Of a stretch of 64,000 nt of DNA, positions 1-64,000 are shown one piece after another. The position numbers and the translations under genes were made by a program. The stretch's first letter is position 1; each line of letters begins with the position of its first letter. A model generated the notes under the pieces. It had not been told where the DNA came from. It saw only the letters and a program-made list of their open reading frames with translations, and made no database searches. Source of the DNA: Cupriavidus oxalaticus (lineage in GTDB: Bacteria > Pseudomonadota > Gammaproteobacteria > Burkholderiales > Burkholderiaceae); assembly GCF_016894385.1 (NCBI RefSeq), contig NZ_CP069811.1, positions 906,501 through 970,500 of the forward strand. The letters run 5' to 3'.

Positions 1-433
1 AAGGCAGCACCGCCGAGATCAGGAAATGCCGGCGCCGGATCGCCACGCGATGGACGAAGATCACTGACATGGCGTTTTCCAGCACCGTGAACGCCAGCGA
101 ACTGAAGAACAGCATCGTGCCGAGCAAGACCCAGCCGACCGTGGCGCGGTTGCGCAGGAACGACGCCAGCTCGGGCACCAGCGTGCGGGACTGTCCGGGC
201 ACGACCCACTCCAGGTAGCGCGCCAGTGTCGACAGCAACAGTTGCGGGTCAATCACATGCGACAGCGCGATCACCATCAGGATCAGCAGCGGCACGATCG
301 ACAGCAGCGCGTAGTAGGCCACCGCCCCGGCCAGCAGCAGGCCCTGGTTGGCGCGGAACTGGACCAGCGTGCGCCACAGGAAGCGCCCCGGATGTCGGAG
401 CAGGTCGCGGACGCGGGCGTCGAGAAGCGGCAT
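1..433 (-). CDS. YihY/BrkB family inner-membrane protein (partial)
   Basis: The N-terminal 144 residues are visible; the gene runs off the left edge. The start is the ATG at 433. The protein opens with a short basic segment, followed near residues 36-55 by the YihY/virulence-factor BrkB signature AGAVAYYALLSIVPLLILM. Further hydrophobic segments lie around residues 95-115. This family was formerly called ribonuclease BN; members are polytopic inner-membrane proteins of uncertain function, usually 280-420 residues. The family assignment is firm from the signature, but the role is not known. Confidence 0.8.
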   Translation of the reverse strand, partial: MPLLDARVRDLLRHPGRFLWRTLVQFRANQGLLLAGAVAYYALLSIVPLLILMVIALSHVIDPQLLLSTLARYLEWVVPGQSRTLVPELASFLRNRATVGWVLLGTMLFFSSLAFTVLENAMSVIFVHRVAIRRRHFLISAVLP

Positions 434-541
434 GGCGGGCACCGAGAGAGCAGGTGCCGACATTATGCGTCGGCGGGCGCCAAGGTGCCCCGCCTGCGGT
501 GCCTGCAGCGCCCGCGCCGCAACGGCTTGCGCCGCGCGGAA

Positions 542-730
542 TCAGACCTTGATGTCGATGCTCTGGCCCAGGTGCGGCGGGTTGCTGGCCGCTACCGGCT
601 GGGGCATGGCCTGCAGCAGTGCAGCCACGCCTTGTGCCTGCATGTCCAGCGACTTGCGCAGCATCAGCAGGCTGACCGGATCGGCGCCCGGATCGCCCGC
701 CAGGCCGGCGGTGACGTTGGAAATTTCCAT
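542..730 (-). CDS. YjfB-like putative motility protein, 62 aa
   Basis: A 62-residue protein starting MEISNVTAGL and ending in NPPHLGQSIDIKV. This arrangement (a short N-terminal MEIS segment, a central helix with LRKSLDMQAQGVAALLQAMP, and a C-terminal G-x-x-IDI-x-V) is that of the YjfB-type putative motility family found beside flagellar or unrelated genes in beta-proteobacteria. AAGGAC lies about ten bases upstream of the chosen ATG, and the longer upstream frame has no such site. The biochemical role is unknown. Confidence 0.65.
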   Translation of the reverse strand: MEISNVTAGLAGDPGADPVSLLMLRKSLDMQAQGVAALLQAMPQPVAASNPPHLGQSIDIKV

Positions 731-1015
731 GAAGAGGTCCTTGATGAAGTTGGGAGAGACGGCGGCGAGCCGCCGCGCCGGTGGCCGGAACGGAACTGCC
801 GCCAACAACCATTGACGGCCCCGGCCGCCCAACCTTGAGCGCCGCGGGCGCCGACGACATTCCCTTGGGTTATGGCGCTATGCCGGATACGCCATTGTGG
901 TCATGACTGGCCGCGCGCAATATGGCGCCCGCGGATTGCCTCACGCGGGCCCGTATCGACGCAAACAGCGGCGCCGGACTGTGCGTGCGGACGCCCCAAC
1001 AAGAGAGGAGACAGC

Positions 1016-2368
1016 ATGCGAGCGCATTCGGCATGGCGCAACACGGGATTCGGACTGGGTCGGGCATGGGTGGCGGCGATGGTGCTGGCGCTGCCTTCGG
1101 GTGGCTTGCTGGCGCAAGATGTGGCGCAGGGTGGCGTCGTCGGGGACGGCATCATGCAAGGCTTCCCGCCGCCGCCCGACAAGCAGGTCAGCCGCGGCAA
1201 CGGCCTGCGCCCGCCGTTCATGCGCTGGGCGCTAAGCCACGCGCGTGAGATGTCGCCGACGGCCGGCATCCGGCATGCCGCGCACCCCATGGCGCTGGCC
1301 GGGGACGCGGGCGACGGGCTGGATGGCGCCACCTTCAGCGTGGCGGGCAATACCGTGCGGCTGGCCGACTACCTGCGCGATACCCACACCGACGGCTTTA
1401 TCGTGCTGCACCAGGGCCGCATCGTGTACGAGCGCTACTTCGGCGGCTTCGGGCCGTACCAGCCGCATATCTGGGCGTCGATGACCAAGTCAGTGACGGG
1501 CTTGCTGGCGGCGATGCTGGTGGAGGAGGGCAAGCTCGACCCGCAGGCCCGGCTGGCGCAGTATGTGCCCGAACTGGCGGGGAACCCGTTCGGCGAGGCC
1601 ACGGTGCAGCAGAACCTCGACATGGAAGTGCAGGTCGGCTACGCGGAATCGCTGCCCCCTGACCTCGGTTTGTTTGGCGCGGTGGGCGTGGTGCCGCGCA
1701 AGGCCGACGCGCCGGACAACATCTATGACTTCCTGAAGACGGTCCATGCCACCCGCGATGGGGGCGAGGGCGGCACCTGGTATTACCAGAACGGATCGCC
1801 GGAAGCCGTCGCCTGGGCGATCCGGCGCATCACCGGCAAGAGCTGGTCGCAGCTCGTCACCGAACGGCTCTGGTCCCGCTTTGCCGAGGACGATGCATAC
1901 ACCCATGTCGACCGGCAAGGCACCGAGATGGCCAGCGGCGGGCTGAACTCGACGCTGCGCGACGCGGCGCGCTTTGCCGAGGCGGTGCGCCGGGCCGCGG
2001 CCGGGGATGCGTCGGCCGGGATCTCGCCCGGCGCCGCGCGCATCGCGCTGCAGCCCGCCGGCAACCAGGCGCGCTTTGCCCGCGGCAACCTCGCGGCGGG
2101 CCGCGCTGGCTACAGCTACCGCAACTACTGGTTCCAGCGCAACGACGGCGATGGCGGCATCGAGGCCAGCGGGCGCTTCGGGCAGAAGATCTATATCAAT
2201 CCGCGCATCGGCCTGACCGTGGTGAAGCTGTCGGCCAGCCCGGACAACGCCGCACGCCCGACCAGCGCCGCCGGCGTGCGCCAGCGCGGCGAATCCGCCC
2301 GCGTGCTGGAGTCGTCCGAGGCCCTGGTGGCCGCCGCGCTGGCGGTCTATCGCGCTTCGGGCCGCTGA
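1016..2368 (+). CDS. Exported beta-lactamase-family serine hydrolase (6-aminohexanoate-dimer hydrolase-like)
   Basis: A 450-residue serine hydrolase of the class C beta-lactamase/NylB fold. The ATG at 1016 follows AGAGAGGAG and opens a signal peptide (hydrophobic residues 16-33, likely cleavage after LLAQ). The catalytic S-x-x-K is S155-M-T-K158 (ASMTKSVTG) and the second motif is Y257-Q-N259. The third Lys-Thr-Gly-like motif is not clear; a G-R-F-G-Q-K segment near the C-terminus may occupy its place, as in NylB-type amidases and esterases. The protein probably acts in the periplasm on an amide or ester. The substrate cannot be read from sequence. It converges on the LysR gene downstream. 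Confidence 0.8.
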   Translation: MRAHSAWRNTGFGLGRAWVAAMVLALPSGGLLAQDVAQGGVVGDGIMQGFPPPPDKQVSRGNGLRPPFMRWALSHAREMSPTAGIRHAAHPMALAGDAGDGLDGATFSVAGNTVRLADYLRDTHTDGFIVLHQGRIVYERYFGGFGPYQPHIWASMTKSVTGLLAAMLVEEGKLDPQARLAQYVPELAGNPFGEATVQQNLDMEVQVGYAESLPPDLGLFGAVGVVPRKADAPDNIYDFLKTVHATRDGGEGGTWYYQNGSPEAVAWAIRRITGKSWSQLVTERLWSRFAEDDAYTHVDRQGTEMASGGLNSTLRDAARFAEAVRRAAAGDASAGISPGAARIALQPAGNQARFARGNLAAGRAGYSYRNYWFQRNDGDGGIEASGRFGQKIYINPRIGLTVVKLSASPDNAARPTSAAGVRQRGESARVLESSEALVAAALAVYRASGR

Positions 2369-2392
2369 GCGGCCAAGGCCGGGATTGCGCCG

Positions 2393-3334
2393 CTACGCCA
2401 GCGGCGCTTCCGCCGGCACCTGCGGCGCGCCCGCCGCCCGCCGCAGGCAATCCAGCATCGCCGCCACTGCCGCGCGCGACTCGCCGTCCGCGCGCCAGTA
2501 CATCGACACCGAGCCGAACCCCGCCAGCCGTAGCGGCACGATGCGCAGCGCGCCCAGCTCTTCGAGCCGGCGCGCGGTGCGGTGTGAAGCCAGCCCGACC
2601 ATGTCGCTGTTGTTGAACAGGGTCAGGTTCAGCACGGTCGAGTTGCTCTCCACGCAGTCCGCCGGCAGCGCGCGTCCGGCGCTGGCCAGCGCGCCTTCCA
2701 GCGCGTTGCGGATCGGCGTGCCGCGTGGCCAGACCACCCAGCGGTGGCGGTACAGGTCGTCCCAGCCCACCTTGCCGCCCTGCAGCAACGGGTGCCGCGG
2801 GCGGGCGACGAAGTGGATCGGCTCCATATAGAGCGATTCGGTCCGCATCTGCGCATCCTGCAACTCCGGTGCCGAACGGCCCACCACGATATCCAGCTCG
2901 CTGCGCGCGAGCTGCCCCATCAGCCGGTCCATGGTGGTTTCCAGCAGCCGCACGCTGGCGCGCGGCATCTGCTGCAGCAGATGCAGCGCGGCCAGCGGCA
3001 CCGTGTCCGCCGCCGAGGCCCCGGACGTCCCCACCACCACCAGCCCGCTGCCGCCGTCGCGCATGGCCTGCAGGTCGTCGCGGGCGGTATCGAGCTGGGC
3101 CTCGATCCGGCGCGCGTGCTCGATCAGCGACTCGCCGTAGGGCGTGGGCCGCAGGCCGCGCGCCTGGCGCTCGAACAGCGGCAGGCCGATATCGTCCTCG
3201 AGATCCTTCAGCCACTTGGAAAGCCCGGGCTGGGTGGTGTTCAGCACGGCGGCGGACTGGCTCATATTGCCGGTCTCGGCCAGGCTCAGCAGCATCTGCA
3301 GGTTGCGCAGGCGCAGTCTCTGGGTCCAATCCAT
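2393..3334 (-). CDS. LysR-family regulator, divergent from gentisate operon
   Basis: A 313-residue LysR-type regulator. Residues 8-65 carry the winged helix-turn-helix (LRNLQMLLSLAETGNMSQSA, then TTQPGLSKWLKDLE) and the rest is a PBP2-type effector domain. It is transcribed away from the gentisate dioxygenase gene across a 158-bp intergenic region that holds two dyads, one of the T-N11-A type bound by LysR proteins. The natural inference is that it activates the 3-hydroxybenzoate/gentisate operon in response to an aromatic intermediate. Confidence 0.85.
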   Translation of the reverse strand: MDWTQRLRLRNLQMLLSLAETGNMSQSAAVLNTTQPGLSKWLKDLEDDIGLPLFERQARGLRPTPYGESLIEHARRIEAQLDTARDDLQAMRDGGSGLVVVGTSGASAADTVPLAALHLLQQMPRASVRLLETTMDRLMGQLARSELDIVVGRSAPELQDAQMRTESLYMEPIHFVARPRHPLLQGGKVGWDDLYRHRWVVWPRGTPIRNALEGALASAGRALPADCVESNSTVLNLTLFNNSDMVGLASHRTARRLEELGALRIVPLRLAGFGSVSMYWRADGESRAAVAAMLDCLRRAAGAPQVPAEAPLA

Positions 3335-3347
3335 GGTGGTGTGACCT

Positions 3348-3395
3348 ATACGGTAAATCGTATCGATAAGATGAAAACTTCATTTCAAATCTTAT
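3348..3395. promoter_or_regulatory. Candidate LysR operator between regulator and gentisate operon
   Basis: The inverted repeat ATACG-GTAAAT-CGTAT (3348-3363) has the T-N11-A form recognised by LysR proteins. Three bases on is a second, larger dyad with arms ATAAGAT (3366-3372) and ATCTTAT (3389-3395) and inner GAAA/TTTC. The region is AT-rich against a GC-rich background and lies between divergent start codons, as expected for recognition and activation sites. Binding is inferred, not shown. Confidence 0.6.
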
Positions 3396-3492
3396 AGGGC
3401 GCGGCGTATAACGACAACACAGACGGTGCGCAGTGATGCAGGCACCCACCCAAAGCGCTCTCAAACGCCCTGTACAAAGTTACGGAGACAGC

Positions 3493-4539
3493 ATGTCCGA
3501 GCACACCCCAGACCCGGCCCGCGTGGCCTACTACGAAGAGATCGGCCGCAGCCACATGACCCCGCTGTGGGAGTCGCTGCACGCCCTGGTGCCGCCGCAG
3601 CCGCGGCCGCAGATCGTTCCCGCCATCTGGAAGTACGCGCAGATCCGCCCGCTGGTGATGCAGGCCGGCGGCGTCATCAGCGCCGAGGAAGCGGTGCGCC
3701 GCGTGCTGGTGCTGGAGAACCCCGGCATCCCCGGCAAGTCCAGCATCACCTCCACGCTGTACGCGGGCCTGCAGCTGATCCTGCCGGGCGAGATCGCCCC
3801 CAGCCACCGCCATACACAGTCGGCGCTGCGCTTTATCGTTGAAGGCAAGGGCGCCTGGACCGCCGTGAACGGCGAACGCACCACCATGCATCCCGGCGAT
3901 TTCATCATCACGCCGTCGTGGACGTGGCATGACCATGGCAACCCCGGCGTGGAAGACGGCGGCGAGCCCGTGGTATGGCTCGATGGCCTCGACATCCCGC
4001 TGGTGCAGCAGTTCGACGCCGGCTTTGCCGAGAACTACCCCGAGTCGCAGCAGCCCGTGACCCGCGCCGAAGGCGACAGCTTTGCCCGCTTCGGCCAAAA
4101 CATGGTGCCGGTGCGGCACCGCGTGACCGATCCCACCTCACCGGTCTTCAGCTACCCGTATGCCCGCTCGCGCGAGGCGCTGGACCAGCTCTACCGCAAC
4201 GGCGAACTCGATCCCTGGGACGGGGTCAAGCTGCGCTATGTCAACCCGGCCACCGGCGGCTGGCCGATGCCGACCATCGCCACCTTCATGCAGTACCTGC
4301 CGGCGGGGTTCCAGGGCAAGACCTATCGCAGCACCGACGCCACCGTGTACAGCGTGGTGGAAGGGCGCGGCACGGTGCGCATCGGCGATGCGCAGTTCCA
4401 GTTCGAGCCGCGCGACGTGTTCGTGGCGCCGTCGTGGGCGCCGGTGCAGCTCGGCGCGCTGGAAGACGCCGTGCTGTTCAGCTACTCCGACCGGCCGGTG
4501 CTGTCCGCGCTGAACCTGCTGCGCGAATCGCGCACCTGA
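3493..4539 (+). CDS. nagI: Gentisate 1,2-dioxygenase
   Basis: A 348-residue bicupin that opens the gentisate ring to maleylpyruvate using Fe(II) and O2. The first cupin holds the metal ligands H105 and H107 ([16 protein letters not shown]) and H146 ([10 protein letters not shown]); a second degenerate cupin follows around residues 255-330. Length matches the family (about 345-350). The ATG at 3493 follows ACGGAGACAGC; an in-frame ATG 60 bases earlier lacks a ribosome site and adds residues unlike the family N-terminus. It is the first gene of the operon with the hydrolase, isomerase and hydroxylase downstream. The symbol follows the nag operon of Ralstonia sp. U2. Confidence 0.92.
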
Positions 4540-4605
4540 GCCCGCCAATCCTGACCACAGCCGCCGGGCCGGCGCTCACCTGACAAATCCCTGGAAGCCT
4601 TGACC

Positions 4606-5304
4606 ATGTCCTACGTCTTCACGCCCCCCGCCACCGTTGCCATCCCCGTTGCCGGCAGCGATGATCAGTTTGCCGTGCGCCGCGTCTATTGCGTCGGCCG
4701 CAACTACGCCGCCCACGCCCGCGAAATGGGCTTCGATCCCGACCGCGAGCCGCCGTTCTTCTTCTGCAAGCCCGCTGACGCCATCGTCCCGGTGCAGACC
4801 GGCACCACGCTTGACCTGCCGTATCCCGCGCAGACGCAGAACTACCACTACGAGGCCGAGCTGGTGGCCGTGATCGGCAAGGGCGGCTCGGATATCCCGG
4901 TCGAGCAGGCGCTCGAGCACGTGTGGGGCTACGCCGTCGGCCTCGACATGACTCGCCGCGACCTGCAGATGAAGATGCGCGAAATGGGCCGCCCCTGGGA
5001 AATCGGCAAGGCCTTCGACGCCTCTGCGCCGGTCGGCCCGATCCACCGCGCCAGCGACATCGGCCACCCGCAGCAGGCCGGCCTCTGGCTGACGGTCAAT
5101 GGCGAAACGAAGCAGCGCAGCGATGTGTCGCACCTGATCTGGTCGGTGGCCGAGACCGTGGCCTACCTGTCGCAGTTCTTCCGCCTGGAACCGGGCGACG
5201 TCATCTTCACCGGCACGCCCGAAGGCGTGGGCGCGGTCAAGGCCGGCGACACCATGGTCACCGGCGTCGACGGGCTGGGCGAACTGACCGTGCGCGTGGT
5301 CTGA
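4606..5304 (+). CDS. nagK: Fumarylpyruvate hydrolase (FAH family)
   Basis: A 232-residue fumarylacetoacetate hydrolase-family protein. Typical segments are CVGRNYAAHAREMG near residue 30, the metal-binding ExE region YHYEAELVAVIGKGG near residues 84-98, and GDVIFTGTPEGVGAV near residues 200-214. In this context (gentisate dioxygenase upstream, glutathione-type isomerase downstream) the substrate is most likely fumarylpyruvate, cleaved to fumarate and pyruvate. The ATG at 4606 gives the family N-terminus MSYVF; a TTG two codons earlier is less likely. Confidence 0.88.
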   Translation: MSYVFTPPATVAIPVAGSDDQFAVRRVYCVGRNYAAHAREMGFDPDREPPFFFCKPADAIVPVQTGTTLDLPYPAQTQNYHYEAELVAVIGKGGSDIPVEQALEHVWGYAVGLDMTRRDLQMKMREMGRPWEIGKAFDASAPVGPIHRASDIGHPQQAGLWLTVNGETKQRSDVSHLIWSVAETVAYLSQFFRLEPGDVIFTGTPEGVGAVKAGDTMVTGVDGLGELTVRVV

Positions 5305-5339
5305 CTTCACGCCACGCACAGCACACAGGCAATCCGACC

Positions 5340-5981
5340 ATGCAGCTCTACAGTTTCTTCAACAGCTCGACGTCCTACCGCGTGCGTATCGCGCTGGCCC
5401 TCAAGGGCCTGCCGTATGACTACCTGGGCGTCAATATCCGCACCGGCCAGCACCGCGAGGCGGAGTATGTCGATGGCATCAACCCGTCCGCTTCCGTGCC
5501 CGCGCTGGTCGATGGCGACTTCACGCTGGGCCAGTCGTTCGCGATCATCGACTACCTGGACGCGCGCCATCCCGAGCCGCGCCTGCTGCCTCAGGATCCT
5601 GAGCAACGCGCGCGCGTGCTGGAGCTGTCGATGCTGGTCGGCTGCGATATCCATCCGGTCAACAACCTGCGCGTGCTGCGCTACCTGCAAGATGTGCTGA
5701 AGGCCATGCCCGAGCAGAAGGACGCCTGGTACCGCCACTGGATCGACGAAGGCATGGCCGGCGTCGAGCGGCTGCTGGCGCGCCACGGCCATGGCACTTG
5801 GTGCTTCGGCAATGCGCCCACGCTGGCCGATGTTGCGCTGGTGCCGCAGGTGGCCAACGCGCTGCGGATGGGCTGCGACCTCGGCCGCTACGAGCGCGCG
5901 ATGGCCGTCTACGCCCATGCCAGCGCCCATCCCGCCTTTGCCCAGGCCGCGCCCGCGCGCCAGCCGGACTACACCGCCTAA
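5340..5981 (+). CDS. nagL: Maleylpyruvate isomerase (zeta-class GST-like)
   Basis: A 213-residue glutathione S-transferase-fold protein. The N-terminal thioredoxin-like domain carries the zeta-class active-site segment SSTSYRVRIAL (residues 9-19), and SASVPALVDGDFTLGQSFAI follows near residues 48-67. It converts maleylpyruvate to fumarylpyruvate with glutathione. Standing between the hydrolase and hydroxylase genes, it completes the glutathione-dependent branch of gentisate catabolism. The protein also resembles maleylacetoacetate isomerase (MaiA), but the neighbours favour maleylpyruvate. Confidence 0.88.
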   Translation: MQLYSFFNSSTSYRVRIALALKGLPYDYLGVNIRTGQHREAEYVDGINPSASVPALVDGDFTLGQSFAIIDYLDARHPEPRLLPQDPEQRARVLELSMLVGCDIHPVNNLRVLRYLQDVLKAMPEQKDAWYRHWIDEGMAGVERLLARHGHGTWCFGNAPTLADVALVPQVANALRMGCDLGRYERAMAVYAHASAHPAFAQAAPARQPDYTA

Positions 5982-6031
5982 GCACCGCCCAAGCACCGCC
6001 TGACGCCAGCGGCGCAGGCCAGGAGACAGAC

Positions 6032-7258
6032 ATGAGCAGCACCCACAACGCGACCAACAACGCGACCGGCAAGGTCCTCATCATCGGCGGCGGCATCGGC
6101 GGCCTGGCCGCGGCGCTGGCGCTGGCACGCCAGGGCATCCGCATCGAACTGCTGGAACAGGCCGAGCAGATCGGCGAGATCGGCGCCGGCATCCAGCTGG
6201 CCGCCAACGCCTTTGCCGCGCTGGACGCGCTGGGCGTGGGCGAGGCCGCGCGCGGCCGCGCGGTCTTTACCGACTACCTCAGCCTGCGCGACGCCATCGA
6301 CACCAGCGTCATCGCGCAGGTCGATGTCGGGCAGGCGTACCGCGAGCGCTTCGGCAACCCGTACGCGGTGATCCATCGCGCCGACATCCACCTGTCGATC
6401 CTGGAGGCGGTGCAGGACCACCCGCTGATCACCTTCCGCACCAGCACCCGCGTGGAGCAACTGCTGCAGGACGACCACGGCGTGACCGTGATCGACCAGC
6501 ATGGCGAGCACCACCGCGGCGACGCGGTGATCGGCTGCGACGGCGTCAAGTCCGCGATCCGCCAGGCGCTGATCGGCGACGAGGCGCGCGTGACCGGGCA
6601 CGTGGTCTACCGCGCGGTGGTCGACGTGGCCAACATGCCGCAGGACCTGCAGGTCAACGCCCCGGTGGTATGGGCCGGCCCGCACTGCCATCTGGTGCAC
6701 TACCCGCTGCGTGGCGGCCAGCAGTACAACCTGGTGGTGACCTTCCACAGCCGCGAGCAGGAAACCTGGGGCGTGCGCGACGGCAGCAAGGAAGAAGTGC
6801 TGTCGTACTTCGAGGGCATCCACCCGCTGCCGCACCAGATGCTGGACCGCCCGACCTCATGGAAGCGCTGGGCCACCGCCGACCGCGACCCGGTCGAGCG
6901 CTGGAGCTTCGGCCGCGCCACCATCCTTGGCGATGCCGCGCACCCGATGACCCAGTACGTGGCGCAGGGCGCCTGCCAGGCGCTGGAAGATGCCGTCACA
7001 CTGGGCGCGGCGGTGAAGGCCGCGGATGGCGACTACGCCGCGGCCTTCAGGCTCTACGAGCAGGCGCGCATCCCGCGCACCGCGCGCGTGCTCTATGCCG
7101 CGCGCGACATGGGCCGCGTCTACCACGCCAGGGGCGTCGACCGCCTGGTGCGCAACAGCCTGTGGACCGGACGCACGCAGGCGCAGTTCTACGACGCGCT
7201 GCAATGGCTGCACGGCTGGCGCGCCGATAAATGCCTGAGCCCCACGCCCTGGCTGTAG
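6032..7258 (+). CDS. nagX: 3-hydroxybenzoate 6-hydroxylase (FAD monooxygenase)
   Basis: A 408-residue single-component aromatic hydroxylase with FAD motifs in the usual order: GGGIGG at residues 19-24, the DG motif at C169-D170-G171, and GDAAHPM starting at G300. It fits the 3-hydroxybenzoate 6-monooxygenase group (NagX, MhbM, XlnD), which makes gentisate from 3-hydroxybenzoate with NADH and O2. The ATG at 6032 follows AGGAGACAGAC. Location after the three ring-cleavage genes makes gentisate the expected product. Salicylate-type substrates cannot be fully excluded from sequence alone. Confidence 0.85.
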   Translation: MSSTHNATNNATGKVLIIGGGIGGLAAALALARQGIRIELLEQAEQIGEIGAGIQLAANAFAALDALGVGEAARGRAVFTDYLSLRDAIDTSVIAQVDVGQAYRERFGNPYAVIHRADIHLSILEAVQDHPLITFRTSTRVEQLLQDDHGVTVIDQHGEHHRGDAVIGCDGVKSAIRQALIGDEARVTGHVVYRAVVDVANMPQDLQVNAPVVWAGPHCHLVHYPLRGGQQYNLVVTFHSREQETWGVRDGSKEEVLSYFEGIHPLPHQMLDRPTSWKRWATADRDPVERWSFGRATILGDAAHPMTQYVAQGACQALEDAVTLGAAVKAADGDYAAAFRLYEQARIPRTARVLYAARDMGRVYHARGVDRLVRNSLWTGRTQAQFYDALQWLHGWRADKCLSPTPWL

Positions 7259-7265
7259 GCCGCTG

Positions 7266-7287
7266 AGCGCGGCGTTCTTTCCGCGCT
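7266..7287 (+). terminator. Hairpin after hydroxylase gene
   Basis: AGCGCGG and CCGCGCT form a seven-base stem around an eight-base loop just after the hydroxylase stop codon. There is no T-run, so it may only slow or process the transcript before the transporter gene 80 bases downstream. Confidence 0.35.
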
Positions 7288-7369
7288 GAAAACCCTGATA
7301 GCGAGCTGGCGGCCGACGAAGCTGCCGCCCCTCTCTCGCCCCTGATCCTGGCAACAAGGAGGAGACACC

Positions 7370-8710
7370 ATGCCTGCCAGCCAACCGCTCAACGTCACCG
7401 CGTTCATCGACCGCCAGCCGCTGTCGGCGTTCCAGGTGACCATCGTCGTACTGTGCTTTTTGATCGTCGCCGTCGACGGCTTCGATACCGCCGCGATCGG
7501 CTTTATCGCGCCCGCCATCCGCGCGGAATGGCAGCTGACGCCGGCACAGCTCGCGCCGCTGTTCGGCGCCGGTCTGGGCGGCCTGATGGCCGGCGCCTTC
7601 CTGTTCGGCCCGCTCGCGGACCGCTTCGGCCGCAAGGGCGTGCTGGTGCTGTCGGTGCTGTTCTTCGGTGCGGCCAGCCTGGCTTCGGCGTGGTCGCAAG
7701 ACCTGTGGACGCTGGTGCTGCTGCGCTTCCTGACCGGGCTTGGCCTCGGTGGCGCCATGCCCAACGCGATCACGCTGACCTCCGAGTTCTGTCCGGACAA
7801 GCGCCGCTCCTTCCTGGTCACCACCATGTTCTGCGGCTTTACGCTAGGCTCCGCCTTCGGCGGCCTGGCCTCGGCCGGGCTGATCGACGCCTTCGGCTGG
7901 CGCTCGGTACTGGTGGTCGGCGGCGTGCTGCCGCTGCTGCTGGCGGTGGCGCTGGTCTGGATGCTGCCGGAATCGGTGCGCTACCTGGTGATGACCGGCA
8001 AGTCGCGCGAGCGCATCGTCGCTACGCTGCAGAAGATCGCACCGCATGAAGACCTGCGCAGCGCCACCTTCGCAATCGGCGAGCAGCGCGCCACCACCTC
8101 GCCGGTGCGGCACCTGTTCCGCCCCGAGCTGCTGCGCGGCACGCTGCTGTTCTGGCTGACGTTCTTCATGAGCCTGCTGGTGATCTACCTGCTGTCGAGC
8201 TGGCTGCCGACGCTGCTGCGCACGACCGGCCACTCGCTTCGGACGGCCGCACTGGTCACCACCATGTTCCAGGTGGGCGGCACGATTGGTGCCATCGCGC
8301 TGGGCTGGCTGATGGACCGGATCAATCCGCACTATGTGCTGGCCTCCAGCTATTCGCTGGCAGCGCTGTGCATCGCGGCGGTGGGCAGCTTTGCGTCAGA
8401 GCCGGTTGCCGCGGGCATTGCGGTGTTCCTGGCGGGGTTCTGCATCTCCGGGTCGCAGGTGGGGGCCAATGCGCTGTCGGCCAGCTTCTATCCGACGGAT
8501 TGCCGCGCGACCGGCGTGAGCTGGGCCAACGGGGTGGGGCGCATGGGCTCCGTGGTCGGGTCCGTGGGCGGAGCGACGATGCTGTCGATGGGGCTGGGGA
8601 TGCCGGCGCTGTTCGTGCTGATCGGGGTGCCGGCGCTGGTGGCAGGGATGTCGATGTTCTCGCTGGGGGTGGTCAGGCGGCAGAGGGTGGCGGAGAGGCT
8701 TGCGGTCTAG
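7370..8710 (+). CDS. MFS transporter, aromatic acid:H+ symporter family
   Basis: A 446-residue major facilitator protein with twelve hydrophobic segments. The AAHS-family signature DGFDTAAIGFIAPAI sits in the first membrane helix and the MFS loop motif is GPLADRFGRKG (near residues 82-92). Family members include PcaK, BenK and MhbT, which import aromatic acids with protons. As last gene of the cluster after the 3-hydroxybenzoate hydroxylase, it probably imports 3-hydroxybenzoate or gentisate. AAGGAGGAGAC precedes the ATG. Confidence 0.88.
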   Translation: MPASQPLNVTAFIDRQPLSAFQVTIVVLCFLIVAVDGFDTAAIGFIAPAIRAEWQLTPAQLAPLFGAGLGGLMAGAFLFGPLADRFGRKGVLVLSVLFFGAASLASAWSQDLWTLVLLRFLTGLGLGGAMPNAITLTSEFCPDKRRSFLVTTMFCGFTLGSAFGGLASAGLIDAFGWRSVLVVGGVLPLLLAVALVWMLPESVRYLVMTGKSRERIVATLQKIAPHEDLRSATFAIGEQRATTSPVRHLFRPELLRGTLLFWLTFFMSLLVIYLLSSWLPTLLRTTGHSLRTAALVTTMFQVGGTIGAIALGWLMDRINPHYVLASSYSLAALCIAAVGSFASEPVAAGIAVFLAGFCISGSQVGANALSASFYPTDCRATGVSWANGVGRMGSVVGSVGGATMLSMGLGMPALFVLIGVPALVAGMSMFSLGVVRRQRVAERLAV

Positions 8711-8732
8711 CCTGCCAAGCTGCTGGTTTGCT

Positions 8733-8841
8733 CCCCTCTCCCGCTTGCGGGAGAGGGGCCGGGGGTGAGGGCAGGCGCGTGGCAAGCATCGCGACGCGTC
8801 ACTTTGTGGAGGCTCTGGCCCTCAGCCCAACCCTCTCCCGC
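8733..8841. repeat. REP pair in inverted orientation
   Basis: The left element is a hairpin with a 12-base perfect stem (CCCCTCTCCCGC at 8733-8744, partner 8747-8758) followed by GCCGGGGGTGAGGGC. The right element, 8818-8841, is a partial reverse copy (GCCCTCAGCCCAACCCTCTCCCGC in opposite sense). Two inverted REP units of this kind make a BIME-like element. Its right edge abuts the aldehyde dehydrogenase remnant. Confidence 0.6.
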
Positions 8842-8844
8842 GCG

Positions 8845-9325
8845 AAGCGTGTGTGGCTCGAATGCGGCGGCAAGTCGCCGCATATCGTCTTCGACGACTG
8901 CCCCGACCTCGACCGCGCTGCGCAGGCGGCAGCCATCGGCATCTTCAACAACCAGGGTGAGATCTGCATCGCCGGCTCGCGGCTCTATGTCCAGCGCGCC
9001 ATCTACGATACGTTTATGGAGAAGCTGGAAGCCCATGCCCAAGCGATGCAGCCCGGCGATCCACTTGATCCTGCCTCCGCCATGGGTGCCATCGTCGACG
9101 CGCGCCAACTCGACCGCGTGATGTCCTACGTGGACGGTGGCCAACGCGAAGGCGTGCGGCTGCGCCTGGGTGGCGAACGCGTCGGCACGGGTCAACTGCT
9201 ATATGGATGGGGATATCACGGTGCCGTTTGGCGGGGTCAAGCAATCCGGGTCGGGGCGGGACAAGTTGCTGCACGCGCTGGACAAGTACAGCGACCTGAA
9301 AACGACGTGGATCGGCCTGGAGTAA
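8845..9325 (+). pseudogene. Aldehyde dehydrogenase remnant (PuuC-like)
   Basis: Two pieces of an aldehyde dehydrogenase in different frames. The first (about 8845-9190) reads KRVWLECGGKSPHIV, then the active-site region NNQGEICIAGSRLYVQ with the catalytic cysteine. The second (about 9190-9325) starts at VNCYMDGDITVPFGG and ends DLKTTWIGLE, the family C-terminus. Roughly the first 250 residues are absent, and about 100 residues between the pieces are lost at a junction near 9190 that also shifts frame. The gene is dead. The wording of the segments is closest to gamma-glutamylaminobutanal dehydrogenases. Confidence 0.8.
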
Positions 9326-9555
9326 GTGCAGGCGCCAGCATTGGGCCGCCGATGCCGGCGGCTTGCCGCCTGAAATGACCATGCGCACGGCAATCTCCAG
9401 TTGCTAAAGTGGACTTGCTCTCAGCGGAAGTTGGACGACAATGAGGTGAGTCGGGCTGCGGTACCAATCATGCATTGGTTCTTGATTCCTGCCATTATCA
9501 GCCCTCGCCGATAACCGCTGAAGCCGTTCAACTCGCAGCTCATGGGAGCACAGGC

Positions 9556-9984
9556 ATGGCCGCAGTCAAACTCGAAGATCTTTCCATTGCTTTCGACTTT
9601 GTTAATTCCGGAGCGCCGATGGAGAACGAGGCGTATGTCTCACTCGATACGGGGAAAATCTATTGGATTTCTGATTTCAACGATGGCTCCGAAGAGGAGA
9701 TCCCAGAGGACCTTGAAACCTCGGACCGGTACCTTGTGATCCCGCACAAGAATGAACTCGGGCTTGGGAAACGTCTTGTCCTCCAGTTTGTCGCACAAGA
9801 GCTGCCTGAGTCCTACGACGAGGTCGATGGGTTCTTCCGCCGGAAAGGGGCTTACGCGCGCTTTAAGGATCTGCTGGAACACAAAGGCATTCTCCAGCGC
9901 TGGTTTGCGTTTGAAGCCGAGTCTGTCGAAATTGCGCTTAAGCAATGGTGTGCCGACAACGGGCTGGAAATTCTGCTGTCGTAG
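9556..9984 (+). CDS. UPF0158 family protein
   Basis: A 142-residue acidic protein with the features of UPF0158: an N-terminal region ending in GKIYWISD, a middle with DRYLVIPHKNELGLG, and a C-terminal half FFRRKGAYARFKDLLEHKG followed by ALKQWCADNGLEI. The family has no known biochemical role. The ATG at 9556 follows GGGAGCACAGG; an earlier in-frame start lacks a site. GC is lower than in neighbouring operons, as in the rest of this accessory patch. Confidence 0.7.
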   Translation: MAAVKLEDLSIAFDFVNSGAPMENEAYVSLDTGKIYWISDFNDGSEEEIPEDLETSDRYLVIPHKNELGLGKRLVLQFVAQELPESYDEVDGFFRRKGAYARFKDLLEHKGILQRWFAFEAESVEIALKQWCADNGLEILLS

Positions 9985-10080
9985 TGCCGGAATTCTTGAC
10001 GGCAATCAGGCGTGCATAGGCGGACCAAGGCAGGTCGGAAAGCCAGCGAAGGATTGGAGAGATTGAGTGACTCCACGCCC

Positions 10081-10323
10081 CTAATGTAGGCTCTCCTTTA
10101 TGGCTTTCCGAGAGCCGGGATTTGACAGATGGATTGAATCGACGATTTTTTGAAGTACCTCATTTTTCCTGGTTGCCACAGGCTTGCCGATACGATTGAC
10201 GATCATGTCAACCGTTATGCCGTAGGTTTTACCTAGAACAATCACTGAGCGGCAAAAGCCGCCGGCAGCGTGAAAGCCTGCAGCATCTTCAATCCCGCAA
10301 CTAGCGTCTCCGGAGATAGTCAC
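10081..10323 (-). CDS. Hypothetical protein, 80 aa, weak
   Basis: A GTG-started frame of 80 residues with no family that I recognise and no ribosome binding site. The C-terminal half (IVNRIGKPVATRKNEVLQK) is mildly basic. The region has low GC and is flanked by a pseudogene and a hairpin-rich stretch, so it could be a gene fragment or chance frame. Confidence 0.25.
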   Translation of the reverse strand: MTISGDASCGIEDAAGFHAAGGFCRSVIVLGKTYGITVDMIVNRIGKPVATRKNEVLQKIVDSIHLSNPGSRKAIKESLH

Positions 10324-10335
10324 CTGACTCTCGCA

Positions 10336-10685
10336 AGGTGAGGGCGGCGGGTCAGACAGCGAGGTTGGAAACGCCGGTCAGAGGTGAGAAACCGGCCCAG
10401 CCTTGCGGCTGCCGCGCTCGACCCGCCATGGAACCAACAGGTTCGCGCGAGTACACAGACGTCGCCCGTTGGACGGACAACGTCTGTTCACCTTGGTTTC
10501 TCGGGGTTTCCAAGCCCGGTCACCGGCAATCCGATGACGCATCCAGTATTTCCCGGATGAGCCATCAAGGCGATAAGAGTTGTCGCATTCCCGTTGGGAA
10601 AGCGAAGCTTGCAGGAAAGCATCTCCCAAGGAAATCGCGGAGTCCTTAAAACGGTGCGAGCGATGGAGGAGGGAAGTACAGCCGC
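10336..10685. other. Hairpin-rich stretch, candidate structured RNA
   Basis: This 350-bp stretch has no convincing gene but many short inverted repeats in one direction: GCCGGT/ACCGGC around 10372-10396; ACAGACGT/ACGTCTGT with inner CCGT/ACGG around 10457-10490; CTTGG/CCAAG around 10493-10516; TCGC-A-TTCCC/GGGAA-A-GCGA around 10582-10604; AAGGA/TCCTT around 10628-10648. The stretch ends at the stop codon of the racemase gene. An ORF-less group II intron remnant is one possibility, but I could not place domain V with confidence. Strand is uncertain. Confidence 0.35.
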
Positions 10686-11378
10686 TTAGCCGAGCGCCAG
10701 CGTCACCGCAGCCTGCGCATGCAGTGCCGTGGTATCGAACACCGGCAACGCCACGTCACCCTGACCGAGCAGCAGCGTGATTTCCGTGCAGCCGAGGATC
10801 ACGCCTTGGGCGCCCTGCGCCGCGAGCGCGGCGACGATGTGCTGGTATTCGGCCCTTGCCTCATCGCGCACGATGCCGTGGCATAACTCTTCATAGATGA
10901 CATCGTGAACCCGCTCGCGGTCGGCCTGCCCAGGCATCACCACGTCGATGCCATGCAGTTCGCGCATCCGACCGCGGTAGAAATCCTGCTCCATCGTGAA
11001 GCGGGTTCCGAGCAAGCCGACGCGCCGGATGCCGGCCAGACGCAACGCGTGCGCCGTCGGGTCGACGATATGGATGAAGGGCACGTTTAGCACTGACTCG
11101 ATCGCCGGCGCCACGCGATGCATGGTGTTGGTACACAGCAGCACAAAGTCCGCGCCACCGGCCTCGACCCGCCGCGCGGCCTGCTGCATGAGCCGGCCAA
11201 GTTCATCCCATTGCTCGGCGTGCTGCAGTGCCTTGATTTCTTCAAAGCAGACGGTGGCCATGAGGCTGCGGGCATTGTGGTGCCCGCCCAGCCGTGCTTT
11301 CATGTCCTGGTTGATAAGCCGGTAGTACTCCGCGGACGACTCCCAGCTCATGCCGCCGATCAGTCCGATGGTCTTCAT
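10686..11378 (-). CDS. Aspartate/glutamate racemase family protein
   Basis: A 230-residue cofactor-independent racemase. The N-terminus MKTIGLIGGMSWESSAEYY is diagnostic of the YgeA/RacX-type aspartate racemase group. The paired catalytic cysteines are C82 (LLCTNTMH) and C197 (ILGCTEI), so both halves of the active site are intact. The ATG at 11378 follows AGGGGAG; a longer frame upstream is unlikely. Members act on aspartate or have broad amino-acid specificity, and the exact substrate is unknown here. It stands alone, facing away from the AAA ATPase gene's 3' end. Confidence 0.85.
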   Translation of the reverse strand: MKTIGLIGGMSWESSAEYYRLINQDMKARLGGHHNARSLMATVCFEEIKALQHAEQWDELGRLMQQAARRVEAGGADFVLLCTNTMHRVAPAIESVLNVPFIHIVDPTAHALRLAGIRRVGLLGTRFTMEQDFYRGRMRELHGIDVVMPGQADRERVHDVIYEELCHGIVRDEARAEYQHIVAALAAQGAQGVILGCTEITLLLGQGDVALPVFDTTALHAQAAVTLALG

Positions 11379-11539
11379 GCTCTGACTCCCCTTGCGCAGC
11401 TGGCCCCTTTGACATTGAGAAAAATAGCAAGGAAGGGCGGTAGCCGACAGGAACAGTTCTGCTGATTTCCACCCGGCCAGTGCCGGCACGAAATGCGATG
11501 AAGGCGAGATATGAAAGGCGGCGGCGATCTCGCTTCCCG

Positions 11540-12703
11540 CTACAGCTTGCCTTCAAGCGACTTGCGCTCCAGCCAGATCTCCTGCACGAATGGGTCCGTC
11601 ACGCCATAGACCCCGTGCCCTTTGCGCATGATCAGGTTCGTCGCCATCATCTCATTCACCACAGGCTGTGCTTCCTCGATGCGGACATCACGTCCCAGGG
11701 CAGCGGAGTATGCCGCGGCGGACTCGGCCGAGAACAAGCCGCGAGCGTCACCATCAGCGCAGGCGATGCGATCGAATATTGCGGTAGCCAATCCACCCAG
11801 CTGTTCGAGCTTCATCAGTTCAAGGTCGGCAGCAGTCGAGCGGAGCGTGTTGGCAATGACCGGCAAGTGTTCGTCCGGATTGCTGCCCGAGGGCAGGTGG
11901 AAATGCAGTTGCCGCAAGGCCTTGATCATCTCTTCCGGCCGGTTGCCCAGTGCGCGGAACGCCTGGACGGCAACGTCCAGCGATGGACGCGCGCTGAATC
12001 CCTCTGCCGACAAGCGCTCCAGCAGATGGGCGATGTAGTCTTCTCCAAGCACGGGGTAGGAGACCGAGGTAGCGCCCGCAAAGGCCTGGTTGCGGCGCGC
12101 AGTCAGTTCGCCAACCAGCGCCCGGTGCGAGCCAGTGCCTACAAAGATGACGTAGCCAGGCGTATTGGGGCGTGGATTGACGGCATCGCGGGCCGCCTTG
12201 AGTGCCAGTAGCATCCGATTGCCCTCGTCGGAGGTGATGGCATGCTGGACCTCGTCCACGATCAGGACTACGTTGGTTTTTGCCTTGTCGACGACTTCGG
12301 CAAGGGCGTGGGCCAGCGTGGCACCGCCGGGCTCGCCAACGCTTTCAAGCTTGAACCCGAACTTGAGGCCAAAGGCGCCAAAGTCGGCACCCGACACGCG
12401 CTTGAGCTGCCTGAGGGCGGCGGAGCCTGGCTGCTCCAGCTCGGCAAGGGTCTTCTTTACCGCGGCAAGGATGAGGGACGCAGGGCTGCGTTGTGTGTCG
12501 CTCCAGAGGTCGACGTAAATGACGATCGCACCCTCGGCCTCCAGGGCAGGGACGAGGTCGTTGATAAGGAACGTCGTTTTTCCGGTGCGTCGTAAACCTG
12601 ACAGGAACAAACCGGACCGTAGCCCTTCGTCCAGTACGCCGGGGTGCAGCAATTGCTGCGACATCTGGCTCGCAAGGGCCGGGCGACGATAGATGTTAGC
12701 CAT
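11540..12703 (-). CDS. AAA-type ATPase with atypical P-loop
   Basis: A 387-residue ATP-binding protein. Walker A is G36-L-R-R-T-G-K42-T-T and Walker B is VVLIVDEVQH with D150 and E151. The C-terminal 130 residues look like a winged-helix domain (AQPVVNEMMATNLIMRKGHG). Such GLRRTGKT ATPases are common as stand-alone accessory genes in proteobacteria, and their roles are not established. The ATG at 12703 begins MANIYRRPA; an earlier ATG lies within the promoter palindromes. Isolated single gene with its own AT-rich promoter; possible defence or regulatory role is speculation. Confidence 0.7.
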   Translation of the reverse strand: MANIYRRPALASQMSQQLLHPGVLDEGLRSGLFLSGLRRTGKTTFLINDLVPALEAEGAIVIYVDLWSDTQRSPASLILAAVKKTLAELEQPGSAALRQLKRVSGADFGAFGLKFGFKLESVGEPGGATLAHALAEVVDKAKTNVVLIVDEVQHAITSDEGNRMLLALKAARDAVNPRPNTPGYVIFVGTGSHRALVGELTARRNQAFAGATSVSYPVLGEDYIAHLLERLSAEGFSARPSLDVAVQAFRALGNRPEEMIKALRQLHFHLPSGSNPDEHLPVIANTLRSTAADLELMKLEQLGGLATAIFDRIACADGDARGLFSAESAAAYSAALGRDVRIEEAQPVVNEMMATNLIMRKGHGVYGVTDPFVQEIWLERKSLEGKL

Positions 12704-12712
12704 GGCGCACTT

Positions 12713-12762
12713 AGTGGGAATTATGGAATTCCAATAATTATAGCCGAGCAATAATTCTCACT
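12713..12762 (-). promoter_or_regulatory. AT-rich promoter with nested palindromes for the ATPase gene
   Basis: Reading the minus strand, TATAAT (12742-12737) is a good -10 box, with TTAGTG sixteen bases upstream. The box sits inside a 12-base inverted repeat with one mismatch (AGTGGGAATTAT at 12713-12724 and ATAATTCTCACT at 12751-12762). A second palindrome, AATTAT-GGAATTCC-A-ATAATT, is nested within it. A repressor bound here would cover the promoter. The regulator is unknown. Confidence 0.5.
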
Positions 12763-12826
12763 AATCCCGTGAGGGTTCAGGGCTTCGTACCCTCGCTAAG
12801 TGACGAAAAGAATTCTTTTTTGCAGT

Positions 12827-13927
12827 TTAGCGTGCCGTTCCTTTTCCAAGACCGGCCACAAAGTCGTCCCCCTCTGGCAACCCTAAGGAGAACCCGACTG
12901 GGAAGTTCACCGCAATCCCGTCTTCTCCTGCTGGGCGTCGCACCACCCCCCGCGCCCGCACGTGCGCATCCTCAAACAATTCACCCGCCCCAAGCACCGG
13001 CGAGAACGGAATATCCAGCGGCCCGAAGAATGCCTCCCACTCGGCCAGGTCACGCGTCCGGAACATCGCCGCAAGCAGGTCATTGACCGCCAGCTTGTGC
13101 CCATAGCGCCCGGCCCGCGTGGCATATCGGGGATCGCGCAGCGCAGGAAATTTCTCGCCAAGCGCCTCGCCCAGGTTGACCCAGAACTTGTTTTCCAGAA
13201 TCCCCATCGCCAGATGCCGCCCGTCGCGCGTCTCGAACAGGTCGTTCTCCGGCATCACCGTCGGCGATTCCTGCGGCGCGGCCTCGTGCCCGCGTGCGGC
13301 CCAGGCGCCGTGGGCGGTCCATGACAGGATGGCGTCGTGGATCGACACGTCCAGATGCTGCCCGCGTCCGTGCTGCCGCGCGCTCATGATGGCGACGGCC
13401 AGCGATAGCGCCGCATAGCCGGAGGCCGCATAGTCCGATACCCGTACGCGCGGACGTGAAACCTTGTCATGCACCTGCACTGGCGTAGCCCAGTAGCCGG
13501 CCAGCGCCAGGTAGTTGAGGTCATGCCCCGCATGGCTGGCGTACGGTCCGGTCTGGCCGAATCCCGACACCGAGCACAGCACGATGGCCGGATTGACGGC
13601 GGCCAATGCCGCATAGTCGAGCCCCAGCCGCTTCATGACGCCGGGGCGGAAACCTTCCACCACAGCATCGGCATTGCGCGCCAGTTCGAGGAAGGCCTCG
13701 CGGCCGGCGTCGGTCTTCAGGTCCAGCGCGATGGACTGCTTGCCGCGATTGAACTGCGCATACGCCGCCGGACCGAGCTGGCGGATGGAGTCGCCGCTGC
13801 CGGGCTGCTCCACCTTGATCACATCGGCGCCGAGTTGCCGCAGCAGGCTGCAGGCGTGCGGGCCGGGCAGCAGCTGGCTGGCGTCGATGATGGTGACGTC
13901 CTTCAGGCAGGACCATTCTGGTTTCAT
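12827..13927 (-). CDS. CaiB/BaiF family, alpha-methylacyl-CoA racemase-like
   Basis: A 366-residue family III CoA-transferase-fold protein. Unlike the other three such genes in the window, it has the residues of the racemase branch: H135-D136 in AGHDLNYLALAG, D165 in VSDYAASG, and E245 in MGILENKFW. In the mycobacterial racemase MCR the catalytic His126 and Asp156 are 30 apart, as here. It therefore probably epimerises a 2-methylacyl-CoA rather than moving CoA. It follows a Bug receptor, acyl-CoA dehydrogenase and ligase in the same direction, consistent with breakdown of a methyl-branched acid. The ATG at 13927 has only a weak ribosome site. Confidence 0.78.
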   Translation of the reverse strand: MKPEWSCLKDVTIIDASQLLPGPHACSLLRQLGADVIKVEQPGSGDSIRQLGPAAYAQFNRGKQSIALDLKTDAGREAFLELARNADAVVEGFRPGVMKRLGLDYAALAAVNPAIVLCSVSGFGQTGPYASHAGHDLNYLALAGYWATPVQVHDKVSRPRVRVSDYAASGYAALSLAVAIMSARQHGRGQHLDVSIHDAILSWTAHGAWAARGHEAAPQESPTVMPENDLFETRDGRHLAMGILENKFWVNLGEALGEKFPALRDPRYATRAGRYGHKLAVNDLLAAMFRTRDLAEWEAFFGPLDIPFSPVLGAGELFEDAHVRARGVVRRPAGEDGIAVNFPVGFSLGLPEGDDFVAGLGKGTAR

Positions 13928-13955
13928 GTGCAATCCCGGTGCAAAAGCAGGGCGC

Positions 13956-14945
13956 TCAGCCCAGGTCGCCGACCATGCCGATCGACTTCATCAGCTCGCC
14001 ATAGCGCGAGTTGTCCGCGGCCACGACCGTGCCGAACTGGGCCGGGGTGGCGCTGCGGCGCAGTTCGCCCGCGTTGGCCTTCAACTGCGCGTCGAACACG
14101 CCGGCATTCTGCAGCGCGGCAACCGCGGCATGCAGCTTCTGCGTCAATTCGGACGGGAAGTTGGCCGGCGCAAACAGCCCGCTCCAGTTATCGATGACAA
14201 AGCCGGGCGGCAGCGCTTCGGCCATGGTCGGCACGTCCGGGAAGAACGGTGAGCGCGCGGCGGCGGTGACGGCCAGCACGCGCACCTGCTGGTTGCGCAC
14301 GTACTGGGTGGCCGTGCCGAGCACCGGCATGCCGAACTGGGTTTGCCCGGTCAGCATGGCGGTGATGATTTCCGGCGCGCCCTTGTACGGAATATGGACG
14401 GCATCGCAGCCGGTCTGGTGCAGCATGGTTTCCACCGCCAGGTGGGCGATGCTGCCCTTGCCGCCGGAGCCGTAGTTGAACTTGCCCGGCGCCTTCTTCA
14501 TGGCGGCGACCAGGTCGGCCGCGGTCTTGTACGGTGAAGAGGCCGGCACGACCAGCGCGGTCGGCCCGCCGGAAAGCGCGGTGATCGGCGTGAAATCGCG
14601 CGCCGGGTCATACGGCATCTTGCGGTACATGTGCACGTTGATCACGTGCGTATTGGCGAGGATGCCCAGCGTGTAGCCGTCGGGCGCGGCACGCCGCAGC
14701 GCATTGGCGCCGATGATGCCGCCGGCGCCGGGCATGTTCTCGACCACCAGCGGCTGGCCGAGCTTCTGGCCCAGCTCCGCCGACAGCGTGCGCGCAGTAC
14801 TGTCCGGCGTGCTGCCGGCGATGAACGGAACGATCAGCCGGATCGGCCGGTTGGGATAGTTGGCAGGGGCCGCGGCGCGGGCGGGCAGCAAGACGCTTCC
14901 CAGTGCGGCGGCGCCAGCGGTAGCGAGCCATTCTCGGCGGTTCAT
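13956..14945 (-). CDS. Bug-family TTT solute receptor
   Basis: A 329-residue periplasmic binding protein of the tripartite tricarboxylate transporter family. It starts MNRREWLATAGAAALGSVLL, a twin-arginine-like or Sec signal, and the mature part opens with YPNRPIRLIVPFIAGSTPD, the Bug signature. Later blocks are VVENMPGAGGIIGANALRRA and FNYGSGGKGSIAH. GGAGACC precedes the ATG. Receptors of this family bind small carboxylates or amides; the ligand is unknown. Inserted between acyl-CoA genes, it probably captures their substrate. Confidence 0.88.
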   Translation of the reverse strand: MNRREWLATAGAAALGSVLLPARAAAPANYPNRPIRLIVPFIAGSTPDSTARTLSAELGQKLGQPLVVENMPGAGGIIGANALRRAAPDGYTLGILANTHVINVHMYRKMPYDPARDFTPITALSGGPTALVVPASSPYKTAADLVAAMKKAPGKFNYGSGGKGSIAHLAVETMLHQTGCDAVHIPYKGAPEIITAMLTGQTQFGMPVLGTATQYVRNQQVRVLAVTAAARSPFFPDVPTMAEALPPGFVIDNWSGLFAPANFPSELTQKLHAAVAALQNAGVFDAQLKANAGELRRSATPAQFGTVVAADNSRYGELMKSIGMVGDLG

Positions 14946-15009
14946 GCTTGGTCTCCGTGATCTTTTTTGTGGTGTCCTGATGCCGGCGGCGACCGTGCCG
15001 CCGGCACGG

Positions 15010-16215
15010 TCATGCCTGTTGCTGTTTCGGCGGCTGCGCCTGCTGCTGCAATGGCTCCAGTATCGCGCGCGCGATGGTGTTGCGCTGGATCTCGCTGGTG
15101 CCGGTGAAGATGCGGAACATGCGCAGCTTGCGGAAGGTCTGCTCGACCGGATGCCCGCGCGTGACGCCGACGTTGCCGTGGATCTGCACCGCCTTGTCGG
15201 CCACTTCGAAGCAGCGTTCCGAGACAAAGAGCTTGCATGCCGCGGCCTTCATGCGCAGGTCCGCACCGGCGTCGGCCAGTGCCGCGGTGTGCGCGATCAT
15301 GCTTTCACAGGCCCACAGCGCCGCGGCCATGTCGGCCAGCATGTGCTGGATCGCCTGGAAGCGCGCGATCGGGCCGCCGAACTGGCGCCGCTTGCCGGCG
15401 TATTCCACCGACGACTCGTAGGCACGCATGGCCAGCCCCAGCATCGACGGGCAGTGCAGCAAGCGGTTCACGTTGATGCGCGACATGCCGAGCTTGAAGC
15501 CGTTGCCCTCGCCGCCAAAGATATTGGCACGCGGCACGCGCACGTTGTCGAAGCGGATATCGCCGTCGATATGCTGGCCCGACATCGGCACGTACTCGTT
15601 GGTCACGGTCACGCCCGGCAGGTTCAGGTCGACCAGCACCGCGCTGATCGCCGGCGGCGTGGCGGTGGCATCCGTCACGCACATGACGATCGCAAAGTCC
15701 GCGAACGGCGCGCCGCTGATGTAGTGCTTGCCGCCGTTGATGACGAGATCGTCGCCGTCGGCGACCGCGGTGGTCTTGATGCTCTGCGCGTCGGAGCCGG
15801 AATGCGTTTCGGTCAGCGCGAAGCAGGTCGATTTCTCGCCGCGGATGACCGGCTCGAAATACTGCTTCAGTTGCGCCGGCGTGGCGTACTTGAGCATGTT
15901 GCCCACGCGCGGCGGACCGCCCAGGTCGCCCAGCACGTGCGCGGCCAGCGTCGAGCCGCTGGCGGCCAGGTCGGCCTTGAGCGCGCATTGCTCCTGGATA
16001 TTGAGCCCCTTGCCGCCGAGCGATTCCGGCAGGCAGGCGGCATAGAAGCCCAGTTCATACGAGCGGCGCCAGACCTTGCGCAGCACTTCGCGCGGCCACG
16101 GGTCTTCGGAGCCGAGGCCCAGTTCCTGCTCCAGCGGGCGCAGCTCTTCGTCGATAAAGCGGCGGATGCCGGCGCGGGTTTCCACCAGCACGGGGTTGGT
16201 CAGGTGATCGAACAT
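15010..16215 (-). CDS. Acyl-CoA dehydrogenase family protein, catalytic base unclear
   Basis: A 401-residue acyl-CoA dehydrogenase fold with FAD/substrate segments CFALTETHSGSDAQSIKTTA (residues 131-150) and RRQFGGPIARFQAIQ (277-290). The usual C-terminal Y/F-E-G-T glutamate is T371 here (RIFTGTSEIQ), and the alternative isovaleryl-type glutamate position is N250. Either another residue serves as base or the reaction differs. AAGGAG precedes the ATG at 16215, fourteen bases after the ligase stop, so the two are translated together. Confidence 0.8.
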   Translation of the reverse strand: MFDHLTNPVLVETRAGIRRFIDEELRPLEQELGLGSEDPWPREVLRKVWRRSYELGFYAACLPESLGGKGLNIQEQCALKADLAASGSTLAAHVLGDLGGPPRVGNMLKYATPAQLKQYFEPVIRGEKSTCFALTETHSGSDAQSIKTTAVADGDDLVINGGKHYISGAPFADFAIVMCVTDATATPPAISAVLVDLNLPGVTVTNEYVPMSGQHIDGDIRFDNVRVPRANIFGGEGNGFKLGMSRINVNRLLHCPSMLGLAMRAYESSVEYAGKRRQFGGPIARFQAIQHMLADMAAALWACESMIAHTAALADAGADLRMKAAACKLFVSERCFEVADKAVQIHGNVGVTRGHPVEQTFRKLRMFRIFTGTSEIQRNTIARAILEPLQQQAQPPKQQQA

Positions 16216-16229
16216 GACAGGCGGGCTCC

Positions 16230-17783
16230 TTAGTTGACGCGACGCGCCACGCCTTGCCAGTAGCGTTCGCGCACGATCTTGCGGGCCAGCTTGCCGCTGG
16301 CGTTCTTGGGCAGCTCGGCGACAAAGTCGACCGAACGGGGCGATTTGTAGTCGGCGATGCGCTCGCGGCAGTGCGCGATCAGCTGCTGCGCGCTGGCTGC
16401 GCGGCCCGGGCGCAGCGTGACCACGGCCTTGACGCTCTCGCCCCAGGTGTCGTCGGGCACGCTGATGACGCAGGCTTCGAGCACGTCGGGGTGTTGGTAC
16501 AGCGTCGCTTCGACCTCGGTCGGGTAGACGTTGAAGCCGCCGGAAATGATCATGTCCTTCTTGCGGTCGACCAGGTACAGGTAGCCGGCATCGTCCACGC
16601 GCGCCATGTCGCCGGTATGCAGCCAGCCGTCGACGATCGTCTCGGCGGTCAGCGCGGGCTCGCCCCAGTAGCCCTGGAACACGTCTTCGCCGCGGATCAC
16701 CAGTTCGCCGATCTCGCCGACTGCGACCTCGCGGCCTTGCTCGTCGACCACGCGCACTTCGGTCTCGCCCAGCGCGCGGCCGCAGGAGGCCAGGCGTTCG
16801 GGGTGGTTGGCGATCGCGTCGGCGTGGTCGGCGGTCGACAGGCGCGTGACGCCGGAGGTCGATTCGCTGGCGCCATAGCCTTGCGACAGGATCGGGCCGA
16901 TGCGCTCCCACGCCTCGCGGATGCGCGCGGGCGCCATCGGTGCGGCGCCGTAGGCCAGCGTCTTCAGGCTGGACAGGTCGGCCTGCGCCAGCGTGGGCTC
17001 GGCCATCAGCATGTTGATCATCGCCGGCACCATGAACACGTGCGTGATGCGCAGCCGCGCCACCTCGGCCAGGAAGTGCGCGGGCTCGAACCTGTCGAAC
17101 AGCACCAGCGTCGCGCCCAGGTACAGGTAAGGCTGCATCAGCATGCCGGAGGCGTGCGTGACGGGGCCGATCAGCGCGAGCCGGTCGCCGGGGCGAGCGG
17201 GGCGGTCCATGCCGGCCACCATCTTGCGCAGCGCCGCCATGCGGTTGCCGTAGGTCTGCATCGCCGCCTTGATCTTGCCGGTGGAGCCGGACGAGAAGTG
17301 CAGCACGGCGAGATCGCCGGCAGCGGGGGTGATGTCGGGCGGCGTGGTGCCGGCGTTGGCCAGCAGCGATTCGTAGCCGACATAGCCTGCGGGCGCTTCA
17401 CCGATCGCGATGAACGTCTCCACGCTGCCAAAGCCCGGCGTGGCGCGCGAGTAGCCGGTGTAGCCGGGGCCGGCGATCAGCACGCGCGGCGTGCAGTTCT
17501 CGACCACATCAGTGGCTTCCGTGGCGGTAAAGCGCGGATTCAGCGCCGCCTTGACCAGGCCGGCCTTGTACAGCGCGCACTCCAGCTCGACCAGCTCGGG
17601 CCGGTTGCGCGCCTGCACCGCCACGCGGTCGCCGCGCTGCAGCCCGAGGGCGAGCAGCGCGTTGGCGAGGCGGGTGGAGCGCTCTTCCAGCTGGCGGTAG
17701 GTCACCACCTGGTCCTGGTAGAGGATGGCGGGCTGGTCGCCCCAATAACGCGCGGCGCGGCGCAGGAAGTACGCGAAACTCAT
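16230..17783 (-). CDS. Acyl-CoA synthetase (AMP-binding family)
   Basis: A 517-residue adenylate-forming ligase that activates a carboxylic acid with ATP and CoA. The P-loop-like motif is SSGSTGKIKA (a variant of SGTTGxPKG) near residue 168. The Y-G-A-S-E motif QGYGASEST follows near residue 303, and GWLHTGDMARVDDAGYLYLVDRKKD lies near residues 395-420. The C-terminal catalytic lysine is in PKNASGKLARKIV. First gene of the minus-strand operon ligase, dehydrogenase, Bug, racemase, divergent from a LysR gene. It likely commits the imported acid to CoA-dependent breakdown. Confidence 0.87.
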   Translation of the reverse strand: MSFAYFLRRAARYWGDQPAILYQDQVVTYRQLEERSTRLANALLALGLQRGDRVAVQARNRPELVELECALYKAGLVKAALNPRFTATEATDVVENCTPRVLIAGPGYTGYSRATPGFGSVETFIAIGEAPAGYVGYESLLANAGTTPPDITPAAGDLAVLHFSSGSTGKIKAAMQTYGNRMAALRKMVAGMDRPARPGDRLALIGPVTHASGMLMQPYLYLGATLVLFDRFEPAHFLAEVARLRITHVFMVPAMINMLMAEPTLAQADLSSLKTLAYGAAPMAPARIREAWERIGPILSQGYGASESTSGVTRLSTADHADAIANHPERLASCGRALGETEVRVVDEQGREVAVGEIGELVIRGEDVFQGYWGEPALTAETIVDGWLHTGDMARVDDAGYLYLVDRKKDMIISGGFNVYPTEVEATLYQHPDVLEACVISVPDDTWGESVKAVVTLRPGRAASAQQLIAHCRERIADYKSPRSVDFVAELPKNASGKLARKIVRERYWQGVARRVN

Positions 17784-17902
17784 GCTGTCTCCGTGATGCG
17801 AATGGTGTTGTGCTGCGGCTCTGCGGCTAAGTCTGTAAGATGACAGGCATCACCACAATGCGGCATTGGCTATAAGGTCATAACCATCGGGAATGTGAGG
17901 CA

Positions 17903-18787
17903 ATGGAGACGCGGGACCTGGAATACATCCTCGCCGTGGCCACGCACGGCGGCATCGGCAGGGCGGCGGAGGCCCTCGGGATCAGCCAGCCGGCCCTGAC
18001 CAAGGCGGTGCAGCGGGTCGAGGCGCAGGCCGGGCTGCCGCTGTTCGAGCGGACCGCCAACGGCATGACCGCCACTTACGCCGGCGCGCGCTTCCTGGAG
18101 CGGGCGCGGCGCATCCGGCTGGAATACGAGGACGGCATCAAGGAAATGCTCGGCATCCGCACCGGCGAGCAGGGCGTGCTACGGGTGGGATATTCGCCAT
18201 CGATTCCGGGCGGCGTGATCCTGGGCGCGTGCCAGCAACTGATGCGCGAGCGCCCGGTCGCGCGGCTGCGCTTGCGGCGGCGGCTGGCGCGGGACGTGCT
18301 GGACCTGCTGGCCGCGGGCGAACTCGATCTCGCGGTGGCGCCGGTGCAGGCGTCAACGGATTTTGCGGTGGAGCTGCTGTTCGACGACCGGCTGGTGGTG
18401 GTGGCCGACCAGGGTCATGCGCTACTGCGCCGGCGCAAGCTGCGCCTGGCGGACCTGGCCGACCAGGATTGGCTGCTGCCGGAGGCGCATATCACGCTGC
18501 GCCAGCAGGTCGATGCCGCCTTCCGCCAGCGCGGCCTGCCGGCGCCGCAGCCGCGCGTCGAGATCGATTTCGGCAGCACCTCGCTGTTTGCGCTGATGCA
18601 GGGCACGCAGATGCTGAGCATCGCCAATGCCGGCGGCGACGCCATGCAGCACGGGCTGCGCGCGTTGCCGCTGGACGTGGAAGAGCTGGACCTGCGCCGG
18701 CGGATCGGCGTGCTGACCCGCGCCGGCGCGTACCTGTCGCCGCTGGCGCAGCGCCTCACGGCGCTGCTGCGCGAGCACAGCGGCTGA
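17903..18787 (+). CDS. LysR-family regulator of the ligase operon
   Basis: A 294-residue LysR-type regulator with its helix-turn-helix in residues 1-60 (LEYILAVATHGGIGRAAEAL, ISQPALTKAVQRVE). It is divergent from the acyl-CoA synthetase operon across 119 bp and converges on the next Bug gene, so the ligase operon is its probable target. The effector is unknown. Confidence 0.85.
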   Translation: METRDLEYILAVATHGGIGRAAEALGISQPALTKAVQRVEAQAGLPLFERTANGMTATYAGARFLERARRIRLEYEDGIKEMLGIRTGEQGVLRVGYSPSIPGGVILGACQQLMRERPVARLRLRRRLARDVLDLLAAGELDLAVAPVQASTDFAVELLFDDRLVVVADQGHALLRRRKLRLADLADQDWLLPEAHITLRQQVDAAFRQRGLPAPQPRVEIDFGSTSLFALMQGTQMLSIANAGGDAMQHGLRALPLDVEELDLRRRIGVLTRAGAYLSPLAQRLTALLREHSG

Positions 18788-18801
18788 GCGGCTTTGGCGG
18801 A

Positions 18802-19791
18802 TTACTGCAGCGGGATCTTGGCCACCGCCGCCAGCCGCTTCCAGCGCACGATCTCGTCCTTCTGGTACTGGCGCATCTCCGCCGGCGACGACAGGATCAG
18901 CGTGGTCGACTGGCGCGTGTAGTAGTCGCGCACATCGGGTGCGTTGCCGGCCTGCATGAAGAGCTCCTGCAGCCGCTTCACCACCGCCGGCGGGGTCTTG
19001 GCGGAAATCGCCGCGGCCACCCAGTTGTAGGCCAGGAAGTCGGGCAGGCCGGCCTCGACGACGGACGGCACGTCCGGCAACAGCGGCGAGCGCTGCGGCG
19101 CGGTATAGGCCAGTGCCCGGATCCTGCCGCCGCGCACCAGTTCGATCGCGCCGCTGGCATCGACCACGGCAAAGTCGACGTTGGCCGCCATCACGCCATT
19201 GATCGCATCGCCCGCGCCCTTGTACGGCACTGGCGTGGTCTTGACCTTGGCCAGCTCGTTGAGCCATTCGCTGTACAGCGTGTACGAGATCGAACCCGTG
19301 CCGTAGTTGAGCGCGCCGGGCCGCTTGCGCGCGTCCTCCAGCAGTTCCGCCAGCGTGCGGTAAGGCGAGCCGGCCGGCACGATGACCACGCACGGCCCGC
19401 GCGACAGCAGCGTGATCGGCGCGAAATCCGTCAGCGGGTCGTATGGCAGCTTGCGGAACGTGGCGGCATTGGTCGACAGCGTGGAATTGCTGCCGATAAA
19501 CACCGTGTAGCCGTCCGCCGGCGCGTTCAGCGCGGTCTGCACGCCGATAAAGCCGTTGCCGCCGGGCTTGTTCTCCACCACCACGCCCTGGCCCGTCAAC
19601 TCGCCGATCTTCTTGGCGAACATGCGCGCGGTGGTGTCGGTGCCGCTGCCGGCCGGGAACGGCACGATGAAGCGCATCGGGCGCGAGGGAAAGGCATCTT
19701 CGGCAGCAAGCGCCGGCAGCGGCGCGATGCCGGCCAGTGCCGCGGCGGCGAGGCCCAGGAAGCGGCGGCGCGAACGGTAAGGCTGTTGCAT
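18802..19791 (-). CDS. Bug-family TTT solute receptor
   Basis: A 329-residue receptor. The N-terminus MQQPYRSRRRFLGLAAAALA has a twin-arginine-like basic patch before the hydrophobic core, with likely cleavage near ALAAEDA. The mature protein carries FPSRPMRFIVPFPAGSGTD and VVENKPGGNGFIGVQTAL. The ATG at 19791 follows AAAGGAGACACC. Last gene of the operon crotonase, CoA-transferase, dehydrogenase, receptor (all minus). Ligand unknown, presumably a carboxylate handled by that operon. Confidence 0.88.
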   Translation of the reverse strand: MQQPYRSRRRFLGLAAAALAGIAPLPALAAEDAFPSRPMRFIVPFPAGSGTDTTARMFAKKIGELTGQGVVVENKPGGNGFIGVQTALNAPADGYTVFIGSNSTLSTNAATFRKLPYDPLTDFAPITLLSRGPCVVIVPAGSPYRTLAELLEDARKRPGALNYGTGSISYTLYSEWLNELAKVKTTPVPYKGAGDAINGVMAANVDFAVVDASGAIELVRGGRIRALAYTAPQRSPLLPDVPSVVEAGLPDFLAYNWVAAAISAKTPPAVVKRLQELFMQAGNAPDVRDYYTRQSTTLILSSPAEMRQYQKDEIVRWKRLAAVAKIPLQ

Positions 19792-19852
19792 GGTGTCTCC
19801 TTTCGGTCGGAAAATCCCGGCGTGTTCCCGCCGGTGCAAAGAGGTCGGCAGA

Positions 19853-21019
19853 TCAGCGGCGCAGGCCGAGCAGGTCGCGCGCGATCACCCAGCGGTGCAC
19901 TTCGCTGGGCCCTTCGTAGATGCGCATCAGCCGGGTCTCGTTGGCCATCTGCTGCAGCGGCAGTTCCTTGGTCATGCCCATCGCGCCGAAGGTCTGCATC
20001 GCCTGGTCGATCACTTCCCACGCCATTTCGGTGGCGAAGACCTTGATCATCGAGACCTGCGTGCGCGCCTCTTCGCCGGCGTCGATGCGGCTGGCGGCTT
20101 CGTAGGTCATCAGGCGGCAGGCGTGGATGCGCGTGGCGGCGTCCGCCACCCACCACTGGATCGCCTGGCGCTGCGCCAGCGGGGCGCCAAAGGTCTGCCG
20201 TTGCGGCGCGTACTCGCAGATCATGTCGAGCGCGCGCTGGGCCCGGCCGATGCACCACGCGGCCATCTGCACGCGGCGCGTGGACAGGCGCGCCTGCATC
20301 GGCGCGAAGCCCTGGCCTTCGTTGCCCAGCAACTGCGAGGCGGGGATGCGGCAATCCTCCAGCACGACTTCGTAGGTGGAATGGCCGCCGATCATCGGGA
20401 TGCGGCGCTCCACGCGCAGGCCGGGCGTGCCGCGCTCGACGATAAACGCGGAGATGCCGCCGCGCGCGCCTTTGGCCTTGTCGGTCACGGCCATCACGAT
20501 GGTCCAGTCGGCGCGCGCCGCGCGGCTGATCCAGATCTTGCGGCCATTCAGCACCCAGTGGTCGCCGTCGCGTTCGGCGCGCGTGGTCATCATGGCCGGG
20601 TCGCCGCCGGCGCCGGGCTCGGAAATGGCGATGGCCGATACCGTTTCGCCGCGCGCATACGGGTCCAGGTAGCGCTCGCGCTGGGCGTCGTTCGCGGTCA
20701 GCATCAGCATGCGCAGGTTGGGCGAATCCGGCGGCAGGTCGTAGGGCGTGATGGTCTTGCCGAGTTCTTCGTTGACGCCGACCATCGCCACCACGGGCAG
20801 GTCGGTGCCGCCCATTTCCGCGGGCGCATCCAGGCCCCACAGGCCCAGCTCGCGCGACAGGCCATCGAGCCGCGCCTGTTCTTCCGGCAGCAGCGCGTGC
20901 TGCCCGCCTCCGGCCTCGCGCGCCAGCACCGCCGGCTCCAGCGGGATCAGCTGCTCGCGCACGAAGCGCGCGACCAAATCCTTGAGCATGCGGTGTTCTT
21001 CATCGAGCTGGAAATTCAT
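19853..21019 (-). CDS. Acyl-CoA dehydrogenase
   Basis: A 388-residue FAD enzyme with segments AISEPGAGGDPAMMTTRAER (residues 131-150) and QTFGAPLAQRQAIQWW (275-290). The catalytic glutamate is in place: E369 of RIYEGPSEVHRW. The GPSEVH variant is typical of the ACAD10/11-like subgroup. It probably oxidises the acyl-CoA made by the CoA-transferase encoded 13 bases upstream. Confidence 0.85.
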   Translation of the reverse strand: MNFQLDEEHRMLKDLVARFVREQLIPLEPAVLAREAGGGQHALLPEEQARLDGLSRELGLWGLDAPAEMGGTDLPVVAMVGVNEELGKTITPYDLPPDSPNLRMLMLTANDAQRERYLDPYARGETVSAIAISEPGAGGDPAMMTTRAERDGDHWVLNGRKIWISRAARADWTIVMAVTDKAKGARGGISAFIVERGTPGLRVERRIPMIGGHSTYEVVLEDCRIPASQLLGNEGQGFAPMQARLSTRRVQMAAWCIGRAQRALDMICEYAPQRQTFGAPLAQRQAIQWWVADAATRIHACRLMTYEAASRIDAGEEARTQVSMIKVFATEMAWEVIDQAMQTFGAMGMTKELPLQQMANETRLMRIYEGPSEVHRWVIARDLLGLRR

Positions 21020-21032
21020 GCGTGTCTCCTTG

Positions 21033-22247
21033 TTATTCCTGAGCGCCGGCGGGTGTGCCGGCATGCGCGGCGGGCAGGGCGATGCCGGCTTCCTGCAAGA
21101 CTTCGGCGGTGTGTTCGCCCAGTGCCGGCGCATGCCGGCGCAACGACAGCGGCGTGGCCGAGAAGCGCGCGGCCGGGCGCACTTCGCGCAGCGGGCCTTC
21201 GGTGGGGTGCTGCGTGGCCTGGAACAGTCCCACCGCGCGCAGGTGCGGATGGTCGACCAGCGCATCGAGGTCGTAGATCGGCGTGGCGGGGATGTCGAGC
21301 GCTTCGAACAGCGCCATCCATTCTGCGGTGCTGCGCTCCGGGGTCAGTTCGGCAAGATGGCCGTACAGCGCGCGGATATTGGCATTGCGCTGTGCGCGGT
21401 CGCCGACTTCGTAACGGTCGGCAAGGTCATCGCGACCCACCGCGCGGAAGAAGGCATGCCAGTGGCGCTCGGTATAGGGCAGCGCGCAGATCCAGCCGTC
21501 GCGCGTCGGCGCCGGGCGGCGGCCGCCCTGCAGTAGCCGCGCATAGCCCGCGCCGGCGGGGGCGGGCTCGAAGGTCAGCCCGCCCAGGTGCTCGGTCATC
21601 ACGAAGGCGGCCATGGTCTCCAGCATCGGCACTTCGACCGACTGGCCCACGCCATGGCGTTCGCGGTGCAGCAGCGCGGCCAGCACGGCATTGGCCAGCG
21701 CCAGCCCGGTGGTCTTGTCGGCGATCAGGCTGGGCACGTATTCCGGCCGCTCGCCGTTGCCGGCGCCCAGCGCCACCAGTCCGCAGCCGGCCTGGATGAT
21801 GTCGTCGAAGGCGGGCTTGTCGCGGTGCGGGCCGTCCTGGCCGAAGCCGGTGGCGACGCAGTAGACGATGCGCGGGTTGATGCGTGCGACGGCCTCGTAG
21901 CCAAAACCAAGCCGCTCGATCGCCGCCACGCGCATGTTGTGCACCAGCACGTCGGCGCCGGCGATCAGCGCGCGCAGCGCTTCGGCGCCCTCGGGGATTT
22001 TCAGGTCGAGCACGACCGAGCGCTTGTTGCGGTTCAGCGCCAGGTAGATCGAGCTCATGCCGGCGTGCTGCGACACGCCGTTGGCGCGCATCAGGTCGCC
22101 TTCCGGCCCCTCGATCTTGATCACGTCGGCGCCAAAATCGGCCAGCACCTGCGTGGCCAGCGGGCCGAGCACGACCGCGGTCAGGTCGAGCACGCGGATG
22201 CCGTCGAGCGGGCCGGCGGGCGTGGCATGGGTGTGTTGTGCAGGCAC
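21033..22247 (-). CDS. CaiB/BaiF family III CoA-transferase
   Basis: A 404-residue CoA-transferase. The family opening GIRVLDLTAVVLGPLATQVL is followed by DVIKIEGPEGDLMRANGVS. The acyl-carrying aspartate is D177 in SLIADKTTGLALAN, and F147 replaces the histidine that marks racemases. The GTG start at 22247 follows AAGGAG; no ATG fits. It lies 10 bases after the crotonase gene. It closely resembles the CoA-transferase at 40889-42085, and both operons also carry related crotonases, suggesting duplicated pathways for related acids. Confidence 0.85.
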   Translation of the reverse strand: MPAQHTHATPAGPLDGIRVLDLTAVVLGPLATQVLADFGADVIKIEGPEGDLMRANGVSQHAGMSSIYLALNRNKRSVVLDLKIPEGAEALRALIAGADVLVHNMRVAAIERLGFGYEAVARINPRIVYCVATGFGQDGPHRDKPAFDDIIQAGCGLVALGAGNGERPEYVPSLIADKTTGLALANAVLAALLHRERHGVGQSVEVPMLETMAAFVMTEHLGGLTFEPAPAGAGYARLLQGGRRPAPTRDGWICALPYTERHWHAFFRAVGRDDLADRYEVGDRAQRNANIRALYGHLAELTPERSTAEWMALFEALDIPATPIYDLDALVDHPHLRAVGLFQATQHPTEGPLREVRPAARFSATPLSLRRHAPALGEHTAEVLQEAGIALPAAHAGTPAGAQE

Positions 22248-22257
22248 GGGCGGCTCC

Positions 22258-23028
22258 TTAGCGACGGTGGAACACCGGCGTGCGGCGCTCGGCCATCGCG
22301 GCCACGCCTTCGCGGAAGTCTTCGCTGAGGAACTGCCCGCGCTGGATTGCCAGCTCGTGCTGGTTGACCTCGGCGATGCGGTCGGCCAGTCCCTTGCGCA
22401 GCGTGGCGCGCGTGGTTTCCACGGCCAGCGGCGCGGAGCTGGCGATCTCCTGCGCCAGCGCCATGGCGCGGTCGTTGACGTCAGCCTTGGCCACCAGTTC
22501 ATCGGCCAGGCCGATGGCGACGGCGTCGGTGCCGGAGATGCGGCGGCCGGTGTAGAACAGCAGCGCGGCCTGCTGCTCGCCCACCAGCCGCGGCAGCGTC
22601 ACGCTGAGGCCGAAGCCGGGATGGAAGCCCAGCCGGTTGAAATTGGCACTGAAGCGCGCCTCGGCGCAGGTCACGCGGAAGTCGGCGACCAGCGCCAGGC
22701 CCAGCCCCGCGCCGACGGCGGCGCCTGCCACCGCGGCGACGATGGGTTTGCGGTTGCGGTACAGCTTCATCGCATGCACGTAGAAGCCGGCGGGATCGTT
22801 GGCGACTTCGCCCTGGCCGGCGCCGCTGAAGTCGGCGCCCGCACAGAAGGCGCCGACCCCGGAGGCCAGCACTATGGCGCGGCAGCCGGGGTCGTCGTCC
22901 AGTGCCAGCAGGGTGTCCGCGAGCCGGCGCATCACGTCGGCATCGACAAAGTTGTGCGGCGGATGGGACAGCACGATGCGGGCGACGTGGCCGTCGCGGC
23001 TGAGCTGGATATCGGCGTCGGATGACAT
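22258..23028 (-). CDS. Enoyl-CoA hydratase/isomerase family protein lacking both catalytic glutamates
   Basis: A 256-residue crotonase-fold protein. The oxyanion-hole regions are normal (GAFCAGADFS at residues 59-68 and VGAGLGLALVADFRV at 105-119). The two glutamates of classical hydratases, in PEI and about twenty residues on, are F130 and L156. It is therefore unlikely to be a simple hydratase; hydrolase, decarboxylase or isomerase chemistry are alternatives. First gene of the minus-strand operon, divergent from an IclR regulator. A paralogue with the same opening and same substitution lies at 44463-45242. Confidence 0.8.
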   Translation of the reverse strand: MSSDADIQLSRDGHVARIVLSHPPHNFVDADVMRRLADTLLALDDDPGCRAIVLASGVGAFCAGADFSGAGQGEVANDPAGFYVHAMKLYRNRKPIVAAVAGAAVGAGLGLALVADFRVTCAEARFSANFNRLGFHPGFGLSVTLPRLVGEQQAALLFYTGRRISGTDAVAIGLADELVAKADVNDRAMALAQEIASSAPLAVETTRATLRKGLADRIAEVNQHELAIQRGQFLSEDFREGVAAMAERRTPVFHRR

Positions 23029-23116
23029 GCGGGGCGCTCCTCTGTGATGTGGGCCGGCCGCAAGGACCGGCGGAGCACACAGTATTCGCGCTGCGGCGCC
23101 TCGCCGCTATACTCGG

Positions 23117-23133
23117 ATTTCGCTTACTGAAAT
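23117..23133. promoter_or_regulatory. Candidate IclR operator
   Basis: ATTTC-GCTTACT-GAAAT is a short inverted repeat in the 114-bp gap between the divergent crotonase operon and the IclR gene, next to a TATACT -10-like box. Its position suits autoregulation and control of the operon. Confidence 0.4.
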
Positions 23134-23142
23134 TATGCGGAG

Positions 23143-23991
23143 ATGGCCCATACGGCACCCGAAGCACCCGAACCGGTATCGACGCGCCGCGTGACCCACC
23201 AGACCGGCCGCTTTACCCGCGACACCGCCGGCAGCCAGTCGCTGGAGCGGGGTCTGGTGCTGCTGCGCGCTTTCCGCGTGGGCACCACCAGCCTGACCAA
23301 TGCCGAGCTGGCCGCGCGCACCGGCCTGCCGCGGCCGACCGTCAGCCGGCTGACGCGCTCGCTGGTGGATGCCGGCTTCCTGCGCTACGACGTCAACGAA
23401 CGCGCCTACCGGCTCGCGCCGGTGGTGCTGAGCCTGGCCGACGCCTTCCGCCACGCCAACCGCGCCGCGGATATCGCGCTGCCGCTGATGCGCAAGGTGG
23501 CCGAGGCCGACAAGGTCAACGTGGGACTGGCGGTGGGCGACAAGCTGGACATGGTGTATCTGGCTTCGATCCGCCACAGCCGCGACAGCGTCTCGCGCAC
23601 GCGGCGCGTGGTGCCGGGCACGCGCGTGCCGATGGAGCTGACATCGATCGGGCTGGCATGGCTGGGGGCACAGCCGGACAGCGTGCGGGAAGACCTGCTG
23701 GCAGGCATTGCGGTGCGGCAGGCAGAAGCCTGGCCGGCGATGCGCGCACGCGTGCTGCGGGCGATCGGGCAGTCGCAGCAGCGCGGCTTCTGCACCGCCG
23801 CCTACCAGCAGGGGCATTTGCTGGCGGTGGGCGCGGCATTCCGTGGCCCCGACCGGCAGCTCTATGGCCTGAACATCAGCTTCCCGTATTCAGCCAGCGA
23901 GCGCAGGCGCGACAACGCCCGCTATGCGGCGAAGCTGGCGCGGCTGATGGACGATATCCAGTCGGCGTGGCAGCGCGCCGGCGGCGGCTAG
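23143..23991 (+). CDS. IclR-family regulator
   Basis: A 282-residue IclR regulator. The winged helix-turn-helix is at residues 30-90 (SLERGLVLLRAFRVGTTSLT, then GLPRPTVSRLTRSLVDAGFL), preceded by an unusual 25-residue polar tail. The C-terminal effector domain fills the rest. Divergent from the crotonase/CoA-transferase operon, which it probably represses or activates in response to the operon's substrate. Confidence 0.87.
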   Translation: MAHTAPEAPEPVSTRRVTHQTGRFTRDTAGSQSLERGLVLLRAFRVGTTSLTNAELAARTGLPRPTVSRLTRSLVDAGFLRYDVNERAYRLAPVVLSLADAFRHANRAADIALPLMRKVAEADKVNVGLAVGDKLDMVYLASIRHSRDSVSRTRRVVPGTRVPMELTSIGLAWLGAQPDSVREDLLAGIAVRQAEAWPAMRARVLRAIGQSQQRGFCTAAYQQGHLLAVGAAFRGPDRQLYGLNISFPYSASERRRDNARYAAKLARLMDDIQSAWQRAGGG

Positions 23992-23999
23992 GGCCGGGC

Positions 24000-24878
24000 T
24001 CAGTACACCGGCGCCATGCCGGCGGGCCGGTTCTTGAAGCGGCGGTGGACCCAGTAGTACTGCTCCGGCATGGTCGCGATCTGCTTTTCCAGGAAGGCAT
24101 TCATGCGGCGCGAATCCTCCTCTACGGAGCCGGACGGAAAGCCCTCCAGCGGGTCGAACACGCGCAGGCGATAGCCCCGGTAGTCGGGCAGCACTTCGGT
24201 GGTAAACGGCACCACGCGCGCGCCCGTCATGCTGGCCAGCCGCGAGGCCGACGTCAGCGTGCACGCCGGCACGCCGAAAAACGGCACGAACACCGAATCG
24301 GTCAGGCCGAAGTCCATGTCAGCCGCCAGCATCACCGGGCAGCCGGCACGCAGCGTGCGCACCACCTGCTTGCCGCTGCCGCTGCGCGGAATCATCTCGG
24401 CGCCAAAGCGCCCTCGCTGCGTCCGCGCGATCTCTTCCAGCAGCGGGCTCGACATCTTGGTGTACAGCGATGCGACCGGGTGGCGGATCGAATAGAACAT
24501 GCACCCGGCTTCGATCCCGACGAAATGGAAGCCCAGGAAGATGGTGGGTTGCTCGGTGCAGGTGGACAGGTCGATGCGGCTGTCCAGCTCGATCAGCTGG
24601 TCCAGCCGCCTGGCATCGCCGAACCATTGCACGCCGCGCTCGAGGTAGCTGCGCATGACATGGCCGAAATGGCGCCGTGCCAGCTGCTGCCGGCGGGCTT
24701 CGTCCATGTCGGGGAAGCATAGCGCCAGGTTGGTCAGCACAATGCGGCGCCGGCGGCTGGGGATCTGGTACAGCAGCTTGCCGATCGCGTCTCCCAGGCG
24801 TGCCGTCACGCCATAGGGCAGCGCGGCAAAGAGCTTGAAGACAGCGACGGTGAGCGCGGCCCGGAGCCGATGGGTCAT
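24000..24878 (-). CDS. lpxL: Lipid A lauroyl acyltransferase (LpxL/HtrB family)
   Basis: A 292-residue lysophospholipid acyltransferase-fold protein that adds a secondary acyl chain to Kdo2-lipid A at the inner membrane. The H-x4-E catalytic motif is HFVGIE near residue 114. The amphipathic N-terminus (RLRAALTVAVFKLFAALPYG) anchors it to the membrane. The C-terminal EQYYWVHRRFKNRP segment is typical of the family. The ATG at 24878 gives the family N-terminus; longer upstream reading frames run through repetitive non-coding sequence. Which of LpxL or LpxM it represents cannot be settled; paralogues are common in this group. Confidence 0.82.
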   Translation of the reverse strand: MTHRLRAALTVAVFKLFAALPYGVTARLGDAIGKLLYQIPSRRRRIVLTNLALCFPDMDEARRQQLARRHFGHVMRSYLERGVQWFGDARRLDQLIELDSRIDLSTCTEQPTIFLGFHFVGIEAGCMFYSIRHPVASLYTKMSSPLLEEIARTQRGRFGAEMIPRSGSGKQVVRTLRAGCPVMLAADMDFGLTDSVFVPFFGVPACTLTSASRLASMTGARVVPFTTEVLPDYRGYRLRVFDPLEGFPSGSVEEDSRRMNAFLEKQIATMPEQYYWVHRRFKNRPAGMAPVY

Positions 24879-25256
24879 GGGAATCCTGTGGGGCGGTGGC
24901 GGCAGCGCGGCGTCCCGGCGCGCGGCTGCACAGCGATGATTCGGCGCCACGGCAGGTGGCGGGCGGGGGCGGGCGGGGCGCGCGCGGTCGGCAAGAGCGA
25001 TGGCTGGCGGCCCGGCACGTCGATGGGCAACGCCTGGCGCGCACGGTGTGCGCGTCGGAAATGGCAGAAAAATGCGGCAAAAAATGCGGCAAAAAAATGC
25101 CGGAAAGCGGGCCATGGCGCGCATTTGCGCTGGCCTGTGCGAAGCGCGCACTGTAGCACGTTGCGGCAGGCAGGCTTGTAGCGAGGTGTTACAACGACGA
25201 CAAGTGCCCCTTGCGCGGCGCATCGCGCGAACGGGCGGCGCACAGGCCCTGCGCCC
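24879..25256. other. 378-bp intergenic stretch with A-tract repeats
   Basis: No gene seen. At 25068-25103 a short tandem array repeats A5-7 followed by TGCGGC or TGCCGG three times, an abrupt AT-rich patch in a GC-rich G-tract setting. It could be the curved upstream region of the acyltransferase promoter. No clear -10/-35 pair was found. Confidence 0.4.
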
Positions 25257-25652
25257 TCAGTGCTTCAGTTCGCCCAGGTAGTAGTTGATTTCCGCCAGCA
25301 GCGTGTCGTGGAATTCCGCCGGCAGGCCACGGTCGTCGGTCAGCGTGAGCAACTGGTCGACGCGCACGCGGAAGCGCCGCTCCACCCCCGCCTGGGCCGC
25401 CGGCGGCAGCCCGGCGGCCAGGGCGCCGAGCAGCTCCCGTATCACCAGCAGGCGCGCGCCGTACTGGACCATGGCGTCGCCCTGGGTCTTGAGGTTGGCG
25501 GCCAGCGGGTCCGGGCTGGCCGGCGCCGCGGGCGCGGTGACGGCGGGCGCCGGGGGCACGGCATGCGCTGGCGCCAGGTTGCCTGCATCGTTGGCGGCCT
25601 GGGGGGGCGCCGCGGCGCCCAGTATGCGGGACAGCAGGTTGATCCTGAACAT
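25257..25652 (-). CDS. Hypothetical protein, 131 aa
   Basis: I do not recognise this family. Residues 1-12 form a hydrophobic/basic start (MFRINLLSRILG). Residues 14-50 are an Ala/Pro-rich linker. Residues 55-131 are a probably helical domain ending in DTLLAEINYYLGELKH. CGGGGAGC precedes the ATG. It follows the FlhC gene by 137 bp in the same direction. The linker-plus-helical-domain shape is phasin-like, but I see no decisive motif. Confidence 0.55.
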   Translation of the reverse strand: MFRINLLSRILGAAAPPQAANDAGNLAPAHAVPPAPAVTAPAAPASPDPLAANLKTQGDAMVQYGARLLVIRELLGALAAGLPPAAQAGVERRFRVRVDQLLTLTDDRGLPAEFHDTLLAEINYYLGELKH

Positions 25653-25789
25653 CGGCAGGGCTCCCCGAGGACAATCGTGAAGACCGCGTGCATGCGCGCG
25701 GCCGGCCGGTCTGGCTGGACTTGCCTAATGTTGGAAGGCCGCGGCGGCGCTGACAGTGCGGCAGGAGACAATGCCTGCCACCGGCGCGC

Positions 25790-26389
25790 TCAGGGCACCG
25801 TGCGCGCGGGCGACTTGCGGCCCTTGCCGGCGCGCGCGGGCGGCATGCACAGGCCGCAAACGTAGTGGCGGCGCGGGCCATGGGCGTGGACCACGTAGTC
25901 GCCTGCGCAGTGCCGGCAGCGCGCCAGCTGCAGCATGCCGTTCTCGTGGAAGCGCACCAGCGTCCAGGCGCGGGTAAAGCTGAGTTCCGCGGTTTCCCCG
26001 GTCACGGACAGCTGTTCCCGGTAGACGCGGTAGCCCGACAGCACCGCGCGGATACCCGCCAGCCCGCCGGCATCGCGCATGAAGCGATAGGCATTGAGCA
26101 GCATCGAGGCATGCGCATTGGGCCGCCATGTGACGAACCAGTCGGTCGAAAAGGGCAGCATGCCCTTGGGCGGCGATGCCCCGCGCAGTTCCTTGTACAG
26201 CCGGACCAGCCGCACGCGCGGCAACGACAGCGCCGATTCCAGCACCTGCAGGCGTGCACCCAGCCCGATCAGTTCGATTGCCAGCTGGGTCTGCTCGACG
26301 TCATGCAGCACGCTCTTGCCGGCGGACGGCGGGATAGCGGGTGGCGGGGCTGGCTGGGCTGGCGGGGCTGTGGCGGTGCGCAGATCCAT
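25790..26389 (-). CDS. flhC: FlhC-type flagellar transcriptional activator, orphan
   Basis: A 199-residue FlhC homologue. The core VLHDVEQTQLAIELIGLGAR and LVRLYKELRGASPPKGMLPF are near-diagnostic, and the zinc site is complete: C158, C161, C178, C181. FlhC normally works as FlhD4C2 to switch on flagellar class 2 genes, and flhD is normally immediately upstream. Here no flhD or any flagellar gene is near. The N-terminal 22 residues are a Pro/Ala-rich extension not usual for FlhC. CAGGAAACG precedes the ATG. It is probably a second FlhC copy with altered partner or targets. Confidence 0.85.
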   Translation of the reverse strand: MDLRTATAPPAQPAPPPAIPPSAGKSVLHDVEQTQLAIELIGLGARLQVLESALSLPRVRLVRLYKELRGASPPKGMLPFSTDWFVTWRPNAHASMLLNAYRFMRDAGGLAGIRAVLSGYRVYREQLSVTGETAELSFTRAWTLVRFHENGMLQLARCRHCAGDYVVHAHGPRRHYVCGLCMPPARAGKGRKSPARTVP

Positions 26390-26586
26390 CGTTTCCTGAG
26401 GTGTTTTCGCTAAATTGCGATGGATTTTATGAATCACCGTTTTGATATAACTCTGATATGTATCAAAAGTCGCTTTTTAGCCAGGCGTGTAGGAGGAGTG
26501 CCCACACGGTATAGGACGGACGCCGATTTTGCCCTGGCACCCATGCGCTACGCTTCAAGAACACGTAAACGACTTGGGAGCTACCC

Positions 26587-26799
26587 ATGGCTGCGAACTT
26601 CCTCATCAGGCAGACGCCCCAAGGCTGGGAACTGACGGTGGAAAGTGCACGCAAGGGCCTGGTTCATTGCGAGGACCGGGACGTCGCCGTCAATATCGGC
26701 AAAGCCGCGGCAAAGCGGCGTGGCGTCGGCCTGATCATGCAGGAAGACCAGGACGGCAGCGAACCCGCGCTGGGCTTTACGGAATCACTGGCCGCCTGA
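26587..26799 (+). CDS. Small hypothetical protein, 70 aa
   Basis: A 70-residue soluble protein (MAANFLIRQTPQGWELTVES) ending with AVNIGKAAAKRRGVGLIMQE. The pattern of an aromatic strand, charged turn and helix with AAAKRRG is like DUF2188-type small proteins, to which the protein at 34863-35144 belongs, but the match is weak. GGGAG precedes the ATG. Stand-alone gene with hairpins following it. Confidence 0.6.
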   Translation: MAANFLIRQTPQGWELTVESARKGLVHCEDRDVAVNIGKAAAKRRGVGLIMQEDQDGSEPALGFTESLAA

Positions 26800-26814
26800 G
26801 GCGACGCATCACCG

Positions 26815-26915
26815 GGGATCCACGCCAGGATCCCTTTGACGAATATCCGGGGTCTCCCAGGCATCGCAAGGATGCCTTACAACGGCGGGCGCTTTTTACA
26901 GGGCGCCCGCCGTTG
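26815..26915 (+). terminator. Two hairpins after the 70-aa gene
   Basis: GGGATCC-ACGCCA-GGATCCC (26815-26834) is followed by TTTGA. Then comes a strong 13-base stem (26880-26892 with 26903-26915) whose loop begins with five Ts. Neither has a full downstream T-run. Together they are the likely end of the upstream transcript. Confidence 0.45.
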
Positions 26916-27073
26916 CGTTGGCTTGCCTTGGCGTGAACTGCAAGCAGTGTGCGGCGGCGGGGGATGCCTGCCGCAGTGGTACGGAACTTGCGCCCTCTGG
27001 CAACCGGTGCGGCGCGGCTGCATGCCGGCGCCGCAGTTCTCATCCCGCAGTTCCGATCGGCAGGAGACCAACC

Positions 27074-28138
27074 ATGCATCCATTCCGGAATCCAGGCAGC
27101 AGCTCGTGGTGGCGCGACGAAGAGGCGCCGCGCCGCGACCGCGCGGACGACCCGCGCGGCTACGGCGAAGGACGCTACGGGCAGTCGGGCGGGCCGGCCC
27201 GCGACTATGGCGAAGGGCGGTACGAAGGCCGCCAGCGCCACGGCGACGATGCCCAGGGGCAGGGCTATTACGGCAGCCGTCAGGGCGGCGGCGAAGACTG
27301 GCAGCGGTCCGGCCAGCGCGCGCCGTGGGACGACGATGAATCGTGGCGCGGCAGCGGCGGGGACCAGGGTGGCAACGTGCGCGACGAGTGGGGCGAAAGC
27401 CGCCGCGGCGGCCAGGCCATGACCGGCCGCCAGGGCGGCATGCGTTCGCGCCGAAGCGAGTATGACCAGGGCTACGGCATTTCCGATTACGCCTCGCCCG
27501 GCGCGCAGACGCGCCCCCCGCGCAGCGGGTCGTCCACCTCTTCCTATGGATGGGAGAGCGGCTGGGATGAGGACGACGACGGCCGCACCGGCATGTCGGA
27601 GCGGCCCGGTTCGGCGGGGCGCAGCGCCGGCGATTTTGGCAGCCAGGGCCCGGGCGAAGGGCGGTTTGCCCAGCAGTTGCGTGGGCGCGACCGCGTCGGC
27701 CCGAAGGGCTACCAGCGCAGCGACGAGCGTATCCGTGAAGAAATCTGCGAGCGCCTGGCCCATGCGCCCTATGTCGACGTGCAGGACGTTGAGGTCGACG
27801 TGGAGGGCGGGGTGGTGCGGCTGAGCGGCAACGTGCGCGATCGCCGCCAGAAATACTGCATCGAAGACATCGCCGACGATGTGTTCGGCGTGCGCGAGAT
27901 CCATAACGGTATCCGGCTGGGCGCCGCCGGACCGTTTGGCGTCTCGGGCATTTCCGAGGGGGCCGGGGATACACGGCGCACCGGTTCCGCCGCGGGCGGG
28001 CAAGGCCATGTCAGCGGCGTCAGCAGTGCCGGCAGCGCGACCGGGTCGACGGCCAGCAGCTATGGCGGCGGCATGGAAATGGGCAGTGGCGGCCCGGGTG
28101 CCGGCCGGGACAGCACCGGCGGCACCACGCGCATCTGA
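27074..28138 (+). CDS. BON-domain protein with long disordered flanks
   Basis: A 354-residue protein. Residues 1-212 are low-complexity, rich in Gly, Arg, Tyr, Asp and Ser with recurring YGEGRY and GG segments, and no signal peptide. Residues 215-285 form one BON domain (IREEICERLAHAPYVDVQDV, then GVVRLSGNVRDRRQKYCIED). The tail is Gly/Ser-rich. BON domains bind phospholipid or mediate envelope and stress functions (OsmY). Proteins of this design are common in Burkholderiales. AGGAGACCAACC precedes the ATG. Without a signal peptide its location is unclear. Confidence 0.75.
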   Translation: MHPFRNPGSSSWWRDEEAPRRDRADDPRGYGEGRYGQSGGPARDYGEGRYEGRQRHGDDAQGQGYYGSRQGGGEDWQRSGQRAPWDDDESWRGSGGDQGGNVRDEWGESRRGGQAMTGRQGGMRSRRSEYDQGYGISDYASPGAQTRPPRSGSSTSSYGWESGWDEDDDGRTGMSERPGSAGRSAGDFGSQGPGEGRFAQQLRGRDRVGPKGYQRSDERIREEICERLAHAPYVDVQDVEVDVEGGVVRLSGNVRDRRQKYCIEDIADDVFGVREIHNGIRLGAAGPFGVSGISEGAGDTRRTGSAAGGQGHVSGVSSAGSATGSTASSYGGGMEMGSGGPGAGRDSTGGTTRI

Positions 28139-28196
28139 TTTCCCGCACCATGGCAGGGGGCGGCGCCGCTGGCGCGCGCCGCGCTCGCCGCCCCGT

Positions 28197-29072
28197 TCAA
28201 ACGTCGCGGCGCGGTGCGCCAGGCGGGTCCTCCGGCGGCAGCCGGTCGTCGGCCTCGCTGCGCGGCTGCGCCATGCGGCGATGCTGCTCGGCCAGCACGT
28301 CGGCTGGCGTGACCATGGCAATCGCCGCACGCAGCTTGTTCTGCCACCCGGTGATGACCTCGCCTTCGCCGCGCATCATCGTATCGAAACCGGTCCGTGC
28401 GACCTCGGCCGGGTCGGCCTTCTTCTGCTGGCCGATCCTAGTGTCGAGCAGGTCGGCCCGCTCGAAGAACTCCGTCTCCGTCGCGCCGGGCATCAGGCAG
28501 GTCACGGTGACGCCGCTGCCCAGCAACTCGTGCCGCAGTGCATATGAAAACGAATCCAGGAACGCCTTGGTGGCGTTGTACACCGCCTGGTAGGTGCCGG
28601 GCATGAAGCCGGCGATCGAGCCCGTGATCAGGATGCGTCCGCTGCGCTGCTCGCGCATGCCTTGGCCCACCCGGTGCAACAGGTGGACGGTGCCCGTCAC
28701 GTTGGTTTCCAGCACGCGCTGGATGTCGGCAAAGTCCTGGTCCAGGAACGCGTGGCCGAGGCCGCGGCCGGCATTGGCGCAGAGCACGTCGACCCGGCGG
28801 TTGTCCAAGGCCGCGCACAACTGCTCCACGCCGGCCGGTGTGGAGAGGTCCGCCACCAGCGCCTCTACCCGCGCACCTTCGTCGCGCAGTTGCGCGGCGG
28901 CAACCTCGATCTGCGGCTCATCGGCGGCGATGACGAGGTCATAGCCGCGCTGCACGCAGCAGCGCGCCAGTTCGTAGCCGATGCCTGACGAGGCGCCGGT
29001 GACCACCGCAAGCAGGCCTGTGGGGGCCGGGGATGGAGTCGGGATTGGAGTCGGGGAGGGAATGTCAGCCAC
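28197..29072 (-). CDS. Short-chain dehydrogenase/reductase
   Basis: A 291-residue SDR. The cofactor motif TGASSGIG is near residue 26, the NAG motif is LCANAGRG, and the active site has S (ITGSIAGF) with Y-x3-K as YNATK. It is a classical NAD(P)-dependent oxidoreductase of unknown substrate. The C-terminal 60 residues (ITGWQNKLRAAIAMVTPADV) are typical of the YqjQ/Sadh-like subgroup. The GTG start at 29072 is chosen because CGGAGACCATC lies just before it. A Pro/Thr/Ser-rich repeat (PTPIPTPSPAP) forms the N-terminal lead. Confidence 0.8.
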   Translation of the reverse strand: MADIPSPTPIPTPSPAPTGLLAVVTGASSGIGYELARCCVQRGYDLVIAADEPQIEVAAAQLRDEGARVEALVADLSTPAGVEQLCAALDNRRVDVLCANAGRGLGHAFLDQDFADIQRVLETNVTGTVHLLHRVGQGMREQRSGRILITGSIAGFMPGTYQAVYNATKAFLDSFSYALRHELLGSGVTVTCLMPGATETEFFERADLLDTRIGQQKKADPAEVARTGFDTMMRGEGEVITGWQNKLRAAIAMVTPADVLAEQHRRMAQPRSEADDRLPPEDPPGAPRRDV

Positions 29073-29159
29073 GATGGTCTCCGGTGACGGGGCAGCGCAG
29101 GGCATTCTTACCGCCGCGTTGTAAGGTTTAGCGACACCCGCCGCCGGGCAGCACTTGCC

Positions 29160-29432
29160 TCAGCCCACGCGCCGCCAGGCATGTATGCCGAACCAGACGC
29201 CCAGCAGTGCCACGATCGTCGCCAGCAGGGCCAGCGCCGCGCATGCCGCCGGCGCGAGCGAGCCGAACCAGGCAAAGGCGTCGGTGCGCCGCCACAGGAC
29301 CCAGGCGAGCGTGGCCGCCATCAGTACCAGGGCGGTCTGCGTCAGCGCCTCGACCACGCGCATGGGGCCGCGGGCGGTGCTGTCCAGCGGATCGCGGCGG
29401 GCTTCCGCGGCAGTGACTTCGGGATCTTCCAT
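29160..29432 (-). CDS. Small two-helix membrane protein
   Basis: A 90-residue protein with an acidic N-terminus and two hydrophobic segments, about residues 30-48 (LTQTALVLMAATLAWVLW) and 56-84 (a long Ala/Leu/Val stretch). Not recognised further. A weak ribosome site precedes the ATG. Confidence 0.55.
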   Translation of the reverse strand: MEDPEVTAAEARRDPLDSTARGPMRVVEALTQTALVLMAATLAWVLWRRTDAFAWFGSLAPAACAALALLATIVALLGVWFGIHAWRRVG

Positions 29433-29516
29433 GGCGCTGCGCTCAGGGGGCGGATGCCATGGCCGTGCAAATCCCGTTCCCGGGCGGGAACTACGCTGGC
29501 ACAGGTTTCAGGCCGG

Positions 29517-30008
29517 TCAGAAGACGCCCAGCGCCAGCCCGGCCGCCAGGCCTTCGCCCAGCGCCGCGCAGCGCGCCAGGTCGTCCGCCTCGATCTGCTT
29601 GGGTGCGAGGATGCGCTCCGGTGTCTGCGCGTGCGTGCAGACGATCAGCCCGGGCGCAACGGGATTGAGGCGCCAGCCGGTGGCGATGCGCTCGACCTGG
29701 CGCAATGCGTTCTGGCCGTCGCTGCCGGCGCAGATCATGGTGGCGTAGGGGCGGCCGTTGATCCGGTCCAGCGCGGGGTAATAACAGCGGTCGAAGAAGT
29801 CCTTCATCATCCCCGCGATGGCGGCGAGGTTTTCCGGCGTGGCGAACAGGTAACCGTCGGCAGCCAGCACATCGTCCGGGCCGGCTTCGGCCGCACGCTT
29901 GAGCACGACGGCGACGCCTTCCTGCGTGCGCGCGGCCGCCGCCGCGGCCTCGGCCATCTGGCGGGTGCCGCCGGTCATGGTGTGGTAGACGATCAACAGC
30001 GTTTTCAT
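29517..30008 (-). CDS. Flavodoxin/NAD(P)H-dependent FMN reductase-like protein
   Basis: A 163-residue flavodoxin-fold protein. The opening MKTLLIVYHTMTGGTRQMAEA matches the FMN phosphate-binding loop of the family. A second loop region is GYLFATPENLAAIAGMMKDF, the pattern of FMN-reductase-like quinone reductases. No ribosome site precedes the ATG; instead an array of four perfect 8-bp repeats begins seven bases upstream. Confidence 0.75.
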   Translation of the reverse strand: MKTLLIVYHTMTGGTRQMAEAAAAAARTQEGVAVVLKRAAEAGPDDVLAADGYLFATPENLAAIAGMMKDFFDRCYYPALDRINGRPYATMICAGSDGQNALRQVERIATGWRLNPVAPGLIVCTHAQTPERILAPKQIEADDLARCAALGEGLAAGLALGVF

Positions 30009-30014
30009 GCTTGC

Positions 30015-30046
30015 GTGGTGCGGTGGTGCGGTGGTGCGGTGGTGCG
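30015..30046. repeat. Octanucleotide tandem repeat, 4 perfect copies
   Basis: GTGGTGCG is repeated four times without error, followed by degraded copies to about 30064. It lies directly upstream of the flavodoxin-like gene's ATG, where a ribosome site should be. A unit of eight is not a multiple of three. Confidence 0.75.
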
Positions 30047-30229
30047 GTGGCGCGGCGGTGGTGCAGGTCAGGATGCGCCGGGTCACTGTAGCACGCCGGT
30101 GCAGCCCGCCGGGCACCAGTGGCGACCTGGGAACTTTTGCAACGCGCCGGCGGACTGACCGGCATGGGCGCCGGCGTTAGAATGTGGCGCCTGTGCAAGT
30201 TTACGCCCCCGCTCCCAGGAGTTTCCAAG

Positions 30230-30595
30230 ATGCTTTCGCCGCGCCCGCCGCTGTCTCCGCGTTCCCTGTCCGCCCCGCTGGTGCTGGTGTTGTTGCTTGG
30301 CAGCGCGGCGATTGTGCAGGCCGCGGATGAAGCGCCAAAGCCGCGCGGACGCGACGAGGCCCCCGAAGCCCCGATCGCCTGCATGAAGGCGGTCAAGGCC
30401 GCGCTGCCCAATCCCGGCAGCTTCAAGTGGGTCAGCGGCAAGACCCGCAAGGTCGCGGAAGACGCTTACAGCGTGGTGGGCGATGTCGAGTACCTCGCGC
30501 AGGACGGCGCGGTGCGCAAGGCCAAGGTCCAGTGCGACGTCATGCGCGCGCCCGGCAACCAGTTCGTGGTGCCCAAGGTGCGGCTGCCGCAGTAG
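30230..30595 (+). CDS. Exported hypothetical protein, 121 aa
   Basis: Residues 1-32 form a signal peptide (hydrophobic core LVLVLLLGSAAIVQA). The mature part has one strand-rich domain with two cysteines (ACMKAVKAAL and VQCDVMRAPG), which could form a disulfide. Not assigned to a family with confidence. AGGAGTTTCCAAG precedes the ATG. Confidence 0.65.
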   Translation: MLSPRPPLSPRSLSAPLVLVLLLGSAAIVQAADEAPKPRGRDEAPEAPIACMKAVKAALPNPGSFKWVSGKTRKVAEDAYSVVGDVEYLAQDGAVRKAKVQCDVMRAPGNQFVVPKVRLPQ

Positions 30596-30755
30596 ATCCG
30601 GCCGGACCGCCCAGGCACTGCGTGCCCTTCGCGATGTGCGCCAAAGAGAAGTGGACGCTGTCCATTTCCTTTGCTAGTCTATGTGTACGGCATCCACAAG
30701 CGCCCGTGCCGGGCGCAGTGGCTGCCGCAGTCGCCGCAACCGCAAGGAGACCTGC

Positions 30756-31238
30756 ATGAAGACCGAAGCACAGAAGGAACACCGCTGGCTGCAACGGCTG
30801 GTGGGCGAATGGATGGCCGAAGGAGAGGCCGTGATGGGACCGGACCAGCCTGCGCAGAAGTGGCAGATCCCCGAGCGCGTGACCGGTATTGGCGAGCTCT
30901 GGGTACAGGGCACGGCGCAGGGCGACATGCCGGGCTGCGGCCCCGCCACCACCGTGATGACGCTGGGCTACGACCCGGCCCGCAAGCATTTCGTCGGTAC
31001 CTTCATCGGCTCGATGATGACCCACCTGTGGGTCTACGAGGGCGACCTCGATGCCGGCGGCCAGCAGCTGACGCTGCGCGCCGAGGGGCCGGACTGTTCG
31101 GGCAATGGCCGCACGGTCCGGTACCGCGATGTGATTGCCTTCAAGGATGACAACGAACGGACGCTGACGTCGTTCATGCAAGGCGAGAACGGCGAGTGGA
31201 CCGAGATCATGAAGGCCACTTACCGCCGCAAGCGCTAG
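30756..31238 (+). CDS. DUF1579 family protein
   Basis: A 160-residue protein with the DUF1579 hallmarks: an N-terminal LQRLVGEWMAEGEA, a central GYDPARKHFVGTFIGSMMTH, and a C-terminal TEIMKATYRRK. The fold is a small beta-barrel. No biochemical role is known; these genes often lie near glyoxalase-type genes, which are not present here. CAAGGAGACCTGC precedes the ATG. Confidence 0.78.
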   Translation: MKTEAQKEHRWLQRLVGEWMAEGEAVMGPDQPAQKWQIPERVTGIGELWVQGTAQGDMPGCGPATTVMTLGYDPARKHFVGTFIGSMMTHLWVYEGDLDAGGQQLTLRAEGPDCSGNGRTVRYRDVIAFKDDNERTLTSFMQGENGEWTEIMKATYRRKR

Positions 31239-31335
31239 CGCGGCGCCCGTTCCTGACGCTCAGGTGCGCTCGCCCGCAGCATGGGCGACGCACGCCATCC
31301 GGCGCCCGGGACCGCCTGGCCCGCGATGCTGGCCG

Positions 31336-33612
31336 TCATGCTGGCTGGCCGTCCTGCCGGCTGTCCGGGTGGCTGTCCTGTTGCTTGACTGGCCGGTGCC
31401 GTTCCGCCTTGCGGCGTTCGGCATTGCGCCGGCGCCGGCGCCGCAGCAACAGCAGCAGCGATGCCGGCAGCAACAGCACCAGCGCCAGCAGGGCAAAAGT
31501 CGCCAGCCCCGGGTGGCGCGCCGCGGCGGCAACGCGGTCGACCAGGAAGGCGGAGATCGCGATGCCCGGCAGCATCCCCAGCGCCGTGCCCGCCAGGCAG
31601 TCGCGCAGGCTGATGCGCGAGGCGCCAACCACCAGGTTGACCAGCGAGAACGGTGCGATCGGCACCAGCCGCAACACCACCATCGCCAGCACGCCGTGCC
31701 TGCCCAGCTGGTGGCTGACCCGGTTCAGCCGCCGGCCGCCGAAGCGCCGCACGGTATTGCGCCCGAGCAGGCGGCCCGCCAGGTAGCCCGCGCCGGTGCT
31801 CAGCATGGTGCCGCCCAGCGCCAGCGCGGCGCCGTAGAACGGCCCGAACACCACCACGGTCACGAGGATCAGCAGCGTCACCGGCAGCATGGTCACCGCG
31901 CCGGCCAGGTATATCCCCATCATCGCCAGCGGCGCCATGGGCATGTCGTCCAGGCGCTCGACCACGGCCAGCAGCGCGCGGAAATCCGCCCATTCGCGCA
32001 GCGGCGTGTAGCGCCAGGCGAAGGCCAGCCCCGCCAGCACCAGGGCCAGCGCCACCATCATGCCGACACGGCCCATCACGCGCGGGCGTGCTTCGTGGCT
32101 GACGAACTCGGCCAGCACCTGGTCGGTGTCGATGGGCTCGATGGGGTCGAGCAGGTGGTCGGCCGGCGAGGCGGCATCGAGATCGTCCGGCAGCGGCGGC
32201 TCGTAGTCTTCCAGCGTGCGGCCATCGGTTCGCTGCAGCGCGCGGATGGCCGCCAGCAGGCTGCGCGTTTCGGCCACCTTGGCCTGGAATGCCTCGGGCG
32301 CGACGTCCAGGTGCTCGCCCAGCAGCCGGGCCCGCATGGCCGCGATGGCTTCACGCACGCGCGGGTCGCCGCCCGAGGTCACCACCACGTTGCATTCGGT
32401 GTCCAGCCCCAACGAACGGTTGCTGAGGTTGGATGAGCCGATGGTCAGGAAATCGTCGTCGATCACGGTGACCTTGCTGTGGATGTTGACGCATTCCGGC
32501 AGCAGCCCGGGGATCGTCGGGCAGTACAGGTGGAAGCGGTCGCCGCTGTCCGCGGCGCGCAGGCGGCGGTACAGGCGCGCGCGCAGCACGCCCATGCTGT
32601 GCGCTTCCAGCCAGCCGCTTTCGTTGCGCCGCGACACCAGCACGATGTCTGGCCCGTTGTCCCGCCCCAGCCGTCCGGCCAGCGCCTTGGCGATCTCGCC
32701 CGAGCTGAAGTACTGGTTTTCCATGTAGATGCTGTGCCGGGCCGACGCAATGGCGTCGCGCATCAGCATGCGGATCTCGCCCACGCCTGGCTCGTCCTCG
32801 CACACCGGCATGGTGCGGGCGATGCCGACGCGCACGTCGGTCAGTTCCGGCGCCAGGCTGGGCGGCCAGGGATCCGAGGATGTCGCCGCTGGCGGACGCG
32901 GCTTGCGCCCGGTCGCGCGCAGCCAGCGCGCCGCGCACAGGATGGCGAGCGCGGCGGCGGCCGGACCATCGAGTGCGCACTGGACGTCATGGAAGGGCGG
33001 GTAGGACTTGCCCTCGGCAACGCGCAGTGGCGCGCCTGGCGCGTGGCGGTTGTCGTCCCAGCGGCGCAGCGTCAGGTCCAGCCCGCCGACGAAAGCAACC
33101 TTGCTGTCGATCACCACCACCTTCTGGTGGTGCGAGGCGCCTGGGGGATGGTTGCCGTCGAGGCGGAACGACAGGTGCCGGTGCGCCTGCCAGTGCGCGC
33201 TGGCCGACGGCAGCCATTCGCGCTCCATCGCCATCACCATGGCGTAGTCCCAGCTCAGGATGTAGATGCGCAGTTCGGGACGGCGGTCGGCCAGCGCGCA
33301 AAGGAAGTCGCGCAGCCCCTCGGGCAGGCCGTCGTGCGCGCCTTCGGGCACGAGTTCCATGCGGCTGTCGATGTCCCAGCCGAGGATAAAAATGGTGTGC
33401 TCGGCGCGCGGCAATGCTTCGCGCAGCGCGCGGAAATAGGCGTCGCCGTCGACGAGCATGGCAAAGCGGTGGCAAGGTTCGACACGCCAGCAGTTGCGCC
33501 CCGGCTCCAGCGTAAAGGGGCGCAGTTCCTGCGATTCAGGCGGAGTGTCCGGCGCTGGCGGCGTCGGGGTGCCGGGCGGATTCGGGGTGCCGGGCGGATT
33601 CGGGGGCCTCAT
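31336..33612 (-). CDS. Phospholipase D-type protein fused to a VTT/DedA membrane domain
   Basis: A 758-residue fusion. Residues 1-25 are a Pro-rich repeat (PNPPGTPNPPGT). The phospholipase D half has both HKD motifs: H162-x-K164-x4-D169 (HHQKVVVIDS) and H378-x-K380-x4-D385 (HSKVTVIDDD), with GG or GSSN after each. Residues about 520-720 form a membrane domain with the VTT/SNARE-associated signature (FGPFYGAALALGGTMLSTGA and GRHGVLAMVVLRLVPIAPF), and an Arg-rich tail ends the protein. It probably hydrolyses or transfers phosphatidyl groups at the inner membrane. Cardiolipin-synthase-like activity is possible but unproven. Confidence 0.85.
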   Translation of the reverse strand: MRPPNPPGTPNPPGTPTPPAPDTPPESQELRPFTLEPGRNCWRVEPCHRFAMLVDGDAYFRALREALPRAEHTIFILGWDIDSRMELVPEGAHDGLPEGLRDFLCALADRRPELRIYILSWDYAMVMAMEREWLPSASAHWQAHRHLSFRLDGNHPPGASHHQKVVVIDSKVAFVGGLDLTLRRWDDNRHAPGAPLRVAEGKSYPPFHDVQCALDGPAAAALAILCAARWLRATGRKPRPPAATSSDPWPPSLAPELTDVRVGIARTMPVCEDEPGVGEIRMLMRDAIASARHSIYMENQYFSSGEIAKALAGRLGRDNGPDIVLVSRRNESGWLEAHSMGVLRARLYRRLRAADSGDRFHLYCPTIPGLLPECVNIHSKVTVIDDDFLTIGSSNLSNRSLGLDTECNVVVTSGGDPRVREAIAAMRARLLGEHLDVAPEAFQAKVAETRSLLAAIRALQRTDGRTLEDYEPPLPDDLDAASPADHLLDPIEPIDTDQVLAEFVSHEARPRVMGRVGMMVALALVLAGLAFAWRYTPLREWADFRALLAVVERLDDMPMAPLAMMGIYLAGAVTMLPVTLLILVTVVVFGPFYGAALALGGTMLSTGAGYLAGRLLGRNTVRRFGGRRLNRVSHQLGRHGVLAMVVLRLVPIAPFSLVNLVVGASRISLRDCLAGTALGMLPGIAISAFLVDRVAAAARHPGLATFALLALVLLLPASLLLLLRRRRRRNAERRKAERHRPVKQQDSHPDSRQDGQPA

Positions 33613-33769
33613 GTCGCACGCTCAGGGGGATAAGCCTTAAGCGCGGCGCAAGTTCCATACCGGAGGGCCTGCCGGCAGGCCGGGGAGCGTTGCCGCAACA
33701 GGGGAAGGGTCGTACGTCGCGACGAGAATGGCGGTGAGGTGGGTACGCTGCGTGTGCGATGTGCGTGGG

Positions 33770-33802
33770 CCGCTTGTACACCGCTTGTTCTCCGCTTGTT
33801 CT
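33770..33802. repeat. Three tandem 11-bp repeats upstream of the phospholipase gene
   Basis: CCGCTTGTACA, CCGCTTGTTCT and CCGCTTGTTCT follow each other exactly. A period of eleven places each copy on the same helix face, as in arrays bound by a regulator. They lie about 160 bp upstream of the minus-strand phospholipase D gene. Confidence 0.6.
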
Positions 33803-33855
33803 CTTTACCTGCCTTTTGTAATAACTGCCAGCGCAAGTGGCGCCGGCAGTTCTTG

Positions 33856-34182
33856 CTATGCCTGACGGCGCGCGGGGCGTGAGATCCCCCAGGCGTCAAG
33901 CAGTGGCTGGAAGTGCGGCGTATTCTCGCGTGCGACCGGCGTGACCTTGCGCGGCGGCGGCAGCGGCCTGCCGGTCAGTACCAGCAAGGTGCCGGCCTGC
34001 GCGGCCACGTCTGGCTCGCCGGCATAGGCGACGACCCCCATCTGGCGGGCCGATTTCAGGGCGCGGGTCAGTTCCGCGGCGCTCAGGCGACTGGCGGCGG
34101 CAAGCTGGTGCCGGGGCATGGGCCCCTTGGCACGCAGGCAGTTCATCAGCGCCAGCACGCATTCCCGGGTGGTTCGATCCAT
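33856..34182 (-). CDS. Small winged-helix-like protein, 108 aa
   Basis: Residues 1-55 look like a winged helix (CVLALMNCLRAKGPMPRHQL, then LSAAELTRALKSARQMGVVA), followed by a Pro-rich tail. I cannot assign a family. No strong ribosome site precedes the ATG. It may be a small DNA-binding protein. Confidence 0.45.
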   Translation of the reverse strand: MDRTTRECVLALMNCLRAKGPMPRHQLAAASRLSAAELTRALKSARQMGVVAYAGEPDVAAQAGTLLVLTGRPLPPPRKVTPVARENTPHFQPLLDAWGISRPARRQA

Positions 34183-34337
34183 GTCGCTGCGTCAGAGGAT
34201 TGGAGCATCCGGCTGACCCTTTCGGGCCATAGCGGATGCGGGAATCCATTCTTTCGCAGGGGTCATGTCTTTGCCAACCGGATATGACACTTGTTCACAT
34301 TCTGCGGCAAGTCGTGGGGAAAAGGCCTTCAGTGCCG

Positions 34338-34481
34338 TAATGCCGTTCAGTTAAGGTATCAATCACTACTGTCATTCCCGTGCAGGCGGGAATCCAGCGT
34401 CTTAAAGCCCCCCGATGGGGGACAAAAAGTCACTGGGTTCCCGCCTGCGCGGGAACGACAGTGGTTAACTGAACGGCATTA
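34338..34481. mobile_element. MITE-like element with 17-bp inverted ends and 11-bp target duplication
   Basis: A 144-bp element with perfect 17-base terminal inverted repeats (TAATGCCGTTCAGTTAA at 34338-34354, partner at 34465-34481). It is flanked on both sides by CTTCAGTGCCG (34327-34337 and 34482-34492), a perfect 11-bp direct repeat that looks like the target duplication. Internally a second inverted pair of about 30 bases differs at three sites and contains ATTCCC-N8-GGGAAT (34374-34393), the form of the neisserial dRS3 repeat. The centre is CCCCC-GAT-GGGGG. It encodes no protein. Confidence 0.75.
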
Positions 34482-34483
34482 CT

Positions 34484-34681
34484 TCAGTGCCGGGTTTGCG
34501 GATTGCCGCACGGAAACCGGTGTTCCGGGCCACCGGCGGCCCCGTCGGCGTCGTTCTGGCGGCGCCATCGGCGGGCTTGCCTGGCGTGCACATCAGTGGC
34601 CATTTCGTGCAGTTCGGCGATCCTCGCCTCAAGCGGGTCGGGATAGATGTCGAGCGGACGGTACCTGAGGATGCGGGACAT
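34484..34681 (-). CDS. Small hypothetical protein, 65 aa
   Basis: A 65-residue basic protein (MSRILRYRPLDIYPDPLEAR) that I do not recognise. Its TGA stop lies within the right-hand copy of the 11-bp duplication flanking the MITE, so the element inserted just downstream of the coding end and left the frame intact. No clear ribosome site. Confidence 0.4.
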   Translation of the reverse strand: MSRILRYRPLDIYPDPLEARIAELHEMATDVHARQARRWRRQNDADGAAGGPEHRFPCGNPQTRH

Positions 34682-34862
34682 GACGTGGGTCTCGGTAAGT
34701 GCCTGATCTTAGTATCGGCACTGGACCCGCGGAATGCATGCTGCGTTTTTCGCGCCGTTGACCTGACTCAACGTTGTCTGCGCAATGAACTATTGCCGGT
34801 GATAGCGAGACGGGCGGCGAATGCCGGGCTCGGGCCGCCGTTTCCGGCCCGCCGGACCGGAT

Positions 34863-35144
34863 TCAATGCCCCGGGCGGGACATGGTCCCGGCAGCGCGGC
34901 AATAGATTTTGCGCTCGCGCACCAGGCCATCGCGCCCATGGATGCACAGCGACACGCCGGCCTGGCGCGCCCGCGTCCAGCCCTCGGCGATGGCGGCTTC
35001 CTGGGTGGGAAAGTGCAGCGCCGTGGCTTCCTCGCCATCGCCCATGCCATCCATGCCTTCGATGGTCAGGGCCCATTCGCCGTCGCGGGCGGCATTGTCG
35101 TTGTCGGTGGCGGCAGGAAGCACGTGGATGCTGCGTGAAGTCAT
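34863..35144 (-). CDS. DUF2188 family protein
   Basis: A 93-residue protein whose C-terminal half has the DUF2188 pattern: FPTQEAAIAEGWTRARQAGV, then LCIHGRDGLVRERKIY. The central loop has a Met/Gly insertion (IEGMDGMGDGEEA). The function of the family is unknown. GGGAGACCGCC precedes the ATG at 35144. Confidence 0.65.
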   Translation of the reverse strand: MTSRSIHVLPAATDNDNAARDGEWALTIEGMDGMGDGEEATALHFPTQEAAIAEGWTRARQAGVSLCIHGRDGLVRERKIYCRAAGTMSRPGH

Positions 35145-35407
35145 GGCGGTCTCCCGGGAAGTGGACAGGTGGGGCCCTACCTTTCTAAGCGAAGCCGCGG
35201 CGCGCAGGTATCGGTCGTTGTCCTACACCCGTGCGGGCATGTCGCGCCGTCGGCTGACATTGGGGTAGGACGAAAGCCGACTTTTCCTGCGGTTGCCGGT
35301 TGCTACGATCCAATTGCCGGTTGGGCATGAAGCTGCCCGGTCAAGCCATTCCTAGCTATTCCATCCTGGCGGCGCATGCCGCTTCCACACGAAGCAAGGA
35401 GATCGTC

Positions 35408-35551
35408 ATGAGAAAGCTATTCGCACTGTTTGCCCTCGCCGGCGTGATGCTGGTCACGGGTTGCAACACCATGGCCGGTGCAGGCAAGGATATCGAACGC
35501 GGCGGCGAGAAGGTGCAAGGCGCGGCGGAAAACACCAAGCAGAAAATGTAA
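35408..35551 (+). CDS. Entericidin A/B family lipoprotein
   Basis: A 47-residue lipoprotein. The lipobox is LVTGC with the modified Cys at residue 19, and the mature peptide NTMAGAGKDIERGGEKVQGA is the entericidin pattern. In enterobacteria the paired EcnA antidote and EcnB toxin are induced by stress; here there is a single copy. Two direct copies of TTGCCGGTTG (35293-35302 and 35314-35323) lie upstream, and a strong terminator follows. Confidence 0.85.
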   Translation: MRKLFALFALAGVMLVTGCNTMAGAGKDIERGGEKVQGAAENTKQKM

Positions 35552-35582
35552 GCGCCTGCGGATCGCAGGCGCTGCAGAGGCC

Positions 35583-35616
35583 AACGGCCCGTGCCCCCAA
35601 GGCACGGGCCGTTTTT
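35583..35616 (+). terminator. Rho-independent terminator of the entericidin gene
   Basis: A 13-base perfect stem, AACGGCCCGTGCC and its partner, around the loop CCCAA, followed by T5 counting the last stem bases. It ends the entericidin transcript 30 bases after the stop and separates it from the convergent AraC gene. Confidence 0.9.
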
Positions 35617-35644
35617 CCTTCACAGGAAATCCCTGAAATCGGGT

Positions 35645-36649
35645 TTAGTGCGCGGCGGTCACCGCCACGCGCTCCTCGTCGGCGCGGCTGCGGCGCCAGC
35701 TTGCCGGCGGCAGGCCGAACTCGCGCTTGAAGGCGCGGCTGAACGCCGCCTCGGAGTCATACCCGACCGCCCCGGCGATCTCGCCGACCGAGCGGTTGCC
35801 GCTGCGCAGTTCCGCCGCCGCGGTGCGCAGGCGCCAGTGCGCCAGGTACTGCATCGGCGGCTGGCCGAGCAGGTCGGTAAAGCGCTGCGCCAGCGCCGAG
35901 CGCGACAGTCCTACATTGCCGGCCAGCTCGTCCACCGTCCACGGGTAGGCCGGGCGCGCATGCATGCGCGACAGCGCACGCCCCACGTAGCGGTCGCGCA
36001 GCGCGGCGAGCCAGCCGCTTTCGTTTTCCGGCAGCGTGTCGATGCAGCGCCGCACCGCCTGCACGAAAAGCAGTTCCGACAGCTTGGCCAGCACCGTGGC
36101 GGTGCCTGCCCGCGGTTCGGCGGCTTCCGAGGTGGCAAAGGCCAGCGCGGTGGCGAGCCACGCCGATTCGATGCCGTTGTCGAGTCCCACCTTGAACAGG
36201 CGCGGCAGCGAGGTCAGCAGCGGGTTGCCCATGGTGTCGTCGAACCCGAGGAAGCCGCACACCATGCGCGTGGTCTCGCCACCGCCGCCGTACGACACGC
36301 GCATGACTTCGCCCGGGCTGTTGCGCAGCATGTCCGCGACCAGCGGGGCGGACTGCACCGGCTGCAGGTGCAGGTCGCTGCCCAGCACGTGCGGCTCGCC
36401 CTGCGGCACCACCAGCAGCTCGCCGCTCTCGACGCGCACGCCCGGCCCCGTGCTGCCGAGAAGACGGGCCCAGCACACGCCTTCGGTAATCAGATGGTAG
36501 GAGACGACGCGATCGGTGCCGGGCAGGAAGGCGGCGCGCAATTCAGCATCCGCTTCAGACACCAGGCACCACGGCGACTTGAATTCGCCGTTGAGGAAGA
36601 CGGCGCCGCTCAGTTGCACGGCGCGCAGCAGGTCGGACAAGGCATCCAT
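35645..36649 (-). CDS. AraC-family regulator
   Basis: A 334-residue regulator. Residues 1-195 are a cupin-type AraC_binding_2 domain (the EGVCWARLLGSTGPGVRVES region). The C-terminal 100 residues carry the double helix-turn-helix (WTVDELAGNVGLSRSALAQR, and VGEIAGAVGYDSEAAFSRAF). The ATG at 36649 follows GGAGGA by eight bases. It is divergent from the monooxygenase operon over 147 bp, its probable target. Confidence 0.87.
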   Translation of the reverse strand: MDALSDLLRAVQLSGAVFLNGEFKSPWCLVSEADAELRAAFLPGTDRVVSYHLITEGVCWARLLGSTGPGVRVESGELLVVPQGEPHVLGSDLHLQPVQSAPLVADMLRNSPGEVMRVSYGGGGETTRMVCGFLGFDDTMGNPLLTSLPRLFKVGLDNGIESAWLATALAFATSEAAEPRAGTATVLAKLSELLFVQAVRRCIDTLPENESGWLAALRDRYVGRALSRMHARPAYPWTVDELAGNVGLSRSALAQRFTDLLGQPPMQYLAHWRLRTAAAELRSGNRSVGEIAGAVGYDSEAAFSRAFKREFGLPPASWRRSRADEERVAVTAAH

Positions 36650-36796
36650 GGCCACATTCCTCCAGATCCGGTGTTTCGCGCAAGAAAGCCGGACGCCCGA
36701 TCATACGGGCGAGGGGACCGGGCTCCGATACTAGCACCGTGCCCCGGGCCGGACAACGGTAGCGGGGCACGGATCAGACAAGCCGGAGACAACACC

Positions 36797-37975
36797 ATGG
36801 AAACAGTTATCGCCCCCGATGCCAGCGCCGGTGCGCAGGCCGACTGGCTCGCACTTGCCGCGGCGCTGGGCCGCACCTTCGACACCCGCGCCCCCGAGAT
36901 CGACGCGAGCGAGCAGTTCGTCAGCGCGAACTACGACGACCTGCGTGCGCACCGATTCTTTGCCGCCGCCGTGCCGCAGGAGCTGGGCGGTGCCGGCCTG
37001 TCGCACCAGGAGCTGGGCGCCGTGCTGCGCGAGCTGGGCAAGTACTGCGGATCGACCGCGCTGGCCTTTGCCATGCACACGCACCCGGTGGCCACCGCGG
37101 CATGGCGCTGGCGCAACCAGAAGGCGCCGGTGGAAGGGCTGCTCAAGCGCGTGGCGGGCGAGCAGATGGTGCTGCTGGGCAGCGGCGGCTCGGACTGGCT
37201 GCAGGGCAGCGGCAAGGCCACGCGCGTCGATGGCGGCTTCCGCGTGGACGGACGCAAGATTTTCGCCAGCGGCGCGCCGGCGGCGGACCTGTTCATGACC
37301 TGCGCGGTGTACGACGATCCCGAAGCGGGGCCCACGGTGCTGCATTTCGCGCTGCCGATGAAGAGCCCCGGTGTGAGCGTGATGTCGAACTGGCACACGC
37401 TGGGCATGCGCGGCACGGGCTCGCATGATGTGCTGCTCGAAGGCGTGCTGGTGCCCGACACTGCCGTCGCCGCGCGCCGCCCGCAAGGCGTCTGGCATCC
37501 GATGATGCATACCGTCTCGATGATTGCGCTGCCGCTGATCTATGCGGTCTACGTCGGCATTGCCGAAGCGGCGCGCGACATTGCGCTGCAGCTGGCGCGG
37601 CAGCGCCGCCTGAACGCGCATGCGGTGGAAGCGGCCGGCCGCCTTTGCAACGAAGCGGAAGCCGCGCGCATGGCGCTGGATACGATGTTCGACGCAGCGG
37701 CGGGGCAGGCGCCGGGTGCGGTGACCACCAACCGCATCATGGGCGGGCGCGCGCTGGCGGCGCGCGCGGTGCTGGCGACAGTGGAAGCGGCGATGGACCT
37801 GGCCGGCGGGGCGGGCTTCTATCGCGACGCCGGGCTGGAGCGGCGCTTCCGCGATGCGCAGGGCGCGCGCTTCCATCCGTTGCAGGCCGGTGCCCAGCAG
37901 GAGTACGCCGGGCGCATGGCGCTGGGCCTGGATATCGATGCGCCTCCCGGCGAGGTGCGGCAGGCCGCGCAATGA
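36797..37975 (+). CDS. Acyl-CoA-dehydrogenase-fold flavin-dependent monooxygenase
   Basis: A 392-residue protein of the acyl-CoA dehydrogenase fold. It lacks the usual EPxxGSD segment (LLGSGGSDWLQGSG instead) and the C-terminal E-G-T glutamate. It ends in RDAQGARFHPLQ, the pattern of group D monooxygenases such as DszC and HsaA, which use reduced flavin and O2. The ATGA overlap with a flavin reductase gene supports that reading. The substrate is unknown; an aromatic or thiophenic or N-hydroxylated compound would fit the family. Confidence 0.75.
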   Translation: METVIAPDASAGAQADWLALAAALGRTFDTRAPEIDASEQFVSANYDDLRAHRFFAAAVPQELGGAGLSHQELGAVLRELGKYCGSTALAFAMHTHPVATAAWRWRNQKAPVEGLLKRVAGEQMVLLGSGGSDWLQGSGKATRVDGGFRVDGRKIFASGAPAADLFMTCAVYDDPEAGPTVLHFALPMKSPGVSVMSNWHTLGMRGTGSHDVLLEGVLVPDTAVAARRPQGVWHPMMHTVSMIALPLIYAVYVGIAEAARDIALQLARQRRLNAHAVEAAGRLCNEAEAARMALDTMFDAAAGQAPGAVTTNRIMGGRALAARAVLATVEAAMDLAGGAGFYRDAGLERRFRDAQGARFHPLQAGAQQEYAGRMALGLDIDAPPGEVRQAAQ

Positions 37976-38565
37976 TCCCCGCCCTGGCCCCGCTGCCGTA
38001 TGCCACCGAGGCCTGCAACGACAGCGGCTGCGATGACCTGGGCGGGGCCTCTGGCGGCATGGGCGACGACACCCGGGCACGGCGCGCGCTGCGCGACGCG
38101 CTCGGGCAGTTCGCCACCGGCGTGACGGTGGTGACCGCCGCGGATGCGCAGGGCCGGCCGGTGGGCGTGACGATCAACGCCTTCACTTCCGTATCGCTGG
38201 CGCCGCCGCTGCTGCTGTGGTGCCTGGCGCGCGAATCCGGCAGCCTGCCGGCACTGCGCGCCGCGCCCTGCCATGCGATCAACGTGCTCGGCGGCGGGCA
38301 GCTGGCCCTGTGCCGGCGCTTTGCGGGCCGTGATATCGACCGCTTTGCCGGCATCGACTGCCGCCCCGGACCGTGCGGCACCGTGCTGCTCGCCGGCGCG
38401 CTGGCGACGTTCATCTGCCGGCACCGCTCGGTGCGCGCGCTCGGCGACCACGTGGTGTTTGTGGCCGAGGTAGTGGCCTATGACACAGTCCCGGGCGCGC
38501 CGCTGGTGTTCCATGGCGGCGGCTTTGGCGACGGGGTGGCGAGCATCGACGCCGGCGCGGCCTAG
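37972..38565 (+). CDS. Flavin reductase (HpaC/HsaB-like)
   Basis: A 197-residue flavin reductase-fold protein with LGQFATGVTVVTAADAQG, then GVTINAFTSVSLAPPLLLWC. It supplies reduced FMN or FAD to the adjacent monooxygenase. Its ATG overlaps the monooxygenase TGA (ATGA), indicating translational coupling. Its stop overlaps that of the convergent EamA gene by a few bases. An N-terminal 35-residue lead with an acidic CNDSGCDDLGG segment is unusual for the family. Confidence 0.85.
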   Translation: MIPALAPLPYATEACNDSGCDDLGGASGGMGDDTRARRALRDALGQFATGVTVVTAADAQGRPVGVTINAFTSVSLAPPLLLWCLARESGSLPALRAAPCHAINVLGGGQLALCRRFAGRDIDRFAGIDCRPGPCGTVLLAGALATFICRHRSVRALGDHVVFVAEVVAYDTVPGAPLVFHGGGFGDGVASIDAGAA

Positions 38566-39446
38566 CGCAGCACCCGTGCGCCGCGGGCCTTGCCGGCAAT
38601 CACCAGTGCAATGCCGCCGAGCACGGCCGCCGCGCTGACGGCGAGCCGCAGCGTCAGCGTTTCATTCAGCAGCACGATGCCGCCCGCCGCGGCGATGACT
38701 GGCACGCTCAGCTGCACCGTCGCGGCGGTGGCCGCGCGCAGGCGCGGCACCACCGCATACCAGACCACGTAGCCAAGCCCGGAGGTGACCGCGCCGGACA
38801 GCAGTGCGTACACCAGGCCTGCGCGATCCAGCGAACGCTGTGCCTGCATCACCGCGGCCAGCGCCAGCGTCAGCGGCACCGCGCGCAGGAAATTGCCGGC
38901 CGTGGTCGTTACCGGATTGGCATTGCGCCGGCCGTGCAGCGAATAGATACCCCATGCGATGCCCGCGCCGATCATCAGCAGCGACGACAACAGCGGCGGC
39001 GTCGCCAGTCCCGGCAGCAACAGCCACACCAGCCCGGCAAGCGCGAGCGCCAGGCCGATCCATTGCTGCATGCGCAGCGGCTCGCCGGCCGCCAGCCCGT
39101 AGCCTGTCATGGTGGCCTGCACGGCAGCGAACAGCAGCAGCGCGCCGGTGCCGGCGCCCAGGCGCAGGTAGGCAAACGAAAACGCCGCGGCATAACAGAA
39201 CAGCGCCAGCGCGGAGACCCAGTTGCCGGCCAGCGGCGGAAACCACGCCATGGTGTCAGTGCGCAGCAGACGGTGCTGCACCACCACGATGATCCACAGC
39301 ACCGCGGCCGCCGCGGCGACGCGCGCCAGCGTAAAGCTGGCCGCATCGATGGTGGTGCCTTCCAGCGCCAGCCGGCATAGCAGGGAATTGCCGGCGAAAG
39401 CCAGCATGGCCAGCGTGGTCAGCAGGACGGTGTTCGCACTCGGCAT
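38562..39446 (-). CDS. EamA/DMT-family exporter
   Basis: A 294-residue membrane protein with ten hydrophobic segments in two EamA repeats (each about 145 residues; the second has GAVTSGLGYVVWYAVVPRLR). The family exports amino acids, nucleosides or other small molecules. The ATG at 39446 gives the normal N-terminus although its ribosome site is weak. It lies 46 bp after the dehydrogenase gene on the same strand and may be co-transcribed with it. Confidence 0.83.
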   Translation of the reverse strand: MPSANTVLLTTLAMLAFAGNSLLCRLALEGTTIDAASFTLARVAAAAAVLWIIVVVQHRLLRTDTMAWFPPLAGNWVSALALFCYAAAFSFAYLRLGAGTGALLLFAAVQATMTGYGLAAGEPLRMQQWIGLALALAGLVWLLLPGLATPPLLSSLLMIGAGIAWGIYSLHGRRNANPVTTTAGNFLRAVPLTLALAAVMQAQRSLDRAGLVYALLSGAVTSGLGYVVWYAVVPRLRAATAATVQLSVPVIAAAGGIVLLNETLTLRLAVSAAAVLGGIALVIAGKARGARVLR

Positions 39447-39492
39447 GCGGGCCAGAGGGCTATGCACGCTCGGCAAAGCGGCGGCCGGGGGC

Positions 39493-40401
39493 TCAGGCCG
39501 CCGGTGGTGTGTCGCCGATGGCGAACGACGACAGGTGCTCGATCGCCCGCACCAGCGCCGAATGGTCCCAGCCGCTTCCGCCAAGGCCGTGGCAGACATT
39601 GAACAGCTGCTGGCACGACGCCGTGTTCGGCAGGCCCACGCCCAGCTGGCGCGCGGTGGACAGCGCCAGTTCCAGGTCCTTCTGGTGCAAGGCGATGCGG
39701 AAGCCCGGATCGAAGGTCCGCTTGATCATGCGTTCGCCATGGACCTCAAGGATGCGCGAGCTGGCAAAGCCGCCCATCAGCGCCTCGCGCACGCGCGCGG
39801 GATCGGCGCCGGCGCGCGCGGCCAGCACCAGGGCCTCGCCGACTGCCTCGATGGTCAGGGCCACGATCACCTGGTTGGCCACCTTGGCCACCTGGCCCGC
39901 GCCGACTTCGCCCACGCGCACGATGTTCTTGCCCATCAGCTGCAGCAGCGGCAGCACGCGGTCGAACACTTCCTGCTTGCCGCCGGCCATGATCGACAGC
40001 GTGCCGGCCCTGGCGCCAACCTCGCCGCCGGACACCGGCGCATCGACATAGTCGACGCCCAGCGCCTCGATGCAGCGCGCAAACTCGCGCGTGGCGATCG
40101 GCGAGATCGAGCTCATGTCGATCACCGTGACCCCGCCCGGGGTCTCGGCAAGGCCGTCGGCGACGCCTTCCTTGCCGAACAGGACCTGCTCCACGTCGGG
40201 CGTGTCAGGCAGCATCAGGATGATGGTTTCCGACTGCCGCGCCAGATCCTCGGCGCTGCTGCAGGCCTGAACGCCCGCGTCCAGCAGGTCCTGTGGCACG
40301 CCGCTGCGGGTGTGGGCGAGCACGGTATGCCCGCCGTCGACGATATGCTGCGCCATGGGCTTGCCCATCACGCCAAGCCCGATAAAACCGATCTTGCTCA
40401 T
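39493..40401 (-). CDS. garR: 3-hydroxyisobutyrate dehydrogenase / tartronate semialdehyde reductase family protein
   Basis: A 302-residue beta-hydroxyacid dehydrogenase. The NAD(P) motif is GFIGLGVMGKPMAQHIVDGG at residues 5-24. The substrate motif is DAPVSGGEVGARAGTLSIM and the catalytic lysine lies in GAGQVAKVANQVIVAL. The wording is closest to 2-hydroxy-3-oxopropionate reductase (GarR/GlxR), which makes glycerate from tartronate semialdehyde, but 3-hydroxyisobutyrate is also possible. It is 62 bp downstream of the LexA-box gene on the same strand. Confidence 0.8.
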   Translation of the reverse strand: MSKIGFIGLGVMGKPMAQHIVDGGHTVLAHTRSGVPQDLLDAGVQACSSAEDLARQSETIILMLPDTPDVEQVLFGKEGVADGLAETPGGVTVIDMSSISPIATREFARCIEALGVDYVDAPVSGGEVGARAGTLSIMAGGKQEVFDRVLPLLQLMGKNIVRVGEVGAGQVAKVANQVIVALTIEAVGEALVLAARAGADPARVREALMGGFASSRILEVHGERMIKRTFDPGFRIALHQKDLELALSTARQLGVGLPNTASCQQLFNVCHGLGGSGWDHSALVRAIEHLSSFAIGDTPPAA

Positions 40402-40463
40402 GATAGTGTCCGGTGGTTGCGTGGAAGCGCCGCGCATGGGCGGACGCATAACTCTGATCATAG

Positions 40464-40766
40464 TCAGTTACGCGCCGGCAAGGCTGCATCCTTGGCCGGA
40501 TCGCCCGGACGCTGGCCCAGGATCTCGCGGATGCGGGCCAGGTACTGGTCGCCCACGGTCCGGTGCACGCGCGCTGCCTCTGCGGCGAACTGGCGCCGGC
40601 CAGGCGGGCGGATGCCGAGGCTGCGGCAGATCGTCGACAGGTAAGGCTTGCGCTCGCGGCCCAGGCGCAGCGCCACGGTCTGCAGCGCGGCATCGCCGAT
40701 GCGCCCGCGCAGCCAGGCCAGCACCTGGCGGTCGTAGTCGTTTTGCACGCGGATCAGGTGTTCCAT
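40464..40766 (-). CDS. Unrecognised 100-aa protein under predicted LexA control
   Basis: I do not recognise the family. The protein is basic and probably helical; residues 41-58 (PYLSTICRSLGIRPPGRR) resemble the turn of a helix-turn-helix. There is no signal peptide or membrane segment. GGAG lies seven bases before the ATG at 40766. Two LexA-type boxes sit 14-50 bases upstream of the start, so DNA damage should induce it. It could be a small checkpoint, toxin or DNA-binding protein. The downstream dehydrogenase and EamA genes lie on the same strand and might be read through. Confidence 0.7.
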   Translation of the reverse strand: MEHLIRVQNDYDRQVLAWLRGRIGDAALQTVALRLGRERKPYLSTICRSLGIRPPGRRQFAAEAARVHRTVGDQYLARIREILGQRPGDPAKDAALPARN

Positions 40767-40779
40767 GGCCAGACTCCTA

Positions 40780-40816
40780 CTGTTTATCCATACAGGTACT
40801 GTAAATATATACAGTA
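40780..40816 (-). promoter_or_regulatory. Two adjacent LexA (SOS) boxes
   Basis: Box 1 has core CTGT-TTATCCAT-ACAG at 40780-40795. Box 2, TACTGTAAATATATACAGTA (40797-40816), matches the enterobacterial LexA consensus at 19 of 20 positions. Both cores follow CTGT-N8-ACAG, with centres 19 bp apart, the arrangement of tightly repressed SOS genes. Nothing is transcribed from the other side, so the only plausible target is the 100-aa gene. Confidence 0.85.
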
Positions 40817-40888
40817 TCCTGGTGGAGGCAAGAAAAGTCTGCACGGTAATGACTACGGGCTCACATCTGCCGACCTACAGTCAACCCA

Positions 40889-42085
40889 TCATGTCCCCGA
40901 CCTCGGACCCAGGATCCGCTCGGTATCCTCGCCCAGACGGGGAGCAGGCTTATAGATCGATGCAGGCGTCCTGGAAAAAAGGGCTGTCGGGCGGGTTGTA
41001 ACCACGTCCCCTTCGGTAGGGTGCGTCATGGTCTGGAACAGGCTGGTGCTTTGCACCTGGGGATGGGTCTGGATGGTGTGGATGGAATACATTTCCGCGA
41101 CCGGGATATCCATCTCCCGGCACACATCCATCATCTCCCTGGTGGTGTACTGCGCCGTGATCTTGCGCAGTTCCGCATAGATGGCCTGGATGTTCTTGTT
41201 GCGCTCGATCCGGCTGCTGATGTTGAACTGGTCGATGAACTCGCCGCGGCCGAAGCGGTGGAAGAAGGCCTTCCAGTGCTGCTCCGTGTAGGGCAGCAGG
41301 GCGATGTACCCATCCTTGGTGGGCGAGGGCTTGCGGCCGCCCTTGAGCAGGCGCGCATAGCCGGCGTCGCCAATGGGCGGGTTAAAGCCGTGGCCGCCGA
41401 GGTGCTCCGTCATCGTGAAGGCGACCATCGTCTCGAACATCGGCACTTCGACGTACTGGCCTTCGCCGGTGCGGACCTTGTGGACGATCGCGCCAAGGAT
41501 GGCGTTGGCCGTGGCCAGGCCCGCGATCTTGTCGGCCAACAGGGTGGGCGGGTAGTCAGGGACGCCGCTTTCGTGCCCTATCAGATGGGCCAGGCCGCAG
41601 GCGCCCTGGATGATGTCGTCGAAAGCGGGCTGGCCGGCAAACGCGCCGCCCTCGCCAAAGCCGGTGGCGGCGCAGTAGACGATGCCCGGATTGATCTGCG
41701 CCACCGCCTCGTAGCCGAAGCCCAGCCGCTCGATCGCCTTGACGCGGATGTTGTGCACCAGCACGTCGCAGCGGCCGATCAGCTCTCGCAACCGCGCCTT
41801 GCCTTCTTCCGTCTTGAGATCGATGCACACCGAACTCTTGTTGCGGTTGATGTTCATGAAGGTGGAGCTCATGCCGGGCGTGCGGCTCACGCCGTTCGCG
41901 CGCATCAGGTCGCCCTCGGGCGGCTCCACCTTGATCACCTCGGCGCCATAGTCCGCCAGCACCTGGGTGGCGACAGGGCCCAGTACCACGGCGGTCAGAT
42001 CCAGCACGCGGATGCCGGCAAGAGGACCCCGGGGAGCGGTGGCGTCCACCTTTGGCTGGCCGGTCGTCGTGTCGCTTGCAGTCAT
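40889..42085 (-). CDS. CaiB/BaiF family III CoA-transferase
   Basis: A 398-residue CoA-transferase that shares the segments GIRVLDLTAVVLGP and PEGDLMRANGVS with the one at 21033-22247. The acyl-carrying aspartate is D185 in TLLADKIAGLATAN. It is divergent from the acyl-CoA dehydrogenase operon across 91 bp containing the inverted repeat TTGCT-TGAT-AGCAA, and the two units are probably co-regulated. The ATG at 42085 follows GCGAGGC; an ATG six codons upstream is possible. Confidence 0.84.
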   Translation of the reverse strand: MTASDTTTGQPKVDATAPRGPLAGIRVLDLTAVVLGPVATQVLADYGAEVIKVEPPEGDLMRANGVSRTPGMSSTFMNINRNKSSVCIDLKTEEGKARLRELIGRCDVLVHNIRVKAIERLGFGYEAVAQINPGIVYCAATGFGEGGAFAGQPAFDDIIQGACGLAHLIGHESGVPDYPPTLLADKIAGLATANAILGAIVHKVRTGEGQYVEVPMFETMVAFTMTEHLGGHGFNPPIGDAGYARLLKGGRKPSPTKDGYIALLPYTEQHWKAFFHRFGRGEFIDQFNISSRIERNKNIQAIYAELRKITAQYTTREMMDVCREMDIPVAEMYSIHTIQTHPQVQSTSLFQTMTHPTEGDVVTTRPTALFSRTPASIYKPAPRLGEDTERILGPRSGT

Positions 42086-42176
42086 GGTTGCCTCGCTTCT
42101 CATCGTAATTACCTAGTAGCAGATTCGATGTATCCACTCTATAGTGTTGCTTGATAGCAAGCAAGTAAGGATAAAC

Positions 42177-43316
42177 ATGGATACGTTGCACATCACGGTC
42201 GGGGACCTTCCACCCGAATGCGAGGCGCTCCGGGAAGAAGCAAGAGCCTTTGCCAAGGAACACATCACGAAGTATTCACGCGTCGAGCGGGCCCACAACT
42301 GGGCCGGCCGCGACCCGGATTTCTCCAGGAAGATGGGCGAGAAAGGGTGGCTCGGCATGACCTGGCCGACCGACGCCGGGGGCGGCGGAAAGAGCATGCT
42401 GGAGCGCTATGTGATGCTGGAAGAACTGCTGGCCGTCGGTGCCCCGATGGGCACGCACTGGGCCGCCGACCGGCAGATGGGGCCACTGCTCATCCGCTAC
42501 AGCCGCGACAAGCTTGCTCCCAAAATCATCCCGCAGATCCGCCGGGGCGAGGCCTTCATCTGCATCGGCATGAGCGAGCCGGACTCGGGCTCGGACCTCG
42601 CCTCCATCCGTACCCGCGGCACCAGGGTGGAAGGCGGCTGGAAGATCAACGGCCGCAAGGTGTGGACATCGGGCGCGCACCACGCGCACTACATGGTGGC
42701 CCTGGTGCGCACCAGCGAGCGCGGCGAGGACCGCCACGCCGGCATGAGCCAGATCTTCATCGAGATGGACCGCCCCGGCGTGACGGTGCGGCCCATCGTC
42801 TCGCAGCTGGGCACGCGCATCTTCAACGAGGTGATCCTCGACGACGTGTTCGTGCCCGACGACCACCTGGTGGGCGAGGAGGGCAAGGGCTGGAGCCAGG
42901 TGATCAATGAACTGAAGTACGAGCGGTCGGGCGCGGAACGCTTTCTGAGCAGCACGCAGCTGCTGCTGGAGATGCTGGATGCGGCGCAGGCAGACAACCG
43001 TCAGCAGGCGGTGGCCATCGGCAAGGTGATCGCGCGCTATGCCACCTTGCGCCAGATGTCGCAGGGCATCGCGCTGATGATGGCCGAAGGGCAGGACCCG
43101 TCGCTGGCCGCCTCCATCGTCAAGGACCAGGGCGCGCTGCTGGAGCAGTCGCTGCCCGACATTGCCTACGAGGTATTCCCCGACCGGCTGGGCGACGGCA
43201 GCGAGTTCGACCAGGTGCTGAACCTGGTGACGCTGGCGGCGCCATCGTTCTCGCTGCGCGGGGGCACGCGAGAGATCTTGCGCGGGATTATTGCGAAAGG
43301 ACTGGGGCTGAGATGA
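42177..43316 (+). CDS. Acyl-CoA dehydrogenase, first subunit of a pair
   Basis: A 379-residue acyl-CoA dehydrogenase with EPDSGSD at residues 134-140 and the FAD loop GMTWPTDAGGGGKSM. The C-terminal glutamate is missing (SLRGGTREI), but E249 in LKYER stands where isovaleryl-type enzymes keep their base. This and the immediate overlap with a second subunit are seen in heteromeric actinobacterial dehydrogenases such as FadE28/FadE29. GTAAGGA precedes the ATG at 42177. Confidence 0.84.
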   Translation: MDTLHITVGDLPPECEALREEARAFAKEHITKYSRVERAHNWAGRDPDFSRKMGEKGWLGMTWPTDAGGGGKSMLERYVMLEELLAVGAPMGTHWAADRQMGPLLIRYSRDKLAPKIIPQIRRGEAFICIGMSEPDSGSDLASIRTRGTRVEGGWKINGRKVWTSGAHHAHYMVALVRTSERGEDRHAGMSQIFIEMDRPGVTVRPIVSQLGTRIFNEVILDDVFVPDDHLVGEEGKGWSQVINELKYERSGAERFLSSTQLLLEMLDAAQADNRQQAVAIGKVIARYATLRQMSQGIALMMAEGQDPSLAASIVKDQGALLEQSLPDIAYEVFPDRLGDGSEFDQVLNLVTLAAPSFSLRGGTREILRGIIAKGLGLR

Positions 43317-44470
43317 GCGACAACATGATTGAAGAAACCGTCAAGCGGCTGCTGGCCAACGAGGTGAGCCGCGAGCTGCTGACCGCTGTCGAGGCTGGCG
43401 AATTCGCCGGCGTGCTGTGGCAAACCATCGCCGACAGCGGCATGACCAAGATCCTCTGCCGCGAGGCGCACGGCGGCATCGAGGCCTCCTGGCTGGAAGC
43501 GTTGTCCCTGTTCTACCAGGTGGGCTATACCCAGGCGCCGGTGCCGCTGTCGCAGGCGGTGGTGGGGCAGTACCTGGCATCGCGCAGCGGGCTGGACCTG
43601 GCGGCCGACAGCGTATTTGCCCTGGCGGCGGGCGCACAGGCGCGGGCACTTGCAGTGACCAGTAACGAGGCGGGCACGCCCGCCACCATCGACGGCACGA
43701 TGAAGGCCGTGAAGTGGGCGCGCCATGCTCATTGGCTGGTGATCGAGGCGGCAGGCCAGCTCTGCCTGGTGGCGGCGAAGGGGGCGGGCGTGCGCATAGA
43801 GCCGAAGGCCGATGCCGCATCGCTGCCCGCCGACACCGTGGTGCTCGACCATGCCCCCGTGGCCCACGTGCTGCCACCTGGCATTGCGGGGCTGAACCGG
43901 CCGCTGGAAGTCTTCTACGCCGCCACCACTGCCGCGCAGCTGACCGGCGCACTGGAGTACGCGCTGGACCTGGCCGTGCAGTATGCGAAGGACCGCGTGC
44001 AGTTCGGCAAGCCCATTGGAAAGTACCAGGCCATCCAGCAGCAGCTTGCCGTGCTGGCGGGCGAGGTGGCCTGCAGCTATGCGGCTGCGACCACGGCGCT
44101 GCGCGATCTGCCCGCCATGCAGCAGGACAGCGCGCCCCAGGCGGAATTCAGTGCCGCCGTCGCCAAGGTCACGGCCAGCGACGCGGTGCGCACGGGTGCC
44201 TCGATTGCGCACCAGGTGCATGGCGCCATTGGCTTCACCTACGAATACGCACTGAACTTTGCCACCCGGCGCCTGTGGGCCTGGCGTGCCGAGGCGGGTA
44301 CCAGCACCGAATGGGCAGAGCGCCTCGGCCAGGCCTTTATCGAGGCAGGCTCGGACCGGTTCTGGCCGCACCTGACCGCGCGCACGCTGCCGTCCGGGGA
44401 CCTCCCGGAAACGCCGGCCGGTCATCACGGCCGACCCATGCAAGCAGAAAGGACCACCACCCATGTCTGA
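43313..44470 (+). CDS. Acyl-CoA dehydrogenase, second subunit of a pair
   Basis: A 385-residue acyl-CoA dehydrogenase-fold protein overlapping the previous gene by ATGA. The N-terminal half is degenerate (VLWQTIADSGMTKILCREAH). The C-terminal half keeps the FAD/dimer motif DRVQFGKPIGKYQAIQQQ, and there is no Y-E-G-T glutamate. It is probably the non-catalytic partner that completes the FAD sites of an alpha2-beta2 enzyme. Confidence 0.82.
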   Translation: MSDNMIEETVKRLLANEVSRELLTAVEAGEFAGVLWQTIADSGMTKILCREAHGGIEASWLEALSLFYQVGYTQAPVPLSQAVVGQYLASRSGLDLAADSVFALAAGAQARALAVTSNEAGTPATIDGTMKAVKWARHAHWLVIEAAGQLCLVAAKGAGVRIEPKADAASLPADTVVLDHAPVAHVLPPGIAGLNRPLEVFYAATTAAQLTGALEYALDLAVQYAKDRVQFGKPIGKYQAIQQQLAVLAGEVACSYAAATTALRDLPAMQQDSAPQAEFSAAVAKVTASDAVRTGASIAHQVHGAIGFTYEYALNFATRRLWAWRAEAGTSTEWAERLGQAFIEAGSDRFWPHLTARTLPSGDLPETPAGHHGRPMQAERTTTHV

Positions 44471-45242
44471 GACGCCGAACCCGGCCATCTTGACCAGCCG
44501 CGACGGCCATGTCGCGCTCATCGAGCTGAACCGCCCCCCGCACAATTTCTTCGATGTGGAGATGATTGCCCGCATTGCCGACGAGCTGGACCGGCTGCAG
44601 GCGGACAAGACCTGCCGCGCGGTGCTGCTGCAGGCGGGCGGCAGCGCGTTCTGCGCGGGAGCGGATTTTTCGCGGCGCAATGGCGGTGAGGCGCGCAGCG
44701 CCTCGCGCATCAACCCCATCTACCTGGAGGCGCTGCGCATCTTCAGTTTCAGCAAGCCGATCGTGGCCGCCATCGAGGGCCCGGCCGTCGGCGGCGGACT
44801 CGGCCTGGCGCTCGCGGCGGATTTCCGCGTGTCGTGCGCAGAGGCCCGGTTCTCGGCCAACTTCAACCGGCTCGGCATTCACCCCGGGTTTGCGCTCTCG
44901 TACACGCTGCCGGCGCTGATCGGCAAGCAGATGGCGGCGTGGCTGCTGTACACCGGCGCCCGCGTGGATGGCGCGCGCGCCAAAGAGATGGGACTGGTCG
45001 ACTTCATCGTTCCCCAGGCGGAGGTGCGCACCGCTGCGATGGCACTGGCGCGGGAGATGGCCGCTTCATCGCCGCGTGCGTTGCAGTCTACTCGCCAGAC
45101 CTTGAAGGCGGATTCGCTCAGCCACATCCGCAACGCCATCTCGCGCGAGAGCGCGGAGCAGGCTGCCCAGTTTGCGGGGCCGGACATGGCCGAGGGCGTG
45201 AAGGCCATGGCCGAAAGGCGGCTGCCGGTCTTTGAAGACTGA
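44463..45242 (+). CDS. Enoyl-CoA hydratase/isomerase family protein lacking both catalytic glutamates
   Basis: A 259-residue crotonase. The oxyanion-hole segments are SAFCAGADFS (61-70) and GGGLGLALAADFRV (110-123). The positions of the two hydratase glutamates are F134 and W160. It is a close paralogue of the protein at 22258-23028; both open with a shared PPHNF segment. Eight bases overlap the preceding gene. It probably does not hydrate enoyl-CoA, and its real reaction is open. Confidence 0.8.
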   Translation: MSETPNPAILTSRDGHVALIELNRPPHNFFDVEMIARIADELDRLQADKTCRAVLLQAGGSAFCAGADFSRRNGGEARSASRINPIYLEALRIFSFSKPIVAAIEGPAVGGGLGLALAADFRVSCAEARFSANFNRLGIHPGFALSYTLPALIGKQMAAWLLYTGARVDGARAKEMGLVDFIVPQAEVRTAAMALAREMAASSPRALQSTRQTLKADSLSHIRNAISRESAEQAAQFAGPDMAEGVKAMAERRLPVFED

Positions 45243-45266
45243 TTTCGATAGATAGGAGACAAGCAC

Positions 45267-46229
45267 ATGCAACGGAGACAATTTGGCGCCACGCTGCTGG
45301 CGGGCGCGGCAACCCTGGGCTTCCCGTACATCGCGCGGGCGCAGGGCAAGGTGATTCGCGTCATCGTGCCGTTCACGGCGGGCAGCGGATCGGACGAGGG
45401 CGCGCGCTTTTACGCGGAGCAGATCGGCAAGGCGCTGGGACGCTCGATCGTGGTGGAGAACAAGCCGGGGGCCAGCGGCCTGATCGCCGTGCGCACCGTG
45501 CTGGCGGAGCCGGCGGATGGCAACACCATCCTGTTGGGCAGCAACTCGCTGATCGCGGTGAACCCGGTGATGGTGAAGAACCTGGGCTACGACCCGTTCA
45601 AGGACCTGGTGCCGCTGCACGGCCTGGCCATCTCCGCCGCTGCCTTTGTCGCCAGCAACGATTCTCCCTACCGCAGCATTGCCGATGTGGTGGCGCGCTA
45701 CAAGGCCACGGGCAAGCCGATCTCGGTCGGCAATTACTCCGAAGGCTACCGCCTGGTGGGCGAGTGGCTGGCACAGGAAACGGATATCCAGACCACGCCC
45801 GTGCCCTACAAGGGCGGAGCTCCCATGGTGACCGACCTGGTCGGCAACCGGCTGGATATCGCGCTCAACGACATCACCGGCATCGCCCCCATGGAAAAGG
45901 CCGGGAAGCTTCGCGTGCTCGCCATCACGGGCGGGACGCGCGACAAGCTCTTGCCGAACGTCCCGACGATGAAGGAGCAGGGCTATGCCGACTTTGAATC
46001 CTACGTGTGGTCGTCCTTCTCCATGAAGGCGGGCACGCCGGCGGACAAGCTGAAGGAACTTGCTGCGGCCATTACCGCCGCACAGCGCACGGAGGCGGCA
46101 AAGGCATACCAGGCCAAGCGGGCCGGTACGTTCCTGACCAAGGCGCTTGCAGACCTGGGCGAATTCCAGCGCGCGGAATACCTGCGCTTCAAGCGTGTGG
46201 CGGAAAAGGCCAATATCCGGCCCAGCTGA
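45267..46229 (+). CDS. Bug-family TTT solute receptor
   Basis: A 320-residue periplasmic receptor beginning MQRRQFGATLLAGAATLGFP (twin-arginine-like). The mature Bug signature is RVIVPFTAGSGSDEGARFY and VVENKPGASGLIAVRTVLAE. AGGAGACAAGCAC precedes the ATG. It ends the paired-dehydrogenase operon and probably captures its substrate. A GC-rich hairpin (46247-46265) follows before the TetR gene. Confidence 0.88.
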   Translation: MQRRQFGATLLAGAATLGFPYIARAQGKVIRVIVPFTAGSGSDEGARFYAEQIGKALGRSIVVENKPGASGLIAVRTVLAEPADGNTILLGSNSLIAVNPVMVKNLGYDPFKDLVPLHGLAISAAAFVASNDSPYRSIADVVARYKATGKPISVGNYSEGYRLVGEWLAQETDIQTTPVPYKGGAPMVTDLVGNRLDIALNDITGIAPMEKAGKLRVLAITGGTRDKLLPNVPTMKEQGYADFESYVWSSFSMKAGTPADKLKELAAAITAAQRTEAAKAYQAKRAGTFLTKALADLGEFQRAEYLRFKRVAEKANIRPS

Positions 46230-46353
46230 GCCGCCGGGCTCCCCCGGCCGCACCGGCGGTGCGGCTGCAGGGGCTTGCGTCGAAGCAGTGTGGAAAGGGG
46301 GCCTTTGGCTTCGGTACAATTCGGGGCCGCAGGCGACATAACGTTCACGACCT

Positions 46354-46962
46354 ATGAAACAGCAAACCAGCCGCACCCAGGAGCAACGGCGCGAGGAGTC
46401 TGTCGGCCGTATGGTGCAGGCCGCTATCGAGCTGATTTCCGAGAAAGGCCTCGCGGGGCTGACGATGAATGAAGTCGGCACCAAGGCCGGCTATAGCCGC
46501 GGCCTGGCGCACACCCACTTCGGCTCCAAGGAAAAGCTGCTGGAGGAATGCCTGGAGCAGCTCTCGCGCGAATTCAATGCGCAGCGCAAGAAGGATGGCA
46601 GCGATACGCGCGGCATTCACGGCATCTATTCGCTGGTGGATGCCTACACCCAGCGCCCGGAAAACGCGGTCAACAGTATCCGTGCGATGTTTTTCATCGT
46701 GCTCGACTCGTCCGTGGCCGATTCGCCGCTGCATGGCTTTGTCCACGACTACAACGAAAAGAACATGGCCTACGTCGAGTACAAGCTCAACGAGGCGAAG
46801 ACCCTTGGGCAGATCCGGGCGGACGTCGACGTAAAATCCGCGGCCTTCATCCTGATGAGCCTGCTACGCGGTATCTCCGTGCACCGCCTGAACCGCGCTT
46901 CCATGGACCCTGCGGCCGTGAAGGCGGAAATCCTGCGGATGATCGGGGAGTGGTTGCTGTAG
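46354..46962 (+). CDS. TetR-family regulator
   Basis: A 202-residue TetR regulator. The helix-turn-helix is at residues 30-55 (GLAGLTMNEVGTKAGYSRGL, then HFGSKEKLLEECL). The C-terminal ligand domain is all helical. TACAAT at 46315-46320 is a likely -10 box for its own promoter. Its position after the operon suggests it senses a CoA-ester or acid from this module. Confidence 0.85.
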   Translation: MKQQTSRTQEQRREESVGRMVQAAIELISEKGLAGLTMNEVGTKAGYSRGLAHTHFGSKEKLLEECLEQLSREFNAQRKKDGSDTRGIHGIYSLVDAYTQRPENAVNSIRAMFFIVLDSSVADSPLHGFVHDYNEKNMAYVEYKLNEAKTLGQIRADVDVKSAAFILMSLLRGISVHRLNRASMDPAAVKAEILRMIGEWLL

Positions 46963-47084
46963 ACGAACCATCGCCATGGCGATGTTGAGGGCGGGCTGAA
47001 AGGCAAGCACCAGGGCGACGCCGGCCGGTCCGAAGCATGGCAAAGACAGCGCCTGAGAGGCGCGCGAGCCAGGGAGGGACGGCT

Positions 47085-47822
47085 ATGGACAGTGGCATGG
47101 TCAAGTCGGCGAACCGGGTGTTCGATCTGCTGGAATTGTTCGAGCGGGTGCGCCGGCCCTTGCGCGTGGGCGAGATCGCCGAGCGCCTCGGCATTCCGCA
47201 GTCCAGTGTGTCGATGCTGCTGCGGACCATGGTGGCGCGTGGCTACCTGGAGTTCGACGCCCAGCTTCGAACCTATTGCCCGTCGGTCCGGGTCGCGTTC
47301 CTGTGCGGGTGGACCACCAGAAAACAGGGCACCGGCGCCTCGGTCCACGACGCCCTGCGCCGGCTGTCGAGCGAGACCGGCGAGACGGTGCTGCTGGGCC
47401 GCCAGAGCGGCAACATGCTGCAATACCTGTCCGTCATCGAATCCAGCCATGCGTTGCGCCTGTCGGTATCGTCGGGCACGATCCGGCCGATGCATCGCAC
47501 CGCGATCGGCATCATGCTGATGAGCCGGATGGAGGACGAACAGATTGGGCGGCTGCTGCGGCGCTACAGCGCCGAGGTGGCCCCGGGCGAGCCGCCGGTG
47601 CGCACTGACGAGATCCTGCGCGCGGTGGAGCAGGCGCGCCGCCAGGGCTACTACGAGTCGGCCAGCCTGGCGTCGCCGGGGGCCGGTGTGATCGCCACGC
47701 TGGTGGCAACGCCCATACGCGGCCAGTGGCTCGGCATCGGCACCGGCGGCCCGGTTGCGCGCTTGCACGCACGCCGCAAGAAGCTGCTGGCGGCCGTGCT
47801 GGCGGTCGCGCAGGACTGCTGA
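47085..47822 (+). CDS. IclR-family regulator
   Basis: A 245-residue IclR regulator with its winged helix at residues 1-60 (SANRVFDLLELFERVRRPLR, then IPQSSVSMLLRTMVARGYLE) and an effector domain after it. GGAGGGAC precedes the ATG at 47085. It lies between the paired-dehydrogenase module and the lyase module and could control either. The twin palindromes at 48.9 kb are its nearest conspicuous operator candidates. Confidence 0.84.
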   Translation: MDSGMVKSANRVFDLLELFERVRRPLRVGEIAERLGIPQSSVSMLLRTMVARGYLEFDAQLRTYCPSVRVAFLCGWTTRKQGTGASVHDALRRLSSETGETVLLGRQSGNMLQYLSVIESSHALRLSVSSGTIRPMHRTAIGIMLMSRMEDEQIGRLLRRYSAEVAPGEPPVRTDEILRAVEQARRQGYYESASLASPGAGVIATLVATPIRGQWLGIGTGGPVARLHARRKKLLAAVLAVAQDC

Positions 47823-47852
47823 GCGCCGCCTGAGCGCCTCAGTGGCGCGAAA

Positions 47853-48755
47853 TCAGCAGCCGGGCCGTTCCCTGCGCGCACGGATGGCATCGAGCCGGGC
47901 CAGCAGGCGCGTGGCCTGCGCCAGGTGCAGGCGCTCGACCATGCGCCCCTCCAGTTTGATCACGCCCGCCGCGGCATGCTCCGGCCGCGCGAAGGCCGCG
48001 ACGATCGCCTGCGCCTCGGCGGTGGCGGCATCCGATGGCGTGAACGCCGCGTTGGCCGGATCGACCTGCGACGGGTGGATCAGCGTCTTGCCGTCAAAGC
48101 CCATCCGGCACGACTGCAGCACTTCGTTGTCGAAGCCGGCGCGGTCGCCGAAGTCATTCCAGACACCGTCGAGCACGTCCATACCGTAGCGCTTTGCCGC
48201 CAGCACCACCGACATCAGCCACGGCAGCAGATACGCACGGTTGTCGCCCGGATACACGCCGGTCTCTTTGGCAAGATCGTTGGTGCCGACGACCAGGCAG
48301 TCGAGCTGCACCTGCCGGCGCTGGCCGGCTTGCAGGATGCCGTCGAGGTGATGGATCGCGGATGCCGTTTCGATCATGGCCCACAGCCTGGGGGCAGGGC
48401 CATTGGCAATGGCGCCGATCGCCGCGGCAAAGCGTTCCAGATCTGCGCCGGTGTCGACTTTCGGCAGCAGGATCGCATCGGTCCCGCAGGCCACGGCGGC
48501 GCGCAGGTCGGCATCGAACTCGTCCGTTCCGAGGGCATTGACCCGGATCACCGTTTCATGCGCCGCGAATGGCTGCGCGGCAAAGGCGCTGGCCAGGTTG
48601 TCCCTGGCCTGGCCTTTCATGGCCGGCGCCACGGCGTCTTCCAGGTCGAACACGATGGCGTCGCAGGGCAGGTTGCGGGCCTTTTCGATGGCGCGGGTAT
48701 TGGTCGCGGGCACATACAGCACGGAGCGCCGGGGCGCGGTCTGGTTCATGGTCAT
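47853..48755 (-). CDS. CitE-like HpcH/HpaI-family lyase
   Basis: A 300-residue TIM-barrel lyase. The CitE segments are RRSVLYVPATNTRAIEKARN, CDAIVFDLEDAVAP (Mg2+ and acidic residues), LPKVDTGAD and AMIETASAIHHLDG, with the C-terminal DGKTLIHPSQVD. It splits (S)-malyl-type or citramalyl-type CoA esters to acetyl- or propionyl-CoA plus a ketoacid or glyoxylate. It is transcribed away from the MmgE/PrpD operon, on the other side of the twin operator. Confidence 0.82.
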   Translation of the reverse strand: MTMNQTAPRRSVLYVPATNTRAIEKARNLPCDAIVFDLEDAVAPAMKGQARDNLASAFAAQPFAAHETVIRVNALGTDEFDADLRAAVACGTDAILLPKVDTGADLERFAAAIGAIANGPAPRLWAMIETASAIHHLDGILQAGQRRQVQLDCLVVGTNDLAKETGVYPGDNRAYLLPWLMSVVLAAKRYGMDVLDGVWNDFGDRAGFDNEVLQSCRMGFDGKTLIHPSQVDPANAAFTPSDAATAEAQAIVAAFARPEHAAAGVIKLEGRMVERLHLAQATRLLARLDAIRARRERPGC

Positions 48756-48878
48756 GAGAGGTAGCGTCGCCGGTGGCGACGTGGGCGTGGAGAGTTGAGG
48801 GGCAGCGCGGCCATCGCGCACACCGTGCGCCGCGAATGGCCGTGGATGAGAGTTTCGATCCCGCACGCTCGCGCCTTC

Positions 48879-48927
48879 ATCACATATGTGATCAATGTTC
48901 CGGGTCGGCATCCATCACATATGTGAT
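48879..48927. promoter_or_regulatory. Twin 14-bp palindromes in a divergent promoter region
   Basis: ATCACATATGTGAT occurs twice, perfectly, at 48879-48892 and 48914-48927, with centres 35 bp apart. The region lies between the CitE-like gene (minus) and the MmgE/PrpD operon (plus). A regulator bound to both sites would sit between the two promoters. Which regulator is unknown; the IclR at 47085 is nearest. Confidence 0.75.
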
Positions 48928-49004
48928 GCCCCGCCCGCCGGCGTTCGCCAATACTCGGTCCATCGACAACAACACGGCGCCGGCCAACGCGGCGATTCCT
49001 TCGA

Positions 49005-50375
49005 GTGGAACCTGACCATACCATCGACAAGACAGCGGACAGCACCGGCTTCACCCGGGCGCTGGCCGGCTGGATCAGCTCGGTCGACGATGCCGCGCTC
49101 GGCGCACCGGCTTTCGCCTGGGCGCGGCATGCCATGCTCGACTGGATCGCGGTGACCGTTGCCGCCGCCCGCGAGCCGCTGGTCGAAATGCTCGTCGCCG
49201 AATATGCCGGCTCGCGCGATTTGCCGTGCGCGCTGGTGGGCAGCCCGCTGCGCGCCGATGTGGCGCAGGCCGCGCTGATCAACGGCGCGGCCGGCCACGC
49301 CCTCGACTTCGACGACGTCGCCTCGGCGATGCACGGCCATCCGACCGTGCCCGTGGCGCCTGCCGCGCTGGCGGTGGCCCAGGCCGCCGGCGCCAGCGGC
49401 AAGGACTTGCTGCGCGCGCTGACACTGGGGCATGAAGTCGAAAGCCGCGTCGGCGAAGTGGTCGGCGCCGAGCAGTATCGCCTCGGGCTGCACCCGACCG
49501 GTACCACCGGCACGCTGGGCGCCGCCGCTGCCTGTGCGCGGCTGGGTGGACTAGATCCGGAGCGTACGGCCCACGCGCTCGGCCTCGCCGCGACGCAGGC
49601 AGCCGGGCTCAAATGCATGTTCGGCACCATGGCCAAGCCGCTGCACGCAGGCAAGGCCGCCATGAACGGCGTGATGGCGGCACGGCTGGCGGCACGCGGG
49701 TTCACCGCCAACGCCAGCGGCATCGAGTGCGAGCAGGGCTTCGGCCGCACCCAGGCGCCCGCCGCGCCGGCGTTCCCCGCCACGTTCGAGCGCCGCGCCG
49801 GCATGGCAATCGAACGCACCCTGTTCAAGTTCCATGCGTCCTGCTACCTCACGCACTCCACCATTGAAGCCGTGCGCCAGGTCTGCCGCGAGCACCGCAT
49901 CGACCTGGATGCGCTCGAGTCGATGACCATTTCCGTGTCCGGTCCGCATCGTGGCGTGTGCGATATCGCCAATCCGCAGACCGGCCTGGAGATCAAGTTC
50001 GCGATCCAGCATCTTGCGGCGCTGGCGATGGACGGTGCGCCCACCGCGTCGCTCGCCCTGTATTCGCCCGAGACCGCGCTCGCGCCGCGCTATGTCAGGG
50101 CGCGGCAGCGGATCGCGCTGCAGGTGGTGCCCGGCCCGGACCGCAATGCGGCCACCGTCGAGATCCTGACGCGCGACGGCCGCACGCTGCGCGCGCAGGC
50201 CAATGTCGCGGTGCCGGCCGCGGACCTTGCCATGCAGTGGCGGCGCCTGGTCGACAAGGCGCAGGCCATCGTCGTGCCGCGCATCGGCGCGGCCAAGTTC
50301 GCGAAGCTGGTGTCGGTGGTCGACACGCTGGACCGGCTTCCTTCCGTCGACCCCTTGTTTGAGGCAATGCAATGA
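49005..50375 (+). CDS. MmgE/PrpD family protein
   Basis: A 456-residue MmgE/PrpD-type protein (2-methylcitrate dehydratase fold). Typical segments are HALDFDDVASAMHGHPTVPV near residues 100-119, GTMAKPLHAGKAAMNG, and the KFHASCYLTHSTIEA region. The family includes dehydratases of methylcitrate and cis-aconitate decarboxylases. It is first in an operon of MaoC, dehydrogenase, MaoC, CoA-transferase, lyase and receptor. Its product might be a methylated dicarboxylate. It begins with GTG at 49005 and has no strong ribosome site, so the start is uncertain. Confidence 0.82.
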   Translation: MEPDHTIDKTADSTGFTRALAGWISSVDDAALGAPAFAWARHAMLDWIAVTVAAAREPLVEMLVAEYAGSRDLPCALVGSPLRADVAQAALINGAAGHALDFDDVASAMHGHPTVPVAPAALAVAQAAGASGKDLLRALTLGHEVESRVGEVVGAEQYRLGLHPTGTTGTLGAAAACARLGGLDPERTAHALGLAATQAAGLKCMFGTMAKPLHAGKAAMNGVMAARLAARGFTANASGIECEQGFGRTQAPAAPAFPATFERRAGMAIERTLFKFHASCYLTHSTIEAVRQVCREHRIDLDALESMTISVSGPHRGVCDIANPQTGLEIKFAIQHLAALAMDGAPTASLALYSPETALAPRYVRARQRIALQVVPGPDRNAATVEILTRDGRTLRAQANVAVPAADLAMQWRRLVDKAQAIVVPRIGAAKFAKLVSVVDTLDRLPSVDPLFEAMQ

Positions 50376-50908
50376 CATCCACCCATCCCGCCACCGGGCG
50401 CGTCCCCGAGATCCCCGCCGATCCGGTCGTCGCCCGCCTGAAAGCAGAGGCCCGGCTGCGCGCCCGCGGCAACCGCTACGAGGATTTCGAGCCGGGCCGG
50501 CGCTTCGACCATCACTGGGGCCGTACCGTCACCGCGTCGGACAACACCCTGTTCTCGGTGCTGACGCTGCACTACAACCCGCAATACACCAACGAAGCGG
50601 TGGCGCGCGCCAACGGCCACGCGGGCGTGCCGGTCAATCCGCTGCTGGTGTTCAACACCGTGTTCGGCCTGTCGGTGGAAGACCTGTCGGAGGGCGGCGG
50701 TCCTTTTCTCGGGGTCGACGAGCTGGCCTATCTGCGGCCGGTCTACCCCGGCGAGACGCTCTATGCCAGTTCCGTCGTGGTGTCGCGCAGGCCGGCCAGC
50801 AACCGGCCTGGCTACGGCATCGTCACGTGGCACACGCATGGCACCAATCAGCAGGGCGATGCAGTCATCGAATTCAAGCGTACCAATCTGGTCAGGATGA
50901 GGGGATAA
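50372..50908 (+). CDS. MaoC-family hydratase
   Basis: A 178-residue hotdog-fold hydratase. The segment SDNTLFSVLTLHYNPQYTNE near residues 56-75 aligns with the hydratase-2 active-site region. It overlaps the preceding stop by ATGA. With its partner at 52146 it could hydrate a mesaconyl-type CoA ester. The extended N-terminus (GRVPEIPADPVVARLKAEAR) resembles the longer mesaconyl-CoA-hydratase-like proteins. Confidence 0.78.
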   Translation: MTSTHPATGRVPEIPADPVVARLKAEARLRARGNRYEDFEPGRRFDHHWGRTVTASDNTLFSVLTLHYNPQYTNEAVARANGHAGVPVNPLLVFNTVFGLSVEDLSEGGGPFLGVDELAYLRPVYPGETLYASSVVVSRRPASNRPGYGIVTWHTHGTNQQGDAVIEFKRTNLVRMRG

Positions 50909-50910
50909 GC

Positions 50911-52149
50911 ATGTCAGGAGACGGTCTGGGATACATGACGGAAGCGCGTTGCATGATCCGCGATGCGGCGCGCGAGTTCACGATGAAAGAGGTGCTGCCG
51001 GTTGCCAACGCGCTGGACGGCCCGGATGCGGAGATCCCGATGTCGCTGCGCGACAAGATGGCCGAGATGGGCTACTTCGGCATCACCATCCCGGAGGAAT
51101 ACGGCGGCCTGGGCCTCGGCATCTTCGAGTATTGCCTGATCTGCGAGCAGCTGTCGCGCGGCTGGATGTCGGTGGCGTCGATCGTGGCCCGTGCGCAGGG
51201 CGGCTGGATCATGAAGTCGATGCCGGAGGACATGCGGCGCGAATACCTGCCGCGCGTGGTGCGCGGCGACTTCCTCAATGCCAGCGCGTTGTCCGAGCCG
51301 GATACCGGCTCCGACCTGGCGTCGATTTCCTGCCGCGCCGTGCTGGATGGCGATGAATGGGTGCTGACCGGCAACAAGTACTGGTGCACCTTTGCCGACG
51401 GCGCCGACTACCTGATCGTGTTCGCGCGCACCTCGGCGCCGCCCTCGCCCGACAAGCGCTGGGAAGGCATTTCCTGCTTCATGATCGAGAAGCAGCGCGG
51501 CGGCTTCCCGCCGGGCATGACGGGTTCCCCGATTCCCAAGATCGGGTACTTCGGCTGGAAGACCTTCGAGCTGGCGCTCGACGGCGTGCGCGTGCCCAGG
51601 CGCAACCTGATGGGTCCGGAAGGCAAGGCCTTCCTGCTGATGGCCAAGGGGCTGGAAGGCGCCCGCGCGCATACCGCCGCACGTGCGATCGGCCTGGCGC
51701 AGGGCGCGCTGGAAGACGCGATCGCCTATTCGCTGGAGCGTCGCCAGTTCGGCATGCCGATCGCCGAGTACCAGGCGATCCGCTTCAAGATTGCGACCAT
51801 GGCCACCGAGATCGAAGCCGCGCGGCAGTTGCTCTACTTCGTCTGCAACGAGATCGACAGCGGGCGCCGCTGCGACAAGGAGGCGTCGATGGTGAAGTAC
51901 TTCGCCTCGGAGATGGCCGAGCGCGTGACCTCGCAGGCGCTGCAGATCTTCGGCGGCGCGGGCTACACCACGCTGTTTCCGGTGGAGCGCTACTGGCGCG
52001 ACGCGCGCCTCACCAAGATCTTCGAAGGCACCTCCGAGATCCAGCAACGCATCATCGCCAACAGCCTGCTTGGCAAGTCCGAGGTCGAGGGCATGATCGC
52101 CAGCCGCGCATTCGGCGGGCAGGTCCGACAGTCGCAGGAGGCGGCATGA
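50911..52149 (+). CDS. Acyl-CoA dehydrogenase
   Basis: A 412-residue acyl-CoA dehydrogenase with all classical elements: SEPDTGSDLASI at residues 128-139, RRQFGMPIAEYQAIR near 277-291, and catalytic E372 in KIFEGTSEIQQRI. It lies two bases after the MaoC stop. In this operon the likely substrate is a C5 dicarboxylyl-CoA, for example methylsuccinyl-CoA, giving a mesaconyl-CoA for the MaoC hydratases. That is inference from context. Confidence 0.86.
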   Translation: MSGDGLGYMTEARCMIRDAAREFTMKEVLPVANALDGPDAEIPMSLRDKMAEMGYFGITIPEEYGGLGLGIFEYCLICEQLSRGWMSVASIVARAQGGWIMKSMPEDMRREYLPRVVRGDFLNASALSEPDTGSDLASISCRAVLDGDEWVLTGNKYWCTFADGADYLIVFARTSAPPSPDKRWEGISCFMIEKQRGGFPPGMTGSPIPKIGYFGWKTFELALDGVRVPRRNLMGPEGKAFLLMAKGLEGARAHTAARAIGLAQGALEDAIAYSLERRQFGMPIAEYQAIRFKIATMATEIEAARQLLYFVCNEIDSGRRCDKEASMVKYFASEMAERVTSQALQIFGGAGYTTLFPVERYWRDARLTKIFEGTSEIQQRIIANSLLGKSEVEGMIASRAFGGQVRQSQEAA

Positions 52150-52634
52150 AACTTTGCGCACTCACCAGCCCCGACGGGTACTTCGAGCACTTCGAGCCCG
52201 GCATGCTGATCCGCCATGCGCGCGGCAAGACGGTGACCGAGATGGACAACGTCATGCTGACCAACATGGTCATGAATACCGCCGAAGGGCACTTCAACGA
52301 AGACGCCATGCGGCGCGCCGCCGGCGGCATCTTCGCGCAGCGCGTGGTCTTCGGCGGGATCAACCTGTCGATGGTGCTCGGGCTTGCGGCGCAGGACACC
52401 GCCGAGCAATGCCTGCAGGAACTGACGCTGGACAAGATCCGCCTGTCGCATCCGGTCTTCCACGGCGACACGCTCTACGCCTTCACCGAAGTGCTGGGCA
52501 AGGAGGAGGGCGACCGCGAGGATGCCGGCATCGTCCGCTTTCGCCACTACGGCGTGAACCAGGACGACAAGCTGTGCGTGCAGGCGGAACGCACCGCGCT
52601 GATCAAGCGCAAGAGCCACTGGGGCGGGCGATGA
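52146..52634 (+). CDS. MaoC-family hydratase (mesaconyl-CoA hydratase-like)
   Basis: A 162-residue MaoC-domain protein. TVTEMDNVMLTNMVMNTAEG and HFNEDAMRRAAGGIFAQRVV follow the pattern of mesaconyl-CoA and beta-methylmalyl-CoA hydratases. ATGA overlaps both sides (with the dehydrogenase at its start and the CoA-transferase at its end), so the three proteins are made at linked rates. Confidence 0.8.
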   Translation: MKLCALTSPDGYFEHFEPGMLIRHARGKTVTEMDNVMLTNMVMNTAEGHFNEDAMRRAAGGIFAQRVVFGGINLSMVLGLAAQDTAEQCLQELTLDKIRLSHPVFHGDTLYAFTEVLGKEEGDREDAGIVRFRHYGVNQDDKLCVQAERTALIKRKSHWGGR

Positions 52635-53872
52635 GCGCGGATCGCGGCATAGCTGGTGCGCTCGACGGCATGGTGGTGCTCGACCTGACCCAGATGCTGG
52701 CGGGCCCCTATTGCTCGATGATGCTCGCCGACCAGGGTGCGCGCGTGATCAAGATCGAGCCGCCGGGGGGCGACCAGACCCGGCGCAACGGCCCGCATCT
52801 CGAGGGCGCGTTGCGGATGGAGTCAGGCGGATTTGGCGGCTACTTCGGCTCCATCAATCGCAACAAGGAATCGCTGGTGCTGGACCTGAAGCAGTCCGCC
52901 GGGCGCGAGACCCTGCTGCGGCTCGTGCGCGGCGCCGACGTGCTGGTCGAGAACTACCGCGCCGGCGTGATGGAGCGCTTCGGGCTGGGCTATGAACGAC
53001 TCGTCGAGGAAAACCCGAAGCTGGTGTACGCGGCGCTGCGCGGCTTCGGCGACCCGCGCAGCGGCGAGAGCGCCTACGCCGGCTGGCCCGCCTACGATCC
53101 GGTCGCGCAGGCGATGGGCGGCATCATGGGGATTACCGGCCCGCAGCGCGGCGGCGCGCCGACCAAGATCGGCCCGGGCGTCGGCGACATCGTGCCGGCC
53201 ATGTTCCTGGCCTACGGCATCGCGGCGGCGTGCTGGCATGCCCAGCGCACCGGCCGCGGCCAGTTCGTCGATGTGGCCATGGTCGATGCCGTGCTGGCCG
53301 TGTGCGAGCGCATGGTGTTCCAGTACAGCGCCTCGGCGCAGGCGCCGGGACCCGAGGGCAACGGCCATCCGCTGCTGTGCCCGTTCGGGCTCTTTCCGGC
53401 CCGTGACGGCTTTATCAGCCTTGGCGTGCCGAACGACCGCTTCTGGCGGCTGCTGGTGGAGCGGATGGGCAATCCGCCATGGGCCGGCGATGCGCGCTTT
53501 GCCACCAATGAATCGCGCGTGCGGCATCGGGCCGAGGTGGAGCAGTTGGTTGCCGCCTGGACGGTGCGCCATACCAAGCGCGCGCTTGCGGGGATGCTGG
53601 GCGGCGAGGTGCCGTTCGGCCCGGTGTTCGATGCCGCCGACATCTTCGACGATCCGCATTTCCGCATCCGCGGGATGCTGGTCGAAGCCGAGCAGCCCGG
53701 CGCAGCGCGCGCGCTGACCATTGCCGGCAGTCCGGTGCGCATGAGCGCCACGCCCGGAGGCGTGCGGCAGCGGGCGCCCATGACCGGCGAGCACACCGAC
53801 CGCACCCTCGCCGACCTCGGCTTCGATGCCGGCGAGATCGCCGCGCTGCGCGCGGAGGGCGTGGTGCAGTAG
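52631..53872 (+). CDS. CaiB/BaiF family III CoA-transferase
   Basis: A 413-residue CoA-transferase with the acyl-carrying aspartate D186 in GVGDIVPAMFLAYG and the opening MVVLDLTQMLAGPYCSMM. It would load CoA onto a dicarboxylic acid, or move it between carboxyl groups as mesaconyl-CoA C1-C4 transferase does. Sequence differs clearly from the pair at 21033 and 40889, suggesting another substrate class. Confidence 0.84.
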   Translation: MSADRGIAGALDGMVVLDLTQMLAGPYCSMMLADQGARVIKIEPPGGDQTRRNGPHLEGALRMESGGFGGYFGSINRNKESLVLDLKQSAGRETLLRLVRGADVLVENYRAGVMERFGLGYERLVEENPKLVYAALRGFGDPRSGESAYAGWPAYDPVAQAMGGIMGITGPQRGGAPTKIGPGVGDIVPAMFLAYGIAAACWHAQRTGRGQFVDVAMVDAVLAVCERMVFQYSASAQAPGPEGNGHPLLCPFGLFPARDGFISLGVPNDRFWRLLVERMGNPPWAGDARFATNESRVRHRAEVEQLVAAWTVRHTKRALAGMLGGEVPFGPVFDAADIFDDPHFRIRGMLVEAEQPGAARALTIAGSPVRMSATPGGVRQRAPMTGEHTDRTLADLGFDAGEIAALRAEGVVQ

Positions 53873-53929
53873 GGGCGCGCCGCAATGACTGACAGACAAA
53901 CACTAGTACAACAAGCAGGAGACAACATC

Positions 53930-54841
53930 ATGCAGGAAAAAACCAGGCGGCTGCGCCGCTGCCAGCTGTCCGTGCCGGGCTCGAGCGAGAAGATGATGGC
54001 CAAGGCCGCGGGCATGGGCGTGGACTTCGTCTTCCTTGACCTGGAAGACGCGGTGGCACCCAGCGAAAAACGCCCGGCGCGGCGCAAGATCGTCGACGCC
54101 CTCAACGGGCTGGACTGGGGGCGCACCACGCGCTGCGTGCGCATCAACGACCTGACCACCGAGTACGCGTACGAGGACATCATCGAAGTGGTGGAGGGCG
54201 CCGGCCGCAACCTCGATGTGATCATGCTGCCCAAGGCCATGTCGGCGGCGGATGTGCAGTTTGTCGACAAGCTGCTGTCGATGATGGAGAAGAAGCTCGG
54301 CCTGCGCCACCGCATCGGCATCGACGTGCTGATCGAAGAGGTCGAGGCAATGATGAACGTCGAGGCCATTGCCGCGTCGACGCCGCGGCTGGAATGCCTG
54401 ATCTTCGGCATGGGCGACTATTCGGCCAGCCAGGGCGTATCCATGCGCGACATTGGCGGCAGCGGCGGCTATCCGGGCGACATCTGGCACTACCAGCGCC
54501 AGCGGCTGACGATTGCCGCGCGTGCCCACCGGCTCGACGCCGTCGATGGGCCGTTCGCCGACTTCCGCAGCCCCGACGCGTTCCGCGAGGAAGCGCGCCG
54601 CGCCATGATCCTCGGCATGGTCGGCAAGTGGGCCATCCATCCGTCGCAAGTCGAACTCGCCCAGGACGTGTTCTCGCCGGCCGCCGCCGACGTGGCGCGC
54701 GCCCGCGACATGATCCGCGCCTATGACGAAGCCCTGTCGCAAGGGCTGGGCGCGGTCCAGTACGAGGGCAAGATGATCGACATCGCCTCGGTCCGCATCG
54801 TCAGGAACCTGGTGCAGCGGGCGGACCTGATCGGCATGTAG
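53930..54841 (+). CDS. CitE-like HpcH/HpaI-family lyase
   Basis: A 303-residue lyase with segments QLSVPGSSEKMMAKAAGMGV, VFLDLEDAVAPSEK, MLPKAMSAADV and GKWAIHPSQVELAQD. It belongs with L-malyl-CoA/beta-methylmalyl-CoA and citramalyl-CoA lyases. The second lyase of this module, at 47853, is only distantly similar, so the two may act on successive or alternative intermediates. The ATG at 53930 follows AGGAGACAACATC; a 15-residue upstream extension is unlikely. Confidence 0.84.
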   Translation: MQEKTRRLRRCQLSVPGSSEKMMAKAAGMGVDFVFLDLEDAVAPSEKRPARRKIVDALNGLDWGRTTRCVRINDLTTEYAYEDIIEVVEGAGRNLDVIMLPKAMSAADVQFVDKLLSMMEKKLGLRHRIGIDVLIEEVEAMMNVEAIAASTPRLECLIFGMGDYSASQGVSMRDIGGSGGYPGDIWHYQRQRLTIAARAHRLDAVDGPFADFRSPDAFREEARRAMILGMVGKWAIHPSQVELAQDVFSPAAADVARARDMIRAYDEALSQGLGAVQYEGKMIDIASVRIVRNLVQRADLIGM

Positions 54842-54916
54842 CGGCATGTAGCGCCGGCCCCCCTGGTGCCCGCGAGCCGTCGCGGGCGCAGGCTTGAAGC
54901 TTTCGGGAGAATACCC

Positions 54917-55954
54917 ATGCGTTCCTCTCTTAGTCCGGGCAACGACTTGCCCGTGGATACGATCAACCTTCGCCGGCGTCGTGTGCTGGGCGCAGCGGCG
55001 GGGGCTGCGGCGTTGCCCTGGCTGCTGCCGCGCCATGCGCTTGCCGGCGACTGGCCCTCGCGCCCGATCCGGATCATCGCGGCGCAGGCGCCGGGCTCAT
55101 CCAACGACAGCACCGCGCGTGCGTTCGCGGAGTTCTTCTCCGCCAGGCTGAAGGTGCCGGTGGTGGTGGAAAACAAGCCCGGCGGCATCGGCATGATTGC
55201 CGCCGAGGCGGTGGCGCGTGCCAGGCCCGACGGATGCACGCTGCTGTGCACCTTGCACAGCCAGCTGGCGCAGGCGCCGGTGTTGCTGAGGAAGCCGCCC
55301 ATCGATCCGTCGCGCGACCTCACGCCGGTGGCGTCGATCAGCACCGGCGTCGGCGTGATGGTGGCGACCAAGGGGCTGCCGGCCAACACCTTCAAGGAAT
55401 TGCTCGCCCTCGCGCAGAAGCGGCCGGTCAGCGTCGGCAACTACGGCATCGGCTCGGGCTGGCAGCTGATGGTGGCGCAGCTGAAGAAGCTGACCGGGGC
55501 GCAGCTCGACATCATCAACTACAAGGGCACCGGTGCCATGATCGGCGACCTGCTGGCCGGCCATATCGATATCGGCGCGGGCTCGCTGCTCGGGATGTCG
55601 GGCGGGCTGGCCTCCGGCGGGTTGAAGCCGCTGCTGGTGATCTCCGGGCCGCGCACCGCGAAATTGCCCGGGATACCGACGTGGGCGGACGAGGGCATAT
55701 CCGACCCGATCTTCGGCAACCTGGCCGAGTGCAATATGCTGCTGGGCCCCGCGGGGCTGCCTGCCGACATCGCTAACAGCCTGGCCACGCTGGTGCGGCG
55801 GTCGGTCACGGAATCGGAAGCCGTCAGGAATGTGCGGGAGCAGCTTGGCAGCCAGGACACGCCATTGACCGGCGAAGCCCTGCAGCGCTTCATCGCGCGC
55901 ACCTGGCCGACCTACCAGGCCATGACCAGGACCGTCGGATTGAAAATGGAGTGA
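54917..55954 (+). CDS. Bug-family TTT solute receptor
   Basis: A 345-residue receptor. Its N-terminus is longer than usual (20 polar residues), then NLRRRRVLGAAAGAAALPWL, a twin-arginine-like signal. The mature part opens WPSRPIRIIAAQAPGSSND, a slightly diverged Bug signature, and VVENKPGGIGMIAAEAVARA. GGGAGAATACCC precedes the ATG at 54917. It ends the lyase operon. Confidence 0.86.
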   Translation: MRSSLSPGNDLPVDTINLRRRRVLGAAAGAAALPWLLPRHALAGDWPSRPIRIIAAQAPGSSNDSTARAFAEFFSARLKVPVVVENKPGGIGMIAAEAVARARPDGCTLLCTLHSQLAQAPVLLRKPPIDPSRDLTPVASISTGVGVMVATKGLPANTFKELLALAQKRPVSVGNYGIGSGWQLMVAQLKKLTGAQLDIINYKGTGAMIGDLLAGHIDIGAGSLLGMSGGLASGGLKPLLVISGPRTAKLPGIPTWADEGISDPIFGNLAECNMLLGPAGLPADIANSLATLVRRSVTESEAVRNVREQLGSQDTPLTGEALQRFIARTWPTYQAMTRTVGLKME

Positions 55955-56139
55955 TCGCGCCGACGGCAGCGCGCCCGGTGCGAAGGGAAGCCGGTGCAGT
56001 ACTTTCCCCGGCTGTCCCAAATTGCAAAGGTTTTGTCCCGGAAAATCAAACGCATGAGCCAGGATTTCCGAAACTGGTAGCAGCCGTCGCTCTCCTCCCG
56101 GGTTGGCGACACTCCTCGGATCCCATTCGTGTTTGAGCC

Positions 56140-56331
56140 ATGTTCGCTATCGCTTGCTGGTTGATCTTCTCCGTTTCAGTCGGGTTCGTGGCCAATGCGC
56201 TGGGACGCTCCGGTGTCGCCTGGACGGCATTCTCTCTGATATTGAGCCCGTCCCTTGGCCTGGTATTCGTGGCCATCCTGGACAAGAAACGGACCCGGTC
56301 CGGCATTTCACCGCAGGTGGCCTGGCACTGA
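56140..56331 (+). CDS. Small two-helix membrane protein, 63 aa
   Basis: Residues 1-20 and 27-48 are hydrophobic segments (MFAIACWLIFSVSVGFVAN; WTAFSLILSPSLGLVFVAIL) joined by ALGRSG, with a basic tail DKKRTRSG. This ALGRS-G-x-W-pattern is found in small membrane proteins of unknown role. No strong ribosome site is seen. Confidence 0.5.
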   Translation: MFAIACWLIFSVSVGFVANALGRSGVAWTAFSLILSPSLGLVFVAILDKKRTRSGISPQVAWH

Positions 56332-56414
56332 AGCCCTGGCTGCAGACGACATCGGATGCGGCAGGCCGAGCGCGTTAACGACCTCGGGGCCTCCAGAGGA
56401 TGCCGGAGCCGTAC

Positions 56415-56936
56415 CTACTTGCTGCCGTCCCGCGCGTCGCCCCCGATTGCGTCAAGGATGATCATGGTCCGGTCGAGCACGCCGCGCTCATCAAAGTAGG
56501 CGCTGAAATGCGCTGGCATGTAGGCACCTGCATAGAGCCGGTAGGACCAGGCTTCACGCTTCATCAGCGGGTAGAACTGGATGGGCTCGCGCGGACGGCC
56601 AAAGCGCTCGGCAATATCCTGCTTGGTCCACACTCCGGGGCGCGCCTCGTAAATCTCTTTCTCGGTCAGCATCTGCCGAAACCTTGTCAGCTTGCCGTTT
56701 GCGTCGAAGTCTGCCGCGTACACCTCGAATCCGAGCGGCTGCTTCGAATAGATCCACCGGGTGGTGCCGTCAGCGAGCTGGTAGGTTTCCGTGGGCGCCC
56801 CGAACGTATCGCGCACCGCACTCTGCGGGCCGCCGAGCATCCCCTCTGCGGTTTCGAGGGGCCGCAGGGTAGCGCAGGCGCCCAGCACAAGGGTCGCCAG
56901 CGTAGCGGTCAGGCAGGCGCACAGGCGATAACGCAT
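56415..56936 (-). CDS. Lipoprotein, BamE/SmpA-like
   Basis: A 173-residue lipoprotein. The signal has lipobox LGAC with the Cys near residue 20. The mature protein contains the strand pattern of the SmpA/OmlA fold (SAVRDTFGAPTETYQLADGT, GFEVYAADFDANGKLTRFRQ). The C-terminal segment has GVLDRTMIILDAIGG. BamE-type proteins assist outer-membrane protein assembly, but this is longer than BamE and probably a paralogous fold. GGAGAACGATC precedes the ATG. Confidence 0.7.
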   Translation of the reverse strand: MRYRLCACLTATLATLVLGACATLRPLETAEGMLGGPQSAVRDTFGAPTETYQLADGTTRWIYSKQPLGFEVYAADFDANGKLTRFRQMLTEKEIYEARPGVWTKQDIAERFGRPREPIQFYPLMKREAWSYRLYAGAYMPAHFSAYFDERGVLDRTMIILDAIGGDARDGSK

Positions 56937-57241
56937 GATCGTTCTCCAGTCGGTTTTGCAGCTCCGCGCCAGTTCAGCATAGCGCAGGCAGAGTCCAATC
57001 GGATGCGCATTCATCGGGGCCTTCCGAGGCAGAAGTTTTTCTTATCTCATCGTCCGAAAAGATTCAGTACGGCTGCGATCACGGCCGACGTTAGAGTCTG
57101 GAGCGGCGGTGATCCAGTCATTCGACCCAGTGCCGGCCTGGAGCGAGGCGACACCGTGACATGCTGCATGCGGCTTGCCGGCCGTCGACTGATGCTGCCA
57201 ACGGCATTTTCAGATTCCTGGCCTAACTGCGGAGCTGAGTC
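56937..57241. other. 305-bp intergenic stretch
   Basis: Divergent region between the lipoprotein gene and the RRM-like gene. No gene or long repeat seen. GCGGAGCTGAGTC before 57242 is the ribosome site of the downstream gene. No convincing promoter pair was picked out. Confidence 0.4.
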
Positions 57242-57496
57242 ATGTCTATTCTCTTGCTTGGAAACCTCGACCCCAAGACAACCGACGAGGAAATTGGCGC
57301 TTTCCTGGTGAAGTATGGCCTTCCGGAATACAACGGCATCGAGCACATGGAAGGCGACGGTACCAGGCCTGCCGTGCGGCTGACCTTCGATACGCTTGAC
57401 GACGACAGCCTGGACAAGCTGCGCGAGCGTATCCATGGCATGTTCTGGAAAAGCCACAAGATCACGGCCGTCGTGATGAGGGAGCGCTTCAACTGA
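57242..57496 (+). CDS. Small RRM-like protein, 84 aa
   Basis: An 84-residue protein with the beta-alpha-beta pattern of an RNA recognition motif. ILLLGNLDPKTTDEEIGAFL looks like an RNP2 strand and first helix, and PAVRLTFDTLDDDSLDKLRE could be the RNP1 strand and second helix. The aromatic residues usually found in RNP1 are largely absent, so RNA binding is uncertain. Stand-alone gene between envelope genes. Confidence 0.6.
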   Translation: MSILLLGNLDPKTTDEEIGAFLVKYGLPEYNGIEHMEGDGTRPAVRLTFDTLDDDSLDKLRERIHGMFWKSHKITAVVMRERFN

Positions 57497-57553
57497 GGCG
57501 AGGGGCGGCAGTCCCCAATAGGCGTAGTGCAAATCTGATCAGAGGGAAAGAGC

Positions 57554-58141
57554 ATGAAACGGACAACACTACTGGCTGCGGCGCTGATGGCAGCGGCGAC
57601 CGCTTCTGCATGGGCCCAACCCGAAACCCGCGTGGATGTCACGCAGTCACCCGGACAGGCGACTGCGACCGGCACGGCGAAGCTCACCGCCAGGATCGTC
57701 AAGATCGACGCGCCGACGCGAACGGTCTCGCTGAAATCCGCCGACGGCAGGACCACGGATCTCGTCGTGGGGCCGGAGGCGAGGAACTTCGAACAGCTCA
57801 AAGTCGGCGATACCGTCACGATCGAGTACAAGGAAGCCCTGACCATGAGCCTCAAGAAGGGGAAGGGCCCGCTTGCCATGAATGAGCGCGAGATCTCGGA
57901 CCGTGCTGCGCCCGGAGCCAGGCCAGGCGGCACGGTCGGGCGGGAGGTTACCGTCACAGCGGACGTTGTCGCTGTCAACACCAGCGCCAGGACCGTCACC
58001 CTGAAAGGTCCGAAAGGACGCACCGTGGACCTTGTCGTGGAGGATCCGGAACGTCTTAAGGAAATCAAAAAGGGTGACCGGGTCGAAGCGGTCTATACCG
58101 AGGCCGTTGCTGTGTCCGTCCAGCCGGCCGCTGGCAAGTAG
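57554..58141 (+). CDS. Exported DUF5666-like protein with two repeats
   Basis: A 195-residue periplasmic protein. Residues 1-21 are a signal peptide (LLAAALMAAATASAWA). Two internal repeats of about 50 residues follow: ARIVKIDAPTRTVSLKSADG and ADVVAVNTSARTVTLKGPKG start them, each ending in GDTVTIEYKEA or GDRVEAVYTEA. This is the beta-barrel pattern of DUF5666-type proteins. Function unknown. It lies 102 bp upstream of the DUF3141 operon. Confidence 0.72.
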   Translation: MKRTTLLAAALMAAATASAWAQPETRVDVTQSPGQATATGTAKLTARIVKIDAPTRTVSLKSADGRTTDLVVGPEARNFEQLKVGDTVTIEYKEALTMSLKKGKGPLAMNEREISDRAAPGARPGGTVGREVTVTADVVAVNTSARTVTLKGPKGRTVDLVVEDPERLKEIKKGDRVEAVYTEAVAVSVQPAAGK

Positions 58142-58243
58142 CAGCACCGGATCATCACAGGACAGGCAAGCCCGCCAACCACGCGGGCCCTTCCTCGGGG
58201 CCGCGGTGGCTACCCTGTCAAAGAATGTCTAGCGGAGAACGGC

Positions 58244-60565
58244 ATGGATGCAGCAAAGCAACTGGTTCACGCGCGTGAAGTTGGCCTCAAGACTGGCATG
58301 GTGCTGCAAAAGCGCCTGAAAAATGCGCAGGAGGCCTACAGTGGCCGCGTGCAGCAAGCCGTGGGAGACCCGGGCACCGGTCCGTCCGGGCTGATGGCCG
58401 GCATGGACCCGATGAGCGGCTATGCCTATGCCATCGACAGCATGCAGCGTGCCATCCTGTTCTGGGACACGCTCAGGCAACGGGGCAACAACTTTGTCGA
58501 GAACACCATGCAGGGGCTCAAGCCGGTCCTGCATTTCGGCTACGAGACGGTTCTGGACGGGCGCCAGTTCGAACGGCCCGTCAACTATGCGCTGCTGAAG
58601 ATCACGCCCCCCGATGGCGTGACGATCGATGACAGCCGCCGTCCCTACGTCATCATCGATCCGCGCGCGGGCCATGGCCCCGGCATCGGCGGTTTCAAGG
58701 ACGACTCGCAGGTGGGCGTGGCCATGCGTGCCGGCCATCCTGTGTACTTCGTCATCTTCTTTCGCGATCCCGAGCCGGGACAGACCCTGCTGGACGTATG
58801 CGAGGCCGAGCAGCAGTTCATCAAGAAGGTGCGTTCGCTGCATCCGCACAGCGCCAAGCCGGCCATCATCGGCAATTGCCAGGGCGGCTGGGCGGCGATG
58901 ATGCTCGGCGCCTCGGACCCGGATGACACCGGGCCGATCGTGATCAACGGCGCGCCGATGTCGTACTGGAGCGGTGCCTGGAGCGAGGGCGAAGGCGATA
59001 ACCCGATGCGCTATTCCGGCGGGCTGCTGGGTGGGACCTGGCTCGCTTCGTACACGGCGGATCTCGGCAACGGCAAGTTCGACGGCGCCTGGCTGGTCCA
59101 GAATTTCGAGAACCTGAATCCGGCCAACAGTCTCTGGGACAAGTATTACAACCTGTACAAAAAGGCCGATACCGAGCCGCCGCGCTTTCTGGAGTTCGAG
59201 CGCTGGTGGGGCGGCTACTACCTGATGAACCGCGAGGAGATCGAATGGATCACGCGCAACCTGTTCGTTGGCAACAAGCTCTGGAGCGGAGACGTCAAGG
59301 CGGCCAGCGGCAAGGCGTTCGATCTGCGCGAGATCCGCGCGCCCATTGTCCTGTTTGCCTCGATGGGCGACAACATCACCCCGCCACAGCAGGCATTCAA
59401 CTGGGTCGTGGATATCTACGGCAGTACCGAGGAGATCAAGGCTCGCGGCCAGGTGATCGTCGGCATGATGCACCGGAACGTCGGCCATCTCGGCATCTTT
59501 GTCTCCGGCAAGGTCGCGCAGAAGGAGCATGCGCAGATCGTCTCGGTGCTCAAGAGCATCGAACTGCTGCCGCCGGGGCTCTATGGCATGGTCATCCATG
59601 AGCGCAAGGGCAGCGCCGGCGTGGAGTATGAGGTCGAGTTCGAGGAGCACTCGCTCGAGGAGATCGCCAGCAGGCTTAACCGCTTCGAGCGCGCCGATGA
59701 GAAGCCGTTCGAGACGGTCGCCAGCCTGTCGGACTTCACGCAGCGCGCCTACGAACTGTTTGCGCAGCCTTACGTCCAGGCGGTGTCCAATGAGTTGACA
59801 GCACGGGTGCTGCGCGAATTCCATCCGCTGCGCGTGCAGAACTGGCTGTTCTCGGACCTGAATCCGTGGATGGCATGGTTGAGGCCTGCCGCCGACGCGG
59901 TCCGGGCCAACCGGCAAGCGCTGGAACGGGAGCATCCGCTGCGCCAGCAGGAGCAGGCAGGCGCGGAAATGCTCAGCGCCGGACTGGATGCATACCGTGC
60001 CGTGCGCGACGCGATGACCGAGTACAGCTTTTTCAATGTGTACGCCAACCTGTTTCCGTTCATGCCAAGGAGCGAGGCTCCTGCCCGCACGGGTACGCCT
60101 GCGGCGACCGCCCCGCAGGACCTGCCGGAAGTCAAGGCGGCGCTGGCCGCGGCCGGCGAGGGCGGATACGCCGAGGCCGTTGCCCGGCTGGCATGCCTGC
60201 TGAGCCGCAAGGGCGAGCCCCTGCCGCTGTCCCGGCTGGAGCTGCGCAAGGAATTGGTCACGGACTATGCGGATCTGCTGCCGGAACTGGAGCCGCACGC
60301 CTGGCGCAAGATCCGCGGCCAGCAGGAACTGATCACGCGGTACGCGCCCGAGCAGGCACTTGCCACGCTGCCGGCCTTGCTCAGGCATCAGGCCGACCGC
60401 CAGCGGCTGCAGGCACTGGCGGAGAAGCTGCAAGCCGATGAGCGCCTGCTTGGCGCGACGCCCACCGCCGAGCAGGCGGCAATGCTGGAGCGGATCCGCA
60501 CGGTGCTGGGTGCCAAGCCTGAACGCGTGCGCGGTGCGGCCGTACCGCTCAGCCGCGCTTCCTAG
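58244..60565 (+). CDS. DUF3141 protein, PHA-synthase-like Cys hydrolase
   Basis: A 773-residue DUF3141 protein with an alpha/beta-hydrolase core. The nucleophile elbow is G210-N-C212-Q-G-G, a Cys as in PHA synthase (G-x-C-x-G-G), and D376 (FASMGDNITPP) and H415 (RNVGHLGIF) stand where the Asp and His of the triad should be. The N-terminus and C-terminal 300 residues are helical and unique to the family. With phosphotransacylase, acetate kinase and FabI following, it may handle short acyl-CoA or polyester intermediates. Activity not shown for the family that I know. Confidence 0.8.
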   Translation: MDAAKQLVHAREVGLKTGMVLQKRLKNAQEAYSGRVQQAVGDPGTGPSGLMAGMDPMSGYAYAIDSMQRAILFWDTLRQRGNNFVENTMQGLKPVLHFGYETVLDGRQFERPVNYALLKITPPDGVTIDDSRRPYVIIDPRAGHGPGIGGFKDDSQVGVAMRAGHPVYFVIFFRDPEPGQTLLDVCEAEQQFIKKVRSLHPHSAKPAIIGNCQGGWAAMMLGASDPDDTGPIVINGAPMSYWSGAWSEGEGDNPMRYSGGLLGGTWLASYTADLGNGKFDGAWLVQNFENLNPANSLWDKYYNLYKKADTEPPRFLEFERWWGGYYLMNREEIEWITRNLFVGNKLWSGDVKAASGKAFDLREIRAPIVLFASMGDNITPPQQAFNWVVDIYGSTEEIKARGQVIVGMMHRNVGHLGIFVSGKVAQKEHAQIVSVLKSIELLPPGLYGMVIHERKGSAGVEYEVEFEEHSLEEIASRLNRFERADEKPFETVASLSDFTQRAYELFAQPYVQAVSNELTARVLREFHPLRVQNWLFSDLNPWMAWLRPAADAVRANRQALEREHPLRQQEQAGAEMLSAGLDAYRAVRDAMTEYSFFNVYANLFPFMPRSEAPARTGTPAATAPQDLPEVKAALAAAGEGGYAEAVARLACLLSRKGEPLPLSRLELRKELVTDYADLLPELEPHAWRKIRGQQELITRYAPEQALATLPALLRHQADRQRLQALAEKLQADERLLGATPTAEQAAMLERIRTVLGAKPERVRGAAVPLSRAS

Positions 60566-60575
60566 CGAGTGGGCA

Positions 60576-60619
60576 GCGGACGGTTAGCGGACAGTTAGCG
60601 GACAGTTAGCGGACGGTTA
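60576..60619. repeat. Four tandem 11-bp repeats
   Basis: GCGGACGGTTA, GCGGACAGTTA, GCGGACAGTTA and GCGGACGGTTA stand head to tail, followed by GCGGGCG. They lie between the DUF3141 stop and the phosphotransacylase start. Confidence 0.75.
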
Positions 60620-60675
60620 GCGGGCGCATGCATCGCAGCCGACCGACATCGACGATTCTGACGCAGGAGTAACCC

Positions 60676-61614
60676 GTGAACGTCAAGCATGAGAAGTACC
60701 AGCGTCTGATTGATTACTGCAAGACCATGCCGCCTACGCCAACCGCGGTGGCGCACCCGTGCGACCAGTCCTCGCTGGAAGGGGCGGTAGAGGCCGCCCG
60801 GCTGGGCCTGATCGCCCCGATCCTGGTGGGGCCTCGTTCGCGCATCGAGGGCGCCGCGCGGGCCGCCGGCCTTGACATCCGCGAGTACCCGATCGTCGAC
60901 GCCGAGCATAGCCATGCGGCGGCGGCCGCAGCCGTGCAACTGGTGCGCGAAAGCAAGGCCGAGGCGCTGATGAAGGGCAGCCTGCACACCGACGAACTGA
61001 TGGGAGCCGTGGTCAAGGGCGATAGCGGCCTGCGTACCGCCCGGCGCATCAGCCACTGCTTCGTGATGGATGTGCCCGGGCACGAGGAGGCCTTGATCAT
61101 CACCGACGCCGCCGTCAACATAGCGCCGACGCTGGCCGAGAAGGCCGACATCCTGCAGAACGCGATCGACCTGGCCCATGCCTTGCGGGTCAAGGAGGTG
61201 CGCGTGGCGATTCTTTCGGCAATGGAGACGGTCAACCCCAAGGTGCCATCCACGCTCGATGCTGCCGCGTTGTGCAAGATGGTCGATCGCCACCAGATCA
61301 CGGGTGCGGTCGTCGACGGGCCGCTTGCCCTGGACAATGCCATCAACCTGGATGCGGCACGGATCAAGAAGATCGATTCACCGGTGGCCGGGCGCGCCAA
61401 TGTCCTGCTGGTGCCGGATCTGGACGCCGGCAACATGCTGGCCAAGAGCCTGACTTTCCTGGCCGGCGCCGATGCCGCGGGCATCGTGCTGGGCGCGCGG
61501 GTCCCGATCATCCTGACCAGCCGCGCCGACTCCGTCACGACCCGGCTGGCGTCCTGCGCGGTGGCGGCGCTGGTGGCCCGGGCCCGCCGGGATTCCGGCC
61601 AGGTTGCGGGGTGA
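60676..61614 (+). CDS. pta: Phosphate acetyl/butyryltransferase
   Basis: A 312-residue phosphotransacylase of the PTA_PTB family that swaps CoA for phosphate on a short acyl group. Segments: HPCDQSSLEGAVEAARLGLI, AEALMKGSLHTDELMGAVVK, CFVMDVPGHEEALIITDAAV. It lacks the MaoC hydratase domain of related bifunctional proteins, so it is the transferase alone. Start is GTG at 60676 after AGGAG. Four bases separate it from acetate kinase. Acetyl versus butyryl preference cannot be told. Confidence 0.85.
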   Translation: MNVKHEKYQRLIDYCKTMPPTPTAVAHPCDQSSLEGAVEAARLGLIAPILVGPRSRIEGAARAAGLDIREYPIVDAEHSHAAAAAAVQLVRESKAEALMKGSLHTDELMGAVVKGDSGLRTARRISHCFVMDVPGHEEALIITDAAVNIAPTLAEKADILQNAIDLAHALRVKEVRVAILSAMETVNPKVPSTLDAAALCKMVDRHQITGAVVDGPLALDNAINLDAARIKKIDSPVAGRANVLLVPDLDAGNMLAKSLTFLAGADAAGIVLGARVPIILTSRADSVTTRLASCAVAALVARARRDSGQVAG

Positions 61615-61618
61615 TGCC

Positions 61619-62809
61619 ATGGCCGAACTGATCCTGGTCCTGAATGCGGGTTCGTCGAGCCTCAAGTACTGTGCCTATGACACCCATGACGACGCGCTGA
61701 AGCTCGTCCTGCGCGGCAGCCTCGAAGGGCTCTACACGGCGCCAGCCTTTCGCGCCACCGACGCCGACGGCGCCGAGATCGAATCCAGGCGATGGGACGC
61801 CGGCACCGAGCTCGGACACGAGGGGGCCATCGCCTTCCTGGCGGACTTCCTGCGTGGCCACGGGAAGGGGCATACCTTGAGCGCGGTGGGGCACCGGGTG
61901 GTGCATGGCGGGGTACGCTTCACCCAACCGGCAAGGGTAACCGATGCACTGCTGGCGGAGCTGGACACGCTTTGCCCGCTCGCGCCCTTGCACCAGCCCC
62001 ACAACCTGAAGCCGATCCGCATCCTCGCCGCGCAGCGTCCGGAGCTTCCGCAGGTCGCCTGTTTCGATACCGCCTTCCACCGGGCGCAGCCGGAAGTGGC
62101 ACAGGCATTCGCCTTGCCGGCTGACATTACCGCGCGAGGCGTCAGGCGCTACGGCTTCCACGGATTGTCCTACGAGTACATCGCCAGTGTCCTCCCGAGC
62201 GTTGATGCGGTCGCAGCCGGGGGCCGCACGGTTGTGGCACACCTCGGCAACGGCAGCAGCATGTGTGCGCTGGTGGCAGGGCGCAGCGTGGCCAGCACCA
62301 TGGGCTTTACCGCGGTGGACGGCCTGCCGATGGGAACCCGGTGCGGCAGCCTGGATCCGGGCGTGATCCTGTACCTGATCAGCGAGCTCGGCATGGATGC
62401 CCATGCCATCGAGGACCTGATCTACCGCAAATCCGGGCTGCTTGGCGTCTCCGGCTTGTCGAGCGATATGCGCGCGCTGCTCGCCAGCGACGATGCGCAG
62501 GCTCGCTTTGCCGTCGAGTTGTACACGTACCGTATCGCCCGCGAGCTTGGCTCGCTGGCCGCTGCCGCGCAGGGGCTGGACGCGCTGGTTTTCACCGCAG
62601 GCGTTGGCGAGCATGCCGCGCCGATCCGGGAGCGCGTATGCCAGCTCGCAGCGTGGCTCGGCGTGAGCGTCGATGCAGCGGCGAACGCCGGCGACGGGCC
62701 GCGCATCAGCGCGGCTTCGGGCAAGGTCCCCGTCTGGGTCATCCCCACCAACGAGGAACTGATGATTGCCCGGCATACCAGGGAGGTCCTCGCAGCGCCC
62801 ACGCAATGA
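61619..62809 (+). CDS. ackA: Acetate kinase
   Basis: A 396-residue acetokinase. The phosphate loop is VLNAGSSSLK (residues 7-16). GHRVVHGG, ACFDTAFHRAQPEVAQAF and HLGNGSSMCA follow, then GLPMGTRCGSLDPGV, and the C-terminal VFTAGVGEHAAPIRERVC. It makes ATP from acetyl phosphate, or phosphorylates other short acids. The ATG at 61619 is five bases after the phosphotransacylase stop, so an upstream TTG is unlikely. Confidence 0.9.
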   Translation: MAELILVLNAGSSSLKYCAYDTHDDALKLVLRGSLEGLYTAPAFRATDADGAEIESRRWDAGTELGHEGAIAFLADFLRGHGKGHTLSAVGHRVVHGGVRFTQPARVTDALLAELDTLCPLAPLHQPHNLKPIRILAAQRPELPQVACFDTAFHRAQPEVAQAFALPADITARGVRRYGFHGLSYEYIASVLPSVDAVAAGGRTVVAHLGNGSSMCALVAGRSVASTMGFTAVDGLPMGTRCGSLDPGVILYLISELGMDAHAIEDLIYRKSGLLGVSGLSSDMRALLASDDAQARFAVELYTYRIARELGSLAAAAQGLDALVFTAGVGEHAAPIRERVCQLAAWLGVSVDAAANAGDGPRISAASGKVPVWVIPTNEELMIARHTREVLAAPTQ

Positions 62810-62884
62810 CCGCCGTCATGGCCGATCAAGGATCGGCATGGTCGCCGGCGGCTCACTGGCAATGATGAATCCGGAGAGAGTGAC

Positions 62885-63667
62885 ATGACTGCAGCGCAGC
62901 AACATCCGATCCTCGCCAACGCCCGCGCACTCGTCTGCGGGATTGCGAACGAGCATTCCATTGCTTATGGGTGCGCCAAGGCCTTCAGCGAACTGGGAGC
63001 GGAGGTTGCGATTACCTATGCCAGCGAAAAGGCGCGCCAGTTTGTCGAGCCGGTGGCGCAGGAGCTTGACGCTTCCATCTTCCTTCCCCTGGATGTCACG
63101 AGCGAGGCGGAAATGGACGCGTTGTTTGCGCGAATCCGGGAGCAGTGGGGAAAGCTGGATATTCTGGTGCATTCGGTCGCCTGGGCGCCGAAAGACGATC
63201 TGCAGGGCGGCCTGCTCAATTGTTCGGCCGAAGGCTTTGCCAGGGCCATGGATGTGTCCTGCCACTCCTTCGTGCGCATGGCCCGGCTGGCAGCGCCGCT
63301 GATGGCTGACGGTGGCACCATGTTTACCATGAGCTACCACGGCGCCAACAAGGTCGTGCCGAACTACAACGTCATGGGCCCGGTGAAGGCCGCGCTGGAA
63401 GCCGTGTCACGCTATCTCGCGTACGAACTGGGCCCACGCGGCATCCGCGTGCATGCAATCTCGCCTGGGCCGTTGCAGACGCGCGCTGCGTCCGGGCTAA
63501 AGAGCTTCGACCTGATGCTTGCCGACGCTGTGGAACGCGCGCCACTGGGCGAGTTGGTCGACATCATGGATGTGGGCTACACCTGCGCTTTCCTGGCCAC
63601 GCCGTACGCCCGACGGCTGTCGGGCGAAACGCTGTATGTGGATGGCGGGGTCAATATCATGGCGTGA
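62885..63667 (+). CDS. fabI: Enoyl-ACP reductase, FabI
   Basis: A 260-residue NADH-dependent enoyl-ACP reductase. The segment CGIANEHSIAYGCAKAFSEL is the cofactor site. The active site is complete, with Y151 (MSYHGA), Y161 and K168 (NYNVMGPVK). The tail SGETLYVDGGVNIMA is typical. It is probably a second FabI paralogue in the acyl-CoA/acyl-phosphate operon rather than the essential one. Confidence 0.88.
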   Translation: MTAAQQHPILANARALVCGIANEHSIAYGCAKAFSELGAEVAITYASEKARQFVEPVAQELDASIFLPLDVTSEAEMDALFARIREQWGKLDILVHSVAWAPKDDLQGGLLNCSAEGFARAMDVSCHSFVRMARLAAPLMADGGTMFTMSYHGANKVVPNYNVMGPVKAALEAVSRYLAYELGPRGIRVHAISPGPLQTRAASGLKSFDLMLADAVERAPLGELVDIMDVGYTCAFLATPYARRLSGETLYVDGGVNIMA

Positions 63668-63784
63668 GACGTCAGCCGCGAGACCGCTCGGGCATCAAAT
63701 ACTCAGAAGCCGTGTTTCACGCGCGGCCGCCATTGAGGGGGTGAATGGCTACCACATCATGACCGGCGCCTTGCCAGCCTTGAC

Positions 63785-63825
63785 AGAAAAAGGGACGGGA
63801 GGAACTGAGCCGTTCCTCCCGTCCC
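63785..63825 (-). terminator. Rho-independent terminator for the partial right-hand gene
   Basis: GGGACGGGAGGAAC and its exact partner GTTCCTCCCGTCCC form a 14-base stem around a six-base loop. On the minus strand the stem is followed by T5, ending the transcript of the gene at 63867-64000. It may also serve the fabI transcript in the other direction, but has no T-run there. Confidence 0.85.
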
Positions 63826-63866
63826 ATCGTCCCATGAGTACTATCCGCTGATTGCTGCAGTGCGTT

Positions 63867-64000
63867 TCAATTCCAGATCGGATCTTCCTTTTGCATCTGA
63901 TCCTTGGTTTTCTTCATCCAGTACGCACCGATCTGGCGCTCCGTGACGTTGCCCTGTTTCTTGACGTCGATCTTGTCGAAGTTCTGGTAGACCTGCGGCA
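63867..64000 (-). CDS. EF-hand-like protein, C-terminal part
   Basis: The last 43 residues of a protein whose 5' end lies beyond the window: FDKIDVKKQGNVTERQIGAY is an EF-hand-like loop, then MKKTKDQMQKEDPIWN. The loop has fewer acidic residues than a true calcium site, so metal binding is uncertain. It is transcribed toward the fabI operon, with a terminator between. Confidence 0.55.
   Translation of the reverse strand, partial: PQVYQNFDKIDVKKQGNVTERQIGAYWMKKTKDQMQKEDPIWN

Follow-up and report, generated by a model that had tools for sequence, protein, structure and literature searches.

A gene for a small, strongly basic protein of Cupriavidus oxalaticus is very likely under the control of the SOS repressor LexA. 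The gene lies in the 64-kb stretch of DNA that was analysed here (the window) and is preceded by two adjacent LexA-type boxes, whose conservation among relatives strongly supports this control. With moderate confidence, we regard its product as a damage-induced, LexA-repressed helical protein of plasmid descent that acts on DNA or on replication. The original prediction was of an undescribed SOS-induced factor that belongs to no recognised family. Its first part, SOS control, is well supported by the conserved boxes and by the register of the promoter, the lack of a family no longer holds, and its novelty is doubtful.

The gene is located on the minus strand at 40464..40766, with its ATG at 40766 and its stop at 40464, and it encodes a CppA-like protein of 100 amino acids (pI 11.2, charge about +8.7) whose homologues carry the label PF25860. 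Two exact CTGT-N8-ACAG cores, CTGTTTATCCATACAG at 40780-40795 and CTGTAAATATATACAG at 40799-40814, stand upstream of it and are separated by 3 bp. The box proximal to the start codon (box 2, TACTGTTTATCCATACAGGT) spans 40778..40797 and scores 15/20 against TACTGTATATATATACAGTA, and the distal box (box 1, TACTGTAAATATATACAGTA) spans 40797..40816 and scores 19/20. These are the only two exact matches in the window, and no other position reaches 14/20. When up to one mismatch to the core is allowed, the window has 9 matches, whereas shuffled sequence would be expected to have 15.0, and the 7 inexact ones are therefore meaningless. Both the closely spaced pair, with one box at 19 of 20 positions, and its uniqueness in the window are hence as first described. 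A sigma-70-type promoter-like site, TTGCCT-16-TATATT, is found on the minus strand at 40804..40831. Its -10 element is held within box 1, in a register similar to that seen in relatives, and box 2 would lie at or just after the expected start of transcription.

The boxes are placed between the ATG of this gene and the stop, at 40889, of an upstream gene which, from its sequence, we take to encode a CaiB-type transferase. Because that gene is on the same minus strand and ends at 40889, the boxes hardly serve another gene, in agreement with the earlier statement that the plus-strand side holds no gene start. A codon-position test was applied to close relatives, and the third position was the most variable in 7 of 8 comparisons. 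Against locus L003, for example, there are 7, 4 and 19 differences at codon positions 1, 2 and 3, and the eighth comparison, with L001, has just 3 differences. By this test, the 100-residue frame is a genuine coding gene. A longer frame of 126 amino acids that starts at a GTG is unlikely to be the true gene because the MEHL start is conserved and the length of the leader varies.

The genome that contains the window encodes both LexA and RecA, and both genes have matching boxes. All 35 exact CTGT-N8-ACAG sites of this genome were inspected, in 33 loci with 1.5-kb flanks. A reversed control pattern occurs 23 times, which means that many single exact sites must be due to chance. A/T-rich boxes precede lexA, recA, and the genes of a UvrA-type protein, a UvrD-type protein and a DEAD_2 helicase, all with Pfam support. 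An imuA-like gene behind a box was assigned by eye and has no Pfam match. The 19/20 box of the window gene is the best scoring of the 35 sites. The lexA, recA and UvrA-type promoters carry the same type of palindrome as the window gene. The two lexA boxes are 20 bp apart, compared with 19 bp for the boxes of the window gene. Unlike recA and the UvrA-type genes, the window gene belongs to no known repair family. Boxes of 16-17/20 at L141, L143 and L048 precede other genes. Five identical CTGTATGCGAAAACAG sites (L034, L039, L146, L148, L149) lie in repeated DNA of this genome and are unlikely to be SOS sites. They are perhaps near rRNA operons, a guess based on a spurious flanking ORF and masked stretches.

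Conservation of the boxes before orthologues had been set beforehand as a test that could refute the prediction, and the boxes are kept. In a collection of genome contigs, both are exact in all 33 close-relative loci (30 of the 33 records are named Cupriavidus), with their starts 19 or 20 bp apart. Wider conservation was assessed in an even set of 200 Burkholderiaceae genomes, 88 of which were hit by a profile search at E <= 0.01. From these, 84 members were counted in 83 genomes (G195 contributes two), after setting aside the remote plasmid paralogue L133, the weak partial hit L134, the repeats L135-L138, and 7 weak profile-match rows (E 3e-4 to 0.0097). A box was scored as present at 15/20 or better within 130 bp of the corrected start, and a pair when two boxes were 16-21 bp apart, with the weaker box accepted in either place. 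A box is found in 81 of the 84 members and a pair in 77, of which 34 have a spacing of 19 bp and 28 a spacing of 18 bp. At least one exact site is present in 76 members and two in 42. Flanking DNA of the same loci and the same length, with promoters excluded, gave 0 boxes, 0 pairs and 15 exact sites (n=20,000). Shuffled upstream regions, which keep the A+T content and derive from a set that included a few misplaced regions, gave 5 boxes, 4 pairs and 36 exact sites (n=20,000). The members that lack a pair are L082, L097, L106, L109, L120, L127 and L130, and 6 of these 7 retain a box that scores 15/20 or more. Such a box is absent in 3 of the 84 members. L097 has no box within 130 bp and carries a degenerate pair farther upstream.

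The promoter is conserved together with the boxes. A scan of 104 distinct promoters, in which the best register was picked, found the -35 TTG at one of two adjacent registers in 96 and TATATT as the best -10 inside box 1 in 77. Members of nine Burkholderiaceae genera retain this layout. With box 1 over the -10 element and box 2 at the expected transcription start, the arrangement would be suited to tight repression. In Cupriavidus sp. UYMMa02A (L027), both boxes are intact and the family frame is lost after about residue 70. The protein runs on to 200 amino acids, the result of a frameshift or a sequencing error.

The homologue search that had been proposed for the 100-residue protein was run, and it recovered relatives labelled PF25860 as well as CppA proteins. 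Searching with the single protein gave 70 homologues, those with names coming from Cupriavidus, and one of them is 95% identical to the window protein. All 70 carry PF25860 as a precomputed label, the model itself being absent from the Pfam set that was searched. A search with a 43-member alignment gave 469 proteins, and the best 120 of these include members from Burkholderia, Paraburkholderia, Caballeronia and Trinickia. The remote paralogue L133, from a Ralstonia-like genome, is without a LexA box. Its matches include one protein named cryptic plasmid protein A by NCBI, its relatives also carry the PF25860 label, and tblastn with its sequence retrieved 177 plasmid records, 143 of them from Neisseria. 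The window protein itself matches the CppA of Deefgea (tblastn E 3e-6), and hhalign gave probabilities of 98.8 and 97.9 with two CppA proteins. The alignment with CppA proteins from Neisseria, Deefgea, Chromobacterium and Hydrogenophilus plasmids spans the whole length at about 30-38% identity. N9, D12, W18, L19, G24, P41, Y42, S44, L50 and P55 are the same in all 12 sequences compared, which come from both groups. Judged by these alignments, the window protein is homologous over its length to cryptic plasmid protein A, and this homology and the plasmid matches make the family a plasmid-type one. The window-type genes differ from cppA in having LexA boxes and in residing on second replicons; none of the three CppA genes examined from other families is preceded by a box. 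The literature searched gave no function for CppA. For gonococcal cppA, higher transcription in the absence of oxygen has been reported (PMC3032703).

Searches of Pfam, PHROGs and NCBIfam with the window protein and 43 relatives gave weak and scattered matches only, four CppA-type proteins had nothing significant in Pfam or NCBIfam, and a sequence search of the PDB had nothing significant for the window protein. A prophage origin was dropped, since the phage collections searched gave no credible match (one at E 0.2 in the first search and none in the other). One viral-contig record of 79 kb (L217), which could be a plasmid, encodes a CppA-like protein.

An AlphaFold2 model of the window protein (mean pLDDT 84.9, pTM 0.63) has helices at residues 10-23, 25-35, 43-50 and 57-84, and the helical segment 25-50 may form a DNA-binding helix-turn-helix. 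The only helix-turn-helix match of the protein in Pfam is a weak one, to HTH_30 over residues 57-92 (E 0.0049, below the cut-off). The protein could be imagined as an SOS-induced transcriptional regulator whose helix-turn-helix controls a further tier of damage genes. We consider this possible, though doubtful. The basic, helical model would suit it, as would the conserved segment KPYxSxVCRxLG that follows a short helix, and 6 of 43 members weakly match phrog_2440, annotated as a transcriptional regulator (best E 0.014). However, such weak matches are scattered over unrelated families, and the lowest E value among them (7.9e-4) belongs to a single member of the 43 and to phrog_15868, which is of no known function. 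The model also has no significant fold match among solved structures and viral models, which argues against a regulator and lends no support to a DNA-binding role for residues 25-50.

The C-terminus of some members provides a different hint. Peptides of the QxxLF type bind the sliding clamp. All 13 members of one Cupriavidus clade have a QxxLF C-terminus, in 12 of the 13 at the very end, and their QGSLF- and QASLF-like termini resemble those of clamp-binding proteins. The clade has support of 96/83, the motif requires one change on a 97-row tree (built without L027, L103, L127, L130, L131, L133, L134 and later identical rows), and the linkers before it range from 5 to 36 residues. Among 20,000 shuffled tails, 11 end in QxxLF and 153 contain the motif anywhere. 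The window protein and 84 of the 97 tree rows are without a QxxLF tail of the DnaN-binding type, so clamp binding cannot be the general function of the family. In 3 genomes from the genus of G126, the proteins (L169, L170, L171) begin with MxQGSLFK, again similar to clamp-binding proteins; a near relative has MQQEALSK. The leader between the LexA-like sites and the start is about 100 bp longer in these three. As hints, the QxxLF and MxQGSLFK peptides point to the replication machinery in some members, and not family-wide.

These tails bear on a second alternative, in which the protein takes the place of SulA as an SOS-induced division inhibitor and, by binding to a protein of the division machinery, holds back septation while repair proceeds. 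A small SOS gene behind the best-scoring of the 35 exact sites of its genome would fit this role, and the SulA family (PF03846) was found neither in the window protein nor elsewhere in the genome. The homology with CppA, some of which lies beside rep and par genes, suggests DNA maintenance instead, and both the high pI of the protein and the QxxLF tails of one clade speak against a division inhibitor. We hold this role to be unlikely.

The family resides mainly on secondary replicons. DnaA was searched in 34 genomes, which include all 20 that have <=4 contigs and a strong match. In 19 of these 20 few-contig genomes, the one studied here among them, the gene is located off the DnaA contig; the exception is G190 (L065), where the two share a contig. 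In the genus of G126, exactly one match is present in 64 of 65 genomes, and the remaining genome is 82% complete. The window protein matches 27 records of a plasmid collection, some of them megabase-sized, and 25 of the 27 are from Burkholderiaceae. The copies in 9 of these 25 records were examined. At least one exact LexA box precedes 8 of the 9; the exception is L168, which belongs to the remote CppA type and is without a box. In all, 14 plasmid neighbourhoods were examined, with flanks of 3.5 to 6 kb when the records were long enough. Genes for ParA, ParB or a replication initiator lie nearby on 5 of the 14 plasmids (Deefgea, two of P. fungorum, Caballeronia pSBC2-6 and Acinetobacter), and toxin-antitoxin genes are nearby on 5, one of which also has Par. 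Together, par, rep or toxin-antitoxin genes accompany 9 of the 14 copies and are missing around 5, counts to be read against the fact that plasmids commonly carry genes of these kinds. The simplest history suggested by these locations would begin with a gene of plasmids, over which LexA gained control in Burkholderiaceae and which then kept its place on the second chromosome.

A plasmid origin allows a third alternative. The gene might be a passive plasmid stability or mobilisation gene whose LexA promoter was merely inherited and which has no role in damage tolerance. On the gonococcal cryptic plasmid, CppA is found among mobilisation genes. On the Deefgea plasmid, it follows the replication gene. 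A passive passenger would hardly be expected to keep its promoter layout across nine genera and to remain single-copy in nearly every genome of one genus, and the excess of third-position changes suggests purifying selection on the protein. This alternative is therefore quite improbable. That the boxes are due to chance, or serve another gene, is barely credible: a 16-mer with 8 free positions does hold little information, as the 35 exact and 23 control sites of the genome illustrate, but conservation in 33 of 33 close relatives and the flank and shuffle controls contradict it, and no other likely gene begins there.

The reading that we favour, a LexA-repressed protein of plasmid descent acting on DNA or replication, can be put as follows. 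In undamaged cells, LexA dimers on the two adjacent boxes, over the -10 element and the transcription start, would keep the gene off, and RecA-triggered cleavage of LexA would turn it on. These two steps draw on sequence conservation and on the known mechanism of LexA. The product would be a CppA-like protein, small and basic, with a predicted structure made up entirely of helices. Plasmids carry members of this family, several times beside genes for replication, partition or toxin-antitoxin systems. In Burkholderiaceae, the family appears to have become established, under the control of LexA, on the second chromosome and some large plasmids. The molecular function of the window protein is hypothesized: in damaged cells, it would most likely target the DNA or the replication apparatus, for instance by contacting DNA with its helical segment 25-50 and causing replication to slow down or take another route. 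In the one Cupriavidus clade, the C-terminal QxxLF would anchor the protein on DnaN, the sliding clamp. The analysis shows the boxes and their conservation, the register of the promoter, the homology to CppA, the replicon on which the gene lies and the tail motif; induction, the binding of LexA to the boxes and of the protein to DNA or the clamp, and an effect on replication are steps that we infer. A more specific version is a long shot. It would make the CppA-type protein of the second chromosome a LexA-controlled damage checkpoint for replication, which would attach to DNA (and to the clamp in one clade) so as to hold or re-route replication, perhaps that of the secondary replicon in particular. 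The gene offers a handle on what CppA-type plasmid proteins do and on whether multi-chromosome bacteria tie their damage responses to secondary replicons.

The claim that the factor is undescribed is doubtful in the light of earlier work. Sanchez-Alberola et al. (2012; PMC3323433) analysed beta-proteobacteria, among them R. eutropha, R. metallidurans, C. taiwanensis, R. pickettii and Burkholderia, and predicted LexA regulation for two hypothetical genes. One of the two, hypA, is described there as having no homologues outside multi-chromosome beta-proteobacteria. Its predicted LexA regulation and its distribution match those of the window gene. The words "double" and "two LexA" are absent from the text of that paper. 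By distribution, hypA is the likely but tentative identity of the window gene. An assigned function for the window gene was not found in the literature searched, most subscription journals and supplements lying outside its scope. The genome contains a second LexA-boxed hypothetical gene, of 127 amino acids, at positions 1501-1915 of L048 (G000:C1 about 2767306-2767720), with a box of 16/20 and no Pfam match. It is present in 12 of 100 family genomes and in 2 of 25 genera (Cupriavidus and one other), and it is a poorer fit to hypA.

Two metabolic genes had been suggested to be read through from the SOS promoter. The gene directly downstream, at 39493..40401 on the minus strand, presumably encodes a dehydrogenase of the 3-hydroxyisobutyrate type, a name given from its sequence. 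Its start was chosen at 40401 in an ORF that begins at 40461. If the start is at 40401, the gap to the 100-residue gene is 62 bp, and no terminator-like site was found between the two, so read-through is possible. It is not a conserved feature. The dehydrogenase gene adjoins in just 7 of the 33 close-relative loci, by which a conserved operon is rejected, and the downstream metabolic genes are bystanders.
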